In this document: positions 1-64,000 of the stretch, piece by piece
Numbering within the stretch: position 1 is the stretch's first letter
Layout: the number at the start of each line of letters is the position of its first letter
Source of the DNA: Bryobacterales bacterium
GTDB taxonomy: Bacteria > Acidobacteriota > Terriglobia > Bryobacterales > Bryobacteraceae
Direction: 5' to 3'
Assembly (NCBI GenBank): GCA_003167495.1
Contig: PMSX01000157.1
Span: forward strand, 1 to 64,000
Length of the DNA: 64,000 nucleotides
Translations under genes and position numbers: made by a program
Notes under the pieces: model-generated
Database searches by the model: none
What the model saw: the letters and a program-made list of their open reading frames with translations, nothing else
What the model was told of the DNA's origin: nothing

Positions 1-279
1 GTTGGGCTTCGGAGATAGACATAATAAAATCCTTTGGAGGTGAGTCGGTGAGAAGTGGATAACACCTGCTGCTCGGTGTTCAGGATGACAGGAGGGGCGG
101 GTGGACGGGATGAGTTACGCGGGGAGGGAATTCGAGTAAGTGTTGTGGGATGAATGGGATAGAGAGAAATGGAATTATTTTCTGCGTTTGTGATCGTGTT
201 TTGGTGATAGAGCGAAAATGCGTGCCGCTTCTTCCCAGTCGCGGTTCGGCTAGCGGTTTTCGTGTGAATAGAGGGCGAG
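1..279. other. Non-coding left edge
   Basis: No convincing gene is seen here. It lies 3' of the TIR-WD40 gene, which reads toward it. A short stretch near 218-240 (gccgcttcttcccagtcgcg) recurs almost exactly near 5560-5580 in another non-coding stretch, so both may carry fragments of a dispersed repeat. Confidence 0.5.
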
Positions 280-3165
280 TTAGTGGGGAGCAGGGAGATT
301 TGGACAGGTAAGTCGATAAGTCTGATTAGGTAGCCAGCGCGACCATTCAGCGTGAGAGAAGTTGCTGGTAAGGCGGGCGCAAGCTTCGTCGCGCAAATCA
401 CTGGAACGCCAAGTCCACAAGGCGGCGGAACGCTCGTCGATTCTGGTGAGCAGATAGCGGCCGTTGGAACTGAATGCAGCGACGGTGGTAGCGGGAAACT
501 CGGCCAAAGGCGCGCCGTTACGGGCATCTCTGACCGTTAGATGGGTGTCGGTCACGGTGGCGAAAGAAGCCGAGGAAGGATCGGGCACTATCAGGCTGAT
601 TGCGCCATTGCTTAATAGGTTGAACATCCGCTTGCCGGAAGGTATCGCCCAAGCTTGCAGATTTTCACCTTCGGCCGTAAAGAGCATTGAGCCGGCTGGA
701 TTCAGCGCGACCATCCCCAGTTCAGCAGGTAAGGTTATGCGCGCAATGCTGGCCTTACGCGCCACACTCCAAATATCAATCCGGAATTGGTTCGGCGGTT
801 GGCTGGTATCAAAAGCGAGGAGTCTGCCCTGGGCGGCCGTGCGCAGCAATTCTGTCGAAGGGCCATTCAGCGAAGTAATCTTGAGCAGTCCAGGCAAGCT
901 ATAAAGCTCGGTGACTTGGTCCGGTTGAACGGCAAATACGCTGCCGGATGGATCTATTCGCAGGTCTCCGTGCAGATCGGGTACGGGCAAACGATCTGCC
1001 GAAGCCTGGTCAATGTCAACCAAAACGAGATCAGAGTCCCACTGACCAATGACGCGCTTCGGATCGAGAAAGAAAAGCTTGTCAGGGGTAAGGCCAGGGA
1101 CTTCGATGTCGCGCACAACTTTGCCGGCGGTGTCGGCAATTCTCACGATACTGCTGTGCCGCGCCGACTGAGCGCCGATGGCCAAGTGGTGGTTATCGGG
1201 ACTGAAAGCGACGGATCGCACGTCGTCGGGTAAATGGAACACAACCGGGTTACGAGTGCCCCGCATATCAGAGATCGACATAGAACCGTCCATGCCACCA
1301 GCGGCAATGCGGCTTCCGTCTGCGCTGAACACGACAACTTCCGCTCCGCCGGCATGGGAGGAGCGCTCAAGCTCCCGGCCCGAAGGAATTTCCCAGACGC
1401 GCGAGGTGCCATCGTAGGAGCCTGTGCTGAGCCTGGTTCCATCGGTGTTGAAGGCGACGGCCGCAACCCGGGAGTCATGCTGGAGTTGCAAAATCTGACG
1501 ACCCGTCTCGACGTTCCAAATGCGGGCCAAGTTGTCGCCCTTTGATACATACGCCAGAAACTTGCCATCTGGACTGATGGCGGCATCAATGATCCACTGC
1601 AGCGTGGCAAGTGTTTCGACAGACTCCGAGTGTGTGGCTTTCAGCAATTGCGCGCCGGTGGTTAGATCCCAGACAAAGGCAAAACTCCCCATAGCGGTGG
1701 CAAGGCGCTTGCCGTCACTGCTGAATGCCAGGTTCAGCGCGGCGTCGCCGCCCCCAAACAACTTACGCAAGAGCTTGCGATGCACGGGATCAAAAAGATA
1801 GACGGGGCCTTCGGAAGAGAGCGCCGCGATCAGCGTGCCATCGGGACTGAAGGAAGCGGAAGCAATTTTACCGGGACACTTGAAGTCTGCAAGCATTGCG
1901 CTGCGGGCAAGATCGAAAACCCTCAGGTGGCCGTCGTCAGTGGCTGTGAACAGTTGATTGGCTTTAGGATGGAATGCGACTTGGGAAACGGGGGAACCGT
2001 GGAAGATGCGCAACACTTCGCGTCCTTCGGCACGAGTCCACACATGGACAAAGCCATCGCGGACGCCAGAGGCAACCAGTGATCCGGTTGCATCAAAGGC
2101 GACTGTCACGGCATTTTCGGCGTTATCGCCAGCAAGCGAATCGTCTTGCGGTTTGGGTTCAAGATCAAGATGGGCGGCCGGCTCTTCGTCGGGAGAGATG
2201 TAGCCAATTACCTTGTTAGCGGCCACATCAATGAGCTGCGTAGAACCGTTATCTCGTACGGCCGCCAGGAAGTCTCCGTCGGGAGAAAATGCCATGTCGC
2301 GTATGCGCTGCTCTGGATCCGCGCTTTCTGCTTTGTAAAACTGGGCGCTTGCCGGTAACAGGGAAACCGCTGTCCGCAAAGCTTGATTTCCTTCGGGTGA
2401 AGGGTAAACGCGATTAGATTCGATAGCCAGAAGGGCAGCCTCGCGAGTCTGATCCGGATGATCGGCAAGTACTTGCGTGGAGTTAGAAGCGAGTCTGGCA
2501 GCAAGACGTTGGGTGGTCTCCTCTGTCTTTGTGCGGGTTTGCCACCAGGCGAACAGGCCGATAAGCAGAATGGCGACCAGGCCGGAGGCGGCGAGCATGC
2601 GAGTTTGCCGCTGGGCGCGAATATCCGCACCATCGAGTTCGTCTTTGGGCCGGTTGAGAATTGTCGAGGCGAGTTGCAGTACGGCCTCGTGAAAGCGCGG
2701 CTCACGCATGCGAAAACGTGGGTTGGGTGCTTCGCGTGTCCACGAAAGATCGAGGAAGAGCGGCTCTTCTGAAAACGAAGCAAGCAGGCCGGCCGGCAGA
2801 GCGGTGGTCTGTTCTTTGTTAAAGGAGCCCGCAGTACGATCCCAGCTGAGGGTTCCGCCGGTGAGAAGAAGCAGTAGGTGCGATGTGCCGTTCCGGGTGA
2901 TCCAATGGTCGGCCTCTTTAGCGACCCATGGGGAGTTGGCTGATTCAGGCGAAGCAAACAGAATCAGGAATTGCGATTGATCGAGCGCGTCGCGAATGCT
3001 CGACCAAAGAGCCGGGTTTACCGCTAGATTCGTTTGATCTCTAAAGATATGTAAGCCCCGCAACTTGTACCACGGTTTGGCAAACCTGTGTAAGGCCGAT
3101 TGCAGGGCGGCGGCCAGCGCACTATCGGCGGCGTGGCTGTACGAAATGAATGCGTTGTAGGCCAT
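280..3165 (-). CDS. TIR domain, transmembrane segment and WD40 beta-propeller protein
   Basis: This is a 961-residue signalling or defence-type protein. Residues about 4-150 form a TIR domain, with the N-terminal FISYS motif, the box-2-like IFRDQTNL, and SPWVAKEADHW carrying the conserved Trp80 and Glu84; the Glu is at the position of the NADase catalytic residue of SARM1-like and bacterial TIRs. A hydrophobic segment at about 191-208 should anchor it in the inner membrane. From about residue 250 to the end there are repeated WD40 blades (FSPDG and WD-like ends such as VRIWN or SRVWE). TIR domains act by assembly or by cleaving NAD, and WD40 propellers bind partners; the ligand here is unknown. 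No effector partner lies next to it. Family assignment is firm, function is inference. Confidence 0.88.
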   Translation of the reverse strand: MAYNAFISYSHAADSALAAALQSALHRFAKPWYKLRGLHIFRDQTNLAVNPALWSSIRDALDQSQFLILFASPESANSPWVAKEADHWITRNGTSHLLLLLTGGTLSWDRTAGSFNKEQTTALPAGLLASFSEEPLFLDLSWTREAPNPRFRMREPRFHEAVLQLASTILNRPKDELDGADIRAQRQTRMLAASGLVAILLIGLFAWWQTRTKTEETTQRLAARLASNSTQVLADHPDQTREAALLAIESNRVYPSPEGNQALRTAVSLLPASAQFYKAESADPEQRIRDMAFSPDGDFLAAVRDNGSTQLIDVAANKVIGYISPDEEPAAHLDLEPKPQDDSLAGDNAENAVTVAFDATGSLVASGVRDGFVHVWTRAEGREVLRIFHGSPVSQVAFHPKANQLFTATDDGHLRVFDLARSAMLADFKCPGKIASASFSPDGTLIAALSSEGPVYLFDPVHRKLLRKLFGGGDAALNLAFSSDGKRLATAMGSFAFVWDLTTGAQLLKATHSESVETLATLQWIIDAAISPDGKFLAYVSKGDNLARIWNVETGRQILQLQHDSRVAAVAFNTDGTRLSTGSYDGTSRVWEIPSGRELERSSHAGGAEVVVFSADGSRIAAGGMDGSMSISDMRGTRNPVVFHLPDDVRSVAFSPDNHHLAIGAQSARHSSIVRIADTAGKVVRDIEVPGLTPDKLFFLDPKRVIGQWDSDLVLVDIDQASADRLPVPDLHGDLRIDPSGSVFAVQPDQVTELYSLPGLLKITSLNGPSTELLRTAAQGRLLAFDTSQPPNQFRIDIWSVARKASIARITLPAELGMVALNPAGSMLFTAEGENLQAWAIPSGKRMFNLLSNGAISLIVPDPSSASFATVTDTHLTVRDARNGAPLAEFPATTVAAFSSNGRYLLTRIDERSAALWTWRSSDLRDEACARLTSNFSHAEWSRWLPNQTYRLTCPNLPAPH

Positions 3166-3258
3166 CGTTATTGACGAGGTCTGCGCCGTGAGATGTTCGC
3201 GGCCGATGCTCCGGCAGACCGAGTGTCCAGGGTATCACTGTTTTGGGCGTTAAGCGGT

Positions 3259-4206
3259 TCAAAAGAGAGATGTGAATCTGGGGTTGTCTACGACGAGAAA
3301 CGCAAAGAGGAGCGGGACGTAAATGACAGACGCGAGAAGCAGCCTGCGAGCTCGTGGCCGATCGTGTTGGCGCGACATTTGCACACCGAAATATAAGAAG
3401 GCGAGGTTGAGCATGATGGCGGCAGCGAAGTAGACTTTCCCTGCCATGTGCAGAAATGCGGGTGCCAGCGTGGCAGGAATCAGCAAGAGGAGAGCGGTCA
3501 TGATTTCCACGTTTAGCGCGCTCCCACGGGGTTTCACGACGGCAAGCATTTTGATTCCCACCTTTTCGTATTCTTCGCGATAAAGCCAGGCGATGGCGTG
3601 GAAATGCGGGAACTGCCAGAGGAAGAGAATGGCGAACAAAACCCATGCTTGAACAGTTAAATGGCCGCTTGCGGCGGCGTAGCCAATGAGCGGCGGCATC
3701 GCGCCCGGGAAAGCCCCGATGGTTGTGCAGATTGGATCTTTTCGCTTTAAGGGCGTATATGCGAACAAATAGCCGACGGAGGTTAGGAGGGCGAGTCCGG
3801 CGGCGAGAATATTGACGAAGGCTAGGAGTTCTAGAAAACCTATAACGGACACGGCGACACCGAACGTGAGCGCTTGGCCAGGAGTGATTGTCCCGGCGGG
3901 AATTGGCCGCATTTTGGTGCGGTTCATTAGAGCATCCAGATCACGCTCGTACCACTGATTGAGTGTTGCCGATCCGGCTGCCATCAAGGCTGTGCCGAGC
4001 AGGGCGTTGAAAAATGTTATCAAGTTGAAGTGTTGCCCAACGCCGTAGCTGTAGCCGACTGAGGTCGAAATGACGATGAGAAGGGCAATTCTCGGTTTGA
4101 TGAGCTCGTAATACTGATGAAGAGCTTGCGTTAGGGCTTCAACGTCAACGTAGGCGTCCAGCCACGTTGCTACAGCGCTTTGTTCCCGACCTTCTGAATG
4201 GTTCAC
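3259..4206 (-). CDS. ctaB: Protohaem IX farnesyltransferase (haem O synthase)
   Basis: A UbiA-superfamily polytopic membrane enzyme of 315 residues that transfers farnesyl from farnesyl diphosphate to the haem B vinyl group, giving haem O for cytochrome oxidases. The first aspartate-rich active-site motif is seen at residues 83-101 (N..Y.RDLDALMNRTKMRP), and the second polar region has the expected YTPLKRKDP and REEYEKVGIKMLAVV segments. About eight or nine hydrophobic helices follow a polar N-terminus. Length is typical. Usually ctaB sits with cytochrome oxidase genes; here no oxidase subunits are in view, so it stands alone between the TIR gene and a decaying gene. Assignment is confident. 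Confidence 0.95.
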   Translation of the reverse strand: MNHSEGREQSAVATWLDAYVDVEALTQALHQYYELIKPRIALLIVISTSVGYSYGVGQHFNLITFFNALLGTALMAAGSATLNQWYERDLDALMNRTKMRPIPAGTITPGQALTFGVAVSVIGFLELLAFVNILAAGLALLTSVGYLFAYTPLKRKDPICTTIGAFPGAMPPLIGYAAASGHLTVQAWVLFAILFLWQFPHFHAIAWLYREEYEKVGIKMLAVVKPRGSALNVEIMTALLLLIPATLAPAFLHMAGKVYFAAAIMLNLAFLYFGVQMSRQHDRPRARRLLLASVIYVPLLFAFLVVDNPRFTSLF

Positions 4207-4402
4207 CCGATATAGTCCTACCTAAGATGGTATCTTGCGAGGCATTGGGGAACCGGTGTCATAAAACGGGCGCGCTTTGGATTCTTGGCCGATGTCGACT
4301 CCGGCGGGGCATGGGCCATGCCGATAAATTGCCGTTATGATGCCGTTATTATACCGATAAGTTGCTGTCAACCAATCGCCAGAGCCAAAGACAGGGCAGT
4401 CC

Positions 4403-5350
4403 TTAGAGAACTGTCCGTAAGCGGCGAACAGAGGCCGCGCTCGTGTCGTCGGGTACCGAGCAACCTGGTGTCAGCAGAAATTTTTTGCCGGCCTGCTGCC
4501 TTGCTGTTTTGGCTTGCTGATGAAGATTCGTCAAGGCTAAGTTTTGGGAAGTTGACCTCATCAATTCCGCCGAGAATCAGGCCAGAATTCTGCAAACGAA
4601 CTTCTGAGATGGGTACATTCGTGCCGGCTACGGAATAGTTGATGCCGGTAGCTGCCCAGCCGCTGGTGAAGCGTTGCCAGTAGACGTGATTGCCGTGGAG
4701 ATGCAACACGTTCAAGGGAGCCGAACTCACCGAAGACAGGATCAGCTTGTCGAAAGGCTCGCTAAATTTTCCGTAATCTTCTTCGCTCAGGATTTCCGGA
4801 AGCGCGTTTTGAATCGCCAGAAAGATGCCGCGGGCCCCGGCGTTGATAGCTGATCGAGCATGATTGATTTGCGAGCGCGTAATGATTTCCAAGGCATCAA
4901 TGAGTTTTTGGGGTTCGTTTGTCTTCAGGTCGAGCAGCTCTTCGCGCGATGAGAGCTTTTCCGCTACGCTCCATGAGTTGAAAATTGTTTCAACGAAATA
5001 GTTATCGCTGCCGATGCCATCACGAATTAGTTCAAGCGCACGCAGCTGCGCCGGAAACGGATTAGCATCCACTTGCAAACGTGCGAGACCCCCGGCACCG
5101 CTCGGATACGGAAAATCGCTCATCACTTTCACAAGGTCAGTGCCTGTTTGCTGATGGAACTCGATGGTGGCCTTCGCGAAAACCTCCGGCGGTTGGCTTT
5201 CTAGATGAAATGATGCCAACCGGAGAAAGGTGGGCGATCGACGTCTTTGCCCTCCAGGGCGCGCTCAACCCGCTTTTTGCTATCGAGCCCGATTCCCGCA
5301 TATGCGGCGGCTGAAAGTGCTAGAACCAAGTCGCGTCTAGTTAATTGCAT
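4403..5350 (-). pseudogene. Uroporphyrinogen-decarboxylase-family protein with Tat signal, broken by two frameshifts
   Basis: The gene appears to start at 5350 with a twin-arginine leader (MQLTRRDLVLALSAAAYAG), then reads ..DRPPFSGWHHF and meets a TAG. One frame over, the protein resumes directly as HLESQPPEVFAKATIEF, so one base seems lost near 5207-5212. The central part (EVFAKATIEFHQQTGTDLVK, HLHGNHVYW, LILGGIDEVNF) is clearly URO-D-like. A second shift near 4540-4557 moves the conserved C-terminus (AGKKFLLTPGCSVPDDTS) to another frame that ends at 4403. Without correction the open frame would end in unrelated sequence at 4368. Either a pseudogene or two sequencing errors. Secreted URO-D-like proteins are not haem enzymes in a strict sense, so the substrate is unknown. 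Confidence 0.75.
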
Positions 5351-6066
5351 GACTCCGATCCTTCTGTAGCCAGCCGAAGAAGGCCACCTTTGTTATTCTA
5401 GATTTCATAGATAGACAATAGGGTGATTAGAACGATTTGTCTTCGAGCGAATTTGTCAAGGGGAATCGTTACCAGCCCTGCCTCCGGCCCAGCGGCTGAC
5501 CGTCCTGGACGGGATGGTTGGGGGGAGACAGAAACTCGCGGGGCTCCGGAAAATACGTTGCCGCTTCTTCGCAGTCGCGGCTTCCATGAGAAGGCCACCC
5601 TCTGTCAACAAAAATCTTTCACTCACGCGTCCTTTTTAGGGATCGCGCAAGGGGGCTTGCCCTCTTGCGGGGGGAGCCGCCGTTTTTGCGGCGTGGGGGG
5701 AACCCGCCCACATTTTCCGGGGAATAACTTCGGAGATGGCACGCAAACACCCTTAACCTTCCGGAAATCTGGTTATTCGCCGTGAACACATTGCTCGTCG
5801 GCGTATTGGCCGCCAACCCGATCCCCGAACTACCGTTCACCCACATATTCCCAAAGGCATCATAGCCGAAACTCCGCGAACATGCTCCAGTATCTGTGGC
5901 CCACGCCAATCGGTTCACCGGGTCATAACCATATGTCCGAGTCTATGACCGCGAGCTAAAGATTTTGTCCTCAACCAGTTGGCCCGCCCGCAAATCGCAC
6001 CTGTTGGCTCTCAATCCGTCGAACCGCTAAGCTAGGAGAATCTAGATTGCCGCAGCTGACCTTCAA
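5351..6066. other. Gene-poor spacer with an RHS remnant
   Basis: Apart from the RHS remnant listed separately I see no gene. The 5550-5600 part shares a short near-identical stretch with about 215-240. The 5650-5715 part is very G-rich and composed of imperfect short repeats. The last 30 bases before 6067 are the leader of the PQQ dehydrogenase; no strong ribosome binding site is evident. Confidence 0.5.
5761..5942 (-). pseudogene. RHS/YD-repeat protein fragment
   Basis: Reading the minus strand from 5942 gives TRTYGYDPVNRLAWATDTG followed by FGYDAFGNMWVNG and ends in ANNQISG. The YGYDPVNRL and YDAFGNMW words are hallmarks of RHS/YD repeats, which form large secreted shells around toxins. 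Similarity stops on both sides: upstream is an in-frame stop and downstream unrelated G-rich sequence. There is room for only about 60 residues, so it is a relic of a much longer gene. Confidence 0.7.
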
Positions 6067-7716
6067 ATGAAAACGAAACGCTTGCTATTAACCGGGGCGC
6101 TCGCCTTGTGGCCCGCCCTGCTTTCTGCGCAGTTGCTGGACCCAGCTCTGTTGGCGAAGCCTGCGACCGACGCTTGGCCTACCTACAATGGCGATTATTC
6201 AGGTCGCCGTTTCAGCACCCTCACTCAGATCAACCAGAAGAACGTCAAGCACCTTAGTCTCAGTTGGATTCTTCGTGTGCAAGTAGGCGCTACGCCGGGC
6301 TCCATCATTGGCGGTGAGGAACCCAAGCCCGCTGAGGGCGCGCTGACTGATCCGGGCATTTCCACTATCAAGGCCACGCCGCTCATGCTTAATGGCGTTC
6401 TGTATTTTTCAACTCCCGACAACGTATGGGCGGTCGACGCGCGTTCAGGCATTGTGATATGGCATTACTATTGGAAAACCAAGGGTGGCATCCACATCGG
6501 CAACCGCGGCGTGGGCATTTATGGGAATTGGCTGTTTTTTGAAACTCCGGATAACTACCTTGTTTCGCTCGACGCCCGCACTGGCAAAGAGCGCTGGCAC
6601 AAGGTGATTGCCGATGTGAAGCAGGAGTACTTCTCGACGCCTGCACCCATCATCGTAGGCAATCACGTCCTTGTCGGCATCGGCGGCGACTCGCTGGATG
6701 TGCCCGGTTTCTTGCGAGCCTACGATCCTGAGAATGGTGAGATTCAATGGCAATGGTGGAGCGAGCCGCTCAAGAAAAGCGACGCCGGTGGCGAGACATG
6801 GCCCGACGAATACTCCATGCGTCATGGCGGCGGCATGACCTGGGTGCCGGGAACTTACGACCCCGACTTGCACCTCTACTATCTTGGAACCGGCAACCCG
6901 AACCCCGTCTTAACGGGAAAGAGTCGCCTGGGTGACAACCTCTACACGTGCACCATCGTTGCGTTGAATGTCGATACCGGCAAACTGGTTTGGCATTTCC
7001 AACCCTCCCCCCACGACACCCACGACTGGGATGCCGCTCAAACACCGGTATTGATTGACGGCGAAATCGAGGGCAAACCACGCAAGCTTCTGGCCCAGGC
7101 TAATCGCAACGGCTATTTCTTTCTGCTCGACCGCACCAACGGTAAGAGCATCGTCACAGCACCAATGATTGAGACCATGAATTGGTCGAAGGGCCTTTCG
7201 GCCGCGGGACAACCGATTCCCGATCCCGCGAAAGAGGCTACGATTGAGGGAGCATTGGTTTCGCCGAACACCAGCGGCGCCACCAACTGGCCGCCACCTA
7301 GCTTTGATCCGGAGACTGGTTTGTTTTACGTCGGCACTGCGGCGACTTTCAGTATGTTCTATCTCACAGACACTGATCCGCACCCGGAAGGATGGGGGGC
7401 GGCGGAACGCGATGCCGGCTTTATGGGTGCATACTTAAACGCCATCGACTACAAAACCGGCAAGATTGTGTGGAAGCACAAGTATCTTTTTGGTGGGGGT
7501 GCGGTGGGCATGCTCACTACCGCGGGCAAACTACTTTTCACCGGCGACAGTGGCCGCAATTTGATCGCGTTCGATCCCACGAACGGCGATATTTTGTGGC
7601 ACGCAGGTTTGGCTGACGGCCTTAGCAATGGGCCAATCACCTACCTGCTCGACGGACAGCAGTATGTGATTGCCGGTGCCGGTGACTCACTTTACGCATT
7701 TTCCTTGCAAGACTAG
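6067..7716 (+). CDS. PQQ-type quinoprotein dehydrogenase, periplasmic (paralogue 1)
   Basis: A 549-residue protein with a Sec signal (MKTKRLLLTGALALWPALLSA) and an eight-bladed PQQ-type propeller like methanol/alcohol dehydrogenases. The entry motif WPTYNGDYSGRRFS, blade ends such as LDARTGKERW, GNRGVGI near residues 146-151 and the metal-site GTGN (N277) are seen. The SPHDTHDWD segment puts Asp320 at the catalytic Asp303 position of MxaF and a second Asp322 two residues on, as in lanthanide-dependent enzymes. The vicinal Cys-Cys of methanol dehydrogenase is absent and there is no C-terminal haem domain. Unlike its two paralogues downstream it has no adjacent cytochrome gene. Substrate unknown; PQQ dependence is by family. 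Confidence 0.88.
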   Translation: MKTKRLLLTGALALWPALLSAQLLDPALLAKPATDAWPTYNGDYSGRRFSTLTQINQKNVKHLSLSWILRVQVGATPGSIIGGEEPKPAEGALTDPGISTIKATPLMLNGVLYFSTPDNVWAVDARSGIVIWHYYWKTKGGIHIGNRGVGIYGNWLFFETPDNYLVSLDARTGKERWHKVIADVKQEYFSTPAPIIVGNHVLVGIGGDSLDVPGFLRAYDPENGEIQWQWWSEPLKKSDAGGETWPDEYSMRHGGGMTWVPGTYDPDLHLYYLGTGNPNPVLTGKSRLGDNLYTCTIVALNVDTGKLVWHFQPSPHDTHDWDAAQTPVLIDGEIEGKPRKLLAQANRNGYFFLLDRTNGKSIVTAPMIETMNWSKGLSAAGQPIPDPAKEATIEGALVSPNTSGATNWPPPSFDPETGLFYVGTAATFSMFYLTDTDPHPEGWGAAERDAGFMGAYLNAIDYKTGKIVWKHKYLFGGGAVGMLTTAGKLLFTGDSGRNLIAFDPTNGDILWHAGLADGLSNGPITYLLDGQQYVIAGAGDSLYAFSLQD

Positions 7717-7724
7717 CCCAAGCC

Positions 7725-8564
7725 TTAGTGGGTCATCGCGTAAACAATATTGTTTATGCCAATACGGATGCCAAGCGCCGAATACTTCTCTGGATAGTCC
7801 GGCGAATCCGCCCACTCCCACGAGTCACCTATGTCGGAATTGAATGAGATGGCCACCAGCAGGCGGTGCTTGTCATCGTAGATCCCGCGCCATCGCGCGA
7901 CGTAGCCGTCTTTCTTATGGCCCTCAGCTAGATGTTCGTTGCCGACGATTTGATAACGCTCGTCCAAGTCGTAGACTGTATGAAACACAGGATCGCTGTC
8001 TGGAATGTCGACAATGGGTCTGTCTGGGAACACTCTTTGCATGCTCTCTTGAAAGACACTCCACTCCTCGGTGCCGTGAAAATCGTCGGCCATAAAGAAG
8101 CCGCCGCGCAACAGATAGTCGCGCAGCTTCTTCGCTTGCTGATCGGTGATGCCCCATTCGCCTACCTGAACTGCATAAAGCCAGGGCCAATTGTAAACAT
8201 CGTCGCCGTCGTCGAGATTGACGGCCTGTTCCACGCTGCGGACGTGGATACGCGTCAGTCTGCGGACCGCCATGGAGAAATGCCGGTCGGCGCGGGGAAA
8301 GTCTTGCGTCCATAAAGCCACTCCGGTATGCCAGTCGAGCTCGCGCCCTTGATAGCCATCGAGCCAACCGCCTGGATACATCAGGCGAGCAAAAGCCCAT
8401 TCTGTTTTTTCCTGATAATCGGGCGGCAAGGGAATAGCTCCGAGACGGTACTCTATGCCCGGATATTCGCGGAAAGGGTGAGGCAGGGTGCGATCCAAGG
8501 CGAATGCCGCGCCGACAAAAAACGCCGCGCAGGCAGCGATTGCGAGTGTCTTGCCGGATTTCAT
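7725..8564 (-). CDS. DUF4159 domain protein, secreted
   Basis: About 279 residues. The start at 8564 is chosen because a signal peptide begins there (MKSGKTLAIAACAAFFVGAA) and GAGG lies just upstream; a longer frame to 8723 would run into the neighbouring dehydrogenase. The mature part is a DUF4159 domain, with the characteristic GGFFMADDFHG and the C-terminal SWEWADSP..PEKYSALGIR and VVYAMTH-like ending (here IVYAMTH). DUF4159 domains have a glutamine-amidotransferase-like fold in surface-associated proteins; no reaction is established. It converges with the PQQ gene ending at 7716 (8 bp apart) and follows the second dehydrogenase on the same strand, so it may be in that operon. Confidence 0.82.
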   Translation of the reverse strand: MKSGKTLAIAACAAFFVGAAFALDRTLPHPFREYPGIEYRLGAIPLPPDYQEKTEWAFARLMYPGGWLDGYQGRELDWHTGVALWTQDFPRADRHFSMAVRRLTRIHVRSVEQAVNLDDGDDVYNWPWLYAVQVGEWGITDQQAKKLRDYLLRGGFFMADDFHGTEEWSVFQESMQRVFPDRPIVDIPDSDPVFHTVYDLDERYQIVGNEHLAEGHKKDGYVARWRGIYDDKHRLLVAISFNSDIGDSWEWADSPDYPEKYSALGIRIGINNIVYAMTH

Positions 8565-8602
8565 GGCCGCCTCGATCTGAGCATAGCAACAAAAAGACGA
8601 CG

Positions 8603-10192
8603 TTATTGATTCATGACGAATGCAAATATTTTGTCGCCTGCGCCCACAACCACATATTGGCGGCCGTCGAGTTCGTAGGTGATCGCGCCATTCGATACGG
8701 ATTTGCCCAAGTTCGCGTGCCACAGCGGTTCCCCGGTGGTGGCATTCAACGCAATAAAATTGTTGCTCGGATCACCGGCAAACACCAGGTTGCCCGCGGT
8801 GCTCAACAGGCCGCCGCGAATGCCCGGCGTCTCCCATTTGTGGCTCCATCGGACCTTTCCAGTGCGGTAGTCCAGCGCCTGAAGCATCGACTCTGCCCAG
8901 CCGCCCTGGTCATTGCCCCCCCATCCTTCGGGCTTGTCGTCAGTATCAAAAATGTAGTAGATGCTGAAGGCGCGAGTGGCGTTAATGTAGAACAATCCGG
9001 TAGCCGGGCTGAACGTAGGAGGCATCCAATTGGCAGCGCCTCCCTGATTTGGTGAGACCAACGCGCCGGCAATCTGCGGTTCTTTTGCTGGATTTGGTAT
9101 GGGCTGACCTTTCGCATCCACGCCCTTCGCCCAATTCGTCTTCACAAATTGGGAGGAGACATAATTTTTCCCGGTTTCGCGGTCGAGCACAAAAAACCAT
9201 CCATTGCGGCTCGCTTGGGCCACTAATTTGCGCTTCTTTCCATCAATCTCACCGTCAAATAGCACTGGCGTCTGAATGGCGTCCCAATCATGCGTGTCGT
9301 GGGGGGAAGGCTGAAAATACCAGACAAGTTTGCCAGTATCCGCGTTGAGAGCCACAATCGATTCGGTAAAAAGATTAGCGCCCGCTCGTCCTTTGGCCGC
9401 AACCACCGGCTGAGGGTTACCGGTGCCGACGAAAAGCATGTTTAGATCCGGGTCGTAAGTAGAAGACAGCCACGTCATACCACCGCCGTGCTCCATGGCT
9501 TCCGCGTTCGGCCATGTTTCCGAGCCCGGTTCTCCAGGCTTCGGCACGACTGACCAGTGCCATTGCAGTTCGCCTGTTTCCGGATCTCGTGCTTCCAGAT
9601 AACCGGGACGGTCGAGATCGTCACCGCTGACGCCCGTGATGATGTGATTCTTGATCACCACAGGTGCGACGGAAGCATAATACATCTGATCGATATCGCA
9701 GATCGCCTGATTCCAGCGCTTCTTGCCGTCGTTCAAATTCAGCGAGACAAGATTGCAATCCGGTGTTTCGAAATAAAGCGAATTGCCCGAAATGCCGACG
9801 CCCCGATTGCCCAAGTGAATGCCTCCTTTGGAAGTCCAAGTGTAAGTCCAGAGTTCGCGGCCGGTGAGTGCGTCAATGGCCCAGACTTTATCGGGCACGG
9901 TGAAATACATGATGCCATTCACTACGAGAGGCGTCGCCGAAATGCGCCCGCCGGAAGGATCGCCACCGCTGGAGAGCTGATACATCCAGGCCAAGCTCAA
10001 CGATTTGACATTCTGATCGTTGATCTTGGTCAGGCTGCTGAAACGCCGGCCCGAGTAATCGCCGTTATACGTTGGCCAAGAATCAATCGGTGGATGTAAC
10101 AAGACGGAAGGATCCAAGCCAGGGCCGGGAGCAGCGTCGGGGGTCCCTACCAGTGGAAGCAGCGCCAATAATATTGTCGAAAGGAACTTCAT
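8603..10192 (-). CDS. PQQ-type quinoprotein dehydrogenase, periplasmic (paralogue 2)
   Basis: 529 residues with a signal peptide and the same propeller layout as the gene at 6067: WPTYNGDYSGRRFS near residue 39, GNRGVGI near 128-134, GTGN at 256-259, and SPHDTHDWD with Asp302 and Asp304. The CC dipeptide of MxaF is missing. Its ATG overlaps the stop of the upstream cytochrome gene by 4 bases (ATGA), implying translational coupling and a shared electron-transfer unit: substrate oxidised by the quinoprotein, electrons passed to the tri-haem cytochrome. Substrate specificity cannot be read from sequence. Confidence 0.9.
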   Translation of the reverse strand: MKFLSTILLALLPLVGTPDAAPGPGLDPSVLLHPPIDSWPTYNGDYSGRRFSSLTKINDQNVKSLSLAWMYQLSSGGDPSGGRISATPLVVNGIMYFTVPDKVWAIDALTGRELWTYTWTSKGGIHLGNRGVGISGNSLYFETPDCNLVSLNLNDGKKRWNQAICDIDQMYYASVAPVVIKNHIITGVSGDDLDRPGYLEARDPETGELQWHWSVVPKPGEPGSETWPNAEAMEHGGGMTWLSSTYDPDLNMLFVGTGNPQPVVAAKGRAGANLFTESIVALNADTGKLVWYFQPSPHDTHDWDAIQTPVLFDGEIDGKKRKLVAQASRNGWFFVLDRETGKNYVSSQFVKTNWAKGVDAKGQPIPNPAKEPQIAGALVSPNQGGAANWMPPTFSPATGLFYINATRAFSIYYIFDTDDKPEGWGGNDQGGWAESMLQALDYRTGKVRWSHKWETPGIRGGLLSTAGNLVFAGDPSNNFIALNATTGEPLWHANLGKSVSNGAITYELDGRQYVVVGAGDKIFAFVMNQ

Positions 10193-11268
10193 TTAAAGGT
10201 CTCCAGATAAGCAACGACGTCGTGAATATCTTTGTCGGTGTATTCATCGAGTAGCGCAACGTGAGCGGCGTACGGATCATGTCTCTCGACTTTGACTCCA
10301 GGCCCGCGCTGAAAACTGCGATATTGGCCGGAGTCGTCGTGCAATGACACACTAAAATCGTCGATCTCGTCCAGGACGCCGGATACGCTTTCGCCGGAGG
10401 GGGTTGTGACCGTAACAGTGACCGGTTTCCGGGAGTTGGTGGCAGTCCGCCGGCCAAAGGCGGCTGTCTGCGGAAACACCACTTTCAATTGCAAAACGGG
10501 AGGATCGTATTTGCTGGCGATGTGCGCTAAATCACCGGTTGTCGAGTGACATTGACTGCACTTTCCTGGTCCGTCAAAGAAGGCTTTCCCTTCTCTAGGA
10601 TCTCCTACGAGAACATTGAGAACACTGTTGTAGGGTCCTGTTCGCAAGGTGTTGCCAACTTGCTGGTGCAGAAAGTGAGACAAGTCGACAATCTGGTCCT
10701 TCGTGAGTGTGATCGATTTTCCCTCCGGATGACCTTTGGCAAGATAAGGTCCAATGGTGCTTCCATAGCGATCGTGAAGAACCACTAACGACCGCACTAG
10801 GTCTGCTCCTCGCTCGCCTCCGCGCGCTTTCGTTCCATGGCAGGTGATGCACTGAGCAATGTAAACGGTCTTTCCGCGCTCTGCCGCATCTTCGTCCACT
10901 ACCTGCTTGTCATTGGCGCCTGCCTGGTCAATCAGGTTTCGAGGGCGCGGCGGCGCTTTGGTTTGTGCTGTCGGGGTGCCAGAGGCCTTCGTGGGAGGCA
11001 AATTCTTGGTGAGATAGTCGACAACTTCTGCGAACTCCTCGTCCGAGCCTTTAGCACCGCGGCTGATCATGTTCGAGACGATGGCGCCCCACTGTTCACG
11101 AGTCATTCCCCGCCCGAGAACAATCTGCGCCGGATGGCACGCCGAGCATATCCGTTGAACAGTCTCTCGATTAGGCGCGTCGGGTAGTTGCGCGCCAGTT
11201 GATTGTCCGAAAGCACAACAGGGTACGAAGCCGGCAAGGAGCAGGACGGAGTTGCGTGTGAATGTCAT
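10189..11268 (-). CDS. Tri-haem c-type cytochrome coupled to PQQ dehydrogenase 2
   Basis: 359 residues, exported, with three haem-attachment motifs: CSACH (41-45), CITCH (140-144) and CSQCH (237-241). The first is within a short domain like those of quinohaemoprotein-associated cytochromes (REQWGAIVSNMISRG, EVVDYLTKNLP). A stretch of about 60-70 residues after the third haem (about 265-335, rich in beta, with TPSGESVSGVLDEIDDF) carries no haem and separates the haem motif from the closing cytochrome helix (DKDIHDVVAYLETFK). It is coupled by a 4-base overlap to the dehydrogenase and is its likely electron acceptor. Confidence 0.88.
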   Translation of the reverse strand: MTFTRNSVLLLAGFVPCCAFGQSTGAQLPDAPNRETVQRICSACHPAQIVLGRGMTREQWGAIVSNMISRGAKGSDEEFAEVVDYLTKNLPPTKASGTPTAQTKAPPRPRNLIDQAGANDKQVVDEDAAERGKTVYIAQCITCHGTKARGGERGADLVRSLVVLHDRYGSTIGPYLAKGHPEGKSITLTKDQIVDLSHFLHQQVGNTLRTGPYNSVLNVLVGDPREGKAFFDGPGKCSQCHSTTGDLAHIASKYDPPVLQLKVVFPQTAAFGRRTATNSRKPVTVTVTTPSGESVSGVLDEIDDFSVSLHDDSGQYRSFQRGPGVKVERHDPYAAHVALLDEYTDKDIHDVVAYLETFK

Positions 11269-11306
11269 TAGAATATCCCTACGTTATCAATACGACGGCG
11301 GGACGC

Positions 11307-12929
11307 TCACTTCCCAGCCAGTGTCAAAGCATAGAGTGTATCGCCGGCTCCCGCGATGATGTATTGTTTGCCGTCTAGCGTGTAGGTGGAAGGGCCATTG
11401 CTTAAGGCCGCCGTGAGCCTCTGGTGCCAAAGGATGTTGCCGTTAGCAGGATCGAATGCCACGAACTGGCCGGAATCGCCGGTGAACAAAAGATGGCCCG
11501 CTGTGGTTAGAATTCCGCCGCCCATGCCGGCATCGTTTCTAGAAATACCGCTCTCGTGTGAATGCTTCCACTTGATTTTGCCATTGCGAATGTCTATCGC
11601 GAACAAACTGGATCTCGTATCAAAGTTCCCTCCGCCACCGCCGCCATAACCTTCGGGTTCGGCAGATGTGTCGTAAAGATAAGCGACGCCGTACCCTTCT
11701 ATTCCATTCAAATAGAAGAGTTCTGTCTGCGGATCGTAGCTAGGGGGCGGCCAATTGGTGGCACCCATGGCCGGCATATCGATCATGGAACCATCTACTT
11801 GTGGCTCCTTCGAAGGATCGGGAATTGGTTGGCCTTTGCTATCCACGCCTTTTGCCCAGTTGCCAGTTCCGGTAAAAGGGCGGGAAACCAGGTTTTGGCC
11901 ATTAGTGCGATCAAGAACAAAGAACCAGCCGCAGCGTGCGCCTTGTGCTAGAAGTTTGCGCGGCTTCCGATCGATCATGGCGTCGAACAGAACGGGAGTC
12001 TCGACATTGTCCCAATCATGCGTGTCGTGCGGAGACGCCTGAAACCACCAGACCAGTTTGCCGGTATCGGCATTGAGCGCAACGATAGATGCGGTGTATA
12101 AGTTTGCCCCCTGCCGGCCTTGGCCGGCGAAAACGGGATTTGCGTTGCCTGTTCCCCAATACAGCAAGTTCAAATCCGGATCATAGGTGCCGGGAAGCCA
12201 AGTCATACCGCCTCCATGGTCCATGGCTGCCTGATTCGGCCAAGTCTCCGATCCGGGATCTCCCACCTTTTGGGGTTCGCTCCACCAGCGCCATTGCAAC
12301 GCGCCGGTTTCCGGATCATGCGCTTCAAGATAACCGCGCACATCCATGGCATCGCCGCCCACGCCTACCAGCACATGGTTCTTGACGATCATTGTCGACA
12401 TCGTTGTGAAGTATTGCAGCTTCTCGTCGGCCACTTTGTGCCGCCATCGCTCCTTACCATCTTTGGCGTTGAGCGAAATAAACCAGCCATCTGGTGTCAA
12501 GAAATAGAGCCAGTTGCCGTACATGCCGACGCCCCGCTGGCCAATTAAATGTCCGCCATGGTCTTCAAAGTCAAATTGCCAGAGCAATGCGCCCGTCAAA
12601 GCATTTACCGCGAACACGTGGTCAGGAATAGTGAAGTAGAGAGTGCCATTGACCATCAACGGCGTCGACTTAATGGTGGGCGCGCCCACGCCCCGCTGCG
12701 GGCCGATGCCGGAAATGCGATAAGCCCATTCAATCTTCAGCAGGTTTATGTTGGATTGATTGATCTGAGTGAGATTGCTAAAGCGCCGCCCGGAATAGTC
12801 TCCGTTATAGGTGGGCCAAATATCGGGGGGTTGGTTGAAGAGTGTCAGCGTGGCGGGGTCAAGCAGTTGGCCAAACACGATACCGCTCACTAAAGTGGCC
12901 AGAGCGGCGGCATTTGCAAGCCGATTCAT
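11307..12929 (-). CDS. PQQ-type quinoprotein dehydrogenase, periplasmic (paralogue 3)
   Basis: 540 residues with a signal peptide, WPTYNGDYSGRRFS at about 38-51, QRGVGMYG near 131-138 and GTGN at 259-262. The SPHDTHDWD motif gives Asp305 and Asp307. Between blades it carries a glycine-rich loop (YGGGGGGNFD) not seen in the other two copies. The ATG overlaps the upstream di-haem cytochrome stop by 4 bases, repeating the arrangement at 10189-10192, so the two cytochrome-dehydrogenase pairs are an old tandem duplication. Same functional inference: periplasmic oxidation of an alcohol or aldehyde feeding a cytochrome. Confidence 0.9.
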   Translation of the reverse strand: MNRLANAAALATLVSGIVFGQLLDPATLTLFNQPPDIWPTYNGDYSGRRFSNLTQINQSNINLLKIEWAYRISGIGPQRGVGAPTIKSTPLMVNGTLYFTIPDHVFAVNALTGALLWQFDFEDHGGHLIGQRGVGMYGNWLYFLTPDGWFISLNAKDGKERWRHKVADEKLQYFTTMSTMIVKNHVLVGVGGDAMDVRGYLEAHDPETGALQWRWWSEPQKVGDPGSETWPNQAAMDHGGGMTWLPGTYDPDLNLLYWGTGNANPVFAGQGRQGANLYTASIVALNADTGKLVWWFQASPHDTHDWDNVETPVLFDAMIDRKPRKLLAQGARCGWFFVLDRTNGQNLVSRPFTGTGNWAKGVDSKGQPIPDPSKEPQVDGSMIDMPAMGATNWPPPSYDPQTELFYLNGIEGYGVAYLYDTSAEPEGYGGGGGGNFDTRSSLFAIDIRNGKIKWKHSHESGISRNDAGMGGGILTTAGHLLFTGDSGQFVAFDPANGNILWHQRLTAALSNGPSTYTLDGKQYIIAGAGDTLYALTLAGK

Positions 12930-13834
12930 TTCAGGGTCTCCAAATAGGCGGTTACGTTATGAATGTCGGCGTCGGTATATAGCGGCAATAGCGCACGATG
13001 CCCTTGCAAGTTATCTACCACGTTTACGTTTACCTGTGATCTCGGCCAGTAATGAACGTCTCCATTGGAATCGCGCAGAGCGACGTCGAAGTCATCGAGC
13101 TTCACGATCGTGCCGGTGACGGTCTCGCCCGATGGCGTTGAGACGGTAGCACGCGCCGGGTCTCTGGAAGCGGGCCAAAGGAATCGACTCTGCATCAAGG
13201 AAGCTTCTGGAAACTTTGCGGCAATCTTCGCCAGGTCGCCCGAGGGGGAGTGACAGCCGTTGCAGTGAGCATGAAAAAACTCGTTCCCTTTGTTGGGATC
13301 GCCGCGGAGCGCGTTTCTTGATCCCGCATAGATTTGATTGTAGATGCCGCGGTTGGCGGCCTGTTCGACCTGCAGCTTAATGTATTCAGAGATGTTATGG
13401 ATATCATCCGCGGACAATTGCTGGAACGGTGGCATTCCTGCTTGCGGCCGGCCGTTCTGAATGACAGGACCAATTTCATTTTCTTTCTCGTCATGCAGCA
13501 CCACCACGGACCGCAGCAGATTTGGGCCTTGCGCTCCACGAGCAGTTTCTCCGTGACAGGCTGCACAATTCTGTTTGAAGAGAGGCTCGCCTTTCTTGGC
13601 AGCGGCGGCATCAGGAGCAGGTCCCAAGCCGAGAAACTCGCGCGTGGAGCCGCGTCCGGCGGGAGGCCGCTGGCGTCCGGCATCGGGTTCTTGGGCGGAT
13701 AGGAGGAAGATACCGGCGATTAGGCAAGTCAAGGAAACGCGCAAGACGGCGGCGGTGTTGAGCGCTTCGCCGAAAAGGTTAGCGTGGTTTTTTCTTCCTT
13801 GGCGGCGCGCATCCGCGCTCTTTGCGCTTTTCAT
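12926..13834 (-). CDS. Di-haem c-type cytochrome coupled to PQQ dehydrogenase 3
   Basis: 302 residues with CAACH (90-94) and CNGCH (191-195); a Met ligand candidate lies in RPQAGMPPFQQL. The region after the second haem is homologous to that of the tri-haem cytochrome at 10189: the TPSGETVTGTIVKLDDFDV beta segment, then ADIHNVTAYLETLK. The first haem domain of the tri-haem protein has no counterpart here. The hydrophobic signal (VLRVSLTCLIAGIFLLSA) starts only near residue 30, and the first dozen codons coincide with a GC-rich repeat (13799-13831), so the annotated start may be an artefact of repeat insertion or translation may begin further in. Confidence 0.85.
   Translation of the reverse strand: MKSAKSADARRQGRKNHANLFGEALNTAAVLRVSLTCLIAGIFLLSAQEPDAGRQRPPAGRGSTREFLGLGPAPDAAAAKKGEPLFKQNCAACHGETARGAQGPNLLRSVVVLHDEKENEIGPVIQNGRPQAGMPPFQQLSADDIHNISEYIKLQVEQAANRGIYNQIYAGSRNALRGDPNKGNEFFHAHCNGCHSPSGDLAKIAAKFPEASLMQSRFLWPASRDPARATVSTPSGETVTGTIVKLDDFDVALRDSNGDVHYWPRSQVNVNVVDNLQGHRALLPLYTDADIHNVTAYLETLK
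13799..13831 (+). repeat. Partial copy of the GC-rich repeat found twice at 21.5-22.5 kb
   Basis: ggcggcgcgcatccgcgctc and the following tttgcgctttt match the right third of the copies at 21536 and 22368 with about three differences. It contains the small hairpin GGCGCG/CGCGCC and overlaps the first codons of the cytochrome gene starting at 13834. Confidence 0.65.
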
Positions 13835-13964
13835 GATTTCTCCGAGGAATTACTTGCAAGCGCCCTCCTGGCGCCTGCTCGCTAGTTTATCGACACGAAC
13901 TCGAGGCGAATGCGGTGACGGCGCCGCCGAGTGACGCCGCACTGTATAGCAAGTCAAGCTATGA

Positions 13965-14569
13965 CTAGGTGAGCCAACAAAGGTCGCAGTCCGGTCGGAC
14001 GCGATGCAAGGCATTTTGAAAAGGTCGCTTGATGTTTTCGATGCCCGCGAGGTCTCCATGCTGAGGATGGAACCTCAAGGTCAACCTCCGGCCGCTCAAG
14101 TCTAGAAGCAGCAAGGGCTGATTAGATAGCTTGCGCTCATCGCTCCAGAACCGATTCAAATCATCCAAGGTGACGTTGCAAGCGATGTCTGCGTGGGCGA
14201 CGGTGTTGCTCCAGCGATAAACGATCGCTTCGTCGTATTGAACCCAGTATTTCGCGGCCACAACTCTGCTCGAATGGCTCGGGAAGGATCGAAGTGAAAG
14301 AAAATGGTCTTTCGTTCGGATCGAGGAGCGAAATTATCTTCAAGGGCAAGGCCAAGCAGATCTAATTTGTCGTAAATTTCACCCAACCGGTGATAGGCGG
14401 CTCGGGTGCCTTCTTCTGTCACGAAAGTCGATCCGATGATCAACCGCCAATTGGCCTCGGCGCGGTTGATCCAAAACATTGCCTCCACGGGAAATTTCTG
14501 CTGATCCAATTCACGCAAAAGCGTTTCGGCGTCTTCAATTTTACTCTCTACCAGTTTCGTTTCAACCAT
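13965..14569 (-). pseudogene. Hypothetical protein, apparently frameshifted
   Basis: The start at 14569 gives MVETKLVESKIEDAETLLRE..FPVEAMFWINRAEANWRLIIGS, typical of an uncharacterised family seen in Acidobacteria and Planctomycetes. After FFHFDPS the frame drifts into low-quality sequence, while the -1 frame continues sensibly as PSHSSRVVAAKYWVQYDEAIVYRW and runs to 13965. A single-base loss near 14278-14290 would join them into about 200 residues. If there is no error, the products would be two overlapping open frames (14156-14569 and 13965-14261). Function unknown. Confidence 0.5.
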
Positions 14570-15155
14570 TGCAAGACCCCGTGATCGATTCATTGCTCAG
14601 TTCGTTGCCGACGCTGTCAGGATAACGCTTCCGGTCGAGCTGCGGCAAATGGCGGACCTTCGCCACTGCGGATTATTTTCCGTACGTCGGCTGGTGTTGT
14701 CGGACTTCAGCGAGTCCAGTCAATAGAGCGGCCAGTCGCGGGCCGAGGAACTAAGCACAAGAAGCTAAGAGAGACGTTTTTGCGAAACGAAGCCAATCCC
14801 ACGGACGCCGACAGTTTTGTAAAAACAAACCTAACCACCGATTCAAGGCACCCTGGTCCCAGATGGCAATGGGTGGCCCGAAGCGGCATGACGAACTAGC
14901 CTAGGTCGCTGACGCTCCCAGCTCGGTTTCGATATTGGCTGATTTCAGATTTGTCGCGAATTCGAAAAGGCCGGCCAGGCGGCCGCCCAAGACGGAGAAC
15001 CTGCAGTATGAAATTTTCAAACAACCGGGCCAACGCTTCGAACGCCTTTCGGCGAGAAAGAATTAGCGCCTGCCTCAAGAAGTATTTTTGAGCTAATTAG
15101 GACGAGGAAATAATTCCGCTAGACTTGTGATCGGCTGTCGGGGCGCCGGTGTTTG
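14570..15155. other. Non-coding stretch holding a dispersed repeat
   Basis: I find no gene here. The open frames have no recognisable product and poor codon structure. The only structured part is the interspersed repeat at 14881-14966, listed separately. Confidence 0.5.
14881..14966 (+). repeat. Interspersed repeat, uninterrupted copy
   Basis: The run beginning aagcggcatgacgaactagc and continuing through ctaggtcgctgacgctc, gctcggtttcgatattggct and gtcgcgaattcgaa recurs at 25421-25630, where it is split by a 113-bp insertion. This copy therefore shows the empty site for that insertion. Confidence 0.85.
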
Positions 15156-15377
15156 TTACACAGACGAAGCCGCTCGTGAGTGCGCTGTCTCCAGATGGCA
15201 CTTGTACTGTTCCAGTGCCGCGTCCATGGCAAGCTTGGCTGCGCGTACCTGTTGTTTTGCTGTTTTCGCCTGTTCAGGCTCCGCCCCGCCGGAACCGCGA
15301 AGGACAAGGTTCCAGTGATCATCGGCGGTCTTCTCCAGCAGCAGCTCTAATTCAGCACAGGTGGCGCAACCTCGCAT
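15156..15377 (-). CDS. Small cysteine-containing helical protein, unknown
   Basis: 73 residues from ATG at 15377, chosen because AAAGGAG lies 6-7 bases upstream; a frame open to 15413 lacks such a site. It begins MRGCATCAELELLLEK, with a CxxC pair, and continues as an alpha-helical, Glu/Ala/Lys-rich segment with one more Cys (QYKCHLETAHS). Similar short proteins occur in Acidobacteria without known function. It is divergent from the radical SAM gene, 213 bp away. There is no signal peptide or Gly-rich precursor tail. Confidence 0.6.
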   Translation of the reverse strand: MRGCATCAELELLLEKTADDHWNLVLRGSGGAEPEQAKTAKQQVRAAKLAMDAALEQYKCHLETAHSRAASSV

Positions 15378-15465
15378 TGAGACTCCTTTGAAATCCAACG
15401 TGACGCTTAGCAAATCGCCTCGGCATATTATGTCACTTTTTCACCGGCTTCTGTTTTGCAATTGG

Positions 15466-15489
15466 CCGGGATAAATACCGGGATAAATA
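15466..15489 (+). repeat. Tandem 12-bp duplication upstream of the radical SAM gene
   Basis: ccgggataaata occurs twice back to back, about 100 bp before the radical SAM start at 15591. It may be a slippage product or a regulatory site; nothing shows which. Confidence 0.6.
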
Positions 15490-15590
15490 AATGAATGAAA
15501 AATTGCTCCGACGGAGGCGGTTGGAGATACAATTCATACTAACCAAATGGTCAATGGATATTGAGGTTTGCCCCCACTAAGGACGATTCG

Positions 15591-16589
15591 ATGAACCCAA
15601 AACACAAACACATACTCAAGACATTTCTTAACGGTTCCATGCGCCTGGCAGAATTCGCCATTACCAACGTATGCATTGCTAAATGCAGCTTCTGTGACAT
15701 CTGGAAGCAGAGACCCAGGCAGTTCGTCGACAAGGAGAAAGGGCTGCTGGCTATTGATAAACTTGCCGACTTCGGCGTTGCCCATATCACTCTCACGGGC
15801 GGGGAACCGCTCATTCACCCCAACATCATTGATTTTGCGAAGAAATGCACTTCCCGCAACATCCACAACGTGGTTCTTGATTCAGCTCCCTCACTCATTA
15901 CCGAAGCCATCCTGGACGGCCTAGAGGAAGCGCGTAGTGACATGATCTCCATTTCGTTTGATTCAGATGATCCTAAAGTCTTCGAGGAATCCCGACGGAT
16001 TCCAAATATCTTGCCGGACATCGAAGACGCGGTGAAGAGGATGAAGAGGACGAAGATCAAATCCATGGCCTCCATCCTTATCTGGAACAATAACCACGAT
16101 CGGATGGAAAAGCTCTTCATAAAAGCAAAGGACATGGGATTTGACCTCATTTCTGTCAATTACCCGACTTTCTCAAAATCAGTCCTGTATCCTCTGGGCG
16201 GAGAAGGTATCAGCCTATCAAGAAGCTCGGTGATCCAGTCGCTTCAAAGCATCATTGAGCTCAAGAAGCAGAAGAAATATACAATCATCAACTCCATAGC
16301 GTCGATGGAGAATATTATCCAGTACCTCACTGATCCAGCAACGGTGCGCTATGCGTGTCTGGGCGGATCTCGCGTCATGTTTGTTGACTGGTTTTGTGAT
16401 GTAAGGCCATGTATGCAACTTCCGCAGGTGCTGGGCAATATCCTCACCATGACAAAAGATGACTTTGCCACAGAACCATGTAATAGGTGCAACATGAGCT
16501 GGTACCGGGATTTCAGCACGTTCTTCCATGGAGTGAAATCATTTCCTGTTTATCTGGAATCGGTAACATCGTCGAAGGGGTTGTATTAA
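15591..16589 (+). CDS. Radical SAM protein with cysteine-rich C-terminus, probably acquired
   Basis: 332 residues from ATG at 15591 (MNPKHKHILKTFLNGSMRLA). The [4Fe-4S]/SAM motif is CIAKCSFCDIW, followed by the GGEP-type motif TLTGGEPLIHP. The C-terminal part has further cysteines (YACLGG, CDVRPCMQ, CNRCN) arranged like a SPASM/twitch auxiliary-cluster region. The gene is visibly more A/T-rich than its neighbours and uses AGA/AGG arginine and AAA lysine codons freely, which the flanking genes avoid. No partner gene lies in the same direction. Reaction and substrate cannot be deduced; it could modify a peptide, a lipid or a small molecule. Confidence 0.85.
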   Translation: MNPKHKHILKTFLNGSMRLAEFAITNVCIAKCSFCDIWKQRPRQFVDKEKGLLAIDKLADFGVAHITLTGGEPLIHPNIIDFAKKCTSRNIHNVVLDSAPSLITEAILDGLEEARSDMISISFDSDDPKVFEESRRIPNILPDIEDAVKRMKRTKIKSMASILIWNNNHDRMEKLFIKAKDMGFDLISVNYPTFSKSVLYPLGGEGISLSRSSVIQSLQSIIELKKQKKYTIINSIASMENIIQYLTDPATVRYACLGGSRVMFVDWFCDVRPCMQLPQVLGNILTMTKDDFATEPCNRCNMSWYRDFSTFFHGVKSFPVYLESVTSSKGLY

Positions 16590-16621
16590 ACCTGCCGAGA
16601 GACTCGCGTGGCTCGTGCTCG

Positions 16622-19408
16622 TCAGAACCGTACTTTTAGCTGGACCCAAGCTCTTATTGGCGCACCCGGCGTGAAGAAGGTTGCACTCTGCGCCGGGGCG
16701 CTTCCAGCATAGGGTCCGGTTGTGTATGCCGGGAAGGGCAGGGACTGGATCGCGCCTTGAGCATTGAGTGCGGTGTTTGAGAGCCATGCGCCCGTGTAAT
16801 ATTTGTGGTCGAAAAGGTTATCGATCTGGAGCACCAATTGAAGGTGCCGCGTGAGATCATAACGGGCGCGGAAATTGGTGATGGCGTAGCCCGGTGAAAC
16901 GCCGGGTCCGAGATAGTAGACGCCATCGGCCTTGTAGGCGTTGTTCTCGTTGCCGCGAGCGTAAGAACTCGAGATGACCACTTCGTTCAAGTCAAACGCC
17001 AGTTTTCGAGTAGCCTGGAAGTCCGCATAGGCCTTCCCGGTATTCTTCGGAATGAGTGGAATTCGATCGCCTGGCTGGACGGTGATGACACCAGGAAGTC
17101 CCGGATATCCCTGCAATGCGAAGTTGTTGGTGTTATTGGCCGAGCCATCAAGCGTCTCGGTGCTCTGGTAGGTGGCCGACAAAAAATTGTAATCCAGGCC
17201 CCAGGTGACTCGTCCGCTGCGCCCATCGAGATCTGCATCGAACCCCTCCCGGAGCGTTTTGGCGAAGTTCTGGAAATAGCCGGTGCCGGTCTGGGGCGCC
17301 GCGATGAACAGAATATCGTTGTGGTTTGCGGCGTGGTACGCCCCCACATTCCAGCTCAGGTCGTGGAAGAACGGGATTTCGGGTTTCCCGCGCAGACCGA
17401 CTTCCCAAGTGTCGGTAACTACCTGCTGAAGCGGCGGATCAGAGGACAGCGAATTGGGCAAGCTGCAAGGGGCACTGGGATCGGCGCAACCGAGTTCAAT
17501 GGACGTCGGTGCGCGGCTGCCCTGCGAGTATCTGGCATACGCATTCACGGTGGAGAACGGGCTCCAGGTAATGCCGACGGCGGGGTTGAACCGCTGAAAC
17601 ACATAATCGCCATCGAGTGAGCCAGGCCCGGGAATGGGATTGAGCCGGTCGAAATTGTCGACGGTAAAACGGTTATAACGTCCGGAGAAAGTCACGTTCA
17701 CCGTTTTCGCAAGAGTAAGCGTATCGGTGAAGTAGAGGCTCCAGTTGGGAGTAATGCCATGCAGGTTGATTTCTGAATTTATGGGCACGCCATTGGCGCT
17801 GGTAGATCCGTCCTGCCATGCCGGGACGCTGGTGAGCGTGTAATTAGGATTGACATAAGCGTAATCGGTGGTCTGCGTGTAGGTGACACTACCATGGTCG
17901 ACGGCCGCTCCGGCAGCGAACTGGTTATGCCCAATTTTGGGCGAAGTCATCCAAGTAAGTTGGCCGGAAGCTCCGTACTCGTTTTGCACCTCTTTCGAGT
18001 AAATGTTGACGCCATCGCATGTCTGGTCCGGGTTGCCCAGCTGAAGAGCTTCCGCGATGCAGGGCCACTTTGGAAACGCTGTGTTCGTGGTGTTAGCGCC
18101 GCTGGTTGGGAAACCGGTATAACCCGCGGCGCTGAGCACCGCCTGTTCCTCCGGCGTTGGTTGATAGATCAGCAGGCCTTGCGCGTCTGTGTTGAAATTG
18201 GGATCGATTGCTTCTGTGCGGATGTTGCGGAACCAGGCGTTGCCCGAAAACGTTAGATTGTCGGTGAAGCTGTGGCGGGCGATGAAATTGAAGGAAGGGG
18301 AGCGGTTCGCGGTGACGTCGGGAATAGAGTAGACGCTCGAATAGTTAGTTTCGAGCAGACGGTATTCCTGCAAGCCGTTCCCGATCAGCGTGTTGTAGGC
18401 GTATGACATGGTGAGAGCGAGGTCGGTGTTGGCCGTGCGCCAGCCAAGCCGCGCGAACCCTTGGCGGACGTCGGAAGGCGAATCAGTGCGCCAACCCGAT
18501 TCGTGGAATCCAGTCCCCGTGAGAAACCAGTTAAACCCTGTTGCCTTGCCGCCGCCCCACTCGGCTTCGACCGACTTTCGTCCACTGCTGCCGTACAGCA
18601 CATTTCCGCTGATGCCGGGGTTAGTTATACCGTTCTTGGTTGTGACCGAGAGCGCTCCTCCCAAGGTGTTCAACCCGAACAGAGGGTCTGACCCAGGCAC
18701 GAGCGTGACCTCGGAGATCGCATCTTTCGGGATTAGATCCCAGCTCACGACGTCGCCGAAAGGCTGATTTTGCCGCACGCCATCCACGTAGACCGAGAGG
18801 CCTTCGGGCGTGCCGAGCAGCGGCGAAGCGGTGTAGCCGCGGTAATTCACGTCGGGCTGGAAGGGGTTACCCTGCATTTCATTGAGAAACACACCGTTCA
18901 GCCGGCGATTCATAAGATCCCCAAGATTGAGTGCGCCGCTGTTTTGGATATCGGCCGCGGTCGCCGTCTGGACTGGACCCGCTACTTGGTTGGTGGTGAG
19001 ATCTGTACCAGCGAGAGGCAAAGCTGAAACGACGTCGACTTTGGAAGTCTGACTGCTCAGCGCCAGCGTGATAGTGCGCGCGAGGGGTGTCTCAGAATTC
19101 ACGTCGATCAGCACGGACTGGGTAACGAACCCAGGGTTGGAAATCTCGAGCCGGTAGCGGCCATAGGGCAAATTTCCAAGAGTAAATCTTCCCTGCGCGT
19201 CCGTCTGAAAGCTACGCTGCACTCCCGGTGCGAGACTTTCCAATTTTCCGGAAGCTTCCATCACGGCGCCGGAGGGGTCTTTGACCTGCACGCGGATTTC
19301 GCCATTCGGACTCTGGCCCTGGAGAGCAAACGTGGCAAGCAAAAGCACTGTTGCCGCGCGCAGGTACCTCCAAAGCTGTTGTTGAGGTCTGAATGCAAAA
19401 CCGTTCAT
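16622..19408 (-). CDS. TonB-dependent outer-membrane receptor with carboxypeptidase-regulatory N-terminus
   Basis: About 928 residues from ATG at 19408; a GTG 15 bases upstream is an alternative. After a signal peptide comes a carboxypeptidase-regulatory-like beta sandwich (GEIRVQVKDPSGAVMEASGK, DAQGRFTLGNLPYGRYRL), then a plug domain (DIQNSGALNLGDLMNRRLNG, EGLSVYVDGVRQNQPFGDVV, LGGALSV) and a 22-strand-type barrel ending in the terminal aromatic (VQLKVRF). It imports a siderophore, glycan or metal complex using TonB energy. On the same strand and upstream of it lie an anti-sigma and an ECF sigma gene, a layout like FecI-FecR-FecA, so it may be their target. The ligand is unknown. Confidence 0.92.
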   Translation of the reverse strand: MNGFAFRPQQQLWRYLRAATVLLLATFALQGQSPNGEIRVQVKDPSGAVMEASGKLESLAPGVQRSFQTDAQGRFTLGNLPYGRYRLEISNPGFVTQSVLIDVNSETPLARTITLALSSQTSKVDVVSALPLAGTDLTTNQVAGPVQTATAADIQNSGALNLGDLMNRRLNGVFLNEMQGNPFQPDVNYRGYTASPLLGTPEGLSVYVDGVRQNQPFGDVVSWDLIPKDAISEVTLVPGSDPLFGLNTLGGALSVTTKNGITNPGISGNVLYGSSGRKSVEAEWGGGKATGFNWFLTGTGFHESGWRTDSPSDVRQGFARLGWRTANTDLALTMSYAYNTLIGNGLQEYRLLETNYSSVYSIPDVTANRSPSFNFIARHSFTDNLTFSGNAWFRNIRTEAIDPNFNTDAQGLLIYQPTPEEQAVLSAAGYTGFPTSGANTTNTAFPKWPCIAEALQLGNPDQTCDGVNIYSKEVQNEYGASGQLTWMTSPKIGHNQFAAGAAVDHGSVTYTQTTDYAYVNPNYTLTSVPAWQDGSTSANGVPINSEINLHGITPNWSLYFTDTLTLAKTVNVTFSGRYNRFTVDNFDRLNPIPGPGSLDGDYVFQRFNPAVGITWSPFSTVNAYARYSQGSRAPTSIELGCADPSAPCSLPNSLSSDPPLQQVVTDTWEVGLRGKPEIPFFHDLSWNVGAYHAANHNDILFIAAPQTGTGYFQNFAKTLREGFDADLDGRSGRVTWGLDYNFLSATYQSTETLDGSANNTNNFALQGYPGLPGVITVQPGDRIPLIPKNTGKAYADFQATRKLAFDLNEVVISSSYARGNENNAYKADGVYYLGPGVSPGYAITNFRARYDLTRHLQLVLQIDNLFDHKYYTGAWLSNTALNAQGAIQSLPFPAYTTGPYAGSAPAQSATFFTPGAPIRAWVQLKVRF

Positions 19409-19458
19409 ATCTGGATATTCCACGTGCCGGCGTTTTGTTCAGAGTTTCTTATAGACAA

Positions 19459-19497
19459 GCTAGGTCGCTAACGCTCCCGGCTCCGATTCGGCTAGCG
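19459..19497 (+). repeat. Diverged partial copy of the interspersed repeat
   Basis: ctaggtcgctaacgctcccg followed by gctccgattcggctagcg resembles the core of the 14881 repeat (ctaggtcgctgacgctccca, gctcgg). It lies between the TonB receptor start and the 3' end of the anti-sigma gene. Confidence 0.45.
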
Positions 19498-20298
19498 AAA
19501 TCCGCTCAGCGGTCGATCGGTATGAAAGTACTTCTTGTAGGCTTCGATCCAGTTCGATGCGATGTCGCGCTGGGCTGTCGCTAAATCAACTTGTCCGTCG
19601 CAGACCAAGTCTCGTAAGTGGTCTTCCAGCGCGTCCTTGACTTGGGCGTTCCAAACCGTTCCTTCGTTGGATTGCGGCCATATGTTATGAATATCGTCTG
19701 CCCCACCCAGCGCCGGCGTGATCAGATAATCGATCTCATAGGCGGTGGGGCCAGCGGGCCGGATACCGTACTCGTCAAATACTCTTCGTCGGAGCGCGAC
19801 CGGGACAAGCTTGTTCTTTGTGTTTGCCTGACGGCATACTTCTTTCTCGCTCGCCAGAACCACTGCGCCAGGAGTCAAGCTCGGATTGGGCACGGGGAAG
19901 GCCACCACGGGGCCGACTTCTCTTACCCAAGCGTGGAAAGTAAAGTATGACAGTGCCCCTAATCCGCAGGCGGCGGCAAGAATCGCCGCTGAGAGCCGCC
20001 AGGAGATGGCGCGAAACCAGTATAAGCAGGAGCTGCGCTGCTTCCCGGCGAGCTGAGCGAGATGCGCCTTCAGCAAAGCGCGCGGGCCATCAGCGGGAGG
20101 AATCTGCGAATCGAAGGTCCGGCGGTGTATGCGGATAAACTCGCTGATCGAAGCCTCGATTTCCTGTTGGCGTGTCCGGCAGTGCCAGCAGGAGTTAAGA
20201 TGCGCGTGGACACGATGGTCGTCTCGCGCAGAAAGCTCGCCATCGGCGGCCATGAGCAATTCTTGATCGGAAAGATGAGATTCTTGAGGCAGCATCAT
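19492..20298 (-). CDS. Zinc-finger anti-sigma factor with HNH-like periplasmic domain
   Basis: 268 residues. The N-terminus has the anti-sigma zinc motif (HAHLNSCWHC, with the upstream His in DDHRVH), which binds the ECF sigma factor encoded just upstream (1 bp between the genes). One transmembrane helix lies near residues 100-120 (AAILAAACGLGALSYFTF). The exported part, about 150-260, contains an HNH-endonuclease-like signature (VFDEYGIRPAGPTAYEIDYL, PALGGADDIHNIWPQ) in which the usual catalytic His before LI appears as Tyr (IDYLI), and an adjacent helical part (VKDALEDHLRDLVCDGQ). This fusion is unusual; the HNH-like part may be a sensor rather than a nuclease. Confidence 0.8.
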   Translation of the reverse strand: MMLPQESHLSDQELLMAADGELSARDDHRVHAHLNSCWHCRTRQQEIEASISEFIRIHRRTFDSQIPPADGPRALLKAHLAQLAGKQRSSCLYWFRAISWRLSAAILAAACGLGALSYFTFHAWVREVGPVVAFPVPNPSLTPGAVVLASEKEVCRQANTKNKLVPVALRRRVFDEYGIRPAGPTAYEIDYLITPALGGADDIHNIWPQSNEGTVWNAQVKDALEDHLRDLVCDGQVDLATAQRDIASNWIEAYKKYFHTDRPLSGFR

Positions 20299-20299
20299 T

Positions 20300-20860
20300 T
20301 CACCGTTCGGCGGCGCGCGCGATACGCACCAGAGATCGTTCGAGACAATTCGCGACTGAGCCGAGAGACATATCCAGAACCTCGGCGATTTCCCGGTAGC
20401 GCAGGCCTTCTGCCCGCAGATAGAGACAGCACCGGCTCCGTTCCGGCAGCGTCAACATAGCGGCCATAAGACGCTTCTGCGTTTCGTTCGTCTCGAAAAG
20501 CTCTTCAGGGTTGGGAGCCGGATTGATGGATTCGGAAATGTTTTCAGATCCCCGACGGCTTCGTTGCTGCTTCAGCGCCAGGTTATGGGCAACACGGAAT
20601 AACCACCCGCGAAGATTATGCCGCGCTTTGCGGCACTCCAGGTGCTGGAAAAGGGCAAGGAACGTTTCTTGGATAATATCCTCCGAATCTGCAATAGTCA
20701 GAGAGAATCCCAACAGATAACGGAGCAACCGATCCCTTAACTGGTCGAAAAGCTCGATCACTTCTTGCTCGACAGCAGAGGGCGCATCAACGTGTTCGGC
20801 AGCCGGGACCGAAAGATCCTGCGTAGCATTCGATTCTCGGGACGAGTCCGACATCTGCAT
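20300..20860 (-). CDS. ECF-type RNA polymerase sigma factor
   Basis: 186 residues. Region 2 is seen as SLTIADSEDIIQETFLALFQ with NLRGWLFRVAHNLALKQQR, and region 4 as LPERSRCCLYLRAEGLRYRE with the helix-turn-helix IAEVLDMSLGSVANCLERSL. No C-terminal extension is present. It is followed at once by its membrane anti-sigma factor, and then the TonB receptor, so the three are probably one regulatory unit: signal at the envelope releases sigma. An alternative ATG three codons in (MSDSSRES) is equally plausible. Confidence 0.93.
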   Translation of the reverse strand: MQMSDSSRESNATQDLSVPAAEHVDAPSAVEQEVIELFDQLRDRLLRYLLGFSLTIADSEDIIQETFLALFQHLECRKARHNLRGWLFRVAHNLALKQQRSRRGSENISESINPAPNPEELFETNETQKRLMAAMLTLPERSRCCLYLRAEGLRYREIAEVLDMSLGSVANCLERSLVRIARAAER

Positions 20861-21012
20861 TTTCGACTGTAGCCTTTCTCCGGAAGCGATATCAATTTGC
20901 GGTTGTCTTCTACTTGAATATTCCTTCGCATGCCCTTTTGTTCAAGCTTTTTCGTTCCAAACTTTCTTCAAAAAAGTCTGAACAAAACCACCGCCCAGGG
21001 AATAATGAATAT

Positions 21013-21522
21013 ATGGACCGAAGTGCACCTATTTTCGCACCGCTGAGCCGGCTCTTGCTAACCTTGGTTTTGGCCGCTAGCATGTCGATTACGGCCGGCT
21101 TCTGCCAGCAACCTTCGGGCGCAACCGCCACGCCGCAGAAACCTTACCGTGAGAGATTGTTGGAGCGCGCACGCAACGGCGACGCGGACGCACAATTTGA
21201 ACTCGGGAAAAACTACGAGACCGGCAGGATAGGCTTGCCCAAGGATTTTTCGCAAGCGCAGTATTGGTACCGCAAGGCCGCCGATCAGGGAGATCCCTAC
21301 GCAGAGGCGAGCCTCGGCATTTTATTCAACTTCGGAAAGGGTGTCCAACGCGACTACGTCCAGGCGTACATGTGGTACGACCGGGCGGCGATGCACGCGC
21401 AGGGCGGCGATCGGGACTCGATCGTAGAATTGCGCGATGGAATAGTCGAAAACCTGACACCGCAGCAGATTGCCGAGGCGAAGAGGTTGGCCCGGGAGTG
21501 GAAGCCCGTGGCGAAGCAGTAA
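21013..21522 (+). CDS. Sel1-repeat secreted protein
   Basis: 169 residues from ATG at 21013, chosen because a signal peptide starts there (LLLTLVLAASMSITAGFCQQ); a frame open from 20914 adds unlikely residues. Two or three Sel1-like helical repeats follow (GDADAQFELGKNYETG..LPKD, AQYWYRKAADQGDPYAEASLG, QAYMWYDRAAMHA). Sel1 repeats are TPR-like scaffolds for protein binding. It is divergent from the sigma-factor gene and immediately upstream of a di-haem peroxidase, whose candidate start lies 4 bases past this stop. Confidence 0.85.
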   Translation: MDRSAPIFAPLSRLLLTLVLAASMSITAGFCQQPSGATATPQKPYRERLLERARNGDADAQFELGKNYETGRIGLPKDFSQAQYWYRKAADQGDPYAEASLGILFNFGKGVQRDYVQAYMWYDRAAMHAQGGDRDSIVELRDGIVENLTPQQIAEAKRLAREWKPVAKQ

Positions 21523-21526
21523 GCAG

Positions 21527-22828
21527 ATGACCTTGACTCGCGCAAAACGGGCACGGTGTCGGGCTCGCCGCCCGAGGATCTGCGGAGTTCCTCTGCCGTG
21601 TGGCGGCGCGCATCCGCGCCCTTTGCGCTTTCGAACTTGGCTCTTCACAATACCGGTTATTTCATTGATTTTTGTGGCGGGATGTAACGGAAGCCGTCAC
21701 GATGTGACGGATGCCGGACTGGACGTGAAGCCTATCGGCGCGCCAATCGAGATCAAGACGCCACTGGGACTGCCGCCAGTTCCTATACCACCTGGTGCTC
21801 CCGAAACAGCGGAAACCGTCGCGCTCGGCCGTAAGTTGTTCTACGAAAGAAAACTGTCCATGGATAATACGCTGGCCTGCGCTTCGTGCCACAACCCGCT
21901 CCTCGGCTTTACCGACGGGCAAAGGCATTCGATAGGCGTTGGTGGAAAGGTTGGAATTCGGAACGCGCCCACTCTGGTGAACGCCGCGTATGTTCCAGCG
22001 CAGTTCTGGGACGGGCGGGCCCACAGTTTGGAGGAGCAGGCCGGCGGCCCTATGGCCAACCCGATCGAAATGAATCAGGCGCACGAGGTGACCGTTTCGA
22101 AGCTGGCAGCCGACCCGGTTTACCGGGCGCAATTTGCGAAGGCGTTTGGTGCTGGGCTTGTGACCATCGGCAAGGTGACGACGGCGCTTGCCGGCTTTGA
22201 ACGAACTCTGATCAGCGGTAACTCGCCTTTCGATCAATACGAGTTCGGCGGTAATAAAAGCGCGCTCAGTCCGGCGGCCGTCCGGGGCCTTGCCATATTT
22301 CGCGACCCGAAAAGAGGCAATTGTGCTGCGTGCCATACGATCGACAAGAGCTACGCGGTTTCGGAGAACTCGCGCAAAACGGGCACGGTCCCGGGCTCGC
22401 CGCCCGAAGATCCGCAGAGTTCCTTTAGAGTGGGGCGGCGCGCATCCGCGCCCTTTGCGCTCTTCACCGACGGCAAATTTCACAACATTGGAGTGGGAGT
22501 GAACGACGAAGGCGAGTTGACCGACCTAGGTCGCTACAGCGAGACAAAACTTGAGGCGGACAAGGGCGCCTTCAAAACTCCCACGCTCCGCAACGTGGCG
22601 AAAACCGCGCCTTACATGCACGATGGCAGCTTGAAAACGCTTAAAGACGTTGTCGATTTCTACGCCGGCGGCGGTAACTCCAATCCTTATCTGGACAAAG
22701 AAATCAAAACGATCAAGCTTTCTGGAGCGGATCGCGCCGACTTAGTCGAATTCCTTAAATCTCTGACCGGTGAGATGCCACCGAATGTAGGACCGCCCGA
22801 AAATACGCAAATGGGAAGACTCAAATGA
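21527..22828 (+). CDS. Di-haem cytochrome c peroxidase family lipoprotein carrying in-frame repeat sequence
   Basis: MauG/CcpA-type protein with two haem motifs, CASCH (in NTLACASCHNPLLGFTDG) and CAACH (GNCAACHTIDKS), and the usual NAPTLVNAAYVPAQFWDGRA and TPTLRNVAKTAPYMHDGSL. A lipobox-like segment (LFTIPVISLIFVAGC) suggests lipidation, but the 35 residues before it, from the first in-frame ATG at 21527, are encoded by a GC-rich repeat copy. A second copy (22368-22464) adds about 33 residues between the second haem and ALFTDGKFHNIGVG, where relatives have few. The frame stays open through both. It overlaps the next gene by 4 bases. The protein would reduce peroxides or oxidise a periplasmic donor. 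Confidence 0.82.
   Translation: MTLTRAKRARCRARRPRICGVPLPCGGAHPRPLRFRTWLFTIPVISLIFVAGCNGSRHDVTDAGLDVKPIGAPIEIKTPLGLPPVPIPPGAPETAETVALGRKLFYERKLSMDNTLACASCHNPLLGFTDGQRHSIGVGGKVGIRNAPTLVNAAYVPAQFWDGRAHSLEEQAGGPMANPIEMNQAHEVTVSKLAADPVYRAQFAKAFGAGLVTIGKVTTALAGFERTLISGNSPFDQYEFGGNKSALSPAAVRGLAIFRDPKRGNCAACHTIDKSYAVSENSRKTGTVPGSPPEDPQSSFRVGRRASAPFALFTDGKFHNIGVGVNDEGELTDLGRYSETKLEADKGAFKTPTLRNVAKTAPYMHDGSLKTLKDVVDFYAGGGNSNPYLDKEIKTIKLSGADRADLVEFLKSLTGEMPPNVGPPENTQMGRLK
21536..21632 (+). repeat. GC-rich 97-bp repeat, copy A
   Basis: Begins actcgcgcaaaacgggcacg and ends catccgcgccctttgcgctt. It aligns with copy B at 22368 with about ten mismatches and no gaps. It covers the apparent 5' end of the di-haem peroxidase gene and contains the hairpin GGCGCG/CGCGCC with loop CATC. 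Confidence 0.85.
22368..22464 (+). repeat. GC-rich 97-bp repeat, copy B, inside a gene
   Basis: Same unit as copy A, here lying within the peroxidase gene and read in frame as NSRKTGTVPGSPPEDPQSSF and the following RVGRRASAPFAL. Copy A is read in another frame. The insertion leaves the haem motifs and the conserved C-terminus intact. Confidence 0.85.
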
Positions 22829-23601
22829 AACGAACGTTCTTGGTTGCGCTTTGCTGCGTTGTGGCCATGCTTGCCAGTTGCTCGGGAACGCAAAAGAAAG
22901 AGCCGGAGGCCGCCCCGAAGCAAGCGGCTGCGCCTTCCTATTTTCAGGTTGACGGCGCCACGGCCGGCACACTGACCGGGAAAATCAAATTTACCGGAAG
23001 GAAGGCCGCGCGCAAGCTGATTGATATGAGTGAAGATCCTGCCTGCGTTGAGGCGCATCATGGTAAGGCTTACGACGAATCGGTGGTTGTGAATCCAAAT
23101 AGCACTCTTGCCAACGTTTTTATCTATCTCAAAAGTGGACTGGAAGGGAAAACGTTCGCTGTGCCAACCACGCCGGTGGTTATCGACCAGAAGGGCTGCT
23201 GGTTCCATCCGCGCGTTATGGGCATACAAGTGGGTCAGACGCTGCAGGTGACGAACTCCGATCCGGTGACGCACAATATTCACCCGCTGGCTCAGATTAA
23301 TCGCGAATGGAATCACAGCCAGGGACAGGGCGATGCACCGTTAGCGCGCCGGTTCCTCAAGCCTGAGGTTATGATTCGCGTCAAATGCAATATTCATAGT
23401 TGGATGCATGCATACATAGGTGTTGTGGAGCACCCTTACTTCGCCGTCACAGGGCCGGACGGGAGTTTTGCGATTCAAAATATTCCGCCGGGCGATTACG
23501 TGGTGGAAGCATGGCAGGAAACGCTGGGGACGCAGGAACAGAAGATAACGGTAACACCCTCAGGCAAAATCGAAACCAATTTTACGTTTAAAGGAGAATA
23601 G
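22825..23601 (+). CDS. Cupredoxin-like lipoprotein with carboxypeptidase-regulatory tail
   Basis: 258 residues. The N-terminus is a lipoprotein signal (MKRTFLVALCCVVAMLASCS). The middle is cupredoxin-like: GQTLQVTNSDPVTHNIH, then VKCNIHSWMHAYIGVVEHP, supplying His, Cys, His and possibly Met for a type 1 copper site. The C-terminus is a short beta domain (GPDGSFAIQNIPPGDYVVEA) like carboxypeptidase regulatory domains. It is coupled by a 4-base overlap to the peroxidase gene, so the pair may pass electrons between copper and haem. Good match to the methylamine-utilisation/plastocyanin-like group by motif. Confidence 0.83.
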   Translation: MKRTFLVALCCVVAMLASCSGTQKKEPEAAPKQAAAPSYFQVDGATAGTLTGKIKFTGRKAARKLIDMSEDPACVEAHHGKAYDESVVVNPNSTLANVFIYLKSGLEGKTFAVPTTPVVIDQKGCWFHPRVMGIQVGQTLQVTNSDPVTHNIHPLAQINREWNHSQGQGDAPLARRFLKPEVMIRVKCNIHSWMHAYIGVVEHPYFAVTGPDGSFAIQNIPPGDYVVEAWQETLGTQEQKITVTPSGKIETNFTFKGE

Positions 23602-23604
23602 CTA

Positions 23605-24669
23605 GTGACCAATTTGAAGTATCTGCTTCCCACTTGTTGTATGGCAGCGTTCTGCCTGGGTTGCTCGCATCCGCCAGTAGAGAAGGCGGAGCAAAAACCG
23701 GCAGTAGAATCAACGGCGTTCCGCCTCTATGTCACCAATGAAGCTTCGGGCGATTTGACGGTGATTGATTCCGCAACCTACAGTGTGATAGCCACAGTGC
23801 CGCTGGGCAAACGACCTAGGGGCATTCATGCGAGCCCCGATCGAAAGACCATCTACGTGGCGCTCAGCGGATCGCCCATCGCCGGTCCCGATGTGGATGA
23901 AAGCACGCTTCCGCCGCCCGACAAAAGTGCCGACGGAATTGGTGTCTTTGACGTTGCGCAGAACAAAGTAGTTCGCGTGATGAAGGCCGGCTCCGATCCG
24001 GAGAACTTCGACGTGAGCAAGGACGGCAGCCAGATATACATCTCTAACGAAGACGAGGAAGCCGTCAGCATCGTCGATGTTGCTTCAGGGACAGTGGTTA
24101 AGTCGGCGAAAGTGGGTGCGCAGCCCGAGGGCGTGAAGGTAACTCCAGACGGCAAGCTCGTTTGGATTACATCGGAGGAGACAGGTACCATCTCTGTGCT
24201 CGATCCAGTTGCCGGCAAGGTCCTCAAGGCATTTAAAGTGGGCCACCGGCCGCGCTCCATTGCTTTCCTGCCGGATGGCTCTAAGGCGTATGTGAATGCC
24301 GAGAACGACGGAACCGTGGTTGTCGTCGATGCGGTGAAAGATAAAATGATTCAGGCGATATCGCTTGGCAAGCCGGGTGCGATCAAGCCGATGGCAGTGC
24401 TGCTATCGCCGGACGCGACGAAACTGTACGTCAGCACTGGCCGCGGCCATCAGGTATTCACAATCGATACCGCAACGAACACAGTGGCCGGATCTGTTGA
24501 GGTGGGGCCGCGCCCTTGGGGCATCGCACTTTCGCCCGACGCCAAGACGCTCTACTCAGCGAACGGGCCATCTAATGACATTTCCGTTGTAGATCTGGCC
24601 ACCAACACGGTCACGAAAAAGATTAAAGTCGGCGCAAGCCCTTGGGGCGTAATCGCGTTAGACCGCTGA
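23605..24669 (+). CDS. YVTN-family beta-propeller lipoprotein
   Basis: 354 residues, GTG start at 23605 with AAAGGAG overlapping the end of the previous gene. A lipoprotein-type leader ends in AFCLGCS. The rest is a seven-bladed propeller of YVTN repeats (LYVTNEASGDLTVIDSAT, IYISNEDEEAVSIVDVASGT, ISVVDLATNTVTKKIKVG). Such proteins bind surface or periplasmic ligands; some accompany c-type cytochromes and quinoproteins. Operon position behind the peroxidase and cupredoxin suggests a role in the same envelope module. Confidence 0.88.
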   Translation: MTNLKYLLPTCCMAAFCLGCSHPPVEKAEQKPAVESTAFRLYVTNEASGDLTVIDSATYSVIATVPLGKRPRGIHASPDRKTIYVALSGSPIAGPDVDESTLPPPDKSADGIGVFDVAQNKVVRVMKAGSDPENFDVSKDGSQIYISNEDEEAVSIVDVASGTVVKSAKVGAQPEGVKVTPDGKLVWITSEETGTISVLDPVAGKVLKAFKVGHRPRSIAFLPDGSKAYVNAENDGTVVVVDAVKDKMIQAISLGKPGAIKPMAVLLSPDATKLYVSTGRGHQVFTIDTATNTVAGSVEVGPRPWGIALSPDAKTLYSANGPSNDISVVDLATNTVTKKIKVGASPWGVIALDR

Positions 24670-24685
24670 GACCGTAGGCATACCG

Positions 24686-25297
24686 ATGAAACTCAATCAA
24701 CTTAATAACATTATTCTTGTCCTTGGACTCGCGGCAACTGGCTCGCCCGTGGCGCGCGCGCAGGCGGTAATGTGGCGAATCGATACGCTTCATAGCAGCG
24801 CTCAATTCAGCGTTAAGCACATGATGATTTCGACTGTGCGCGGACAGTTCGGAGGAGTCAAGGGTACCGTGTTATACGACCCCAAGAATCCCGCCGCTTC
24901 GACAGTGGAAGCGACGATCGACTGTAGCACCCTCAATACCGGAGAACCCAAACGGGATAACGATCTGAAAGGTACGGAATTTTTCGATGTAAAGCGCTAT
25001 CCGCTGATGACGTTCAAGTCGAAGAGCGTCGAGGTTGCCGGTCCGGGCAAGCTTAGAGTTACAGGTGATCTGACCATCAACGCAACGACGCGCGAGGTGA
25101 TTCTCGATTTCGATGGACCCACTGGCCCGGTGCGTGATACGCAGGGGCGGGAGAAAATCGGCGCCAGTGGAATTACAAAGATTAGCCGGAAGGATTTTGG
25201 AATCCTTTACAACCCGGTCATGGAAACGGGTGGAGTCGCGGTGAGTGACGAGGTTTCCATTGCGATTGAAGTGGAGCTCATCAGGAATCAGAAGTGA
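24686..25297 (+). CDS. YceI family protein, periplasmic
   Basis: 203 residues with a signal peptide and the YceI lipocalin-like fold: WRIDTLHSSAQFSVKHMMIS, RGQFGGVKGTVLYDPKNPAA, DNDLKGTEFFDVKRYPLMTF and LTINATTREVILDFDG. YceI proteins bind isoprenoid-type lipids such as polyprenyl chains or quinone-like molecules in the periplasm. It closes the run of four genes on the plus strand that starts at the peroxidase, separated from the propeller gene by 16 bases. Confidence 0.92.
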   Translation: MKLNQLNNIILVLGLAATGSPVARAQAVMWRIDTLHSSAQFSVKHMMISTVRGQFGGVKGTVLYDPKNPAASTVEATIDCSTLNTGEPKRDNDLKGTEFFDVKRYPLMTFKSKSVEVAGPGKLRVTGDLTINATTREVILDFDGPTGPVRDTQGREKIGASGITKISRKDFGILYNPVMETGGVAVSDEVSIAIEVELIRNQK

Positions 25298-25420
25298 TCA
25301 ATCAATTTCGCGTACATATTCGCGCAAGGAATTCACGCAGATCAGGCAAACAAACATCAAGAATTTGAACCTTGCTTGGATTTATCGCATTTGAACGTCC
25401 TTGGCGCCGTGGGCCGTTCA

Positions 25421-25630
25421 AAGCGGCATGACGAACTAGCCTAGATCGCTGACGCTCAATGTCGTTTACTTAAGCCCAAGCAGGTCTGGGACGAAGCCTT
25501 GAAGCCTGCGTTTTACTTGGAATTCGATCGGGCGTTCAGGCGGCGATTCTCCTTAAGTAAACGACATTGCGCTGACGCTTCCTGCTCGGTTTCGATATTG
25601 GCTGGGTTTCGGATTCGTCGCGAATTCGAA
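25421..25630 (+). repeat. Interspersed repeat copy interrupted by a MITE
   Basis: Left part 25421-25456 (aagcggcatgacgaactagc, ctagatcgctgacgct) and right part 25570-25630 (cgctgacgct, gctcggtttcgatattggct, gtcgcgaattcgaa) together match the uninterrupted copy at 14881-14966. The rest of the 25298-25735 gap shows no gene. Confidence 0.85.
25457..25569. mobile_element. 113-bp MITE with 18-bp perfect inverted ends and 10-bp target duplication
   Basis: The left end CAATGTCGTTTACTTAAG (25457-25474) is the exact reverse complement of the right end CTTAAGTAAACGACATTG (25552-25569). It is flanked by a 10-bp direct repeat CGCTGACGCT (25447-25456 and 25570-25579), present once in the empty copy at 14881-14966. 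The interior of about 77 bp has no usable open frame, so movement must depend on a transposase elsewhere. The target length would suit an IS4-type element, but this is inference. Confidence 0.93.
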
Positions 25631-25735
25631 CACGGAAGTTGGTGGCGAAGGTACAGCGGCTAAACCCGGCGAAGGAGCGAACGCATTCGGTGGTCCTTCC
25701 GTCAAATCCACCTATGAGTGCAATTGCTGCAGAGA

Positions 25736-26200
25736 CTAGCGCTGTTTCGCTGTCGCAGTCCAGCGGCAGACCCTTTCTACCTCGTAGGGAGAAAGCTTAG
25801 CGTCACGGTGGAGCCAGCGATAGTGTCTGATTGGCATGGAATCGGTGCGGAGTTCTTCGCAGATTCCGTTCAACGAGGCTTGCGCTTCTTCCTGGCCTTC
25901 CGCCACTTTCGCCGACCAATCCGACAGGTTCAGATGCTCGCGGGCACGCTTTACATCGCCGTACAGGGCTTGGGATAATCCGGGCACGCGTGTATACCAA
26001 GGCCAACGAGTCTGGTAGGAGTGACAGTCGTAGCAGGATCGTCGGAGGATTCGGTGCACATCGGCCGGAATAATGAGGTGCGCCTCAATCGTTCTACCTG
26101 TCTGAACGGGCGGATTCTCCGGGACGGTGAGAGCGCTACGCAGGAGAATACAAAAAACGACCGCAGCAACTGGAACGAGTGGTAAGCCTAACAGTTTCAT
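25736..26200 (-). CDS. Haem-binding domain protein (Haem_bd family), membrane anchored
   Basis: 154 residues. One hydrophobic N-terminal segment (LLGLPLVPVAAVVFCILL) is followed by the signature RRSCYDCHSYQTRWPWYTRV of the Haem_bd family, with CxxCH for covalent haem and the aromatic W-P-W-Y run, then LNLSDW. The C-terminal part (MPIRHYRWLHRDAKLSPYEV) is also typical. These are mono-haem c-type proteins of the envelope. It is the last gene of a minus-strand group with a cupredoxin and a di-haem peroxidase. Confidence 0.85.
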   Translation of the reverse strand: MKLLGLPLVPVAAVVFCILLRSALTVPENPPVQTGRTIEAHLIIPADVHRILRRSCYDCHSYQTRWPWYTRVPGLSQALYGDVKRAREHLNLSDWSAKVAEGQEEAQASLNGICEELRTDSMPIRHYRWLHRDAKLSPYEVERVCRWTATAKQR

Positions 26201-26237
26201 CGTTGTGGAGTAGCCGTGACGGCGGCACGCATCTGTA

Positions 26238-26285
26238 GCTTTGGCCGCGACCTAAGCCTGGTACCGCTTTGGCCGCGACCTAAGC
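26238..26285 (+). repeat. Two copies of a 20-bp direct repeat, spaced 8 bp
   Basis: gctttggccgcgacctaagc occurs at 26238-26257 and 26266-26285, just 3' of the cupredoxin gene. The preceding ggcggcacgcatctgtagct resembles the GC-rich repeat seen at 13799 and 21600, so this may be a degenerate member of that family. Confidence 0.7.
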
Positions 26286-26288
26286 GCG

Positions 26289-26606
26289 CTACTTAGTCAC
26301 ATGGACAATGAGCTTCATTTTTGGGTGAATGGAACACTGGACTTCAGCCGTTCCTTCCTTTGAAAAGGGAACAGTCGAAGATGCTCCGGGAGCCTGACGT
26401 TTCAGATCGAACCCCATCCCATCGGTTGTCGAATAGACATTGTGCGTCACTTCGTCGTCGTTTCTAAAGACGATCTGGTCACCTACTTTGATGGAAATCT
26501 CCGGTTTGGAGAAGCAGCGATCCTTCTGAACGATCTCGTGGTCGGCTGCCAGGAGCGGAAGCGCGGTCACAGTTAAGAGCGAAAACGGTAGAAGAGTTTT
26601 TACCAT
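26289..26606 (-). CDS. Cupredoxin (plastocyanin/amicyanin-like), periplasmic
   Basis: 105 residues: a signal peptide (MVKTLLPFSLLTVTALPLLA) and one cupredoxin domain. Copper ligands are read as His in DDEVTHNVYS and Cys-His-Met in VQCSIHPKMKL, with VGDQIVFRNDDEVTHN as the classic strand before the first His. It should be a soluble one-electron carrier. It lies between a di-haem peroxidase gene and a Haem_bd gene on the same strand and could donate electrons to the peroxidase, parallel to the peroxidase-cupredoxin pair at 21527-23601. Confidence 0.88.
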   Translation of the reverse strand: MVKTLLPFSLLTVTALPLLAADHEIVQKDRCFSKPEISIKVGDQIVFRNDDEVTHNVYSTTDGMGFDLKRQAPGASSTVPFSKEGTAEVQCSIHPKMKLIVHVTK

Positions 26607-26638
26607 CGGTATTTATTCCTTTCGAATCAAAGTTAGGG

Positions 26639-27710
26639 CTAACGGGGCAACAGTGGAATCTCGACCGGACTATCGGGACTAGTCAACGTTTCGAGAAATG
26701 CGATCAGATCAGTTTTTTCGATGTCGGAGAGATGCAGGGGGACAATCTCGGGAGCAAGGCTGGGCCGTTTTTCGTCACCACCGCGATCATAGAATGCGAT
26801 TACACCGTCCAGGTTTTCAGCCGAGCCATCATGCATGAAGGGGGCGCGTAGCTCGAGGTTGCGCAGAGTGGGCGTTTTAAAGGCGAACTGCATTGCTTCG
26901 AGCGGCAGTTTCGCACCGCGGCCGCGATCGTCGCCATGAACGCCGATGTCGTGAAAGCCGTTGTCCGTAAAGTTCCAGCCACTATGGCATTGGGAGCAAT
27001 GTGCTTTTCCATTGAATAGATCAAAACCTTGCTTAGAGCTGTCGGAGATGGCATTTTGATCGCCAGCGATCCACTTATCAAAAGGCGCTTGCGCTGAAAC
27101 GACGGTACGTTCAAAAGTAGCGATGGCGCGCGCGAGGGTTTTGGCATCAATGGGGGCGCCGGGATAGGCGCGGTCGAAGAGCGGCTTATAGCCTGGGATA
27201 CTGTTCACAGTCTGCATCAACTGCTCGAGAGGCATATTCATCTCACCCGGAGAGGCAATCGGTCCTAAGGCTTGGCCTTCCAGGCTATCAGCGCGTCCGT
27301 CCCAGAACAAAAGGTCGGCCCAGGCGGCGTTCAGAATCGTCGGTGAATGACGGCCCAGTTGCTTCATACCGAAACCTATGCCTTTGGGGAGACCGTCGCT
27401 CCAGGCAAAGCCAGGATTATGGCAGGAGGCACATGAAGTGGCATGAGAACGGGAGAGGCGAGGATCGAAGAAGAGAGTCTTACCAAGTAGGCTCGCGATC
27501 CTTCGTGTAGGCGTTGTCAGATGGGAATGGGATATTGCTGGGCCGGAGATATTTTTGCATCCAGCTGCTTCTGTCGGGATCTGGATGAATCGAGGGCGCG
27601 AAGGATCCTGCGCCGTCTCCTGTGTCCAAGGAAAGATCGGAGGCTAATACTGCTAGTGAAAATACCGCGAGCAGCGCTGGGACGCCTAGCTTTTTAAACG
27701 AGAGGTGCAT
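26639..27710 (-). pseudogene. Di-haem cytochrome c peroxidase family protein with one frameshift
   Basis: The N-terminal frame from 27710 has a signal peptide ([20 protein letters not shown]) and reads to YTKDREPTW then stops at 27480. The next frame continues the protein as LLGKTLFFDPRLSRSHATSC and ASCHNPGFAWSDGLPKGIG, carrying the first haem, and stays open to 26639 through the second haem (HCSQCHSGWNFTD) and the PTLRNLELRAPFMHDGSAEN motif. One extra C (G on the plus strand near 27490-27491) explains the break. With it removed the product is about 356 residues. Either an error or a recent mutation; an internal ATG at 27367 would give a protein lacking the first haem. Confidence 0.78.
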
Positions 27711-27885
27711 ATCGAGGAGCTTCCTTCTTCAAAATTGTTATCGGCGTTCGAAGAAGCGAGGTTTAGCGGGAAATGAAAAAACTCAAAACCGTGAAGTGGA
27801 GACCGTCAAAAGCCGACTTAACTCACAGGGACCTATTTGTCCACTTTCATCCAGGAGAATGCGGCGCTTAAGACCGCAACCAGCA

Positions 27886-29424
27886 ATGAGAATAGTTCTA
27901 CTCAGGATCAGCCAAGCGGTCGGCAATCTTCACGTCACCACAAAGTTAATTGCGGCCTTCGGCATTATGGTCACGCTAACCATTCTGGTCAATTTTGAGG
28001 GAATTCAATCGGCGGGGAAGCTTGACGCAAGCAGCAAGTCTCTGTTTGGCGAGGATTTAGTCGGAATCTCGGCCATTAAAGAAGCTGGAATCTTTCAGAT
28101 CAAATGCACGCGCGTTCTCCGCGATCTGGTTCTGGCAAGCGGGGATAAAGAGGCTATTGAAGATCAGACGCAAGTGCTCGCGGAACTTGAGTCATCGGTA
28201 GACGAATGGTTGGATGCAGCGGGGCAGGCGTTTCCCGACAGCAAGAGTCAGCAGAAGCTTAGCAAAATCAAAGCGCAGATTCCCGCGTTGCGCTCCCTTT
28301 CAAAAAAGGTCGCGGATCTAGCCCTGACGGGACAGCGGAAAAGGGCGCTCGCCGCGCTTAAAGAGACAAGCACGGTGAGCAACAACATCAATTTGACGAT
28401 AGCCGAGGTTTGCCGCCAACGAGAAGATGCGGCTAAGCAATCCCGACTTGAGTCTGAGGCGATGTATCGCCGCACTCGGGCAACAATGGTGAGCTGCACA
28501 ATTTTTTCCATTTGTTTTGCGGGCGCCCTTTGTTTTCTGACGGTGCGCATGATTGCAAAGCCACTCACGCGGGTGATGAAGACGCTGTACAAGGTATCAA
28601 ACGGCGACCTGACGGAAATATTGGTGGTGAATGGGCAGGACGAATTTGGACAACTCGCGAGCTGTTTGAACCGCATGCAGGAGAATTTGCGCGCCATGCT
28701 TCGAGAAGTTTCGGCGGCGTCGGCCAAGGTTGCCGATGGTAGCGACACCCTAACCGGGACGGCCCAACAGCTCTCAAAGGGAGCCAGCGAGCAAGCCGCA
28801 GCGGCCGTAGAAACCAGCGCTTCCATGGACGAGATGGCGGCGAGCGTCCAGCAGAACGCTGACAACGCTCGTCAGACGCGCAAGATCGCTACCAGCTCCG
28901 CTGAGGAAGCCAAAGCAAGCGGCGATGCCGTTGCTCGCACCCTGGAGGCCATTAAGCAAATTGCCGAAAAAATAGGAATTATCAAGGAAATCGCCCGGAA
29001 AACTGATTTGCTGGCGCTGAACGCCGCTATCGAAGCGGCTCGCGCCGGTGAGAACGGCAGAGGCTTCGCCGTTGTCGCTTCGGAAGTCCGTAAGCTCGCC
29101 GAAAGAAGCCAGAACGCGGCCACTGACATCAGCCGCCTCACTATCGATGGCGTCAAAACAGCCGAGGACACTGGACAAATGCTCGCCGAGCTGGTCCCCA
29201 ACATTCACAAAACGGCCGGACTTGTGAGCGAAATCGCTAACGCCAGCAGTGAGCAGAGCACTGGCGCCGCACAAGTCAACAAAGCCATCCAGCAACTTGA
29301 CCGCGTCATCCAGCAAAACGCCTCCGGGTCCGAGCAGATGGCGTCCACTGCGAAAGAACTGGCCAGTCAGGCGGAAGCACTTCATTCAGCTATTAGCATC
29401 TTCAAGCTCGAAGATGATTGCTAA
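27886..29424 (+). CDS. Methyl-accepting chemotaxis protein
   Basis: About 512 residues from ATG at 27886; an ATG at 27859 with an adjacent CAGGAG is an alternative. A first membrane helix ([17 protein letters not shown]), a four-helix-bundle periplasmic sensor, a second helix ([20 protein letters not shown]), a HAMP domain ([20 protein letters not shown]) and the signalling domain with the conserved hairpin tip ([30 protein letters not shown]) are all seen. It would signal to CheA/CheW. No che gene is nearby; the ligand is unknown. Confidence 0.93.
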
Positions 29425-29763
29425 GGGCGCGTTTCGCAAGGCCTCAAGGCGTCCGATGCATAACTGATTCAAGGCCCCAAAACTGGCGGCCCAACCTTGG
29501 TCGAGATTGAGGGAGTCTGCACGGGTCGAATTCTCCCGTGGCTGCCCGAGCAGATGTGTCGGATTTATCGCAGAGACTCCGATTCGCGACCCGATCGAAA
29601 GCAGTTGACTTGAAATAACAAGAACGTGCGTTATAGGTTCCGAATCGCCGGGGGAGAGAGCGAACGCACTTGTGCAGGCGCTTCGAATAGGATTCCGCCG
29701 CCTAGATCTTAATACAAGGCATCGTCTGGCCGATAGAAATACTGAAAGGTTCAAATCACAACA
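29425..29763. other. Non-coding spacer
   Basis: I see no gene, repeat or clear regulatory signal. The stretch probably holds the promoter of the small secreted protein starting at 29764. Confidence 0.45.
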
Positions 29764-30309
29764 ATGACAATCTCAAAAGCGACCAAACCAATGGGTGGCC
29801 GGCTCCTGTTGGGCATCTCGGCAATTGCGGCCCTCTTGGTGTGTAATCCATCGCCACTCCAAGCGCAAGATAGCATCGGCGGACACATTGGTTTTGTGCT
29901 TCCGCTGGTCACCCGCGCGGATGGCCAGACCACTACTCTCTCCGACAATTTTTCCATCGGCTTTCCGGTTGGCATTACCGTGAAAAGCAACGGCCCGCTG
30001 GCATTCGATATGGAGCTCGTCCCATCCATACAGGCCTCTCCACGGGTGATAAGTGTGACGATTCATCCTGGGCTTCTTTATGGATTGGGAAAGGGTTACA
30101 CCGTTGGAATGCGCGTGGCGTTCGTTGCGGACTCGTCCGAGTTCGGCTTTACGCCGTTACTGAACAAGAGTTGGCCGATTAAAGGCGCAGACGGTTTCTT
30201 CAAGGCTTACTTCGTTGAAGCCGATCTGCCAGTGCGCTTTAATCGTCCCCCCGTCGGTCCAGCCACAGATCCGGTCACATTTGCAATGCACTTCGGGCTC
30301 GGCTTTTGA
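29764..30309 (+). CDS. Small secreted beta-rich protein, possible outer-membrane barrel
   Basis: 181 residues. A signal peptide (LLLGISAIAALLVCNPSPLQA, cleaved after QA) precedes alternating polar/hydrophobic strands (GGHIGFVLPLVTR, VISVTIHPGLLYGLG, YTVGMRVAFV) and it ends in an aromatic residue (FAMHFGLGF), as outer-membrane barrels do. About eight strands could fit. No family recognised. It stands alone between the chemoreceptor and the polysaccharide locus. Confidence 0.65.
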   Translation: MTISKATKPMGGRLLLGISAIAALLVCNPSPLQAQDSIGGHIGFVLPLVTRADGQTTTLSDNFSIGFPVGITVKSNGPLAFDMELVPSIQASPRVISVTIHPGLLYGLGKGYTVGMRVAFVADSSEFGFTPLLNKSWPIKGADGFFKAYFVEADLPVRFNRPPVGPATDPVTFAMHFGLGF

Positions 30310-30437
30310 GGACGTCAGCCGGTATTTCGATAAGCTCGGTTAGCTGTATCGAACATTGCGACTAACATCGACGTCGGTAGCGATCTTTGGAGCGAAGCCC
30401 CGTTCACACTATTAAAACGGTGGCCCACCGACCATCT

Positions 30438-31460
30438 TTAAGAAGAAGGCGGCGGTTTTCCGGACGATTCGATTTCGGCGAGTTTAACGTCGGCGTCGAC
30501 CATCATGCGGACGAGTCGCCGGAAACTGGTTTTGGGCTTCCAGCCGAAGGTTTTGGTGGCCTTGGTGGGGTCGCCGAGAAGATAATCAACTTCGGTGGGG
30601 CGGAAATATTGAGGGTCGATTTCAACATACTCGTTCCAATCGAGGTTCAGGTAGCGGAAGGCTTCTTCGAGGAATTGGCGGACGGAGTAGGCTTCGCCGG
30701 TGGCGACAACGAAATCGCCAGGCTCAGGCTGCTGCAACATCATCCACATGGCTTCGACGTAATCGCCGGCGAAACCCCAGTCGCGGCGGGAGTCAAGGTT
30801 ACCGAGGTAGAGTTTCTTCTGTAAACCGACTTTGATGCGGCCGAGGGCGCGCGTGATTTTGCGGGTGACGAATGTTTCGCCACGGCGCGGGGATTCGTGA
30901 ATGAAGAGAATGCCATTGCAAATAAATAGGCTATAGGCTTCGCGGTAGTTGACGGCCCACCAATGGGCGGCAACTTTGGCAACGGCATAAGGGCTGCGGG
31001 GATAAAACGGAGTGGCCTCACTCTGGGGAGGCTTGGCAGCGCCGAACATTTCGGATGAGCCAGCCTGATAGAAGTGAACCTGGCGCGTGGAATGGGCCAT
31101 GTAGTCGCGAATCGAGTCGAGAAGACGCAGGGTGCCAACAGCAACCGAATCGGCGGTATACTCGGGGTTTTCAAAGGAGACCTTGACGTGGGACTGGGCG
31201 CCGAGGTTGTAGACTTCGTCGGGCTGGGCAATTTCAAGAATGCGGCGGAGGCCAGTCGAATCGGTGAGGTCGCCATAGTGCAGGTTTAGGTGGCGGCCAG
31301 CAAGGTGACGATCCTGGTAGATGTGGTCGATACGCGCTGTGTTGAAGCTGGATGAGCGTCGAATGATGCCGTGGACGGTATAGCCTTTCGCGAGAAGAAG
31401 CTCGGTGAGATAGGAGCCGTCTTGGCCGGTGATACCAGTGATGAGTGCAGATTTATTCAT
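30438..31460 (-). CDS. gmd: GDP-mannose 4,6-dehydratase
   Basis: 340 residues, short-chain dehydrogenase of the extended type. The cofactor motif [10 protein letters not shown] is at 9-18, the catalytic Ser-Glu appears in SSEMFG, and YAVAK supplies Tyr and Lys. GDP-sugar-binding words ([38 protein letters not shown]) are typical. It converts GDP-mannose to GDP-4-keto-6-deoxymannose, the precursor of fucose, rhamnose or perosamine; the close relative DmhA acts on GDP-heptose in the same way. No fucose synthase follows. It is the last gene, in reading direction, of the polysaccharide region. Confidence 0.93.
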
Positions 31461-31690
31461 GAAGATTTAGCCCCGAAGGAATGCAAACGAACGCGCACAA
31501 AACAACAAGATTAGCAGGGGAGCGATGCATTCGAGAATATTCAGAAGGATTGTGGCCGATGCGGGCGAAGTAGCCGGACGCGCTTCGCGAGCGGGGGCCG
31601 AAAGAGTTTCGCGGTCAGCTATTCCTCGAATCATCCGCGCCTGAAAGCCTGAGTGCGGTTGGACGCAAAACCGACCACGACTAAAACAGT

Positions 31691-32107
31691 CTAGGATTGC
31701 AAATGCTCGCCGGTAAGGCGGATGTGGAGAGGGCCGAGGGAAATTTGGCGTTCGTAGCGGTGGTCGAGGGCAAAGTTGAAGCCGAGAAGAATGAGGCCCA
31801 GCTTGAGCAGCATTTCATACCAATGAAAGCTGTGGCCGCGGCCAATCAGACCTTGCAGCGTTTCAACACACATGGCAGAGACGAAGGCAAGCATGATGCC
31901 GCGGGTGAGGGCGTTGAAATGCCAGAACGCTAGCGGCGCCAAGTAGCCTACAGAGACAAAGAGGACGGCTTTCAGGGTTTTGTAGGCGTAGTGAGGCACT
32001 GGGGGGAGCGGTGGATTCGTAGGCAACAAGATGACCTCCACTAACACGGTGACGGCTACCGTAGTGATCCACAACGTGCGCAAGGTTGGCGTGAACACCT
32101 TCATCAT
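31691..32107 (-). CDS. VanZ-like membrane protein
   Basis: 138 residues with about four hydrophobic helices. The VanZ pattern Glu-x-x-Gln followed by a short loop and a Gly-rich helix is seen in VSAMCVETLQGLIGRGHSF and LKLGLILLGFNFAL. VanZ-like proteins are small integral membrane proteins with no proven reaction, often beside envelope or glycan genes. It stands between gmd and another VanZ-like gene of opposite direction. Confidence 0.6.
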   Translation of the reverse strand: MMKVFTPTLRTLWITTVAVTVLVEVILLPTNPPLPPVPHYAYKTLKAVLFVSVGYLAPLAFWHFNALTRGIMLAFVSAMCVETLQGLIGRGHSFHWYEMLLKLGLILLGFNFALDHRYERQISLGPLHIRLTGEHLQS

Positions 32108-32325
32108 TGGTAGTTTAGCCGAAATCGTAGCGCAGGCGAGCGTACAATTTCCGAAGAGTAAACTACCGCGGCGCGGTGTTGCGTAGGGATTTGGCGAAGC
32201 TGGGGATCGGGAGGGAGGAAGGGAAAGAGGGAGTGGGGGCGGGGGTTTTAGTGGCGGCGTAGGGCGCGGACGTCGTTGCTCTCTGCTGCCAATTTGCGCA
32301 AAATAGAGTATATGAGCGGTGAGTT

Positions 32326-32778
32326 TTGAAGGCGAGTTCGAAGGTTGGCTACGAAAGTGTGGCTGACGGCTTACTGCCCGAACGGTTCCGGAAAGTGGCG
32401 AAGAGCGTCGTGCCTTTTTGGGTTTTGGCGGTGCTCATCGGTTCGTTCTTACCTGGACATTCGAAGCAATTGCTCGGAACGGAGCCTAACGGGGGACATT
32501 ATCATGTCGCCCTTCAGCACCGGCTTTCGCACTTCGTCGTGTTTGGAAGCACTGCTTTGTTGTTTCTGTTGACTGCCGAGCGACAACGAGACGAGGCTTG
32601 GCTTGCAGCGGCCGCTTTCTTTTTGGGCTGTTTCATTGAGCTTTTGCAGTTTGCGAAGGGATTGACGTCAGTTCTGGAGTGGTGGGATGTGCGGGATGAC
32701 TTTTTTTCGGTAGCAGCTGTGTATTTACTCTTTGGGGTCGCGCTTTTGCCCCTGCGCGGGCGTTTCAGGAGTTCGTGA
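32326..32778 (+). CDS. VanZ family membrane protein
   Basis: 150 residues from a TTG start at 32326. Conserved features include QHRLSHFVVFGSTALLFLL, the Glu-x-x-Gln in GCFIELLQFAKG and the Asp-rich WWDVRDDFFSVAAV before the last helix. This pattern matches VanZ better than the neighbour at 31691. It is the only plus-strand gene in the otherwise minus-strand polysaccharide locus, and is convergent with the gene ending at 32801. Confidence 0.72.
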   Translation: MKASSKVGYESVADGLLPERFRKVAKSVVPFWVLAVLIGSFLPGHSKQLLGTEPNGGHYHVALQHRLSHFVVFGSTALLFLLTAERQRDEAWLAAAAFFLGCFIELLQFAKGLTSVLEWWDVRDDFFSVAAVYLLFGVALLPLRGRFRSS

Positions 32779-32800
32779 CGCGCGGCTTTGGCTGCTGCAA

Positions 32801-34153
32801 TCAGTAGGCGGGAAAAAGTCCGTGACCAAATGTTCTGCTATATGCAGTTGCCAAAGTGATCAGCACTTGCACCACCGCGAGGGTCAGTAACCATTGCGGG
32901 CGTTTGGCCCGCAACTCGGGCCAATATTGCAAAAGCAAAAGCAGCCAAAGCACCAAGAAAACCAGGGTGGTCGGCTCGAAATACCGCTGGAAGATCTGGC
33001 GATTTGGCAGAAAGGTGGCAGCCCATGCTAGATAGGAGCCAAGCCAAAGTATTCCACGTTCGCGACCCACGAATCTAAAGAGGACAAGCGACATATTGGC
33101 GAATAGCGCGCCGCCGCAGGGCGCAAGGATCAGGAAAACGATCGAGCGGCTTGATAGAACTGGCAAATGGGCAACGGCTGCCCAGAGATAGCCGCCAAAA
33201 CGCCCCATTGCCTTGCTGTAGTCCGAGCGGCTGATCGACGCGAGAATAACTCCACTGACTGCTCCTAGCAGCGTCCACCGGTTCAGGATCTCTTCACGAA
33301 GATCGCCTATCGGTAGTGCAAGCCGGTAAAATGGCCCAAAAATAGCGAAAACGGCAAGAATGTAGCACAACGAGACTGCCGAACCGCTCTCGTTTTGGTA
33401 TGAAACGACGTGCCACTTTGGCGGGACCAATCCGTGCCAGTACTGGGCGAGAATGGCTAGAATCGCAACCGGTGCAAGCGCCGCAATGGGCGCGAAACGC
33501 CGAAGGGACTTCGGCTTGGCGGAAAGGGCTTCGTGCATGCCGCGCAACGCAATTGGGAAAGCGGTCCAAACGTTCATCTGACGTATGAACGTTGCCGCGC
33601 TCCCGAGCGCTGCGCAGCCCCAGACCGAATTTCTCTCGAAGTCGCGCAGAGCCATGGCCAGGGTGACCGCAACACATAAAAGCGCGGGGTTGTCCGTTAC
33701 GACCCAAGACGCACCTTTGACGAAGAAATTTGAGCAGACAAGCGGCAACAGGGTCGCGGTTGCGAGAGGGCGAGAATGTGCGGGAAACAGGCCCCACAGC
33801 AACCAGAGCAAAGCAAGGCTCACGAGCCACGTGACGAACCGAAGCGGCCACGTTTCCGTCGTCGTTATCAGAGAGACGGTTGCTAAGAAGTAGTGATAGC
33901 CAGGGGAGGCGGCGGATAGGGAATCGCTAACGATATCCAGTCTCGGCCAGCGGGCTCGAATTTGCCTGACCGCTGGCAGATGATAGGTCCTCTCATCTTT
34001 TGTGTAACCGTTCGCGTCAGGCGCGTCAGAAAGGATCAGAGGTACACACAGTAACGCGAAGAGTAAAGCAATGGGAGCGAACGAGGCGCCAAGCTTTCGA
34101 GCTAGAAAAGCACCCGCAGTGGCGACTTGCGTTGGCGTCGTGGTGGTAGCCAA
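32801..34153 (-). CDS. Polytopic GT-C-type glycosyltransferase, ALG10-like
   Basis: 450 residues with about ten to twelve membrane helices. The first loop has DERTYHLPAVRQIRARWPRL followed by SPGYHYFLA, and a later segment reads AATFIRQMNVW. These correspond to the DE..H, PPG-Y and RQTN words of the eukaryotic ALG10/DIE2 glucosyltransferase family, which uses polyprenyl-phosphate-linked sugar. I infer a lipid-linked sugar donor in the periplasm. It lies at the end of the polysaccharide locus next to a methyltransferase. Specificity unknown. Confidence 0.62.
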   Translation of the reverse strand: MATTTTPTQVATAGAFLARKLGASFAPIALLFALLCVPLILSDAPDANGYTKDERTYHLPAVRQIRARWPRLDIVSDSLSAASPGYHYFLATVSLITTTETWPLRFVTWLVSLALLWLLWGLFPAHSRPLATATLLPLVCSNFFVKGASWVVTDNPALLCVAVTLAMALRDFERNSVWGCAALGSAATFIRQMNVWTAFPIALRGMHEALSAKPKSLRRFAPIAALAPVAILAILAQYWHGLVPPKWHVVSYQNESGSAVSLCYILAVFAIFGPFYRLALPIGDLREEILNRWTLLGAVSGVILASISRSDYSKAMGRFGGYLWAAVAHLPVLSSRSIVFLILAPCGGALFANMSLVLFRFVGRERGILWLGSYLAWAATFLPNRQIFQRYFEPTTLVFLVLWLLLLLQYWPELRAKRPQWLLTLAVVQVLITLATAYSRTFGHGLFPAY

Positions 34154-34238
34154 AGTTTTTTGTCTCGGAGTTTCTGTTAGGTTCGGATTAACGAGTTGCT
34201 TCGATTCGAGATCGCGGCCTTCTCCGGCTCAACGACCG

Positions 34239-34901
34239 CTAATGCTTCACCGCCGTAAAAGATTTTGTGAGACCAAGGAACTTTTCGCGGTAGAGAACGG
34301 CATCCGGGAAGAGTGCTCGCAGTTCGGACTTTCTCAACAGGCGGAACTCGCTCACCGCTGCGACCGCCGCTTCCCGAGTTGGTTGGCGGTTCTTATGACC
34401 CAGCGACATCCGACGGATGATCTCCACTCGCGCTGAGAAAGGTAGCCAGTGAAAAAATGGGCAAAGAAAATGCGGCTCGACAGGAAACATCATGTTGGGG
34501 GTCTGGACGAAGTACGTCTTTCCGACCCGCCGGATCTCGTCAGCCATTCGTTGCTGATTCGCGTAGGTATGCAGGTGTTCGATGACGGAATTGGAAAACA
34601 CCACGTCAATGGCCCGGTCAGGAAATTCGTGAAGGTTTCGCGCATCCCCGGCTATGGCGGTGAAGTTCGGGTGTGTTACGGTGCCCTTAAAAAGATTCAG
34701 CAAGATAATTTTGTGAGGAGTGTCCGTGAATCCCATTACCTCCCAAAATTCCTGACGTCCTCCCACGTCCAAAATCGTGAGCGGGGAGCGATCAATTTTC
34801 GAAATAAATTCGCGAAACAACGCAAACCGTTTCTTTCGGAAGGAGGCTGCCAATGAAGTGTGCGACGTGCTGCTGGACAGGTTTTGGAGTAGCGCTCTCA
34901 T
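34239..34901 (-). CDS. Class I SAM-dependent methyltransferase
   Basis: 220 residues. The Rossmann SAM site is LTILDVGGRQEFWEVMG (motif I), acidic loop IAGDARNLHEFPDRAIDVVF, then SNSVIEHLHTYANQQRMADE, the usual helix after motif IV in glycan and lipid methyltransferases. It may methylate a sugar of the secreted polymer. Between the GT-C gene and the GH79 gene on the same strand. Confidence 0.85.
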   Translation of the reverse strand: MRALLQNLSSSTSHTSLAASFRKKRFALFREFISKIDRSPLTILDVGGRQEFWEVMGFTDTPHKIILLNLFKGTVTHPNFTAIAGDARNLHEFPDRAIDVVFSNSVIEHLHTYANQQRMADEIRRVGKTYFVQTPNMMFPVEPHFLCPFFHWLPFSARVEIIRRMSLGHKNRQPTREAAVAAVSEFRLLRKSELRALFPDAVLYREKFLGLTKSFTAVKH

Positions 34902-34955
34902 AGTTCTCGGGCTTTAGTCAACTGACGCACGAAGTGGGTGCGCAATGAGCGATCT

Positions 34956-36440
34956 CTAGAGTTTTCCGAGCCGCCCGTTGATTGTAATTAGCGCAGCACT
35001 AAAGGCATCCAGTCCAAGCTTCGCCTTGCCGTTGCGCAATTCGAGTTGTTCGTTTGCCAGCGGTTTGAAGGTGCCCTCAGCTGAAACTGTCGCGTTGGCC
35101 AAGGTAACACCTGCCGTGGCCGACGGTGACGGTGCTTTAAGCCGCCAAACGCTCGCCACCGATTGGCGATGAAGGTTCGGTACGCTTAGATCAATCGAAA
35201 CCCTTTCGGTTTCACGATTGAAGACTGCGATCCTCACATCCTGGGCTGACTGAGCCGCGTATGCCGTCAGGTCTTTCGGCGAATTGAGGCTGACGCCTAA
35301 AAGAGTGGTGCCCAGGAACTGCCGAGCGAAGAGCATCCCGTAGTAAAGGGGACGCGCGGAGTATCGCTTTGCAGCAGATTCAGCAATGTGTGTGTAGTAG
35401 CCTTCGCCTCCGCCGTGAAAATTGATGCCAGCTACGCCCTTCTGTGCTAAGAAAAGCATAAAGTCGGCTCCCCACAACGCTGAGGCAAAGGTGTTGCTAA
35501 GGCCAGCTTTGCCGCCAAAATAAAAGCTATTCGCTTCGGTCAGCCGGTAGGGAACGCCCAGCCGCTGCGCGATTTGTAACGGCGCACTTATATTATTGTC
35601 GATGGGTCCGCGGTGGTGTTCGAGGAAGTCAAGGTTAACGTTTGGATCGGTTGCGGGGCCTTCGTAGTAATGGGTTGTCAGCGCCGTAATATCATGCCCG
35701 ACATCGGCGGCAAACCGGGTGACCCAGTCCAGTTTTAAGGCTGTGTCCGGCCCGGCGAGGGGGGCCTTGGGCAGACGGGCGCGTACGGCGGAAGAGTATA
35801 ACTTCCACTTGGCGATATACTCCTCGTAAGTCAAGGGATGCCCCCATCTCTTGTTTCCTTGCCTAAGATTTTCCGGTTCATTACCAAACTGGAAGGCAGC
35901 GAGACGGTCCCCAACGGCCGCCGAGACGTGATCGGCTTCGTCTGCGGTGGTGTCGGCATCGACACTAATAACGTTGAGTCCATAGATGACTTTCCACCCC
36001 GTGGCGCGGAGAAAGCCGCCGAGATTGTCTATGGCCGTTTGGGTGATCGGGAAAAAGAGTTTTGGATCTCTTCCGACAGATTGAGTTTGCGCCTTCGTTA
36101 GTAGTGGTTCGGGTGCCGCGTTGGACGCCCAAACGGAGTAAGCGGTCGCGTTGCCGCCAAGGCGAAGAACGCCCTGGGGCCCAAGGGTGCGGAAGTAATT
36201 GACTAGTTCGTGGTTGTCTGGGGAGAAGCGCTCGGGGGTGGCAAGTTCCTCCGTTTCGAAGCTTAACCCGAGGAACTCTTGCGGAATCTTGGAGCCTTCT
36301 GTGCCCGTGACTTCGACCGTAGAAGGCAGTCTTTGTGCGCCGAGAACCTCCCCCGCCGCGGCGGTCGCAATTGTTTTGAGCAGCGTTCTGCGAGAGAAAA
36401 TAGCGCGCTCGGGTCCATCCAGATTCTTGGCCGCATTCAT
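34956..36440 (-). CDS. Glycoside hydrolase family 79-like protein with Tat signal
   Basis: 494 residues. A twin-arginine leader (FSRRTLLKTIATAAAGEVLG) directs export of a folded protein. A TIM-barrel with the family's acid/base motif FQFGNEPENL and a nucleophile-type YRLTEANSFYFGG follows, and the last ~90 residues are a beta domain like the GH79 C-terminal domain (AYAAQSAQDVRIAVFNRETE). GH79 members are heparanase or beta-glucuronidase-like. Inside a polysaccharide locus it may trim, release or edit the chain. Same strand as the flanking transferases. Confidence 0.8.
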   Translation of the reverse strand: MNAAKNLDGPERAIFSRRTLLKTIATAAAGEVLGAQRLPSTVEVTGTEGSKIPQEFLGLSFETEELATPERFSPDNHELVNYFRTLGPQGVLRLGGNATAYSVWASNAAPEPLLTKAQTQSVGRDPKLFFPITQTAIDNLGGFLRATGWKVIYGLNVISVDADTTADEADHVSAAVGDRLAAFQFGNEPENLRQGNKRWGHPLTYEEYIAKWKLYSSAVRARLPKAPLAGPDTALKLDWVTRFAADVGHDITALTTHYYEGPATDPNVNLDFLEHHRGPIDNNISAPLQIAQRLGVPYRLTEANSFYFGGKAGLSNTFASALWGADFMLFLAQKGVAGINFHGGGEGYYTHIAESAAKRYSARPLYYGMLFARQFLGTTLLGVSLNSPKDLTAYAAQSAQDVRIAVFNRETERVSIDLSVPNLHRQSVASVWRLKAPSPSATAGVTLANATVSAEGTFKPLANEQLELRNGKAKLGLDAFSAALITINGRLGKL

Positions 36441-36454
36441 TCTTTTCTCGTTTT

Positions 36455-37429
36455 CTATGTTCTTTGGGCTGGGGAGCCGGCAGTTGTTCTGCGCACGGTT
36501 TCTGAATTTCGCAGAATTTCAAGGTCAGTTTCTTGGTAGGTAGCCTTTGCCTGTTGGTCGTTGCCGTCATCTTGTGTGACATTGGTTCGGTAGAGAGAGA
36601 CTTTCTGCGTTCCGGGAATTATGGGGAAGTGGCGGGCGCGCCTAGAGATCTGCCTGACCTTAATTCCGGCGCGGATCGCTTGTACATGCAACCAAATATC
36701 GTCGTTAGCAGGGCAGCAGGCTTCGAATGCAGATCCCGCCTTCTTTAATACCGATTGGAAGGATGGCGGATAGACCGTTCCCGAAACGCCCGTCGGAACG
36801 TTGCGAAAGCTGGCATCCGTAGACGTGCAGAGTTCCCAGGTGTGATACGGCCGCATGTCATGACCGTCTGCCTCAACGACACGCGCTCGATAGCAGTTGA
36901 CGGCATTTGAAAACTCTCGGTACGCCTCAATCAGCGTTCTCAGCCAGTAACGCGGGTAGATGATATCGTCGTCGGCCGTCACCAATGGCGAATGAAAAGA
37001 GTGCTCGGATTCTATGTAAGGGTAATATTTTGTGTGCGGGCCGTAATTCCTGGTGAGGAGCACCTCCAGTCCGCGGTCCTGGAGCCTTCGGATTGGAGCC
37101 GGAAGATTCTGGAACAAAGAACTATCGTCTAACCAGAGAATGATCCGGGAGGGGAGCAGATGCCCAAGCGCAACGGATTCGATCGCGAGATGAACCTTTA
37201 AGATGCGTTCACCGTGCGTAGTAAGCGACACCACGGGACCGCCCAATTGAGTGATCAGGCTCCGTCGATATTTGTTTAGAAGCGAGAGCTGAGCGATATT
37301 GAAACAGCCGCGAATTACCCTAAGTGGTGCTCGATAGGTATCCCTGAGCCGCCACCTGTAGTCCGTAGCCCAAAGGCTCCGATCTCGCAACGAAGGAGTA
37401 CTCAGGCGTTGGCGCTGAGGCGTTTTCAT
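36455..37429 (-). CDS. Glycosyltransferase-like protein, tandem copy 1
   Basis: 324 residues, cytoplasmic. GGPVVSLTTHGERI near the start, LPSRIILWLDD, YGPHTKYYPYIESE and the metal/nucleotide motif VTADDDIIYPRYWLR are seen; CCPANDDIWLHVQAI is the acceptor-side segment. It is a GT-A-like enzyme. The following gene at 37432 is a clear paralogue with the same words. An unspecified sugar would be added to the polymer. Confidence 0.78.
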   Translation of the reverse strand: MKTPQRQRLSTPSLRDRSLWATDYRWRLRDTYRAPLRVIRGCFNIAQLSLLNKYRRSLITQLGGPVVSLTTHGERILKVHLAIESVALGHLLPSRIILWLDDSSLFQNLPAPIRRLQDRGLEVLLTRNYGPHTKYYPYIESEHSFHSPLVTADDDIIYPRYWLRTLIEAYREFSNAVNCYRARVVEADGHDMRPYHTWELCTSTDASFRNVPTGVSGTVYPPSFQSVLKKAGSAFEACCPANDDIWLHVQAIRAGIKVRQISRRARHFPIIPGTQKVSLYRTNVTQDDGNDQQAKATYQETDLEILRNSETVRRTTAGSPAQRT

Positions 37430-37431
37430 TT

Positions 37432-38310
37432 CTATCCCTTCACTTCCGTCCGCAATAGTCGGATATCCTCTGGCGTATAGGTCGCCTTCACTTGCCGGTC
37501 GTTCTCGATTCTGTTGTTTTCAACCCAAAGGCCTTCCTCCTGGGTTCCTGGAATCTCAGGAAACTTACTGGGGCGTGGACGGACCTGCTTAGTCTCTTGG
37601 CCGCGACGGAGTGCCTGCACGTGAAGCCAGAAGTCATCGTTCCTGGCGCAGCACTCTTCGAAGGCTCGGCCCGCCTTTTTCAACGCTTGGAGGAACTGCG
37701 CCGGATAGATTACGCCAGAGACTCCCTGAGCTATGTTCAGTGCGCTCGGCTTGGTCGAGTTACACATCTTCCACGTTCCAAATTTCGCTATGTTATTCCC
37801 GGCCACTTCAATGACTTTTGCTGCATAACAATGTGTCAAGTTTGAAGATTCTCGAAAATCTTGTACTAAATCTCTGAGCCACCAGCGGGGGTACAGAACA
37901 TCGTCGTCGGCGGTGACTAGCGGCAGGTTGAATCTTTCTTCCGACTCGACATATGGGTAATACTTTTTGTGGGGCCCGTAATTCTTGCAAAGCTTAACTT
38001 CTAGTCCGCGCTGCTGGAGGCGGCGGAGTGGCTGCGGAAGGTTGCGAAATACAGTCTCGTCATCCAGCCAGAGGATCATTCTGGAGGGGCGCGTGCTCCC
38101 TCTGGCGACGGTCTCGATAGCGAAGTAAACAGTATCAACTCTCGGCCCGTAAGTGGTTAGCGAAACTACCGGACCGTCCGGCCGCGTAATGGAATCTCGA
38201 CTATACCGATTGACCAGTGAGAGCCAAGTCGTCCGAATCTGCAAGATAAGCAGTCGCAATCGGCGCCAAATGACGCGAAGGGGCTGGCTAAGAAGCTGGA
38301 ATAAACTCAT
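37432..38310 (-). CDS. Glycosyltransferase-like protein, tandem copy 2
   Basis: 292 residues, homologous end to end with its neighbour: GPVVSLTTYGPRVDT, PSRMILWLDDETVF, YGPHKKYYPYVESE, VTADDDVLYPRWWLRDLV and CCARNDDFWLHVQAL. The two genes are only 2 bp apart, so they arose by tandem duplication and have diverged. Its start overlaps the upstream flippase 3' end by about 23 bp. Confidence 0.78.
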   Translation of the reverse strand: MSLFQLLSQPLRVIWRRLRLLILQIRTTWLSLVNRYSRDSITRPDGPVVSLTTYGPRVDTVYFAIETVARGSTRPSRMILWLDDETVFRNLPQPLRRLQQRGLEVKLCKNYGPHKKYYPYVESEERFNLPLVTADDDVLYPRWWLRDLVQDFRESSNLTHCYAAKVIEVAGNNIAKFGTWKMCNSTKPSALNIAQGVSGVIYPAQFLQALKKAGRAFEECCARNDDFWLHVQALRRGQETKQVRPRPSKFPEIPGTQEEGLWVENNRIENDRQVKATYTPEDIRLLRTEVKG

Positions 38311-39565
38311 GCGTGATGCTTTTCTTAGTAAGTACTTGGAGAATTTGCCAATTTAGGACCCCCAGAGCGGCATCGGTGGCCAGGCTGGACCATGCAGCAC
38401 CGCGCCATCCATAATTCGGAATCAACCAAAGATTCAGGCCAAAGTTAAAGGCCGCAGCCGTGATTTGGGCGAGAGTCCGGTAGTTCTGCTTCCCAGCCCC
38501 GGTTAAGGCGCAGCCCGTCATCAAATGCATACTGCGAAAAACGGGGATCAAACATAGCCAGCGAAGGGCGGTCGCGCTTTCCGCAAATCCTTGTCCAAAG
38601 ATTCGCGGAATAAGAGGTGCCGTTGCAAACATTGCCACCGCGGATAAAAGAGACAGCGGCAAAGCTCGCCTCAGGAGACGATTCGACAATTCGCGCGTGG
38701 CTTTGAGGCCGGAACGACCGAGTTGGAAGAACTGTGATAGCGCTGCCGCCTGAATTGATGTTACAGGCATGGTTGCAATATCTACAACCCTGTAAGCCAT
38801 GGCGTAAATGCCGTTCGCTGAGTTCATCCCATAGTGGCTCAACATCGTCTTATCTATGTCGTTATAGACGGACGAGGTGGATGCGGCGAAAGAATAGCCA
38901 AATCCCTCCAGGCCATGATCGGTAATAATTTTCTTGCTCAGCGTGGGCCAACCAAAACGGACCGTCACAGTTAGGGCTGCGGCTGCTGCGGCCAGAACAG
39001 AGACAATCGTACTCGCCACTGCCCACTGCCAAGCCGAGGCATGATGAAGCAGTAACAGCATCGCGACTGCGGCGAGCGCCCGCATAAAGCTAGTAAGAAC
39101 TGTGAGGGCAGCGGTGATCCGCAATTGCTCGAATGCTTGGAAAATCCGCCCGATTTCCATCGTGAGCGGCTGACACAAGCAGTTGGCAATGCCCGCGAGC
39201 AATACGAGCGATGCGCTGGCAGGGTTTAGTAGATGAGGCGCTAGCCAGTGCAGCACAACGCTGAGAGCCCCACCGATTCCGAACGCAAGTAACAGAATAT
39301 TGCCCCAATATGGAGCGAAAGCACTCCGATTTCCGGAAACGTAGCGCAAAAACACCGTCCCCGATCCCAGAGTGCTGTAGTTTGCCAGCAGGCTAGTGAA
39401 TGAAAATGCACCGACGAAAACACCGTACTGCACGGCGCCCAGTAACCGCGCGAGGACCACAAAATAAAGGGCTTGGAAAAGAAGGCTAGCCACTTGGCCA
39501 GCCATCATCCAGCCGGCGTTTTGCAGCAGTGTGCTTTTGAGCACACGCTGCCACTTACGACGCAC
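38288..39565 (-). CDS. Polysaccharide flippase (Wzx/MATE-like)
   Basis: 425 residues with about 12 helices, MOP-superfamily export. N-terminus MAGQVASLLFQALYFVVLAR with RLLGAVQYGVFVG is the classic first-helix loop; YRVVDIATMPVTSIQAAALSQF and YGWRGAAWSSLATDAALG follow. It would flip polyprenyl-diphosphate-linked repeat units across the inner membrane. Followed 5 bp after the polymerase/ligase gene, a Wzx-Wzy pair. Confidence 0.85.
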   Translation of the reverse strand: MRRKWQRVLKSTLLQNAGWMMAGQVASLLFQALYFVVLARLLGAVQYGVFVGAFSFTSLLANYSTLGSGTVFLRYVSGNRSAFAPYWGNILLLAFGIGGALSVVLHWLAPHLLNPASASLVLLAGIANCLCQPLTMEIGRIFQAFEQLRITAALTVLTSFMRALAAVAMLLLLHHASAWQWAVASTIVSVLAAAAAALTVTVRFGWPTLSKKIITDHGLEGFGYSFAASTSSVYNDIDKTMLSHYGMNSANGIYAMAYRVVDIATMPVTSIQAAALSQFFQLGRSGLKATRELSNRLLRRALPLSLLSAVAMFATAPLIPRIFGQGFAESATALRWLCLIPVFRSMHLMTGCALTGAGKQNYRTLAQITAAAFNFGLNLWLIPNYGWRGAAWSSLATDAALGVLNWQILQVLTKKSITHEFIPAS

Positions 39566-39570
39566 GAAAT

Positions 39571-40920
39571 TCAGGTGGCGGCCCTCAGGCTGCGAATCTG
39601 CCGCGCCTGTGCGGATAGGCTAACATAAGCCATCGCGAATACTAACCACTCCAAGGTAAGTGCGTCCATGATTTTATCGCCGCCCAGCAACGAGAGCAAA
39701 TTCAAAAAGATCATCATCACGCACCATTGGATGTATTTCGATGAGTTGCCGCCCAGACAAGTGACTATGTTGCGGCAACACTGAACTACTAGAATGAATA
39801 GGCAAATAACGCCCACGATACCCAGCTCCAGCCAGATTTCAAGAATCGGATTCTCTGCGTTCCCGAGTCCGATTAGGCCCGAACGAAGCGCAAAGTTAGC
39901 GGATTCCCCAGTCAGCCCAATGAAAAAGGCTCGGTAGCCGAAACCGAGAAGGGGAGTTTGCTGCAACTCTGTAAAAATAGCTGAATAGATGACGGTCCGC
40001 CCGGTCAATGTTGGGTCTTTCCCGAGCATAATGGCTATCTCTGCGGAGTAGGCAACCCCAGTAATCACCACTAAAGCAATTAGTGGAACCGCAAACGCCA
40101 CTATTAGTCGTTTCTCGGAGCGTCCAGTTCTCCGAAAGACCTTCAAAAACACCACGAACGCTACGGAAATTGCAAACAATAGCCAGCCCGTCCGGGCTTG
40201 GGACATAATCACACAAACAAGAGCCACTACAAAATAGAGTCCTAATGCCGCTTTTTGGAAAAACCCGCTAGCACGTACATAAAAAGCGGGCATGACCAAG
40301 TAACAAACGGCTGTGGCAAACGGATTCTTCTGCGTGCAAATTCCTTGCCAGGCGCCATTTCCGTGAAAATTGTCTATCCCCATCGACGGAAGAAATGCGA
40401 TTGTGCCTAAGCTTAGGGCAATCATTATGATGCCGGCGGAAAGAAACAATTCGACTTGCCTTTCGGGGGTAAACCGCAACGTTGCATAGACAGCGAAAAG
40501 AGTAACAACTAAGTTGGCTAATGCGTAAACTAAAGAATTCAAAGGCGCTTGCGACCACAGTGGAGAAAGCAGGGCCAGCAGAGGCAGCAACAAGAGGAGT
40601 TTGTCTCGCTTAAGAACAGTTGCGATCCTGCCAGCCGACTTGAACATCGCGAAACAAAGGGTTGCGCAGACAAAAAGCAGTTCGAGGCGCGAAAGCGTTG
40701 AGCCCGACCCTGTACTTGTTAGTGCTTGGGCACCGTACTGTGATTCCTGATTTTGAGATTGATGGTCAATCGAAAAACTTCCATGAGCCGTTAGGAACAA
40801 CAGTGGAAAGAGGAGAACCCAGCTGATCACTAGCTGATAAACAGGCTTGCTAACGAATTGACGCAGTGCATGTCTGTCGGCTGGCAAAAACGATTGGGCT
40901 TGGTTCATCTCTAAGATCAA
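39571..40920 (-). CDS. O-antigen polymerase/ligase family protein (Wzy-like)
   Basis: 449 residues; TTG at 40920 overlaps the upstream gene by 4 bases, with an ATG at 40908 as alternative. About eleven helices and a large loop containing GKDPTLTGRTVIYSAIFTEL, GFGYRAFF and ENPILEIWLELGIVGVICL, characteristic of the Wzy/WaaL family; also WQGICTQKNPFATAV. It joins flipped repeat units or ligates the chain. Lies between the flippase and a GT2 enzyme. Confidence 0.85.
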   Translation of the reverse strand: MILEMNQAQSFLPADRHALRQFVSKPVYQLVISWVLLFPLLFLTAHGSFSIDHQSQNQESQYGAQALTSTGSGSTLSRLELLFVCATLCFAMFKSAGRIATVLKRDKLLLLLPLLALLSPLWSQAPLNSLVYALANLVVTLFAVYATLRFTPERQVELFLSAGIIMIALSLGTIAFLPSMGIDNFHGNGAWQGICTQKNPFATAVCYLVMPAFYVRASGFFQKAALGLYFVVALVCVIMSQARTGWLLFAISVAFVVFLKVFRRTGRSEKRLIVAFAVPLIALVVITGVAYSAEIAIMLGKDPTLTGRTVIYSAIFTELQQTPLLGFGYRAFFIGLTGESANFALRSGLIGLGNAENPILEIWLELGIVGVICLFILVVQCCRNIVTCLGGNSSKYIQWCVMMIFLNLLSLLGGDKIMDALTLEWLVFAMAYVSLSAQARQIRSLRAAT

Positions 40921-41846
40921 TTCCCGGTACGCAGCACCAGATCGCGAATGGCTCGCCGCGTTTTAGGGCTCACCATATACACACCCAAGAACATACAGAC
41001 CGCCTGCACGCTGGGCCTGCCATGGAAGCAGCACTCGAACAACAATGGAAAAAAGGACCTTGTCTTTGCTCCCTGCCCGGCGGCCAATCTGGCGCAATGG
41101 TAAGCGATGAAACGAGAATAGGCCATCCGCGTCATTCTGTCTCGATTTTGGCGGCCCCAAGCAAGACTAAGTCTCCAACCAAAATTATGACTTACGCTCC
41201 CGCCTTCGCTTCCGTTGAAAATCGATAAGGGCGTCGGAACAATTCGCAGACTGACGTCGCGATCCCCTGAAGCTCGCAGAAGCCAGTCCCAGTCTTGGTG
41301 CCCTTTCAGGTCGCCTCGAAACGGGTTCCTCAGGAAATATTCTCGCGGGCAGACGAAAGTCGATGTCTGAAACCCACTGCAGTAATCGAACATATGCTCG
41401 CTAAAGGGTTCTAGGCCTGGGAGTTTCTTGGGCCAAATGATATCCGCCTTTCTAGGGCGGCGATAGATAGATGGGCAGACAACCACAATAGAAGCCCCAG
41501 TCGAGTCGGCTTTGGCCAGAGCAATCTGTCTATCAAGCTTTTCGGGAAGCCACTCATCATCGTCATCAAGGAGCGCAATCCATTCTCCCTTCGCTTCTCG
41601 AACGCCGATGTTGCGCGCTTCGCTCCCGCCCACGTTCTCAGCAAGACTGATAACTCTGAGACGTGGTTCAGCTAGGGCCTGGAGAGCTTCCACCGTTGTT
41701 AGATCAGGGCCGTCCACCACCACTACGGTTTCTATCTTTGAGTAGGTCTGGCTGAGTGCGCTACGCACTGCGCGGCAAACGATTTCTGGGCGGTTCCGAG
41801 TAGGGATAACTACACTTACTAAGGGCAAGTCATCGCTAAGGCTCAT
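40917..41846 (-). CDS. Glycosyltransferase family 2
   Basis: 309 residues. GT-A fold: VSVVIPTRNRPEIVCRAVRS, VVDGPDLTT, GSEARNIGVREAKGEWIALL and DDDDEWLPEKLDRQ carrying the DxD site. The C-terminal part is unique. It adds a sugar to the growing repeat unit; donor unknown. Overlaps the next gene's start by 4 bases. Confidence 0.9.
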   Translation of the reverse strand: MSLSDDLPLVSVVIPTRNRPEIVCRAVRSALSQTYSKIETVVVVDGPDLTTVEALQALAEPRLRVISLAENVGGSEARNIGVREAKGEWIALLDDDDEWLPEKLDRQIALAKADSTGASIVVVCPSIYRRPRKADIIWPKKLPGLEPFSEHMFDYCSGFQTSTFVCPREYFLRNPFRGDLKGHQDWDWLLRASGDRDVSLRIVPTPLSIFNGSEGGSVSHNFGWRLSLAWGRQNRDRMTRMAYSRFIAYHCARLAAGQGAKTRSFFPLLFECCFHGRPSVQAVCMFLGVYMVSPKTRRAIRDLVLRTGN

Positions 41847-41861
41847 GTATTCTAGCTTGAC

Positions 41862-42689
41862 CTAGTGGTCCGTGAATCGGTCCTCTCGCCTGCGAAGTAC
41901 AATGCCCAGCAGCATCATTGGCTCGAGCAGGTAGCGCCTCCACAAGCGCCTGGGTTCCGTCACGAGCCGAAAGAGCCATTCTAATCCCAACTGACCTAAC
42001 CACCTCGGCGGCAGAGGAATCGCACCGGCCACGTAATCTATTAGTGCGCCGCATGCGAGTACGACGTTGGCGTTGAGTTCCGCTCTGTTCTCAAAGATCC
42101 AGCGCTCTTGAACCGGCATCCCCATGCCGACCATGAGGATGTTGGGGGCATAAGCTTGAACGGTCTTCACAACGCTTTCGCTCTCTTCGTGAGACTTAGC
42201 TTTGTTGAAATAGCCATGGTGGCCCTCAATTTCGATTCCAGGCCAGCGGCGCTTGATCTCTTCGATTCCTTTTTCCAGAATGTCGGGCCGAGAACCCAGG
42301 TAGAACACTCGCCACCTGTTTTCGCGAGCTTTCTCCATAAGGCTGGGAAGCCAGTCCATGTATCCAGTTCGCTCATTCCTGCTTATCGGTTGCCCGAGGA
42401 GTTTAGCCAAGAGAACAAAAGACATGCCATCGACGTGGACGTATTTCGCGATCTCGAAAAAGCTGCGCATGACCGCATTACTGTAGAACAGATAGAGGCT
42501 GTGCAGATTATGGTTTCCTATTACTGCCTGTTCGCTCGAAGCGATTGTTCTGGCTACTATTCGGTTCAGGTCGTCGGTGCTAAAGGCGTTCACCCAAGCG
42601 TCCAAGATTTTATATCGCGGTTCAACCGCGTCCGAATGAAGCGGAAATCCTACGTGTTGAGATCGCGCGCGGGCCGTGCCAGTGGACAT
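41862..42689 (-). CDS. WecG/TagA/CpsF-family glycosyltransferase
   Basis: 275 residues. Conserved words AVIGNHNLHSLYLFY, YVHVDGMSFVLLAKLLG, RVFYLGSRPDILEKGIE, ILMVGMGMPVQERWI and YVAGAIPLPPRWLGQLGLEW are typical. These enzymes (GT26) transfer a second sugar, often ManNAc or ManNAcA, onto the polyprenyl-linked primer. The Thr/Asp-type catalytic residue in the VDG motif is present. It lies between a GT2 enzyme and the export gene. Confidence 0.92.
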   Translation of the reverse strand: MSTGTARARSQHVGFPLHSDAVEPRYKILDAWVNAFSTDDLNRIVARTIASSEQAVIGNHNLHSLYLFYSNAVMRSFFEIAKYVHVDGMSFVLLAKLLGQPISRNERTGYMDWLPSLMEKARENRWRVFYLGSRPDILEKGIEEIKRRWPGIEIEGHHGYFNKAKSHEESESVVKTVQAYAPNILMVGMGMPVQERWIFENRAELNANVVLACGALIDYVAGAIPLPPRWLGQLGLEWLFRLVTEPRRLWRRYLLEPMMLLGIVLRRREDRFTDH

Positions 42690-42803
42690 GTTATAGGTTA
42701 TTGCGAGCTGAGGTTTAATGGCTTAGAGGTCGTTGACTGTAGTTTTCTGCTCTCTCGGAGAGCGAGCGTTTGTACCTGGACGGGACTAGATCACGCACGA
42801 GGG

Positions 42804-43685
42804 TCAATGTGCGTAGATCAAGGCACTCGTGGCGCTGTTGGCGATGGATGAACTGGCCACTGCCATGTTCTTCATCCAATTGAACGGCACAAAGAGTATG
42901 TCGTCCGGCTGCAGCGCAATATCCGGTTTCTTGCCGTTCTGGATGAGCGCCAGATCGAGCTTCATGTCTTGGAGCCCTTCTGGTGTCTTGCGGATCAGCC
43001 TGGTTTTGGAAAGCATCGCTGTATGGGTTGCCGTTCCGGCGAGCGCTACGGCTTGGAGGACGGACATTTTCGAATCGTTCGTCACGATGGGGAACCCGCC
43101 AGGGTGCGCGACATCGCCGAGGACATAGACCACCGGTGCTTTGGGTACCAACACAACATCCCCGGGGTTCACCAAGACTTGGTTGTCCATCGCCTCCCGG
43201 GAGGTGTTTGACAGGAAATATTCGACTTTGTCGTGCGCGTCTCCGTGCCGCTCGACCGCGATGTGACGATCGGCAAGCTCCGTCAAGCCGCCGGCTATTG
43301 ATAACACCGAAAGGATGGATCTTGGAGCGGTGATTACATAGGATCCTGGTTGATTCACTTGGCCCAAAACAGAAACCTCAGTGTTCACTTCTTGGATTGT
43401 AACCGAGACGCGAGGGCGCAGCATGAACTGTTTCTCTTTTAGCGTTGTTTCAATCAAGCTAGCGGCAGCGCCAGGAGTGAGTCCCGCGACTTTGACGTCA
43501 CCGATAAACAGCAAGGGAACGGTTCCCGCGTCGGTCACGCGGGGCCGTTGCTCCATCTCCGGTGTGTCAAATACTTGGATGTGCAGGCTATCGCCCGGCG
43601 CGATTAGGAGACTTTCCTGTGCAAGGACAACTCCGCCGGTCCAGGCGAAAAGAACCAGCAAAGCTTCTGAAAGTTTACTAAGCAT
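42804..43685 (-). CDS. Polysaccharide export protein (Wza-like, SLBB)
   Basis: 293 residues from ATG at 43685, which overlaps the kinase stop by 8 bp. A signal peptide (ALLVLFAWTGGVVLA) precedes a Poly_export domain (LLIAPGDSLHIQVFDTPEME) and two SLBB beta-grasp domains (VSVLGQVNQPGSYVI, VYVLGDVAHPGGFPI). It ends in a weakly hydrophobic, Ala-rich helix (MAVASSSIANSATSALIY). Such proteins form the outer-membrane channel for capsule or EPS. Coupled to the kinase gene. Confidence 0.9.
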   Translation of the reverse strand: MLSKLSEALLVLFAWTGGVVLAQESLLIAPGDSLHIQVFDTPEMEQRPRVTDAGTVPLLFIGDVKVAGLTPGAAASLIETTLKEKQFMLRPRVSVTIQEVNTEVSVLGQVNQPGSYVITAPRSILSVLSIAGGLTELADRHIAVERHGDAHDKVEYFLSNTSREAMDNQVLVNPGDVVLVPKAPVVYVLGDVAHPGGFPIVTNDSKMSVLQAVALAGTATHTAMLSKTRLIRKTPEGLQDMKLDLALIQNGKKPDIALQPDDILFVPFNWMKNMAVASSSIANSATSALIYAH

Positions 43686-46071
43686 TCCTTTGCCTCTCGT
43701 TGTAAACGGAGTCTTTGTATCCATAGTATTGGTAATAAGCGCCGGAATCGCGACGTACGGCATTGAGGACGATGCCGATTTTACTGCGCTCCAGTTGAGT
43801 TTGAAGCATTCGGTAGCTGCGATCCAGCGATTGCCGTTCTGTGATGTCGTGGCGGGCCAGCAGGAGGGTGAAATCGACCATCGTGCTTAACACCACTGAA
43901 TCGGTTACCGGCAAAACGGGGGCCGCGTCAATCACAATGAAGTCGTAATGTTCTCGCCATGATTCTACGGCTTGCCGCATCCTCTCGGAGTCCAGCAGTT
44001 CAGCGGGGTACGGCGGGGGGACTCCGGCTGTAAGAACGGTGAGATTCGGCATCTCCCTCGATACCATACCCAGGTCTAACGGGTCCTGAACTTTTCTGGC
44101 GCCGGCGAGGAAAGCACTAAGACCCTCGTCGTTTGGTAGGTTCAGTTTTCGGTGTAGCGTCGGACGACGGAGGTCGCCGTCGACCAATAGGACTTGCTTC
44201 CCTTGCTGGGCAAGTTGAGCTGCCAAGTTCACGGACAACATGGTCTTGCCTTCACCCGCCACGGAGCTGGTTACCAGAATCACTTGAGGCGGCGAACCGG
44301 AGCGGGACAATAAGAGAGAAGTGCGAAGAGCCCGGATGCCCTCGACGTAAGCGGACCACGGATCGCTTAATGATAACAAGTCGGACTTTTCGTGCTGCGC
44401 GAGCAATGCTGCGCCGTACTTGCGTACACTTGGAGCGGTTGCGGGAGTAAGAGCGGCATGATGGTGGCGCCTGCTCTTGCTATGGAAAGGTAGAACACCG
44501 AGGGGCACTTCGCCTAGTTGCGCTTCGAGTTCAGACAATCCACCGATCTTGTTGTCGAGGTTATCGCGCAGCAAGGCCCCGCACAGCCCAAATAAAAGCC
44601 CCGCAGCCACGGATATGGCAAGATACAGCGGGACATTCGGACGCGCAGGCTTGGCCGGGACACGAGCGGGATCGACGACGGAAATGCTGCTCACTTTGAA
44701 ATCCGCCAGGACGCCTGCCTGCTTGAGCTGTTTAAACAGCGTTTCGTATAGCGTGCGGCTTTGATCGGCTTCCTGGCGAAGGATCGTATAGGCCATGGTC
44801 TTATCGCCCAGGGCATCCGCCTGCAACTTGAGGTCGAGATACACCTTGCGAGCATTATTTTCTACCGCCGTTGCCACATCAGCGTCGTTCTTGGCGCGGT
44901 CGGCCAAACGCGCGACTTCGGTGGCGATGGAGCCGTTAAGAGCGTCGAGTTGCTGTTGCATTTCGTCGAGCTTTGGATAGGCGGGACCGAACTTGGCCGA
45001 GGCTTGGGCAAGCTGGGCCTTCAGCGTGTCCTGTTGCATGCGCAAGCTCTGGATCAGACTTAGCGCATTAGTGGTACCTGAACTCGTGAGCGCGGCGCTT
45101 CCGCTTAGACTAGAGATGGCTTCCGGATCTCCAGTTTTGGCTGCTTGGTAGATGGCATCCTTGGCGATTCGGTTTGACTGCGCCTGCGTATAAGAGGTGG
45201 TGGCCTGCTGCAACTTGTCAAGGACTGAGCTGTAAACCTGCTCCCGGCCCATGGCATCAACGCCTCCTAGACTCAGAACACCGGACTCTCGCTGGGCATG
45301 AGCGAGTTGCGCTTGCATGTCTTCGCTCTGTTTGCGGAGATCGGCGAGTTGAGCCGAGAGGTAATCGGCGATGTGAGCAGTGGCGGCATGACGGGTTTCG
45401 AAGTTGTAGTCGCTAAGTCCTTGCACTAGATGATTCACTATATCGGCCGCAAGCCGGGGGCTAGGGCTTAGATATTCAATATCGATAAGACGGGTGCCAG
45501 CGACTGGCTTGACTTTCAAGTTCTTGGCAAACACCTTCAGAACATTAATCCGATCGCGCGGCGACAGGCCAAGGTCCACTTGATCGGGCGGGCCGAATTG
45601 AGCGTCAGAAGGACCTTTGGGGGAGACGATCTCCAAAACCCAAGAAATCGGATTAAACTTGGCCTGAAAATCTGAGGTCGAGGTAAGGTTGAGATCGTGG
45701 ATGACTTTGAGGGCGAGGGAGTCCGACCCGAGGATGCCTACCTGGGTTTGAAGAGTTATATTGCCCTGGAGCGCGTCTGAGAAACTCGTATCGCTGGCGT
45801 CAGGCGCGTCGAGGCCTAGCTGGGTGCCTGATTCTTTCTGCACCTGAATTTCCGCAGTGGCCAAATAGCGGCGTGTGCTGAAAACGCAGAGGAGCGTTGC
45901 CGCGCCGACAAACAGCATAATCGTGCCGAGCACGACGGAGCGGCGGCGCCCAGTCACCCTCAATAGATCTTTGATCGTGAGTTCTTTCTCCGGAGGAGGG
46001 ACATTGATGGTCGGGTAGGGTCTGGAGACGACGAGTAAATCTTGCGGGGGGGACGGTTGCAATGGGTTCAT
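43678..46071 (-). CDS. Wzz/BY-kinase (Wzc-like) polysaccharide co-polymerase
   Basis: 797 residues. N-terminal Wzz domain with a transmembrane helix (VVLGTIMLFVGAATLLCVF), long coiled coil (LSAQLADLRKQSEDMQ, LKAQLAQASAKFGPAYPKL), a GNVR-like segment (VSSISVVDPARVPAKPARPN) and a second helix. The cytoplasmic tyrosine kinase has Walker A (SSVAGEGKTM, ~603-611), the A' motif VLLVDGDLRRP, Walker B IVIDAAPVLPVTDSV and a C-terminal Tyr cluster (AYYQYYGYKDSVY). It sets chain length and couples assembly to export through the SLBB protein. Confidence 0.95.
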   Translation of the reverse strand: MNPLQPSPPQDLLVVSRPYPTINVPPPEKELTIKDLLRVTGRRRSVVLGTIMLFVGAATLLCVFSTRRYLATAEIQVQKESGTQLGLDAPDASDTSFSDALQGNITLQTQVGILGSDSLALKVIHDLNLTSTSDFQAKFNPISWVLEIVSPKGPSDAQFGPPDQVDLGLSPRDRINVLKVFAKNLKVKPVAGTRLIDIEYLSPSPRLAADIVNHLVQGLSDYNFETRHAATAHIADYLSAQLADLRKQSEDMQAQLAHAQRESGVLSLGGVDAMGREQVYSSVLDKLQQATTSYTQAQSNRIAKDAIYQAAKTGDPEAISSLSGSAALTSSGTTNALSLIQSLRMQQDTLKAQLAQASAKFGPAYPKLDEMQQQLDALNGSIATEVARLADRAKNDADVATAVENNARKVYLDLKLQADALGDKTMAYTILRQEADQSRTLYETLFKQLKQAGVLADFKVSSISVVDPARVPAKPARPNVPLYLAISVAAGLLFGLCGALLRDNLDNKIGGLSELEAQLGEVPLGVLPFHSKSRRHHHAALTPATAPSVRKYGAALLAQHEKSDLLSLSDPWSAYVEGIRALRTSLLLSRSGSPPQVILVTSSVAGEGKTMLSVNLAAQLAQQGKQVLLVDGDLRRPTLHRKLNLPNDEGLSAFLAGARKVQDPLDLGMVSREMPNLTVLTAGVPPPYPAELLDSERMRQAVESWREHYDFIVIDAAPVLPVTDSVVLSTMVDFTLLLARHDITERQSLDRSYRMLQTQLERSKIGIVLNAVRRDSGAYYQYYGYKDSVYNERQRNA

Positions 46072-46516
46072 GGGATATCTTCGTAGTGGGAATTCTCGAT
46101 AGCTAGACTAAGATTGGCCACGCATGAAAACAAGACGACGACCGCGTGCCCGGTCCGATGCTTTCTAGGAGACGAGCACCGCCGTAAGAGAACAAGTATT
46201 GATTCGTCAAATTCTTGCATACAAGTCATTGCCGACAGCCAAACGGCTACCACCCGCATATAGCACAAGGTACGGCGGTAGACCAAACCTATGGAGTTTT
46301 GGCTGTCCAGGCCGAAACGCGCAAGGTTAATCATACCGCCGTAGATGGCGACACATTTCGCCCCCACGGCTACGCGAGCGGCCACGGAATCGACCCAGCA
46401 TGTCCCACGCATCAGCGCAATCCGAAAGCCTGTCCGCTGCATGACCTATACAGACTGAATGCCGCTAGAGCGGCAGATACGTATGAATGGATGCAATGCG
46501 CGGCGGTCCCCACGTT
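46072..46516. other. 445-bp gap upstream of the kinase gene
   Basis: No credible gene. On the minus strand it forms the leader of the kinase/export pair and could hold their promoter. A perfect 7-bp stem with 2-base loop (tgccgctagagcggca, 46460-46475) lies just 3' of the sugar transferase gene; without a T run it is a weak terminator candidate. I looked for a GEMM-type c-di-GMP riboswitch and did not see its core. Confidence 0.4.
46460..46475 (-). terminator. Short hairpin 3' of the sugar transferase gene
   Basis: tgccgctagagcggca forms a perfect 7-bp stem 42 bp past the stop of the 46517 gene. No U-tract follows, so a terminator role is tentative. Confidence 0.3.
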
Positions 46517-48037
46517 TTAGCTGCCCGTCCCGGAGACGACGACGGCGATCGTGCGGAGAAGGATATTGATGTCGAGAGCGAAGCTCCAGTTTTCGATGTA
46601 CTGCAGATCGAGCGAAATATAGCGGTCAAAGGAAGGGTGGTTGCGTGCCTCGACTTGCCACAGGCCGGTGATCCCCGGGGCGGCTTCGAGGCGGCGGAGG
46701 TATTCGAGCTGATATTGTTTTACTTCATTCGCCAGCGGGGGCCGCGGGCCGACGAGACTCATATCGCCTTTGAGAACATTCCAAAGCTGCGGGAGCTCGT
46801 CGAGGCTGTATTTGCGCATAAAGCGGCCTGAGCGTGTCACGCGCGGGTCGTCTGCGATTTTGAAAAGGATGCCTTCACGCTCGTTGAGGTGGTGAAGATG
46901 GGTTTGTTGGTAGTCGGCGTCGGCGACCATAGTGCGGAATTTGTAGCACGAGAAATCACGGCCTTTTCTGCCGACGCGGCTAGAGATGTAGAGGATAGGA
47001 CCTGGGGAATCAAGCTTGACGATCACGGCCAGCAGAAGAAGGAGCGGAGCAAGTAGGGCCACAGCGAAAGCGGAGACGAGGACATCGAGGGCGCGTTTGA
47101 GTTTCAGCGAGACGGCTGGGATAGAGCGATGGGCGACGGCCATGCTGGGGAAATCGCCAAGGTAATGGAGGTGCGCGCCGAAGGCCATGCCGTCATAGAG
47201 ATCGGGAATGACGCGCACACCAAGGCCGGATTCGCGGGCATCGGCGATAGCTTGGATGACTGTGGGGCGGTGTTGGGAGCAGATGATAACTTCGTCCGCG
47301 AAGTGGGAGCGGCAGAGGGTTTTAAGGTCGGCGGGGCTACCGAGGATTTTGGGTGGCCTAACGGTGGCGGAAGCTTGAGTTTCAAGGGCTGGGGCCGTGG
47401 AAGTGCTGGTGGTGAGATGGCCGAGAACGACGAAGCCCAGTTGACGGTGGAGGGTAAGGTGGTGAGCAAGGGCGAGCGCCATGGGGTCAATGCCCACGAT
47501 AATGACGTTGTGGCACGAAAGGCCGTCGGCAATGGCTTTACCGAGGGACCAGCGGCGGAATTCGCGCCAGCCGACCATGGAGAGAAGAGCGAAGACGGCG
47601 GTTATACCAATAACGAGCCGAGACGTGGATTTAACGCCGGAGACGAAGAGGCTGCCGCCAAGGAGAAAGGTGGCGGTGAGGATAGATTTCAGGATCGCGA
47701 GGACTTCGCGGTAACGGGAGATGGGTTGATACACCGAATATAGGCCCTGCGTATGGCAGAGCAGGACGATGAGGACCGCGTACAGGATGGAAATGCCAAG
47801 ATGATCGGCGAGGGCGATGGGCGGGGTCGGTTTGTTTTGAGCAGAGAGGAAACGCCAGGCGATGGCGAGGAAGGCACCGGTCGCGATGGAAGAAAAATCT
47901 GCCGCGACAAAAAGCCACTGACGGCGGCTAAAGGCACGAGTTGCCACCGGCGAGGGGCGTTTGGACAGAGTGATGTCGAAAGACGGCTGGGTGGGGTAGG
48001 TAGTGGACCGCGCTAGTTTTGTTCCAAGACTTGCCAT
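46517..48037 (-). CDS. Polyprenyl-phosphate sugar phosphotransferase (PHPT) 1
   Basis: 506 residues. N-terminal four-to-five-helix membrane part and CoA-binding-like Rossmann middle ([20 protein letters not shown]), then the catalytic bacterial sugar transferase domain with the entry helix ([20 protein letters not shown]), [39 protein letters not shown] and [18 protein letters not shown]. It puts the first sugar-1-phosphate (glucose or galactose-like) on undecaprenyl phosphate. A second, different PHPT is at 56683. Confidence 0.94.
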
Positions 48038-49109
48038 AGTTTCCTAGTTTCTCGGGGGTATGGAAAATGTTTGCCGCCGAATGGTAGCGGCTTGGTCGGC
48101 TGCTACCGCACAGCGGACGCCGAACTAGGGCGCTGGCACTTGCGAATGAGTTCTGAATTCCTCTTATTCAGGAGTATCTTGGTGGCCTTCGGCTTCCACG
48201 ACGAGGCGGTGCAGGCGGACTTCGAAGTCGCGGACACGGGCGCCGACAGCGTTTTGGGCGGCACCGGGGAAGGGTGGTTGGGGTAAAGCGTTGATCGCCA
48301 CGGCATCGGTTCCGGAGACGGATCGGTTGCCTCTGTTGAAATAGAAGTCAGCGGATTCCGCATTCGTCAGTATGGAGTCGGAAACTGATCATGCAGTTTC
48401 GGAATTTAAATCCCCGCAATCGCGTCCAGGGACATGGACGACGAGCGGGTGCGGTAGGCGAATGAATACTCTTAGACGAAACCTTACCGCCAAGGTGAGT
48501 GAGGCAAAATGAACAATTAACCGTGGGTGCCGTGGACGAAAGCGCTTTTGCAGGCTCCGCCATTTCACTCCCATTCTGCAAGGTTTTCGGATCAGTGCAT
48601 GACCCGAAAAAAACTTGAGTGGTACAAACCCTTTTACCATGAATCAACGGAAAGCTCCAAGGCCTAGAAGTTTACGGCTAGTAAGGTTACGGGTTCGAGG
48701 AGGAGCAAGGCAAAGGGAGATTGCGTTCGATAAAACGGAACAGTCAACCAAGAGGCGCGAGACGGATTGCTCCCATGACGGAAACCTGTGTCGGGGGACC
48801 CGGTGTTGGTCCAGAAGCCACCGTTTTGTTAGGAGCAGATCAAGCTGATGGTGTGTCATTGAACAAACGCCGAATCGTTCTTCTCGTGCTCGGAAGGGCG
48901 TTAGCCGCAGCACGCTGGTAATTGGCACGGCCTGTCGTGATCGATTGCGCAGGTGCTTGAAGAAATGTGGGACTGAGAAGTTTTTTTTCAGATGGCGACC
49001 GGCTAGCGGAACTCGCCCTAATGGAGTTGAGAAGTAACCTTTTGACTGGTTTGCGGATGTTCTCGATATGTCTGAAAATCCCGATCCGCGGTACAGTTGA
49101 CGCTTAGGC
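48038..49109. other. 1.07-kb gap, mostly without a recognisable gene
   Basis: Several long open frames on both strands have no recognisable product and poor codon structure. One short coding-like stretch at 48164-48380 is listed separately. Otherwise I see nothing I can name. The gap divides the assembly genes (30-48 kb) from the sugar-nucleotide cassette (49-54 kb) and may hold a promoter. Confidence 0.45.
48164..48380 (-). pseudogene. Coding-like remnant, unknown
   Basis: One minus-strand frame ending at TAA (48164-48166) has strongly G/C-biased third codon positions and reads NAESADFYFNRGNRSVSG, NALPQPPFPGAAQNAVGARV and RDFEVRLHRLVVEAEGHQD. An in-frame stop lies just upstream and no good start codon exists, so it looks like the 3' end of a lost gene. 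Not recognised. Confidence 0.35.
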
Positions 49110-50213
49110 CTACCGGCCTTGGCCCTCGAGTATATCTGTTGCGATGCGTCTATAGACGCCGGGAGCAAAGATTTCGCTTGCGATACGCCGCCGTCCCCCG
49201 GGTGTGCCTAAGGCGTTTCGCAAAACACGCAAACGGCGCACAAGAACTGTTGAGTACATGTAGACTGGGTCGAGGAATCGGAGGGGTGGCAGTGCTCTAA
49301 GTAGCTTTCTGCGGAGCCAGCGGAGGTATGTGAGGCCGGTTAAGCGGATTGCAAATGGCGTCTCGGAGCCTAGCGTGTCTCGCACTTGAAGCAAGTGCAT
49401 GGCCAAGACTCCCGGACGGCCCACTTTGCGGAACTGATGTTGGATGAAGCTCCAGTCGATTTCGTTATCGAAACGGCGGCGGAGGAGCAGCAGATCGCGC
49501 ATCGCCCGAAGAGGCGGCCAAATGCGCTCATTGTAGGGATGCTGGATTTGGGAGTGCATGATGAGGTGCGTCATCAGATGAGTTGGGGAAGGTAGGCGGA
49601 CTCGCGTGCCTTGGAAGTCGAACTCTGTTGAGTGCTCGATCACTTCTGAAGCGGGAAGCAGCGAAGAACATAAGCCCATGCCTAAGCTGTGGTGCAACTC
49701 AAAAAAGATCGACCCCTTTCGCCGCAATGGCGGGTGGTGGTGCCGAAACTCTGCTAGGCGATCATCGCTGCCTTGCTCGAAACCATTTCGCGAAAGAACG
49801 TCTACCGCGGTTTGAAGTTGAAGTTTGGGTATAAGGAGGTCGACGTCCCACAAGTAGCGCCCAGCGGGGCTCGGGTAGACACCGGTTAGGAAATAGGCCG
49901 ATCCCTTGAGAAGCACCGGTTCAATGCCGACCTGGTTCAGCAGGTAAGCGACGACAGCCAGTTCAGAAAGGATTTGCTGGTTACGTTCGAGGTTGAGGTT
50001 TTCGACGGCGGCAAGGAAACTTTTTGCATCTGCGGGAATTTCTGTCAAGACTCCAAGTTCTTGGAACCGGGCGTGCAGCGCCGGAATCATGAGTTCATCC
50101 TCCGCAGCTCGAAACAGGTCTTCCCACACGAGGTTCTTCGCAATCAATTCTTCGCGCGCTTTTGAAGCGGTCCGGTCGCTGAAACAGACCCTGAGTAGAT
50201 TTGCCGGTTTCAT
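49110..50213 (-). CDS. Uncharacterised nucleotidyltransferase family protein (PF14907-type)
   Basis: 367 residues. The nucleotidyltransferase core is seen as VLLKGSAYFLTGVYPSPAGR followed by YLWDVDLLIPKLQLQTAVDV, i.e. a G-S then D-x-D arrangement of the polymerase-beta superfamily. FHHHPPLRRKG-like (here EFRHHHPPLRRKG) and the C-terminal helical RRLRVLRNALGTPGGRRR follow. Members sit in capsule and exopolysaccharide clusters, but the reaction is not established. It is coupled by a 4-base overlap to the HddC-GmhB fusion gene. Confidence 0.8.
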   Translation of the reverse strand: MKPANLLRVCFSDRTASKAREELIAKNLVWEDLFRAAEDELMIPALHARFQELGVLTEIPADAKSFLAAVENLNLERNQQILSELAVVAYLLNQVGIEPVLLKGSAYFLTGVYPSPAGRYLWDVDLLIPKLQLQTAVDVLSRNGFEQGSDDRLAEFRHHHPPLRRKGSIFFELHHSLGMGLCSSLLPASEVIEHSTEFDFQGTRVRLPSPTHLMTHLIMHSQIQHPYNERIWPPLRAMRDLLLLRRRFDNEIDWSFIQHQFRKVGRPGVLAMHLLQVRDTLGSETPFAIRLTGLTYLRWLRRKLLRALPPLRFLDPVYMYSTVLVRRLRVLRNALGTPGGRRRIASEIFAPGVYRRIATDILEGQGR

Positions 50214-51559
50214 TGGGACTGGGCTACGACCGGCCTCGGCTGAAGCGAAAACTGTTCATTCAGGACCGCATTGACGGCTTCTGAGACGGTTCTCGATCTT
50301 AACCTTGGTTCGGAGTAGTGATCCTCGCTGTTCGGCCCTTGATTGCGGTTGACCAACACTGCCGGTATCCCGAACTTCGTCGCGGCTCGGATGTCACTGT
50401 CGCTATCGCCGATCATCCACGATCGGTTTAGATTAATGTTGAGCTCTTGTTTGGCAGTTTCCAGGAGTGCGGTCCCCGGTTTGCGGCAGTCGCAGGCGAT
50501 TTTGAGATCGCGTCGTTCCAGAGGAAATCCGCTGTGGGGATGGTGGGGGCAGTAGTAAAGAGCATCGATGTACGCGTGGGCTTCACCAAGCAGCCAGTCG
50601 AGTCTGTTGTGAATTTGCTGCATTCGCGCTTCGCTGCATTCGCCTCGAGCGATAACTGGTTGATTTGTGACCACAACGGCTAAACATCCGGAGTCATTTA
50701 TAGCCTTGATCGCATCTGCGGCCCCGGGTAGCAAGCTTATTTTTTCGGGATCGTTGATCCAGCCGTGATCGTAGTTGAGTGTTCCATCGCGATCCAGAAA
50801 GACCGCTGGTAACGCTGTCTCGAGTGATCCGGCTTGCACTCGCCCGGATTCGTAGTGCCGACGGACCTTTTGGAGGCGCACTGGCGTCCCCGCGTCTTTG
50901 ATGTATTCCCGGCTACGGTACCCTTGGAGAATTTCGCCCTGAGCAAGCAATTTGGGAAACAAATCTCTGCAGACGTCAAGCGCTTTCAGATTCTGACGCC
51001 ACTGCTGCCAAACATCCGTGAGAGCTCGCTTTGATATCACATAGAGCGCGGCGTTTACAAGATTCTGGAAATACTGCCCGGGCGCGTGCGGATAAGAGTG
51101 CAACGCCTGGACCTGGTTTTCGCTGTTCAGTTCCACCAAGTCCGAATCCTGCGGATGATCGTTGGGGTGGAGAAAAAGCGTCGCGCTGACGCATGTATCA
51201 TGAAACGCAAGCATCCTTCGCAAATCAACGTTCAGCAACGTGTCTCCATACATCATGACGAACACGTCTTGCAGCCTCTCGAAGGCATTCAGCAGAGAGC
51301 CCGCCGTACCCAAGGGCTGTTCCTCGTGTTGGTATGAAATGCTTACGCCCCACGCGGCCCCGTCTCCGAAGTGTTGCTTGATGTGCTCAGCGCCGAAGCC
51401 CGTTAGAATTAGAATATCTCTGATTCCATACTTGCGCGCGAGCAGTACTTGGTGTTCTAACAGCGGTTTTCCACCCACATCCACCATGGGTTTGGGAAGT
51501 CCGCCCGTAAGTTCCTTAAGTCGAGTGCCTTTGCCTCCTGCGGTGATTACAAGCTGCAT
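50210..51559 (-). CDS. Fused sugar-phosphate nucleotidyltransferase (HddC-like) and heptose-bisphosphate phosphatase (GmhB-like)
   Basis: 449 residues, two enzymes in one chain. Residues 1-~235 are a nucleotidyltransferase (ITAGGKGTRLKEL, LPKPMVDVGGKPLLEHQ, EEQPLGTAGSLLNA, VMMYGDTLLNVD) like HddC, which makes GDP-heptose. Residues ~250-435 are a HAD-IIIA phosphatase with motif I FLDRDGTLN (Asp256, Asp258), VVVTNQPVIARGECS, the Cys/His zinc loop CPHHPHSGFPLERRD..CDCRKPG and MIGDSDSDIRAA, like GmhB. Together they would remove the 7-phosphate and activate heptose-1-phosphate. The upstream SDR gene ends 1 bp before it. Confidence 0.87.
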   Translation of the reverse strand: MQLVITAGGKGTRLKELTGGLPKPMVDVGGKPLLEHQVLLARKYGIRDILILTGFGAEHIKQHFGDGAAWGVSISYQHEEQPLGTAGSLLNAFERLQDVFVMMYGDTLLNVDLRRMLAFHDTCVSATLFLHPNDHPQDSDLVELNSENQVQALHSYPHAPGQYFQNLVNAALYVISKRALTDVWQQWRQNLKALDVCRDLFPKLLAQGEILQGYRSREYIKDAGTPVRLQKVRRHYESGRVQAGSLETALPAVFLDRDGTLNYDHGWINDPEKISLLPGAADAIKAINDSGCLAVVVTNQPVIARGECSEARMQQIHNRLDWLLGEAHAYIDALYYCPHHPHSGFPLERRDLKIACDCRKPGTALLETAKQELNINLNRSWMIGDSDSDIRAATKFGIPAVLVNRNQGPNSEDHYSEPRLRSRTVSEAVNAVLNEQFSLQPRPVVAQSQ

Positions 51560-51560
51560 T

Positions 51561-52541
51561 CTAGGCTTTCGTCACCACAAAATCCCGGTAAATTTCGGCC
51601 ACCGAACGTTCCACGGCCGCCACAGAAGAGAGCTTCGGCGACCACCCGAGTTCTTTCAGCTTTTCGATTGAATAGCGAAATCGCGGTACATCGCCGACCC
51701 AACCTTTCTTTCCCCCGGTAAAGCGGATGGACATAAGTGGCGCCGCCTCTTGCAAGACCGCCTGGGCTATCTGACGTACTGTTGCGCCTTCGTCATCTGG
51801 ACCTATGTTGAAGTAGTTTAACGGATTTTGGGCGCGTTCGCTGATTAGAAGCATGGCGTCTATCAATTCAGATACGTGGAGGTAGGGCTTTTGCTGTGCT
51901 CCGTCCCCAAGCACTTCTAGATCCGGTGGATTCTTGCTTAGCTTGGCCAGCAGGTCGAAGATTATGCCGTGAGTTGCCCGCGATCCGATGACGTTTGGGA
52001 AGCGGAAAATCCAAGCGCGTTCGAGGAAGCTTTCCACGGCAGCGCTAATCAAGCCCTCCGATGCGAGTTTCATCGCTCCGTAGTTCGAGATAGGAAACAT
52101 AGGGCCGATGTTTTCGTGGATGAGTTCATCGTGAACGCCATATACCGCTGAGGTTGAGGCGAATGCGAGTCTCTTAGCGCCGAATTCGCGCATTACGAGA
52201 ATAGTGTTGTATGTTGTAAGAAACGTGTCTCTAAAATCAACGTTGGGATCCGCGACGCCGGCAGCGATATCAGAGTTTGCCACCAAATGCCAGACGGTAT
52301 CGATTCGCCGCCGGGAAAACACCGATCGCAGCGATCCAAGATCCGTAAGATCCCCTTCGGAAAACTGAAAATTCGATTTGTTTAATGCGTCCTCCAGATA
52401 TTCGAGACGACCTCGCGAGAGATTGTCGATACCTGTCACTTCGTGACCCATCCTTAGCAGGGTGTCGACCAAGTGGCTTCCGATGAAGCCCGCGGCCCCG
52501 GTGACTAAGACTGAACGAGGACCGTTCGAGGGTTCGCTCAC
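51561..52541 (-). CDS. NAD-dependent sugar epimerase/dehydratase (extended SDR)
   Basis: 326 residues from GTG at 52541, which overlaps the isomerase stop (GTGA); a longer open frame to 52718 has no sense upstream. VLVTGAAGFIGSHLVDTLLR is the cofactor motif, with Asp after the second strand (VTGIDNLSRG). STSAVYG and YGAMKLASE carry the catalytic Ser/Tyr/Lys. It resembles UDP-glucose 4-epimerase-type enzymes. In the middle of the heptose cassette it probably acts on the nucleotide-linked heptose or a related sugar. Confidence 0.87.
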   Translation of the reverse strand: MSEPSNGPRSVLVTGAAGFIGSHLVDTLLRMGHEVTGIDNLSRGRLEYLEDALNKSNFQFSEGDLTDLGSLRSVFSRRRIDTVWHLVANSDIAAGVADPNVDFRDTFLTTYNTILVMREFGAKRLAFASTSAVYGVHDELIHENIGPMFPISNYGAMKLASEGLISAAVESFLERAWIFRFPNVIGSRATHGIIFDLLAKLSKNPPDLEVLGDGAQQKPYLHVSELIDAMLLISERAQNPLNYFNIGPDDEGATVRQIAQAVLQEAAPLMSIRFTGGKKGWVGDVPRFRYSIEKLKELGWSPKLSSVAAVERSVAEIYRDFVVTKA

Positions 52542-53131
52542 TGCGCGGCTTGCTCCATAAAGTAGTAACAAATCATGTGGCACACGATCATGTGAGCGTC
52601 TTCGATTCGCCCCATGTGCAGCGTCGCTGCGCGAATTTGCAGGTTGGCCATGAGGCCTAGTTTTCCGCCGTCCCTGCCAGTGAGAGCGATTGTTTGGCAG
52701 CCAAGGGAATTGGCGCACTCCATAGCGTGAAGTACGTTCGGGGAGTTGCCCGACCCGCTTATGGAGATGAAAACGTCTCCAGGAGTTGCAAAATTCTTTA
52801 ATTGTTCGGCAAAGATGCTCTCGTAGCCCACGTCGTTGGAATAGGCGGTTATCGTTGCCAGCGAGTCGGTGAGAGCCATGATTCGAAACCGGGATTGCCG
52901 CTGGTAGCTGGCTCCTTTAAGCATGTCGCACACAAAATGCGACGCGGTGGACGCGCTACCACCATTCCCACAAACAAAGACGGAACGGCCGTCATCTCGT
53001 GCCTTTTGCAAAATTCCGATCGCCCGGCCTACTTCTTCAAGGGGAACAGTGTCGAGCGCACTAAGGAGCTTTTCTTTGTAGTCCGCTAGAAACGTGCCGG
53101 TGCTAAGAGTTGAGCATATTTCGTTAGGCAT
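52538..53131 (-). CDS. SIS-domain phosphosugar isomerase (GmhA-like)
   Basis: 197 residues from ATG at 53131, overlapping the kinase stop by 8 bp; an upstream in-frame ATG at 53179 would overlap it much more. SIS motifs GNGGSASTASHF and SISGSGNSPNVLHAM are clear. GmhA converts sedoheptulose 7-phosphate to D-glycero-D-manno-heptose 7-phosphate. Against the E. coli zinc-site residues His61, Glu65, Gln172 and His180, this protein has His65, Asp69, Glu177 and His180 (RIEDAH), so two of four are conservatively changed. That variant also accompanies kinases of uncertain substrate, so exact sugar is open. Confidence 0.82.
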   Translation of the reverse strand: MPNEICSTLSTGTFLADYKEKLLSALDTVPLEEVGRAIGILQKARDDGRSVFVCGNGGSASTASHFVCDMLKGASYQRQSRFRIMALTDSLATITAYSNDVGYESIFAEQLKNFATPGDVFISISGSGNSPNVLHAMECANSLGCQTIALTGRDGGKLGLMANLQIRAATLHMGRIEDAHMIVCHMICYYFMEQAAQ

Positions 53132-54149
53132 GTGTTGATCGGTGGTTTGCGCGACCGTTATTTGGGCGGGGATTAGCATAGAGAAGCACGCGACTGCCGG
53201 ATCGCTCGAACGAAATCGGCATTCTTCGCAATCCTAAGCATTCCTGGATTGCATCGTGACACTCGGGCGGCGCGAAGAATGTCAAAAATCCCCCTCCTCC
53301 TGCGCCTAGGAGTTTACCGCCAATTGCGCCCGCCTTTTTGGCGGCCGAATAGTAATCGTCAATCTCAGCGCCACTGATCCCTGCGTGCACCTCCCGCTTG
53401 AGGCACCAGCCTTCGTCCATAATCGCTCCAAGTGCCTCGATGTGCCCGTTGTTGAGTTCATTGCGAAGATCGACTGCGAGTTTCTTCATTCTCTCAATCA
53501 ATTTCTGCGTTGTGGAGTTTGACGCGGCGCTTTGGCTCTGCTCGGCCAGGATGCTGGAGGCTTGACGGGTCATTCCAGTGTAGAAAGTAACCAGCGACGA
53601 CTGCAGCCGCGCCAGCGCATCGCCGTCGCATAGAATTGGTTCGACTATGACGGTTCCATCGGGCTCGAAGCGAATGAAATTGAGTCCGCCAAATGCCGCC
53701 GCGTACTGATCTTGCTTGCCGATCGGTTCTTTGCAAAGGTCAATTTCCACTTCACAGCTTTCTTCGGCCAAGTCTCCGGGGGAGATATATCTGGACTCGA
53801 ATGCGTGTAGCCCGAGGAGCAATCCGACGGCAAAGGAACTGGAAGAACCTAAGCCGGTGCCGCGCGATGGGATGTCGGCAATAGATGTGATTTCAATTCC
53901 CCCGGGTATCCCAAGTTTGCTCAATGCGGCGCGCACAATCGGATGGTCGATTTCTTCAACTGATGCCACTTCCTCGGTTCGTGAGTAACTAACCCTGATC
54001 GAGCTATCAAATTTCTTGTTTATATTGATGTATACGAACTTGTCAATTGCAGTGCTGACTACTGCTCCTCCGAATTGGCGGAAGAACGAGGGTAGGTCGC
54101 TGCCACCTCCCGCGAAGCTCATCCTTAGCGGCGTTTGAGTAATGATCAT
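53124..54149 (-). CDS. hddA: GHMP-family heptose kinase (HddA-like)
   Basis: 342 residues from ATG at 54149. MIITQTPLRMSFAGGGSDLP is the diagnostic N-terminus, SRGTGLGSSSSFAVGLLLGL the ATP-binding motif 2, and KLLGAGGGGFLTFFAP motif 3. HddA phosphorylates D-glycero-alpha-D-manno-heptose 7-phosphate at C1. It starts the cassette hddA-gmhA-SDR-fusion-PF14907, all overlapping or nearly so, and follows a GT4 gene with a 31-bp gap. The symbol rests on family and context. Confidence 0.85.
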   Translation of the reverse strand: MIITQTPLRMSFAGGGSDLPSFFRQFGGAVVSTAIDKFVYININKKFDSSIRVSYSRTEEVASVEEIDHPIVRAALSKLGIPGGIEITSIADIPSRGTGLGSSSSFAVGLLLGLHAFESRYISPGDLAEESCEVEIDLCKEPIGKQDQYAAAFGGLNFIRFEPDGTVIVEPILCDGDALARLQSSLVTFYTGMTRQASSILAEQSQSAASNSTTQKLIERMKKLAVDLRNELNNGHIEALGAIMDEGWCLKREVHAGISGAEIDDYYSAAKKAGAIGGKLLGAGGGGFLTFFAPPECHDAIQECLGLRRMPISFERSGSRVLLYANPRPNNGRANHRSTHA

Positions 54150-54180
54150 TCTCGAAGCTAGTTCCCGCTTTTCGTCAAAA

Positions 54181-55416
54181 TTACCAAGGCAAAACGCAGG
54201 CAGGTTTGGGACCACCAAGCAGCCATTGGTAGACGGACAGCATCTGAGTCCCAATAATGGACCAGTCGTACTTCGTGAGCGCTAATACTTTTGCCGCATT
54301 ACTCATGAGGTCCCAGGTGGACCCCTCTCTCGATAGAGCTTCTGAGATGGCTTCGCCTAATTCGGGCGGGTTGTTTGAGACGACATAGCCCGCTCCCCCG
54401 CTCTCGACGCCGTCTACGTTGCAAGCTGGAGTGATTATGACCGGAAGGCCGATCGACAACGCCTCCAGAACGGCGGCACTCAACCCCTCTGAATAAGAAG
54501 GCAGGCAAAAGTATCTCGCTAACGAGAGCGCCTGTTGTTTTTCTGAAGGTGTTACCACACCAGTGAAGGTGACCGCCTTTTCCAGTCCGTACTGGGAGAT
54601 GAGGTGCTTCGCCGTGGCTGTTGTTCCCTCGAAATCCGCGCCAATCACCAGAAGGTGAGAGTCAGCGTGCTTCGATGCGACAGATCTCCATGACTGGATA
54701 AGATTCAAAACGCCTTTCTTGTGGTGAACTCGGCTAAGATACAACACAACCTGCTTGGAGCGGAGTTGTGGGAAGCGAGCGAGCAACGGCGCTGTATCCG
54801 TGCGAGAGAATCGTCCTATTCCGGTCGGCACCACTGCAATTGGATTCTTCAGGCCAAAGGCACGGTACTCCCCTGCTTCCTTTTCACTCAAAGCACGGAG
54901 ACAACTGGATCGCGCCAGGGATGGCCTTTCAAGAAATAGTCCATAGGGGCGCTTTTTGTAGCTCTTGTTCTTAAGCTCCCATGCCTCTAACGTACCGTGA
55001 ACGGAGGAAACTACGGGCTTGCCAAGGTCAGCAGCGATTTTGCGGGCTGCGAGCGTAGCAGGAAACCACATGCCGTGAACGTGACATATGCTACAAGTTC
55101 GTATCGCGGTGGAGAGCAAGGGCCTAAGCCGCAGGTCTGAAATGGGTCGAAAGCCAGACAGCGGAATTCTCAATGCGGTGGGCGAGATGCCATCGGCCAA
55201 TACCGTTTCGTGAGCATTGCAGACTGCGACTTGATAACTCTGGAAATCCGATATTCGTTGCACCTCCGTCGCCAATGCCCCTGCGGCTGGACCAACACCT
55301 CCGTACCTTGGCTCAATGTGGCTCCACACGTCTACTACTGACGGTGCAGACTCGGGGCCTGAAGGCGGCGCAGTGGCGACATCTGCGGCCGTCGCACTCA
55401 ACTTACTCGTAATCAT
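54181..55416 (-). CDS. Glycosyltransferase family 4, paralogue A
   Basis: 411 residues, GT-B fold. N-terminus VVDVWSHIEPRYGGVGPAAG, CHVHGMWFPATLAARK, and the C-terminal nucleotide-sugar site SYSEGLSAAVLEALSIGLPV (the E-x7-E motif region). A near paralogue lies at 61350. Donor unknown. Upstream of hddA on the same strand, so it may use the GDP-heptose made by the cassette. Confidence 0.88.
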   Translation of the reverse strand: MITSKLSATAADVATAPPSGPESAPSVVDVWSHIEPRYGGVGPAAGALATEVQRISDFQSYQVAVCNAHETVLADGISPTALRIPLSGFRPISDLRLRPLLSTAIRTCSICHVHGMWFPATLAARKIAADLGKPVVSSVHGTLEAWELKNKSYKKRPYGLFLERPSLARSSCLRALSEKEAGEYRAFGLKNPIAVVPTGIGRFSRTDTAPLLARFPQLRSKQVVLYLSRVHHKKGVLNLIQSWRSVASKHADSHLLVIGADFEGTTATAKHLISQYGLEKAVTFTGVVTPSEKQQALSLARYFCLPSYSEGLSAAVLEALSIGLPVIITPACNVDGVESGGAGYVVSNNPPELGEAISEALSREGSTWDLMSNAAKVLALTKYDWSIIGTQMLSVYQWLLGGPKPACVLPW

Positions 55417-55540
55417 GATTTAGTTAACTTCGCCGATCATATCGTCTATGAGGTCGGCCACGACGCGCCTTATAGACGCCAGTCATAGATTCAGTTGCAC
55501 AAAGATAGCTACGCTTGGATTTCGGAAGCTGTGTTCTAAC

Positions 55541-56530
55541 CTATCGTGGGACGGCAGTCATTATTTGGCTCTCGATCCACGCGTAGGTTTTGGTAAGGCC
55601 GTCCCGCAGACGGATGGATGGTTCCCAACCGAGAAGTTTGTTGATTTTGGTATTGTCGCTATTGCGGCCATTGACGCCCTTCGGCGCATCTAGCTTATAG
55701 TTCCGCTTCAGCTTTATTCCTGCAATGTTTTCCACAATGTCGACAAGTTGGTTGATTGTGACGAGTTCGTTGCTACCAAGATTCAAAGGTTCGTGAATTT
55801 CGCTCTCAAGAATCATGCGCGTCCCCTTCAGGCAGTCGTCGATATACATGAAGCTACGCGTTTGGTGGCCGTCGCCCCAGATTTCAATTTCATGCTTGCC
55901 TGAAGACTTAGCTTCGATTACCTTTCGGCAAATGGCGGCAGGGGCCTTTTCGCGACCACCGTCGTATGTTCCCAGGGGACCGTAAACATTGTGATAACGG
56001 GCAACGCGACATTGGAGGCCAAAGTCTTCTTCGAAGTGCCGGCACATTCGCTCGGAAAAAAGTTTTTCCCAGCCGTAGCCGTCTTCGGGCAGCGCTGGAT
56101 AAGCATCTTCTTCTTTCAGCGCGACGACCTGAGGATTCTTTTGCTTGTCGCCATTGTAGACGCAGGCGGAGGAGGAGTAAAATACGCGCTGAACGCCTTT
56201 CTCGCGGGCTGCCATTAAGAGGTGAGTGTTGATGAGAACGGTGAGCATGCAAAGGGCTTTGTTGTTCTCAATGAATCCCATGCCACCCATATCCGCGGCA
56301 AGGTTAAATACGACATCTGCGCCGTCTAGCGCTTCGAGGCAAGCGGACTTTTCGCTGAGGTCGAGCACGAGATTCTCAACGCCGGAGGACTCCTGATACC
56401 ATTCGGCGCGCGGCTTAATGTCAACCGAGCGGATGACGTTGACACCCTGATCCAGTAAATACTTTACGAGGTGGCCGCCTATGAATCCGCCACCTCCGCA
56501 GACAACGACTTTCTGTTTTTCAAGTTTCAT
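55541..56530 (-). CDS. GDP-mannose 3,5-epimerase-like enzyme (extended SDR)
   Basis: 329 residues. VVVCGGGGFIGGHLVKYLLD binds NAD. The words AADMGGMGFIENN, YSSSACVY (Cys123), YGWEK, RYHNVYGPLGTYDGGREKAP, WGDGHQTRSFMYIDDC and GVNGRNSDN follow those of plant and bacterial GDP-mannose 3,5-epimerase almost one for one, including the catalytic Cys (Cys145 in the plant enzyme) and Lys in the REKAP segment. It would invert C3/C5 of a GDP-sugar, GDP-mannose or GDP-heptose. Near, though not overlapping, the heptose cassette. Confidence 0.85.
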   Translation of the reverse strand: MKLEKQKVVVCGGGGFIGGHLVKYLLDQGVNVIRSVDIKPRAEWYQESSGVENLVLDLSEKSACLEALDGADVVFNLAADMGGMGFIENNKALCMLTVLINTHLLMAAREKGVQRVFYSSSACVYNGDKQKNPQVVALKEEDAYPALPEDGYGWEKLFSERMCRHFEEDFGLQCRVARYHNVYGPLGTYDGGREKAPAAICRKVIEAKSSGKHEIEIWGDGHQTRSFMYIDDCLKGTRMILESEIHEPLNLGSNELVTINQLVDIVENIAGIKLKRNYKLDAPKGVNGRNSDNTKINKLLGWEPSIRLRDGLTKTYAWIESQIMTAVPR

Positions 56531-56682
56531 ATATTGCTTCTATTGGTTCGCTCTTTAGTCTGGAGTTATGACAACCGCTTGCTCTTGCCGATTTTGGCAA
56601 ATATTTCGCACCTTCTTGCCCACCCTGCCCGTTAGGCACCCCGAAACCGTATAAAGTGGGATTGTCCAAGCGAGACGACGGA

Positions 56683-58131
56683 CTAATACGCACCGTCGCC
56701 GGTGAGGACAACTCTGACGGTCCTGGCGAGGGTGTAAAAGTCGAGCCAAATCGACCAATTGTGTACGTAGTACTCGGCGAATGAGATGCGTTCTTCGTAG
56801 GCTGTGTTATTCCGTCCAGAGACTTGCCAGAGGCCAGTCATTCCTGGTCGCACTCGCGCGTAGGTTTTGTAGCTCATACCGTACTTGGGCACTTCTCCGG
56901 GCAGAATCGGCCGAGGACCCACAAGGCTCATTTCCCCTATCAGCACGTTGAGGAGTTGCGGCAATTCGTCGAGGCTGAAGCGACGAAGCCATCTCCCAAT
57001 CACCGTGACCCTGGGGTCTTCCTTCAGTTTGTGGTGATTTTCCCAGTAGAGCAACAGATCGGGACGGTTTGCGAAGTACTCATTTAACACTTCGTCTCCA
57101 TTGGTAACCATTGTGCGGAATTTGAAGGCGTGGAACGGTCTTCCTCCCAATCCAAAACGTTCGTTCCGGTAAAGGACTGGGCCTCTGGATGTGATCTTGA
57201 TGACCGCGGCGATGAGGACGAGGAATGGCGAAAGCAGGAGCAAACCGAGAGCGCTCGCCACTAGATCGATCACTCGTTTGACCGCCCTGGCCCCGCTGTG
57301 AAAGAGACGCTGCGGCATTTCAAATCCGACACTGCCGGCAATTTCGCGGGCCGTGATTCCGAGGCTGCAGACGCCGGGGAGGTCCGGGACAAATAAAACG
57401 CGCTCGAAACCGACGCAGCGATCCCGTATAATTTGGCTGATCTCGGCGCTCGATTTATCAGGCAGGACGATAATCGCGTAGCTGGCTGCGCCCGCTGTAG
57501 CGATCTCGGCGGCCGAACTGAACGATCCCAAAATTGGAGGCAGGTCGGATTCCCAAGCGCCTATTTGGTCCTCGGTCAGAACTCCTGTTATGCGCATGCC
57601 AAGCCTCGTGTCTTTTAGGCTCCGGATTACCCTTTTCGCGGCAGGACTCGATCCTAATACGATGGCTCCAATTCCGAACCACGGTTTGCCCGCAAAACGC
57701 TGGCGAGCGACATGCCGCGCAAGCAGGACGAACGGCGCAACAGCGGCCCATGTGACTAGAAAAACGGACCTCGAGTAGATCGCGGCGTTGTGGAATAAGA
57801 AAGTCGTAGTGGCGATGAGCAGAAACAAGCTAGAGGCGCAGTAGAAAACCCGGCGCACCTCCTCCGCTGGGTGGAGCAATATTCCGGGATAAAGACCGCA
57901 GACGAAAAAGGCGGCAATAAAAATACCTACGACGGGATAGAGTTGAAGGTAGAAACTAAGTGTGTACTCTGGACTCACCCAATAACGTCCAATGACGGCG
58001 AGCCAGTACATTACGGACAGCGCGACCCAGTCCGCTGCGAGAATTGCCATCGGGGTTCTCCACTTTCGGCGTTCAAGAGTCACTGGCAGCGTCAGAATGC
58101 TGGTTGTGGCAAGTACTGGTTTAGTGCTCAT
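56683..58131 (-). CDS. Polyprenyl-phosphate sugar phosphotransferase (PHPT) 2
   Basis: About 482 residues from ATG at 58131, with AAAGGAG 9 bases upstream; this start overlaps the preceding GT stop by 11 bp. N-terminal membrane helices, a Rossmann-like middle (AIVLGSSPAAKRVIRSLKDT), then the catalytic domain: KRVIDLVASALGLLLLSPFL, RNERFGLGGRPFHAFKFRTM, LDELPQLLNVLIGEMSLVGP and RPGMTGLWQVSGRNNTAYEE. Its tail is of the WbaP type. It starts a polyprenyl-linked glycan; the other PHPT is at 46517. Confidence 0.93.
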   Translation of the reverse strand: MSTKPVLATTSILTLPVTLERRKWRTPMAILAADWVALSVMYWLAVIGRYWVSPEYTLSFYLQLYPVVGIFIAAFFVCGLYPGILLHPAEEVRRVFYCASSLFLLIATTTFLFHNAAIYSRSVFLVTWAAVAPFVLLARHVARQRFAGKPWFGIGAIVLGSSPAAKRVIRSLKDTRLGMRITGVLTEDQIGAWESDLPPILGSFSSAAEIATAGAASYAIIVLPDKSSAEISQIIRDRCVGFERVLFVPDLPGVCSLGITAREIAGSVGFEMPQRLFHSGARAVKRVIDLVASALGLLLLSPFLVLIAAVIKITSRGPVLYRNERFGLGGRPFHAFKFRTMVTNGDEVLNEYFANRPDLLLYWENHHKLKEDPRVTVIGRWLRRFSLDELPQLLNVLIGEMSLVGPRPILPGEVPKYGMSYKTYARVRPGMTGLWQVSGRNNTAYEERISFAEYYVHNWSIWLDFYTLARTVRVVLTGDGAY

Positions 58132-59407
58132 GAGAAATCGCTCCTTTGGCGGTATCAGCAACTGCCTCTGTGTTAGTTGGAGTGGTTTGCACTGACGAGG
58201 TACTCGTGAAAGTCTTGCTGTATGCCGCCGCGGCTAAAATTTCTTCGAACACAGTAGCTACTTTAGTGATGTCGAAAGCCGCTTCGGCGTATCGTCGAGC
58301 CGAAGATCCGAGTCTGGCGCGATACGGCGAATCGGTCGCGAGCCTCTTCGCCGCAGCGACCCACGCGAGCGCGTTGTCGGGATCGACGACCTCACCCGCG
58401 CCGCTTCGCCGCACAATCGCGGAAGAGAGGTTGGTTTCAGGGGCAGCCAGCAGCAATGGGCGGCCGGCGCAAAGATATGTGAGGATCTTGGACGGCACAG
58501 CGAATTGTCCGGCGTCCGATTCGAGGGTGGCGACGAGCACATCCGCCGCTGCTAGTACTTCCGAGAGCCTATCGTAAGGCTGGAAGTCGAGCAACGTAAG
58601 ATTGTCGAGCCGGGGCCGCCTCTCGAGGTATTCGCGCCCCACGCCTTCGGAAATAACAACGACACGACTGCTGCCAAGCGTTTCTTCGGCGAGGCGATAG
58701 AGTAGGTCAGGCCGGTGCTTTATTCCAAGGGTTCCGGAGTAAATGAAAGTGGTTTCATTTCCAAGCCCTTGTACTTGGCTCCAGGGATTCGCGCGCGGCC
58801 ATTGCCGCATTTCACTAAGCGGCGCCCAATTCTCTATCACGTTCACGTGCGATTCGGGAAGTCCCCACGACAAAAGCAGGTCGCGAAAGGCATCTGCGAT
58901 CACCACGACGGCATCGCTACGGCCGGCAACCGATTTCTCCAGGTGACGAAACGGGAAGCTCAGTGGAACCGCAAGAGCGCCCAGTACACCTAGTTTTCTC
59001 GCGAGGAAGAATTCGATAGCCCGGCAGTAAATATCCTGAAGCCAATGGACAAAGCCGATACCGCGACGGTGGCAGCACCAGAGCAACTCGGCTTGTATGT
59101 CTATCGGTGTGTTTCCGGACAAGACGACGTCGGGATCGGTTTGGGCAATGAGTTTGCGAAGTTGACGGGCGTATTCGCGTTGGGTTGAAAAACGGCGGAG
59201 CGGGGAGTACTTTTGGAAGGCTTTCGGGAGTCGCGTGGGCACGATTGTCAGTCGTTCTGAGTCGGTGCTCAGCGGCTCAAGTGAGCCTTTGGGTCCCGGA
59301 AAACCCTCAAGGTAGGTGTGGGTCACCTCATGCCCCAGCAAGGCAAGTTCACGGCTTAACTGCACCTGAAAGGGATGTCCGACGAAATCGTGAATTAGTA
59401 AACGCAT
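58121..59407 (-). CDS. Glycosyltransferase family 4 (WcaI-like)
   Basis: 428 residues from ATG at 59407, where MRLLIHDFVGHPFQVQLSRE begins, typical of the N-terminal GT-B half; a longer frame from 59479 is unlikely. FIYSGTLGIKHRPDLLYRLA marks the start of the C-terminal half, and FAVPSKILTYLCAGRPLLLA the donor-site region. Similar enzymes act in colanic acid-type synthesis. Donor unknown. Followed closely by the second PHPT. Confidence 0.88.
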   Translation of the reverse strand: MRLLIHDFVGHPFQVQLSRELALLGHEVTHTYLEGFPGPKGSLEPLSTDSERLTIVPTRLPKAFQKYSPLRRFSTQREYARQLRKLIAQTDPDVVLSGNTPIDIQAELLWCCHRRGIGFVHWLQDIYCRAIEFFLARKLGVLGALAVPLSFPFRHLEKSVAGRSDAVVVIADAFRDLLLSWGLPESHVNVIENWAPLSEMRQWPRANPWSQVQGLGNETTFIYSGTLGIKHRPDLLYRLAEETLGSSRVVVISEGVGREYLERRPRLDNLTLLDFQPYDRLSEVLAAADVLVATLESDAGQFAVPSKILTYLCAGRPLLLAAPETNLSSAIVRRSGAGEVVDPDNALAWVAAAKRLATDSPYRARLGSSARRYAEAAFDITKVATVFEEILAAAAYSKTFTSTSSVQTTPTNTEAVADTAKGAISHEH

Positions 59408-59420
59408 TGTTCTTTCTGGG

Positions 59421-60029
59421 CTACGTGGGGCGTTGCTCGTGAACCACGCGATCGCGTAAATACTTTGCAGGGTTCCCACCCCAAATTTGATAAGGCGGAA
59501 TGCTCTTTAAGGCGACACTGCCAACGGTCACAATTGAGCATGTGCCGACCACCACGTTCGGGCATATAGTGGCCTTTGCTCCGACCCAAGATCCGTCTTC
59601 GAGGGTGATTGGCCTGCGAAACAACTTCAAATTCGGAGCGGTCCAGTCATGGTTACCGGTACACAAGTACGCGCCTTGCGAAACACAGACATGAGACCCA
59701 ATAGTGACGTTTGCCAGATTATCGATCCACACATCCTCGCCAATCCAACAGTAGTCTCCTATGCTAAGGAACCATGGAAACTTCACCTTTACACCCGGCT
59801 TTATGTGAGAACCTTTCCCAATGCTCGCGCCAAATATCCGCAGGATAAACGCCTTCAGCACCGGGAACGGCAGGGCGTTCGACTTCAATATCGGAGCACC
59901 AACGAAATGCCAGATCGCCCATACCAGCTTCGACCGGCCCTTTTGGTATTCGGAGTTGTCCCGGATTGAAAGATTGACAGGACAAACGGTTGGATGGGAC
60001 ACTTTAGCGGGTGTAAATGACGTTTCCAT
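59421..60029 (-). CDS. Hexapeptide-repeat O-acetyltransferase (WcaF-like)
   Basis: 202 residues with left-handed beta-helix repeats: GASIGKGSHIKPGVKVKFPW, LSIGDYCWIGEDVWIDNLAN, VTIGSHVCVSQGAYLCTGNH, GSWVGAKATICPNVVVG. The His in TGNHDW is the expected catalytic base. It transfers acetyl from acetyl-CoA to a sugar of the polymer or its lipid-linked precursor. Between two GT4 genes on the same strand. Confidence 0.9.
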   Translation of the reverse strand: METSFTPAKVSHPTVCPVNLSIRDNSEYQKGRSKLVWAIWHFVGAPILKSNALPFPVLKAFILRIFGASIGKGSHIKPGVKVKFPWFLSIGDYCWIGEDVWIDNLANVTIGSHVCVSQGAYLCTGNHDWTAPNLKLFRRPITLEDGSWVGAKATICPNVVVGTCSIVTVGSVALKSIPPYQIWGGNPAKYLRDRVVHEQRPT

Positions 60030-60112
60030 TGAATCTCAAGTAAGTGGCGTTTGCCGTTGGCGCAAACGGAAAAACCACCGATGTAGCCAGGGAAACAGAT
60101 TCGTAGCGAGAC

Positions 60113-61324
60113 TTAGGATTCGGTACGCCGCGAGAAAAGTCCGAGAGGTCGACGCCATAGCGACATAATTTCTCTTGCGGAGTTCCCCCAATCCGAAGGC
60201 GCAAATCGAGCGATGATTTCTCTTGATGCATTCCCCATTGCCGTTCTTTCTTCGAAAGTTAGCGTAGAAAGCCGATGCAAGAGGCGCGTGAGCTGGCTAG
60301 AATCGCAAGGATTAAAGGAAAACCCGTTTTTGCCCTCGTGAACCAGATCAGGAGCACACCCGCAAGCGTCCGATACGAGTACCGGCAGGCCGCTTGCCAT
60401 AGCTTCGTTGACCACTAATCCCCACGGCTCTGCTTTACTGGGTAAAACAAAGCAGTTTGCAAAAGCGTAAAAAGGCCAGAGTTCCTCTGCATTCTTGAAC
60501 CCAGCGAAATGGATAACGTGCTCGAAACCGCTCGCCGCCGCCATGGACTTCAGGTTTGCTTCCTCGCCTCCCCGCCCGACCAGGACGAGTTCCCAAGCCC
60601 CTCCCTCGCGGCGGTAAGTCGTAAAAGCTTCAAGGAGGCCAGCCGCGTTCTTCTCCTCGGCAAGCCTGGCAACAAAGAGGAAGTAGTTAGTCGGCAGCCC
60701 CCAGTCTTCGCGTTTTGAGCTATTTCGACACTGGCTGCATCCAACTGTAAAAAAATCATTGTCAACGATGTCGTATTTTTGGACGAGTTTGCTCGGGGGG
60801 AACTTGAGTTTTTCCAGGTACTGTCGTGTTCTTGTGCCGCCCACAAAGCCATGCGAAAATAACAGGCGTATGAGAAGGCGTTTCAGAAATTCCGTGGATG
60901 CGGTTCGCACCCTGTCCCGCTCAGTCGATTCGTACATAAGAATCGATTGGGCGCGATGCAGGCGGGCCCATACGGCAGCCACAACTGCCCTAACGTCGAC
61001 GTACCCCGGGACAAATACATGCGAGGGGCTTAAGCCTTCCATCGTTTTCCACAGTCTTACGCAAGAGTTGAGTACTTCCCGGATAGAAGCCTGTTCAATA
61101 GCGCCGTCGTATAGCGTTGTGAAGTTAGTGGTTTCCTTATTCACTTGCCATCCGTAGAGGTTTTGAACTGCGGCAAACTCTATCGCGTGCGTCGGACAAA
61201 CTTCTTTCAATGCGTTTAGTCGCGCATTATGGTACAAACCAAAGTTCGCGAATAACAGCATAGCCTTTGCTGACTCTTGCTCAATGGGCTGCTCTAAGGT
61301 GCCTGAATCTGTGCGCGTCAACAT
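60113..61324 (-). CDS. Glycosyltransferase family 4
   Basis: 403 residues from ATG at 61324, which lies just downstream of the stop of the 61350 gene; the open frame continues to 61435 but without sense. MLLFANFGLYHNARLNAL is the first strand-helix unit, FLFVARLAEEKNAAGLLEAF opens the second half, and PSKAEPWGLVVNEAMASGLP is the GT4 E-x7-E site. A Cys-rich loop (VGCSQCRNSS) is unusual. Donor unknown. Confidence 0.88.
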   Translation of the reverse strand: MLTRTDSGTLEQPIEQESAKAMLLFANFGLYHNARLNALKEVCPTHAIEFAAVQNLYGWQVNKETTNFTTLYDGAIEQASIREVLNSCVRLWKTMEGLSPSHVFVPGYVDVRAVVAAVWARLHRAQSILMYESTERDRVRTASTEFLKRLLIRLLFSHGFVGGTRTRQYLEKLKFPPSKLVQKYDIVDNDFFTVGCSQCRNSSKREDWGLPTNYFLFVARLAEEKNAAGLLEAFTTYRREGGAWELVLVGRGGEEANLKSMAAASGFEHVIHFAGFKNAEELWPFYAFANCFVLPSKAEPWGLVVNEAMASGLPVLVSDACGCAPDLVHEGKNGFSFNPCDSSQLTRLLHRLSTLTFEERTAMGNASREIIARFAPSDWGNSAREIMSLWRRPLGLFSRRTES

Positions 61325-61349
61325 GTTAGTAACACAAACAGCGTCCGTT

Positions 61350-62567
61350 CTATCGAAGAATAAAGGCTGGCTGCGCGCCTCCAAGCAGCCACTCGTATAC
61401 CGCGCGTATGGACTCTCCGCTTTGGGACCAGGCAAATTTTGATTGGGCCAAGAGTTTAGCCGATTGGCTCATTGACTGCCATTGGGCGCCGGTCAGCGAC
61501 AGACAGTCGTCAAGCGATCTTGCGATTGCGCGGCCCTCGGGTGGAGTAATGTACCCGGCGCCCGCCTCGGGCACTCCGTCAACGTTACAGGCCCGCGTAA
61601 TTACAACCGGCAAACCGATAGATAGCGCTTCCAGGACGGCGATGCTCATCCCCTCAGAATAAGAAGGAAGGCAGAATGCCGTAGCAACGGAGAGCGCCTG
61701 AAGTTTGTCAGCTCCGTTCAGGACGCCGCAGAAAGTCACGTGGTTTTCTATACGCAGATCTGAAATGATCTGCCTCGCCACTACTCCGGCGTTTTCATAT
61801 TCCCCTCCGGCGATCAGCAAGTGGGCATCCGGATGCCGGCGCATAACATCGGGCCAAGCTCGGACTAAATCAAAAACCCCTTTCTTGCGGTGAATGCGGC
61901 CAAGAAAAAGGACCACACGCTTGCCGATCAGTTGGGGGAAATTCTGGATGAGCTCTGTGGGTTTAACTCTGGAAATCTGAGCCACGCCATTCGGCACAAT
62001 GGCGATAGGATTCTTCAATCCATATTTGCGATAGTCTGCTGCTTCTTGCTCGTGCAGTGCCCGCAGGCACGCTGATTGGGCCAGCGAGCGGCGTTCAAAA
62101 AGGAATGAATAAATCTGTTTCTTAAGGCGTTTATTCGCTAGGTCCCACGGTTCCAACATCCCCTGAGCGGAAAACACGGTTGGCTTGCCCTGCTGGCGGG
62201 CGATGCGGCTCGCGGCCAGTGAATGAGGGAGCCATATGCCGTGAATGTGGCAAACGTCGGCCCTTTGTATTGCGCTTCTGATCGGGTTGGCCAGAAGGAA
62301 ATCCGAAACAGGCCGGAACCCTCGTTCCGTCACTTTCTGGACCGACTCAGGAATGTCTCCGTGCCGTTCCTGTTCGCTTGGAACGCAAACAGCCAGCAGG
62401 TGAGATTCCCAGCGTGGCACGGCTTGCACCGCTTGTGCCAACGAAGCCGCACAAGGGCCCACGCCGCCGAATCGCGGGTCAACATGCGCCCAGATATCCA
62501 GAACGCGATGAGTGCTGGTATCGCTCGATTTCGTTTGGCGCGCCTCGGCAAGACCACTTTCCTGCAT
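61350..62567 (-). CDS. Glycosyltransferase family 4, paralogue B
   Basis: 405 residues, parallel to the gene at 54181: VLDIWAHVDPRFGGVGPCAA, CHIHGIWLPHSLAASR, and SYSEGMSIAVLEALSIGLPV. Both end in a similar tail (YEWLLGGAQPAFILR here). The ATG at 62567 follows directly after the stop codon of a possible 10-codon leader made from an 18-bp tandem repeat. No Shine-Dalgarno sequence is obvious. Donor unknown. Confidence 0.88.
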   Translation of the reverse strand: MQESGLAEARQTKSSDTSTHRVLDIWAHVDPRFGGVGPCAASLAQAVQAVPRWESHLLAVCVPSEQERHGDIPESVQKVTERGFRPVSDFLLANPIRSAIQRADVCHIHGIWLPHSLAASRIARQQGKPTVFSAQGMLEPWDLANKRLKKQIYSFLFERRSLAQSACLRALHEQEAADYRKYGLKNPIAIVPNGVAQISRVKPTELIQNFPQLIGKRVVLFLGRIHRKKGVFDLVRAWPDVMRRHPDAHLLIAGGEYENAGVVARQIISDLRIENHVTFCGVLNGADKLQALSVATAFCLPSYSEGMSIAVLEALSIGLPVVITRACNVDGVPEAGAGYITPPEGRAIARSLDDCLSLTGAQWQSMSQSAKLLAQSKFAWSQSGESIRAVYEWLLGGAQPAFILR

Positions 62568-62571
62568 TTAG

Positions 62572-62607
62572 GAAAGATCCATATTTAAAGAAAGATCCAT
62601 ATTTAAA
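62572..62607 (+). repeat. Tandem 18-bp repeat in the leader of the 61350 gene
   Basis: gaaagatccatatttaaa is present twice without a gap (62572-62589, 62590-62607). Read on the minus strand it creates the short frame MDLSLNMDLS, whose TAA (62568-62570) touches the ATG of the glycosyltransferase. Confidence 0.85.
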
Positions 62608-62707
62608 AAAGACGCTGTAAGGCGGAAAGGATATTGCCGCTACACACCCGAGGCGGACGCGCGCCGCGTGAGCGTAACAAATCGCGATAGCTCGCTCATC
62701 ATGAATT

Positions 62708-63982
62708 CTAGGCGCACGAGACATTCACTCCGGCCGGCTCTACGCGCGTTGTCGATTTCCTTTGATGAATAGCTTTCTCTAACGTCCGGCGCACTCTGAC
62801 CCTAAAGTTCTGCCATGAATGTTGTTCGGCGACTCGGCGCGCCTCTGCCCGTCTATCGGCGACTAATTTAGGGTTGGAGAGGAGGGATTCCAACGTCGAA
62901 GCAAGGTCATCGACGTTTCCGGCTTCAGTGGTAAACCCGCAATCTCCGGCCTTCAGCAAGTCCGGTACTGCGGTATTCTCGGTCCCTAGAATGGGAGTTC
63001 CGCAGGCCAATGCTTCTAAGTACACGTGTCCGAAGCCCTCAGCCAGGGATGGCATTACGAATAGATCCGCTTCTTGAAACTCCCTTATAACTTCGGGTAG
63101 TGTTAGCCGGGGGAGCTCCTCCCCTATTCCCGGGAAGGCGTCCATGAGCGCGCCGTCCCTTATTTCTGCCCCGCCGGCGATCCTAAGCGATGCCCTTTGG
63201 GGTGCAAGACGAGACCATGCCTCCAGAAGTATATGGAGTCCTTTACGTGCACACTTGGAACCTAGAAAAAAAATCCTCAGTGGTTCAGTACCACTTCGCT
63301 GGCGTCCGGGCACAAACATCTTAAGATCGACGCCATATGGCACTGTATCTATGTACTCGTCGGATATGCCAAGCGATTCGACCGATCTCTTGGAAAACTC
63401 AGACGAGACAATGACGTTGTCGGCAAGGCGCGCTTCATCCTCCCACTTCACAAGCCCTTCCTCTGTTGCGCTCATTTCCAGTTCAACCCCGAGTCTTTCG
63501 TTGAGACCGCCTCGAGAAATGAACTCAGTGTAAAGATTGCGCAGAAAGCGAGGAGACGGGTGCGCTTGCAGCAGTACCTTCACTCCCGCTCCAGCGTAGG
63601 AGCGAAATGCCGATGCTCCAACGTAGCTCGTTGAAAGCAGATTTGCTCCTGAGCGGGTAGCCAGTTTTCCGGCTTTGCGGCCTAGCCAATAGTTAGGCGC
63701 GGTGTCAGGAACGCCGAGTTTCTTTGTAGCCATGAAAAAGACAGCCGCTATCTTGTTGTCTAGGACGAGATTCCCCGGTAGCTGCGGATTGTACCTTCTC
63801 TTCAACCAATCGTGGAGTTTAGATAAGTCGAGCCGATCAAGCCATTTAGTCGGAGATTGGTCGTATTTGGAGTACCATTCGGTCACAAGCGCAAGCAGAC
63901 TTTCGCTCTCTTTAACGGCAATCGGCAGCTGATAGCGGTCGCGGGAACCATACTGGACCACAACCCAATGTTCTTTACTCAT
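62708..63982 (-). CDS. Glycosyltransferase family 4
   Basis: 424 residues. The N-terminal half is atypical (HWVVVQYGSRDRYQLPIAVK, NYWLGRKAGKLATRSGANLL), while the C-terminal half is standard: TVPYGVDLKMFVPG, RIFFLGSKCARKGLHILLEA, LRIAGGAE and PSLAEGFGHVYLEALACGTP. It is the first polysaccharide gene in view in reading direction; the locus probably continues past the window end, 18 bp beyond its start codon. Confidence 0.88.
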   Translation of the reverse strand: MSKEHWVVVQYGSRDRYQLPIAVKESESLLALVTEWYSKYDQSPTKWLDRLDLSKLHDWLKRRYNPQLPGNLVLDNKIAAVFFMATKKLGVPDTAPNYWLGRKAGKLATRSGANLLSTSYVGASAFRSYAGAGVKVLLQAHPSPRFLRNLYTEFISRGGLNERLGVELEMSATEEGLVKWEDEARLADNVIVSSEFSKRSVESLGISDEYIDTVPYGVDLKMFVPGRQRSGTEPLRIFFLGSKCARKGLHILLEAWSRLAPQRASLRIAGGAEIRDGALMDAFPGIGEELPRLTLPEVIREFQEADLFVMPSLAEGFGHVYLEALACGTPILGTENTAVPDLLKAGDCGFTTEAGNVDDLASTLESLLSNPKLVADRRAEARRVAEQHSWQNFRVRVRRTLEKAIHQRKSTTRVEPAGVNVSCA

Positions 63983-64000
63983 AATTTGAGTACATTGATT

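Follow-up and report, generated by a model that had tools for sequence, protein, structure and literature searches.

A di-haem cytochrome c peroxidase gene of an uncultured Bryobacterales bacterium holds two copies of a dispersed repeat, one of them inserted in frame in the middle of the coding sequence, and this repeat is very probably a non-autonomous mobile element that uses a degenerate CTTYTRAG target and whose in-frame insertions into genes survive. The gene lies in the window analysed here, a stretch of 64,000 nucleotides (contig PMSX01000157.1 of assembly GCA_003167495.1). We propose that a core of about 94 bp with pairing arms sits between copies of CTTYTRAG, so that one insertion would usually add 102 bp. 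The peroxidase gene would have received one copy in its middle and another at its 5' end, and the family would have spread by transposition. The features concerned are collected in Table 1.

Table 1. Repeat copies in the window and the genes associated with them
Feature	Position	Strand	Remarks
Di-haem c-type cytochrome gene, N-terminus formed by copy C	12926..13834	-	PF13442, E 5e-18; PF00034, E 1.8e-15
Copy C of the repeat	13734..13829	+	Read antisense in the adjoining gene as MK[repeat]SLTCLIAGIFLLSA
Sel1-repeat protein gene, upstream of the peroxidase	20914..21522	+	PF08238
Di-haem cytochrome c peroxidase (CCP_MauG) gene, carrying copies A and B	21527..22828	+	PF03150, E 1.6e-58
Copy A of the repeat, within the 5' end of the peroxidase ORF	21530..21627 (left edge approximate)	+	Covariance-model match, 106.5 bits
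Insert B, one 102-bp repeat unit (34 codons)	22358..22459	+	In frame, after CAACH (second haem motif) and before the conserved segment ALFTDGKFHN

An in-frame insertion in a di-haem peroxidase gene

The gene belongs to the CCP_MauG family (PF03150), which it matches with 198 bits against a curated cut-off of 25.6, and encodes two CXXCH haem motifs. Its open reading frame spans 21470-22828 and stays open for about 430 codons; the likely start is an ATG 4 nt past the stop codon of the Sel1-repeat gene, giving a protein of 433 residues. The protein can be aligned with 47 relatives, and in the resulting 48-sequence alignment (A2) the haem-motif residues C118, C121, H122 and C266, C269, H270 occupy invariant columns. 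The remaining invariant columns are kept as well.

The first-pass annotation, made from the sequence without database searches, had described a 97-bp repeat at 22368-22464 that adds about 33 residues in frame after the second haem and matches copy A with about ten mismatches. The place was right, and the mismatches number exactly ten (22368-22461 against 21536-21629, 84 of 94 positions identical), but the insert is in fact one full unit with the limits given in Table 1. These limits emerge when the DNA is set beside the nearest orthologues (L052 of G016 and L053 of G010): the borders are TAC GCG / GTT TCG ... TTT GCG / CTC TTC, and they bear out that the insertion is in frame and follows the second haem motif. 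The insert matches a covariance model of the repeat with 112.9 bits.

Do orthologues lack the insert? The distance from CXXCH to FHN is 47 residues in the window peroxidase as against 13, 9 or 15 in all 61 distinct relatives (45, 9 and 7 of them, respectively). This count comes from 63 of 67 relative loci (13 residues in 47, 9 in nine, 15 in seven), among which two pairs are the same gene twice; the other four were left out because their reading began outside the gene's frame. The extra residues, whose absence from orthologues had been proposed as a check, thus occur in none of the 63 measured loci. Insertion B left the gene open, its 102 bp being divisible by three and stop codons being scarce in each of the repeat's six frames. 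The 34 added residues, rich in Ser, Pro, Arg and Gly, would be translated and most likely make up a loop after the second haem motif and ahead of the FHN segment, a loop that the peroxidase probably tolerates.

The peroxidase with its insert is likely still a working enzyme, and selection appears to have acted on the gene since the insertion. The opposite reading, that the insertion abolished function and the gene is a young pseudogene left open by chance, has in its favour that 34 residues near a haem domain could harm the enzyme and that the allele is known here from one genome only, so that selection after the insertion has no direct measure. We nevertheless consider it unlikely, since some 430 codons are open, neither CXXCH motif nor any other invariant column of A2 has been lost, and pairwise dN is low against three relatives (0.17 against G016, 0.23 against G010 and L270; dS is saturated or undefined). 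Copies A and B also differ by 11%, a figure from which the age of the insertion cannot be read. Short repeats can cause chimeric joins, and the listing for this genome gives 396 contigs and 7.59% contamination, so it might be asked whether misassembly in a partly contaminated bin spliced the repeat into the gene. Such an artefact is extremely improbable: the added length is exactly 102 bp and preserves the frame, the gene's two copies share only 89% identity, and a like exact in-frame insertion is found in another bin, in the MFS transporter gene of G016 described below.

Copies at the 5' ends of genes

Three observations go beyond the first-pass annotation: copy A lies inside the same ORF as insert B, a cytochrome c gene begins in frame with copy C, and the family has many N-terminal copies. 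The ten differences between copies A and B, which are 89% identical over 94 nt, all fall between unit offsets 22 and 65, and both ends are identical. An ATG (21527) and a TTG (21533) precede copy A in frame; from its end to the hydrophobic segment there is no further ATG, GTG or TTG. The N-terminus would read MTL[repeat]FRTWLFTIPVISLIFVAGC, with the repeat ahead of a lipoprotein-like signal sequence. Because no ordinary in-frame start separates copy A from the lipoprotein-like segment and ATG 21527 stands directly behind the Sel1-repeat gene, this copy too is most likely translated, as a long, positively charged n-region of the signal sequence.

A relative of the Sel1-repeat protein precedes the peroxidase in L270 as well (68% identity over 143 residues; the only such match among the 67 loci, whose flanks are short), and there the peroxidase open frame extends back into the end of the Sel1-repeat gene. 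The empty site of copy A was sought in this locus with the same upstream gene, where the N-terminal stretch proved to be unrelated. Copy C is more diverged (65% identity to copy A at 13735-13828); it matches the covariance model with 89.4 bits at 13724-13832, contains no stop codon in the frame of the cytochrome gene and has an upstream ATG in that frame (L116).

The first-pass annotation had spoken of protein-coding domestication of the repeat. On such a reading the inserted peptide would have been recruited for a function of the peroxidase, such as partner docking, electron entry or localisation, and be kept by selection. That the ten substitutions separating insert B from copy A bring no stop or frameshift, and that dN over the whole gene is low, would suit this reading. 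Read in the frame of copy B, however, the substitutions are spread evenly over the codon positions (3 first, 4 second and 3 third), none of the measured peroxidases shares the insert, and other proteins use several of the repeat's frames and both of its strands, so that no one peptide is preserved. Domestication is therefore very unlikely; nothing indicates that the extra residues do anything, and a tolerated insertion suffices.

Anatomy and proposed target of the repeat

The core of about 94 bp has a left end GAACTCGCGCAARACGG... and a right end ...CCGCGCCCTTTGCG. Conservation is strong at the ends, judged from 159 copies whose flanks were long enough, and weaker in the middle. The arms are subterminal, the left one beginning about 6 nt inside the core, and they can pair in a terminal stem of 14 pairs that is formed in 92.0% of 448 cells; this stem was named by us and then counted, RNAalifold giving only 8 consensus pairs. 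Five cells are changed on both sides as against a shuffled mean of 1.4 (6 of 500 shuffles were as high). Since the stem slid by +2 columns scores equally for covariation, this is support rather than proof. At the level of single copies, DNA folding was matched or bettered by 7 of 200 shuffles for copy A, 30 for copy B and 56 for copy C.

These features raise the question of whether the repeat is a regulatory or structural element of DNA or RNA, for example a transcript hairpin, whose presence in coding sequence is incidental. Its conserved ends and self-pairing arms, the strong predicted RNA fold of copy A (z -2.87) and the many copies without a CDS-like ORF through them are what such an element would display. 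Against this, the RNA fold of copy B on the + strand is equalled by 19 of 200 shuffles, and a search of Rfam with 13000-23500 gave no match at E<=1. We consider this explanation quite unlikely as an account of the repeat; it is in any case compatible with mobility and does not exclude it.

An octamer resembling CTTTTGAG stands left of the core, and the octamer on the right begins with CT and is looser. Of 121 anchored copies, 88 have a core plus octamer of 102 bp, and in 95 this length is divisible by three. Some copies form tandem arrays, and in those examined they are spaced 101-102 bp apart (four in G010:C227, for example), with one target-like octamer between neighbours. Around 101 single copies from the window's own genus, the likeness of left and right octamers was reached by 1 of 200 permutations. 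The single copies of G074 have identical flanking octamers in 2 of 10 cases and octamers matching at 7 of 8 positions in three more, a likeness reached by 56 of 1000 permutations, all octamers there being similar. No signal was obtained in G089 (876 of 1000 permutations), and the octamers on either side of insert B hardly agree. We infer insertion at a preferred, degenerate target CTTYTRAG with a duplication of about 8 bp that would have decayed in older copies. The repeat is MITE-like in being dispersed, short and present in many copies, with conserved ends and inverted repeats near them.

Copies and distribution of the family

That the repeat occurs elsewhere in the genome, another check proposed at the outset, was confirmed by BLAST: a 109-bp stretch gave 31 matches at E<=0.1 in the window's own genome, the best non-self one at 2.4e-29. 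The covariance model, built from 32 copies, found 41 matches at E<=0.1, of which 32 at E<=1e-6. In eight genus mates, picked because of their BLAST matches, it found 148 at E<=1e-12. A first search of relatives gave a match at E<=0.01 in 16 of 30 genomes, the window's own included; 12 of 16 genus mates matched, and outside the genus there were only three short, weak matches. With the covariance model at E<=1e-6, matches were found in 10 of 61 genomes of the family, the window's own and G002 among them.

Two of these ten genomes, from other genera, have shorter units. In G074, of the same family, the unit is 81 bp in 13 of 15 anchored copies. Of 32 anchored copies in G089, 19 measure 77 bp and 10 measure 78 bp; the genome has 52 matches to this 77-78 bp sister repeat, most of them more than 90% identical and several in tandem. 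The near-identical copies are a sign of recent activity and are probably young.

Several further observations were made in the course of these searches. Plasmids gave no match to the repeat at E<=1e-5. Two viral contigs (L364 and L365) each have one exact match to the 22-base right-end pattern, which may be due to chance. A partial repeat lies at 1501-1540 of L020 (G000:C12:24160), in a 799-residue ORF that by eye looks sensor kinase-like, and another near 1501 of L024 (G000:C5), in a stretch that may be coding; both could be worn remnants of insertions. The window has a second, unrelated repeat of 48 nt (14870-14917 and 25410-25457, 88% identical), the exact core of which occurs in only two of 433 fetched loci, both covering this window. 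Finally, the window's own assembly (G000), with the contig number and contamination given above, totals 9.39 Mb, about twice the size of several genus mates, and may be a mixed bin.

Other genes carrying the repeat

Besides the peroxidase, two proteins of families named by Pfam have in-frame inserts that are supported by orthologues. An MFS transporter (G016:C194) has 34 extra residues compared with its orthologues in G001 and G004. A PAS histidine kinase (G000:C249) has 58 extra residues, made up of a whole and a shortened copy, compared with one gene of G007.

Many more copies stand at N-termini, as in MTSR[repeat]LWPRLACLGLLVLPG (L108) and MHCIVVR[repeat]GLLLLAPLVMCGS (L193). In L394 of G074 the frame reads MLYRLSATILLK[repeat]LLIASTSFAAV, flanked by CTTCTGAA (left) and CTTCTGAT (right). 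The N-terminal empty site could not be located for AmtB (19 relatives) or GH95 (15), the N-termini of which diverge.

An open frame through the repeat in any one gene proves little, because 696 of the 1020 strand-frames (68.2%) of 170 unique full-length copies are free of stops anyway. More can be learned from comparing classes of frames. CDS-like ORFs served only as a coarse filter here, codon-usage gene calling being weak, and the p-values are guides, since several frames can come from one copy and are not independent. With a CDS-like ORF downstream, 76 of 92 frames are open; with one upstream, 21 of 40 (Fisher two-sided p 5e-4). In 35 of the 92 the downstream ORF has a hydrophobic stretch, defined as ten residues beginning within its first 24. 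If the interval from the repeat to this stretch contains no ATG, GTG or TTG, all 15 frames are open and have an upstream start (one of these is the internal MFS insertion), as against 12 of 20 where such a codon intervenes (Fisher one-sided p 0.005; six of the 20 qualify only via a TTG-coded Leu directly after the repeat). The 57 frames without a hydrophobic stretch are open in 49 cases. The comparison of upstream and downstream ORFs does not discriminate in G089 (170 of 192 frames open overall, 17 of 17 with a CDS downstream and 10 of 12 with one upstream) or in G074 (75 of 90, 8 of 10 and 2 of 4).

We chose 24 in-gene loci by hand, 15 of which are anchored; all 15 have units of 102 bp, whereas 80 of the 106 other copies are a multiple of three (Fisher one-sided p 0.02), it being noted that the internal insertions are 102 bp by construction. 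Among the nine unanchored loci, the copy in L127 is 15 bp shorter and still a multiple of three.

Are the N-terminal sites chosen by the element, or are they simply where insertions do least damage? Twenty-one cases with a hydrophobic segment divide among the strand-frame classes as 7, 5 and 1 on one strand and 1, 6 and 1 on the other. Eighteen of them fall in three classes, which are also the three with the fewest stops, and this favours survival of harmless insertions over frame-specific choice of target. The recognisable survivors in genes are mostly N-terminal, in signal peptides and first membrane segments, places in which added residues should be least harmful.

A broader reading is offered tentatively, as one that may well prove wrong: protein-compatible mobile palindromes might occur across an Acidobacteriota family and repeatedly lengthen N-termini and add internal loops in the proteins of free-living soil bacteria. 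A unit length of 102 bp (81 bp in G074), few stops in the six frames and a target whose CTT YTR can be read as Leu-Leu in one frame would together let copies settle in frame in signal peptides and other N-termini. The length contrast in G089 fits this reading. Its commonest unit, 77 bp, is not a multiple of three, and the sole signal-peptide insertion recognised by eye in this genome (L391) is a 78-bp copy.

The search for a mobilising enzyme covered the Y1 transposases of these incomplete genomes and found no candidate. As to a parent element, none stood out among the 52 matches of G089. An isolated-end search for a parent insertion sequence gave no information, since diverged partners look missing in such a search.

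Comparison with known repeat families

Among the matches listed from the open-licence PMC literature, none describes a protein-coding palindromic repeat in Acidobacteriota. The Solibacter genome is reported to have many short repeats, most under 50-100 nt, and no such family appears in the covered parts of that account (PMC3174227).

Coxiella has two MITE families, QMITE1 and QMITE2, with about 50 copies each, direct repeats and some copies in frame inside ORFs, according to the available portion of their description (PMC5896051). By that description they differ from the present repeat in being 150-400 bp long, in carrying promoters or GTAG REP sequences and in having an unrelated host. The enterobacterial RU-1, RU-2 and RU-3 repeats (ERIC, YPAL) are likewise MITE-like and fused in frame to ORFs. 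In the parts of the sources available, however, fusions to putative small or C-terminal ORFs prevail, whereas the insertions found here lie inside a transporter, a kinase and a peroxidase.

REP and REPIN elements, as partially available accounts portray them, resemble the present repeat as short, self-pairing, dispersed sequences. REPINs are also of similar length. Unlike the present repeat, REPs are described in these accounts as extragenic. A further difference concerns Y1 (RAYT) transposases: these were found at 27 loci in 7 of 10 genomes searched, and the repeat lies within the fetched flanks at 1 of the 27, which is near chance by a rough density estimate, so no such association was seen.

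The closest parallel is with the palindromic elements of Rickettsia, a resemblance that had been suggested from the sequence and that agrees in behaviour with the available parts of the reviews (PMC2229807, PMC10969869). As described there, these palindromes measure 105-146 bp and have terminal inverted repeats; they occur in intergenic DNA and also as in-frame parts of protein genes, many of these being conserved, and a guanylate kinase bearing one is reported to be translated and active (PMC2229807, PMC10969869). Common to both is a palindromic repeat in frame in unrelated genes, the orthologues of which are without it, here those of the peroxidase, the MFS transporter and the PAS kinase. 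The two differ in that each Rickettsia element is described, in what is available of these sources, as encoding a conserved peptide, whereas several frames and both strands of the present repeat are read. Further features seen in the present repeat are a target resembling CTTYTRAG, whole units arrayed in tandem and numerous N-terminal sites. The comparison is one of behaviour, and the repeat is set apart by its use of many frames and by a host of another phylum; it seems to work like the Rickettsia elements, yet we do not assign it to them.

Mobile DNA that enters proteins without breaking them is, as far as these partly available reviews cover it, known mainly from Rickettsia and a few proteobacteria (PMC2229807, PMC10969869). 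The present case comes from uncultured soil bacteria of another phylum and has well over a hundred copies across relatives, with in-frame inserts supported by orthologues in three proteins. It allows comparison of the positions, lengths and frames in which insertions survive, and of whether insertion into signal sequences reflects a choice of target or selection only. N-termini in genomes carrying such repeats may also be misannotated.
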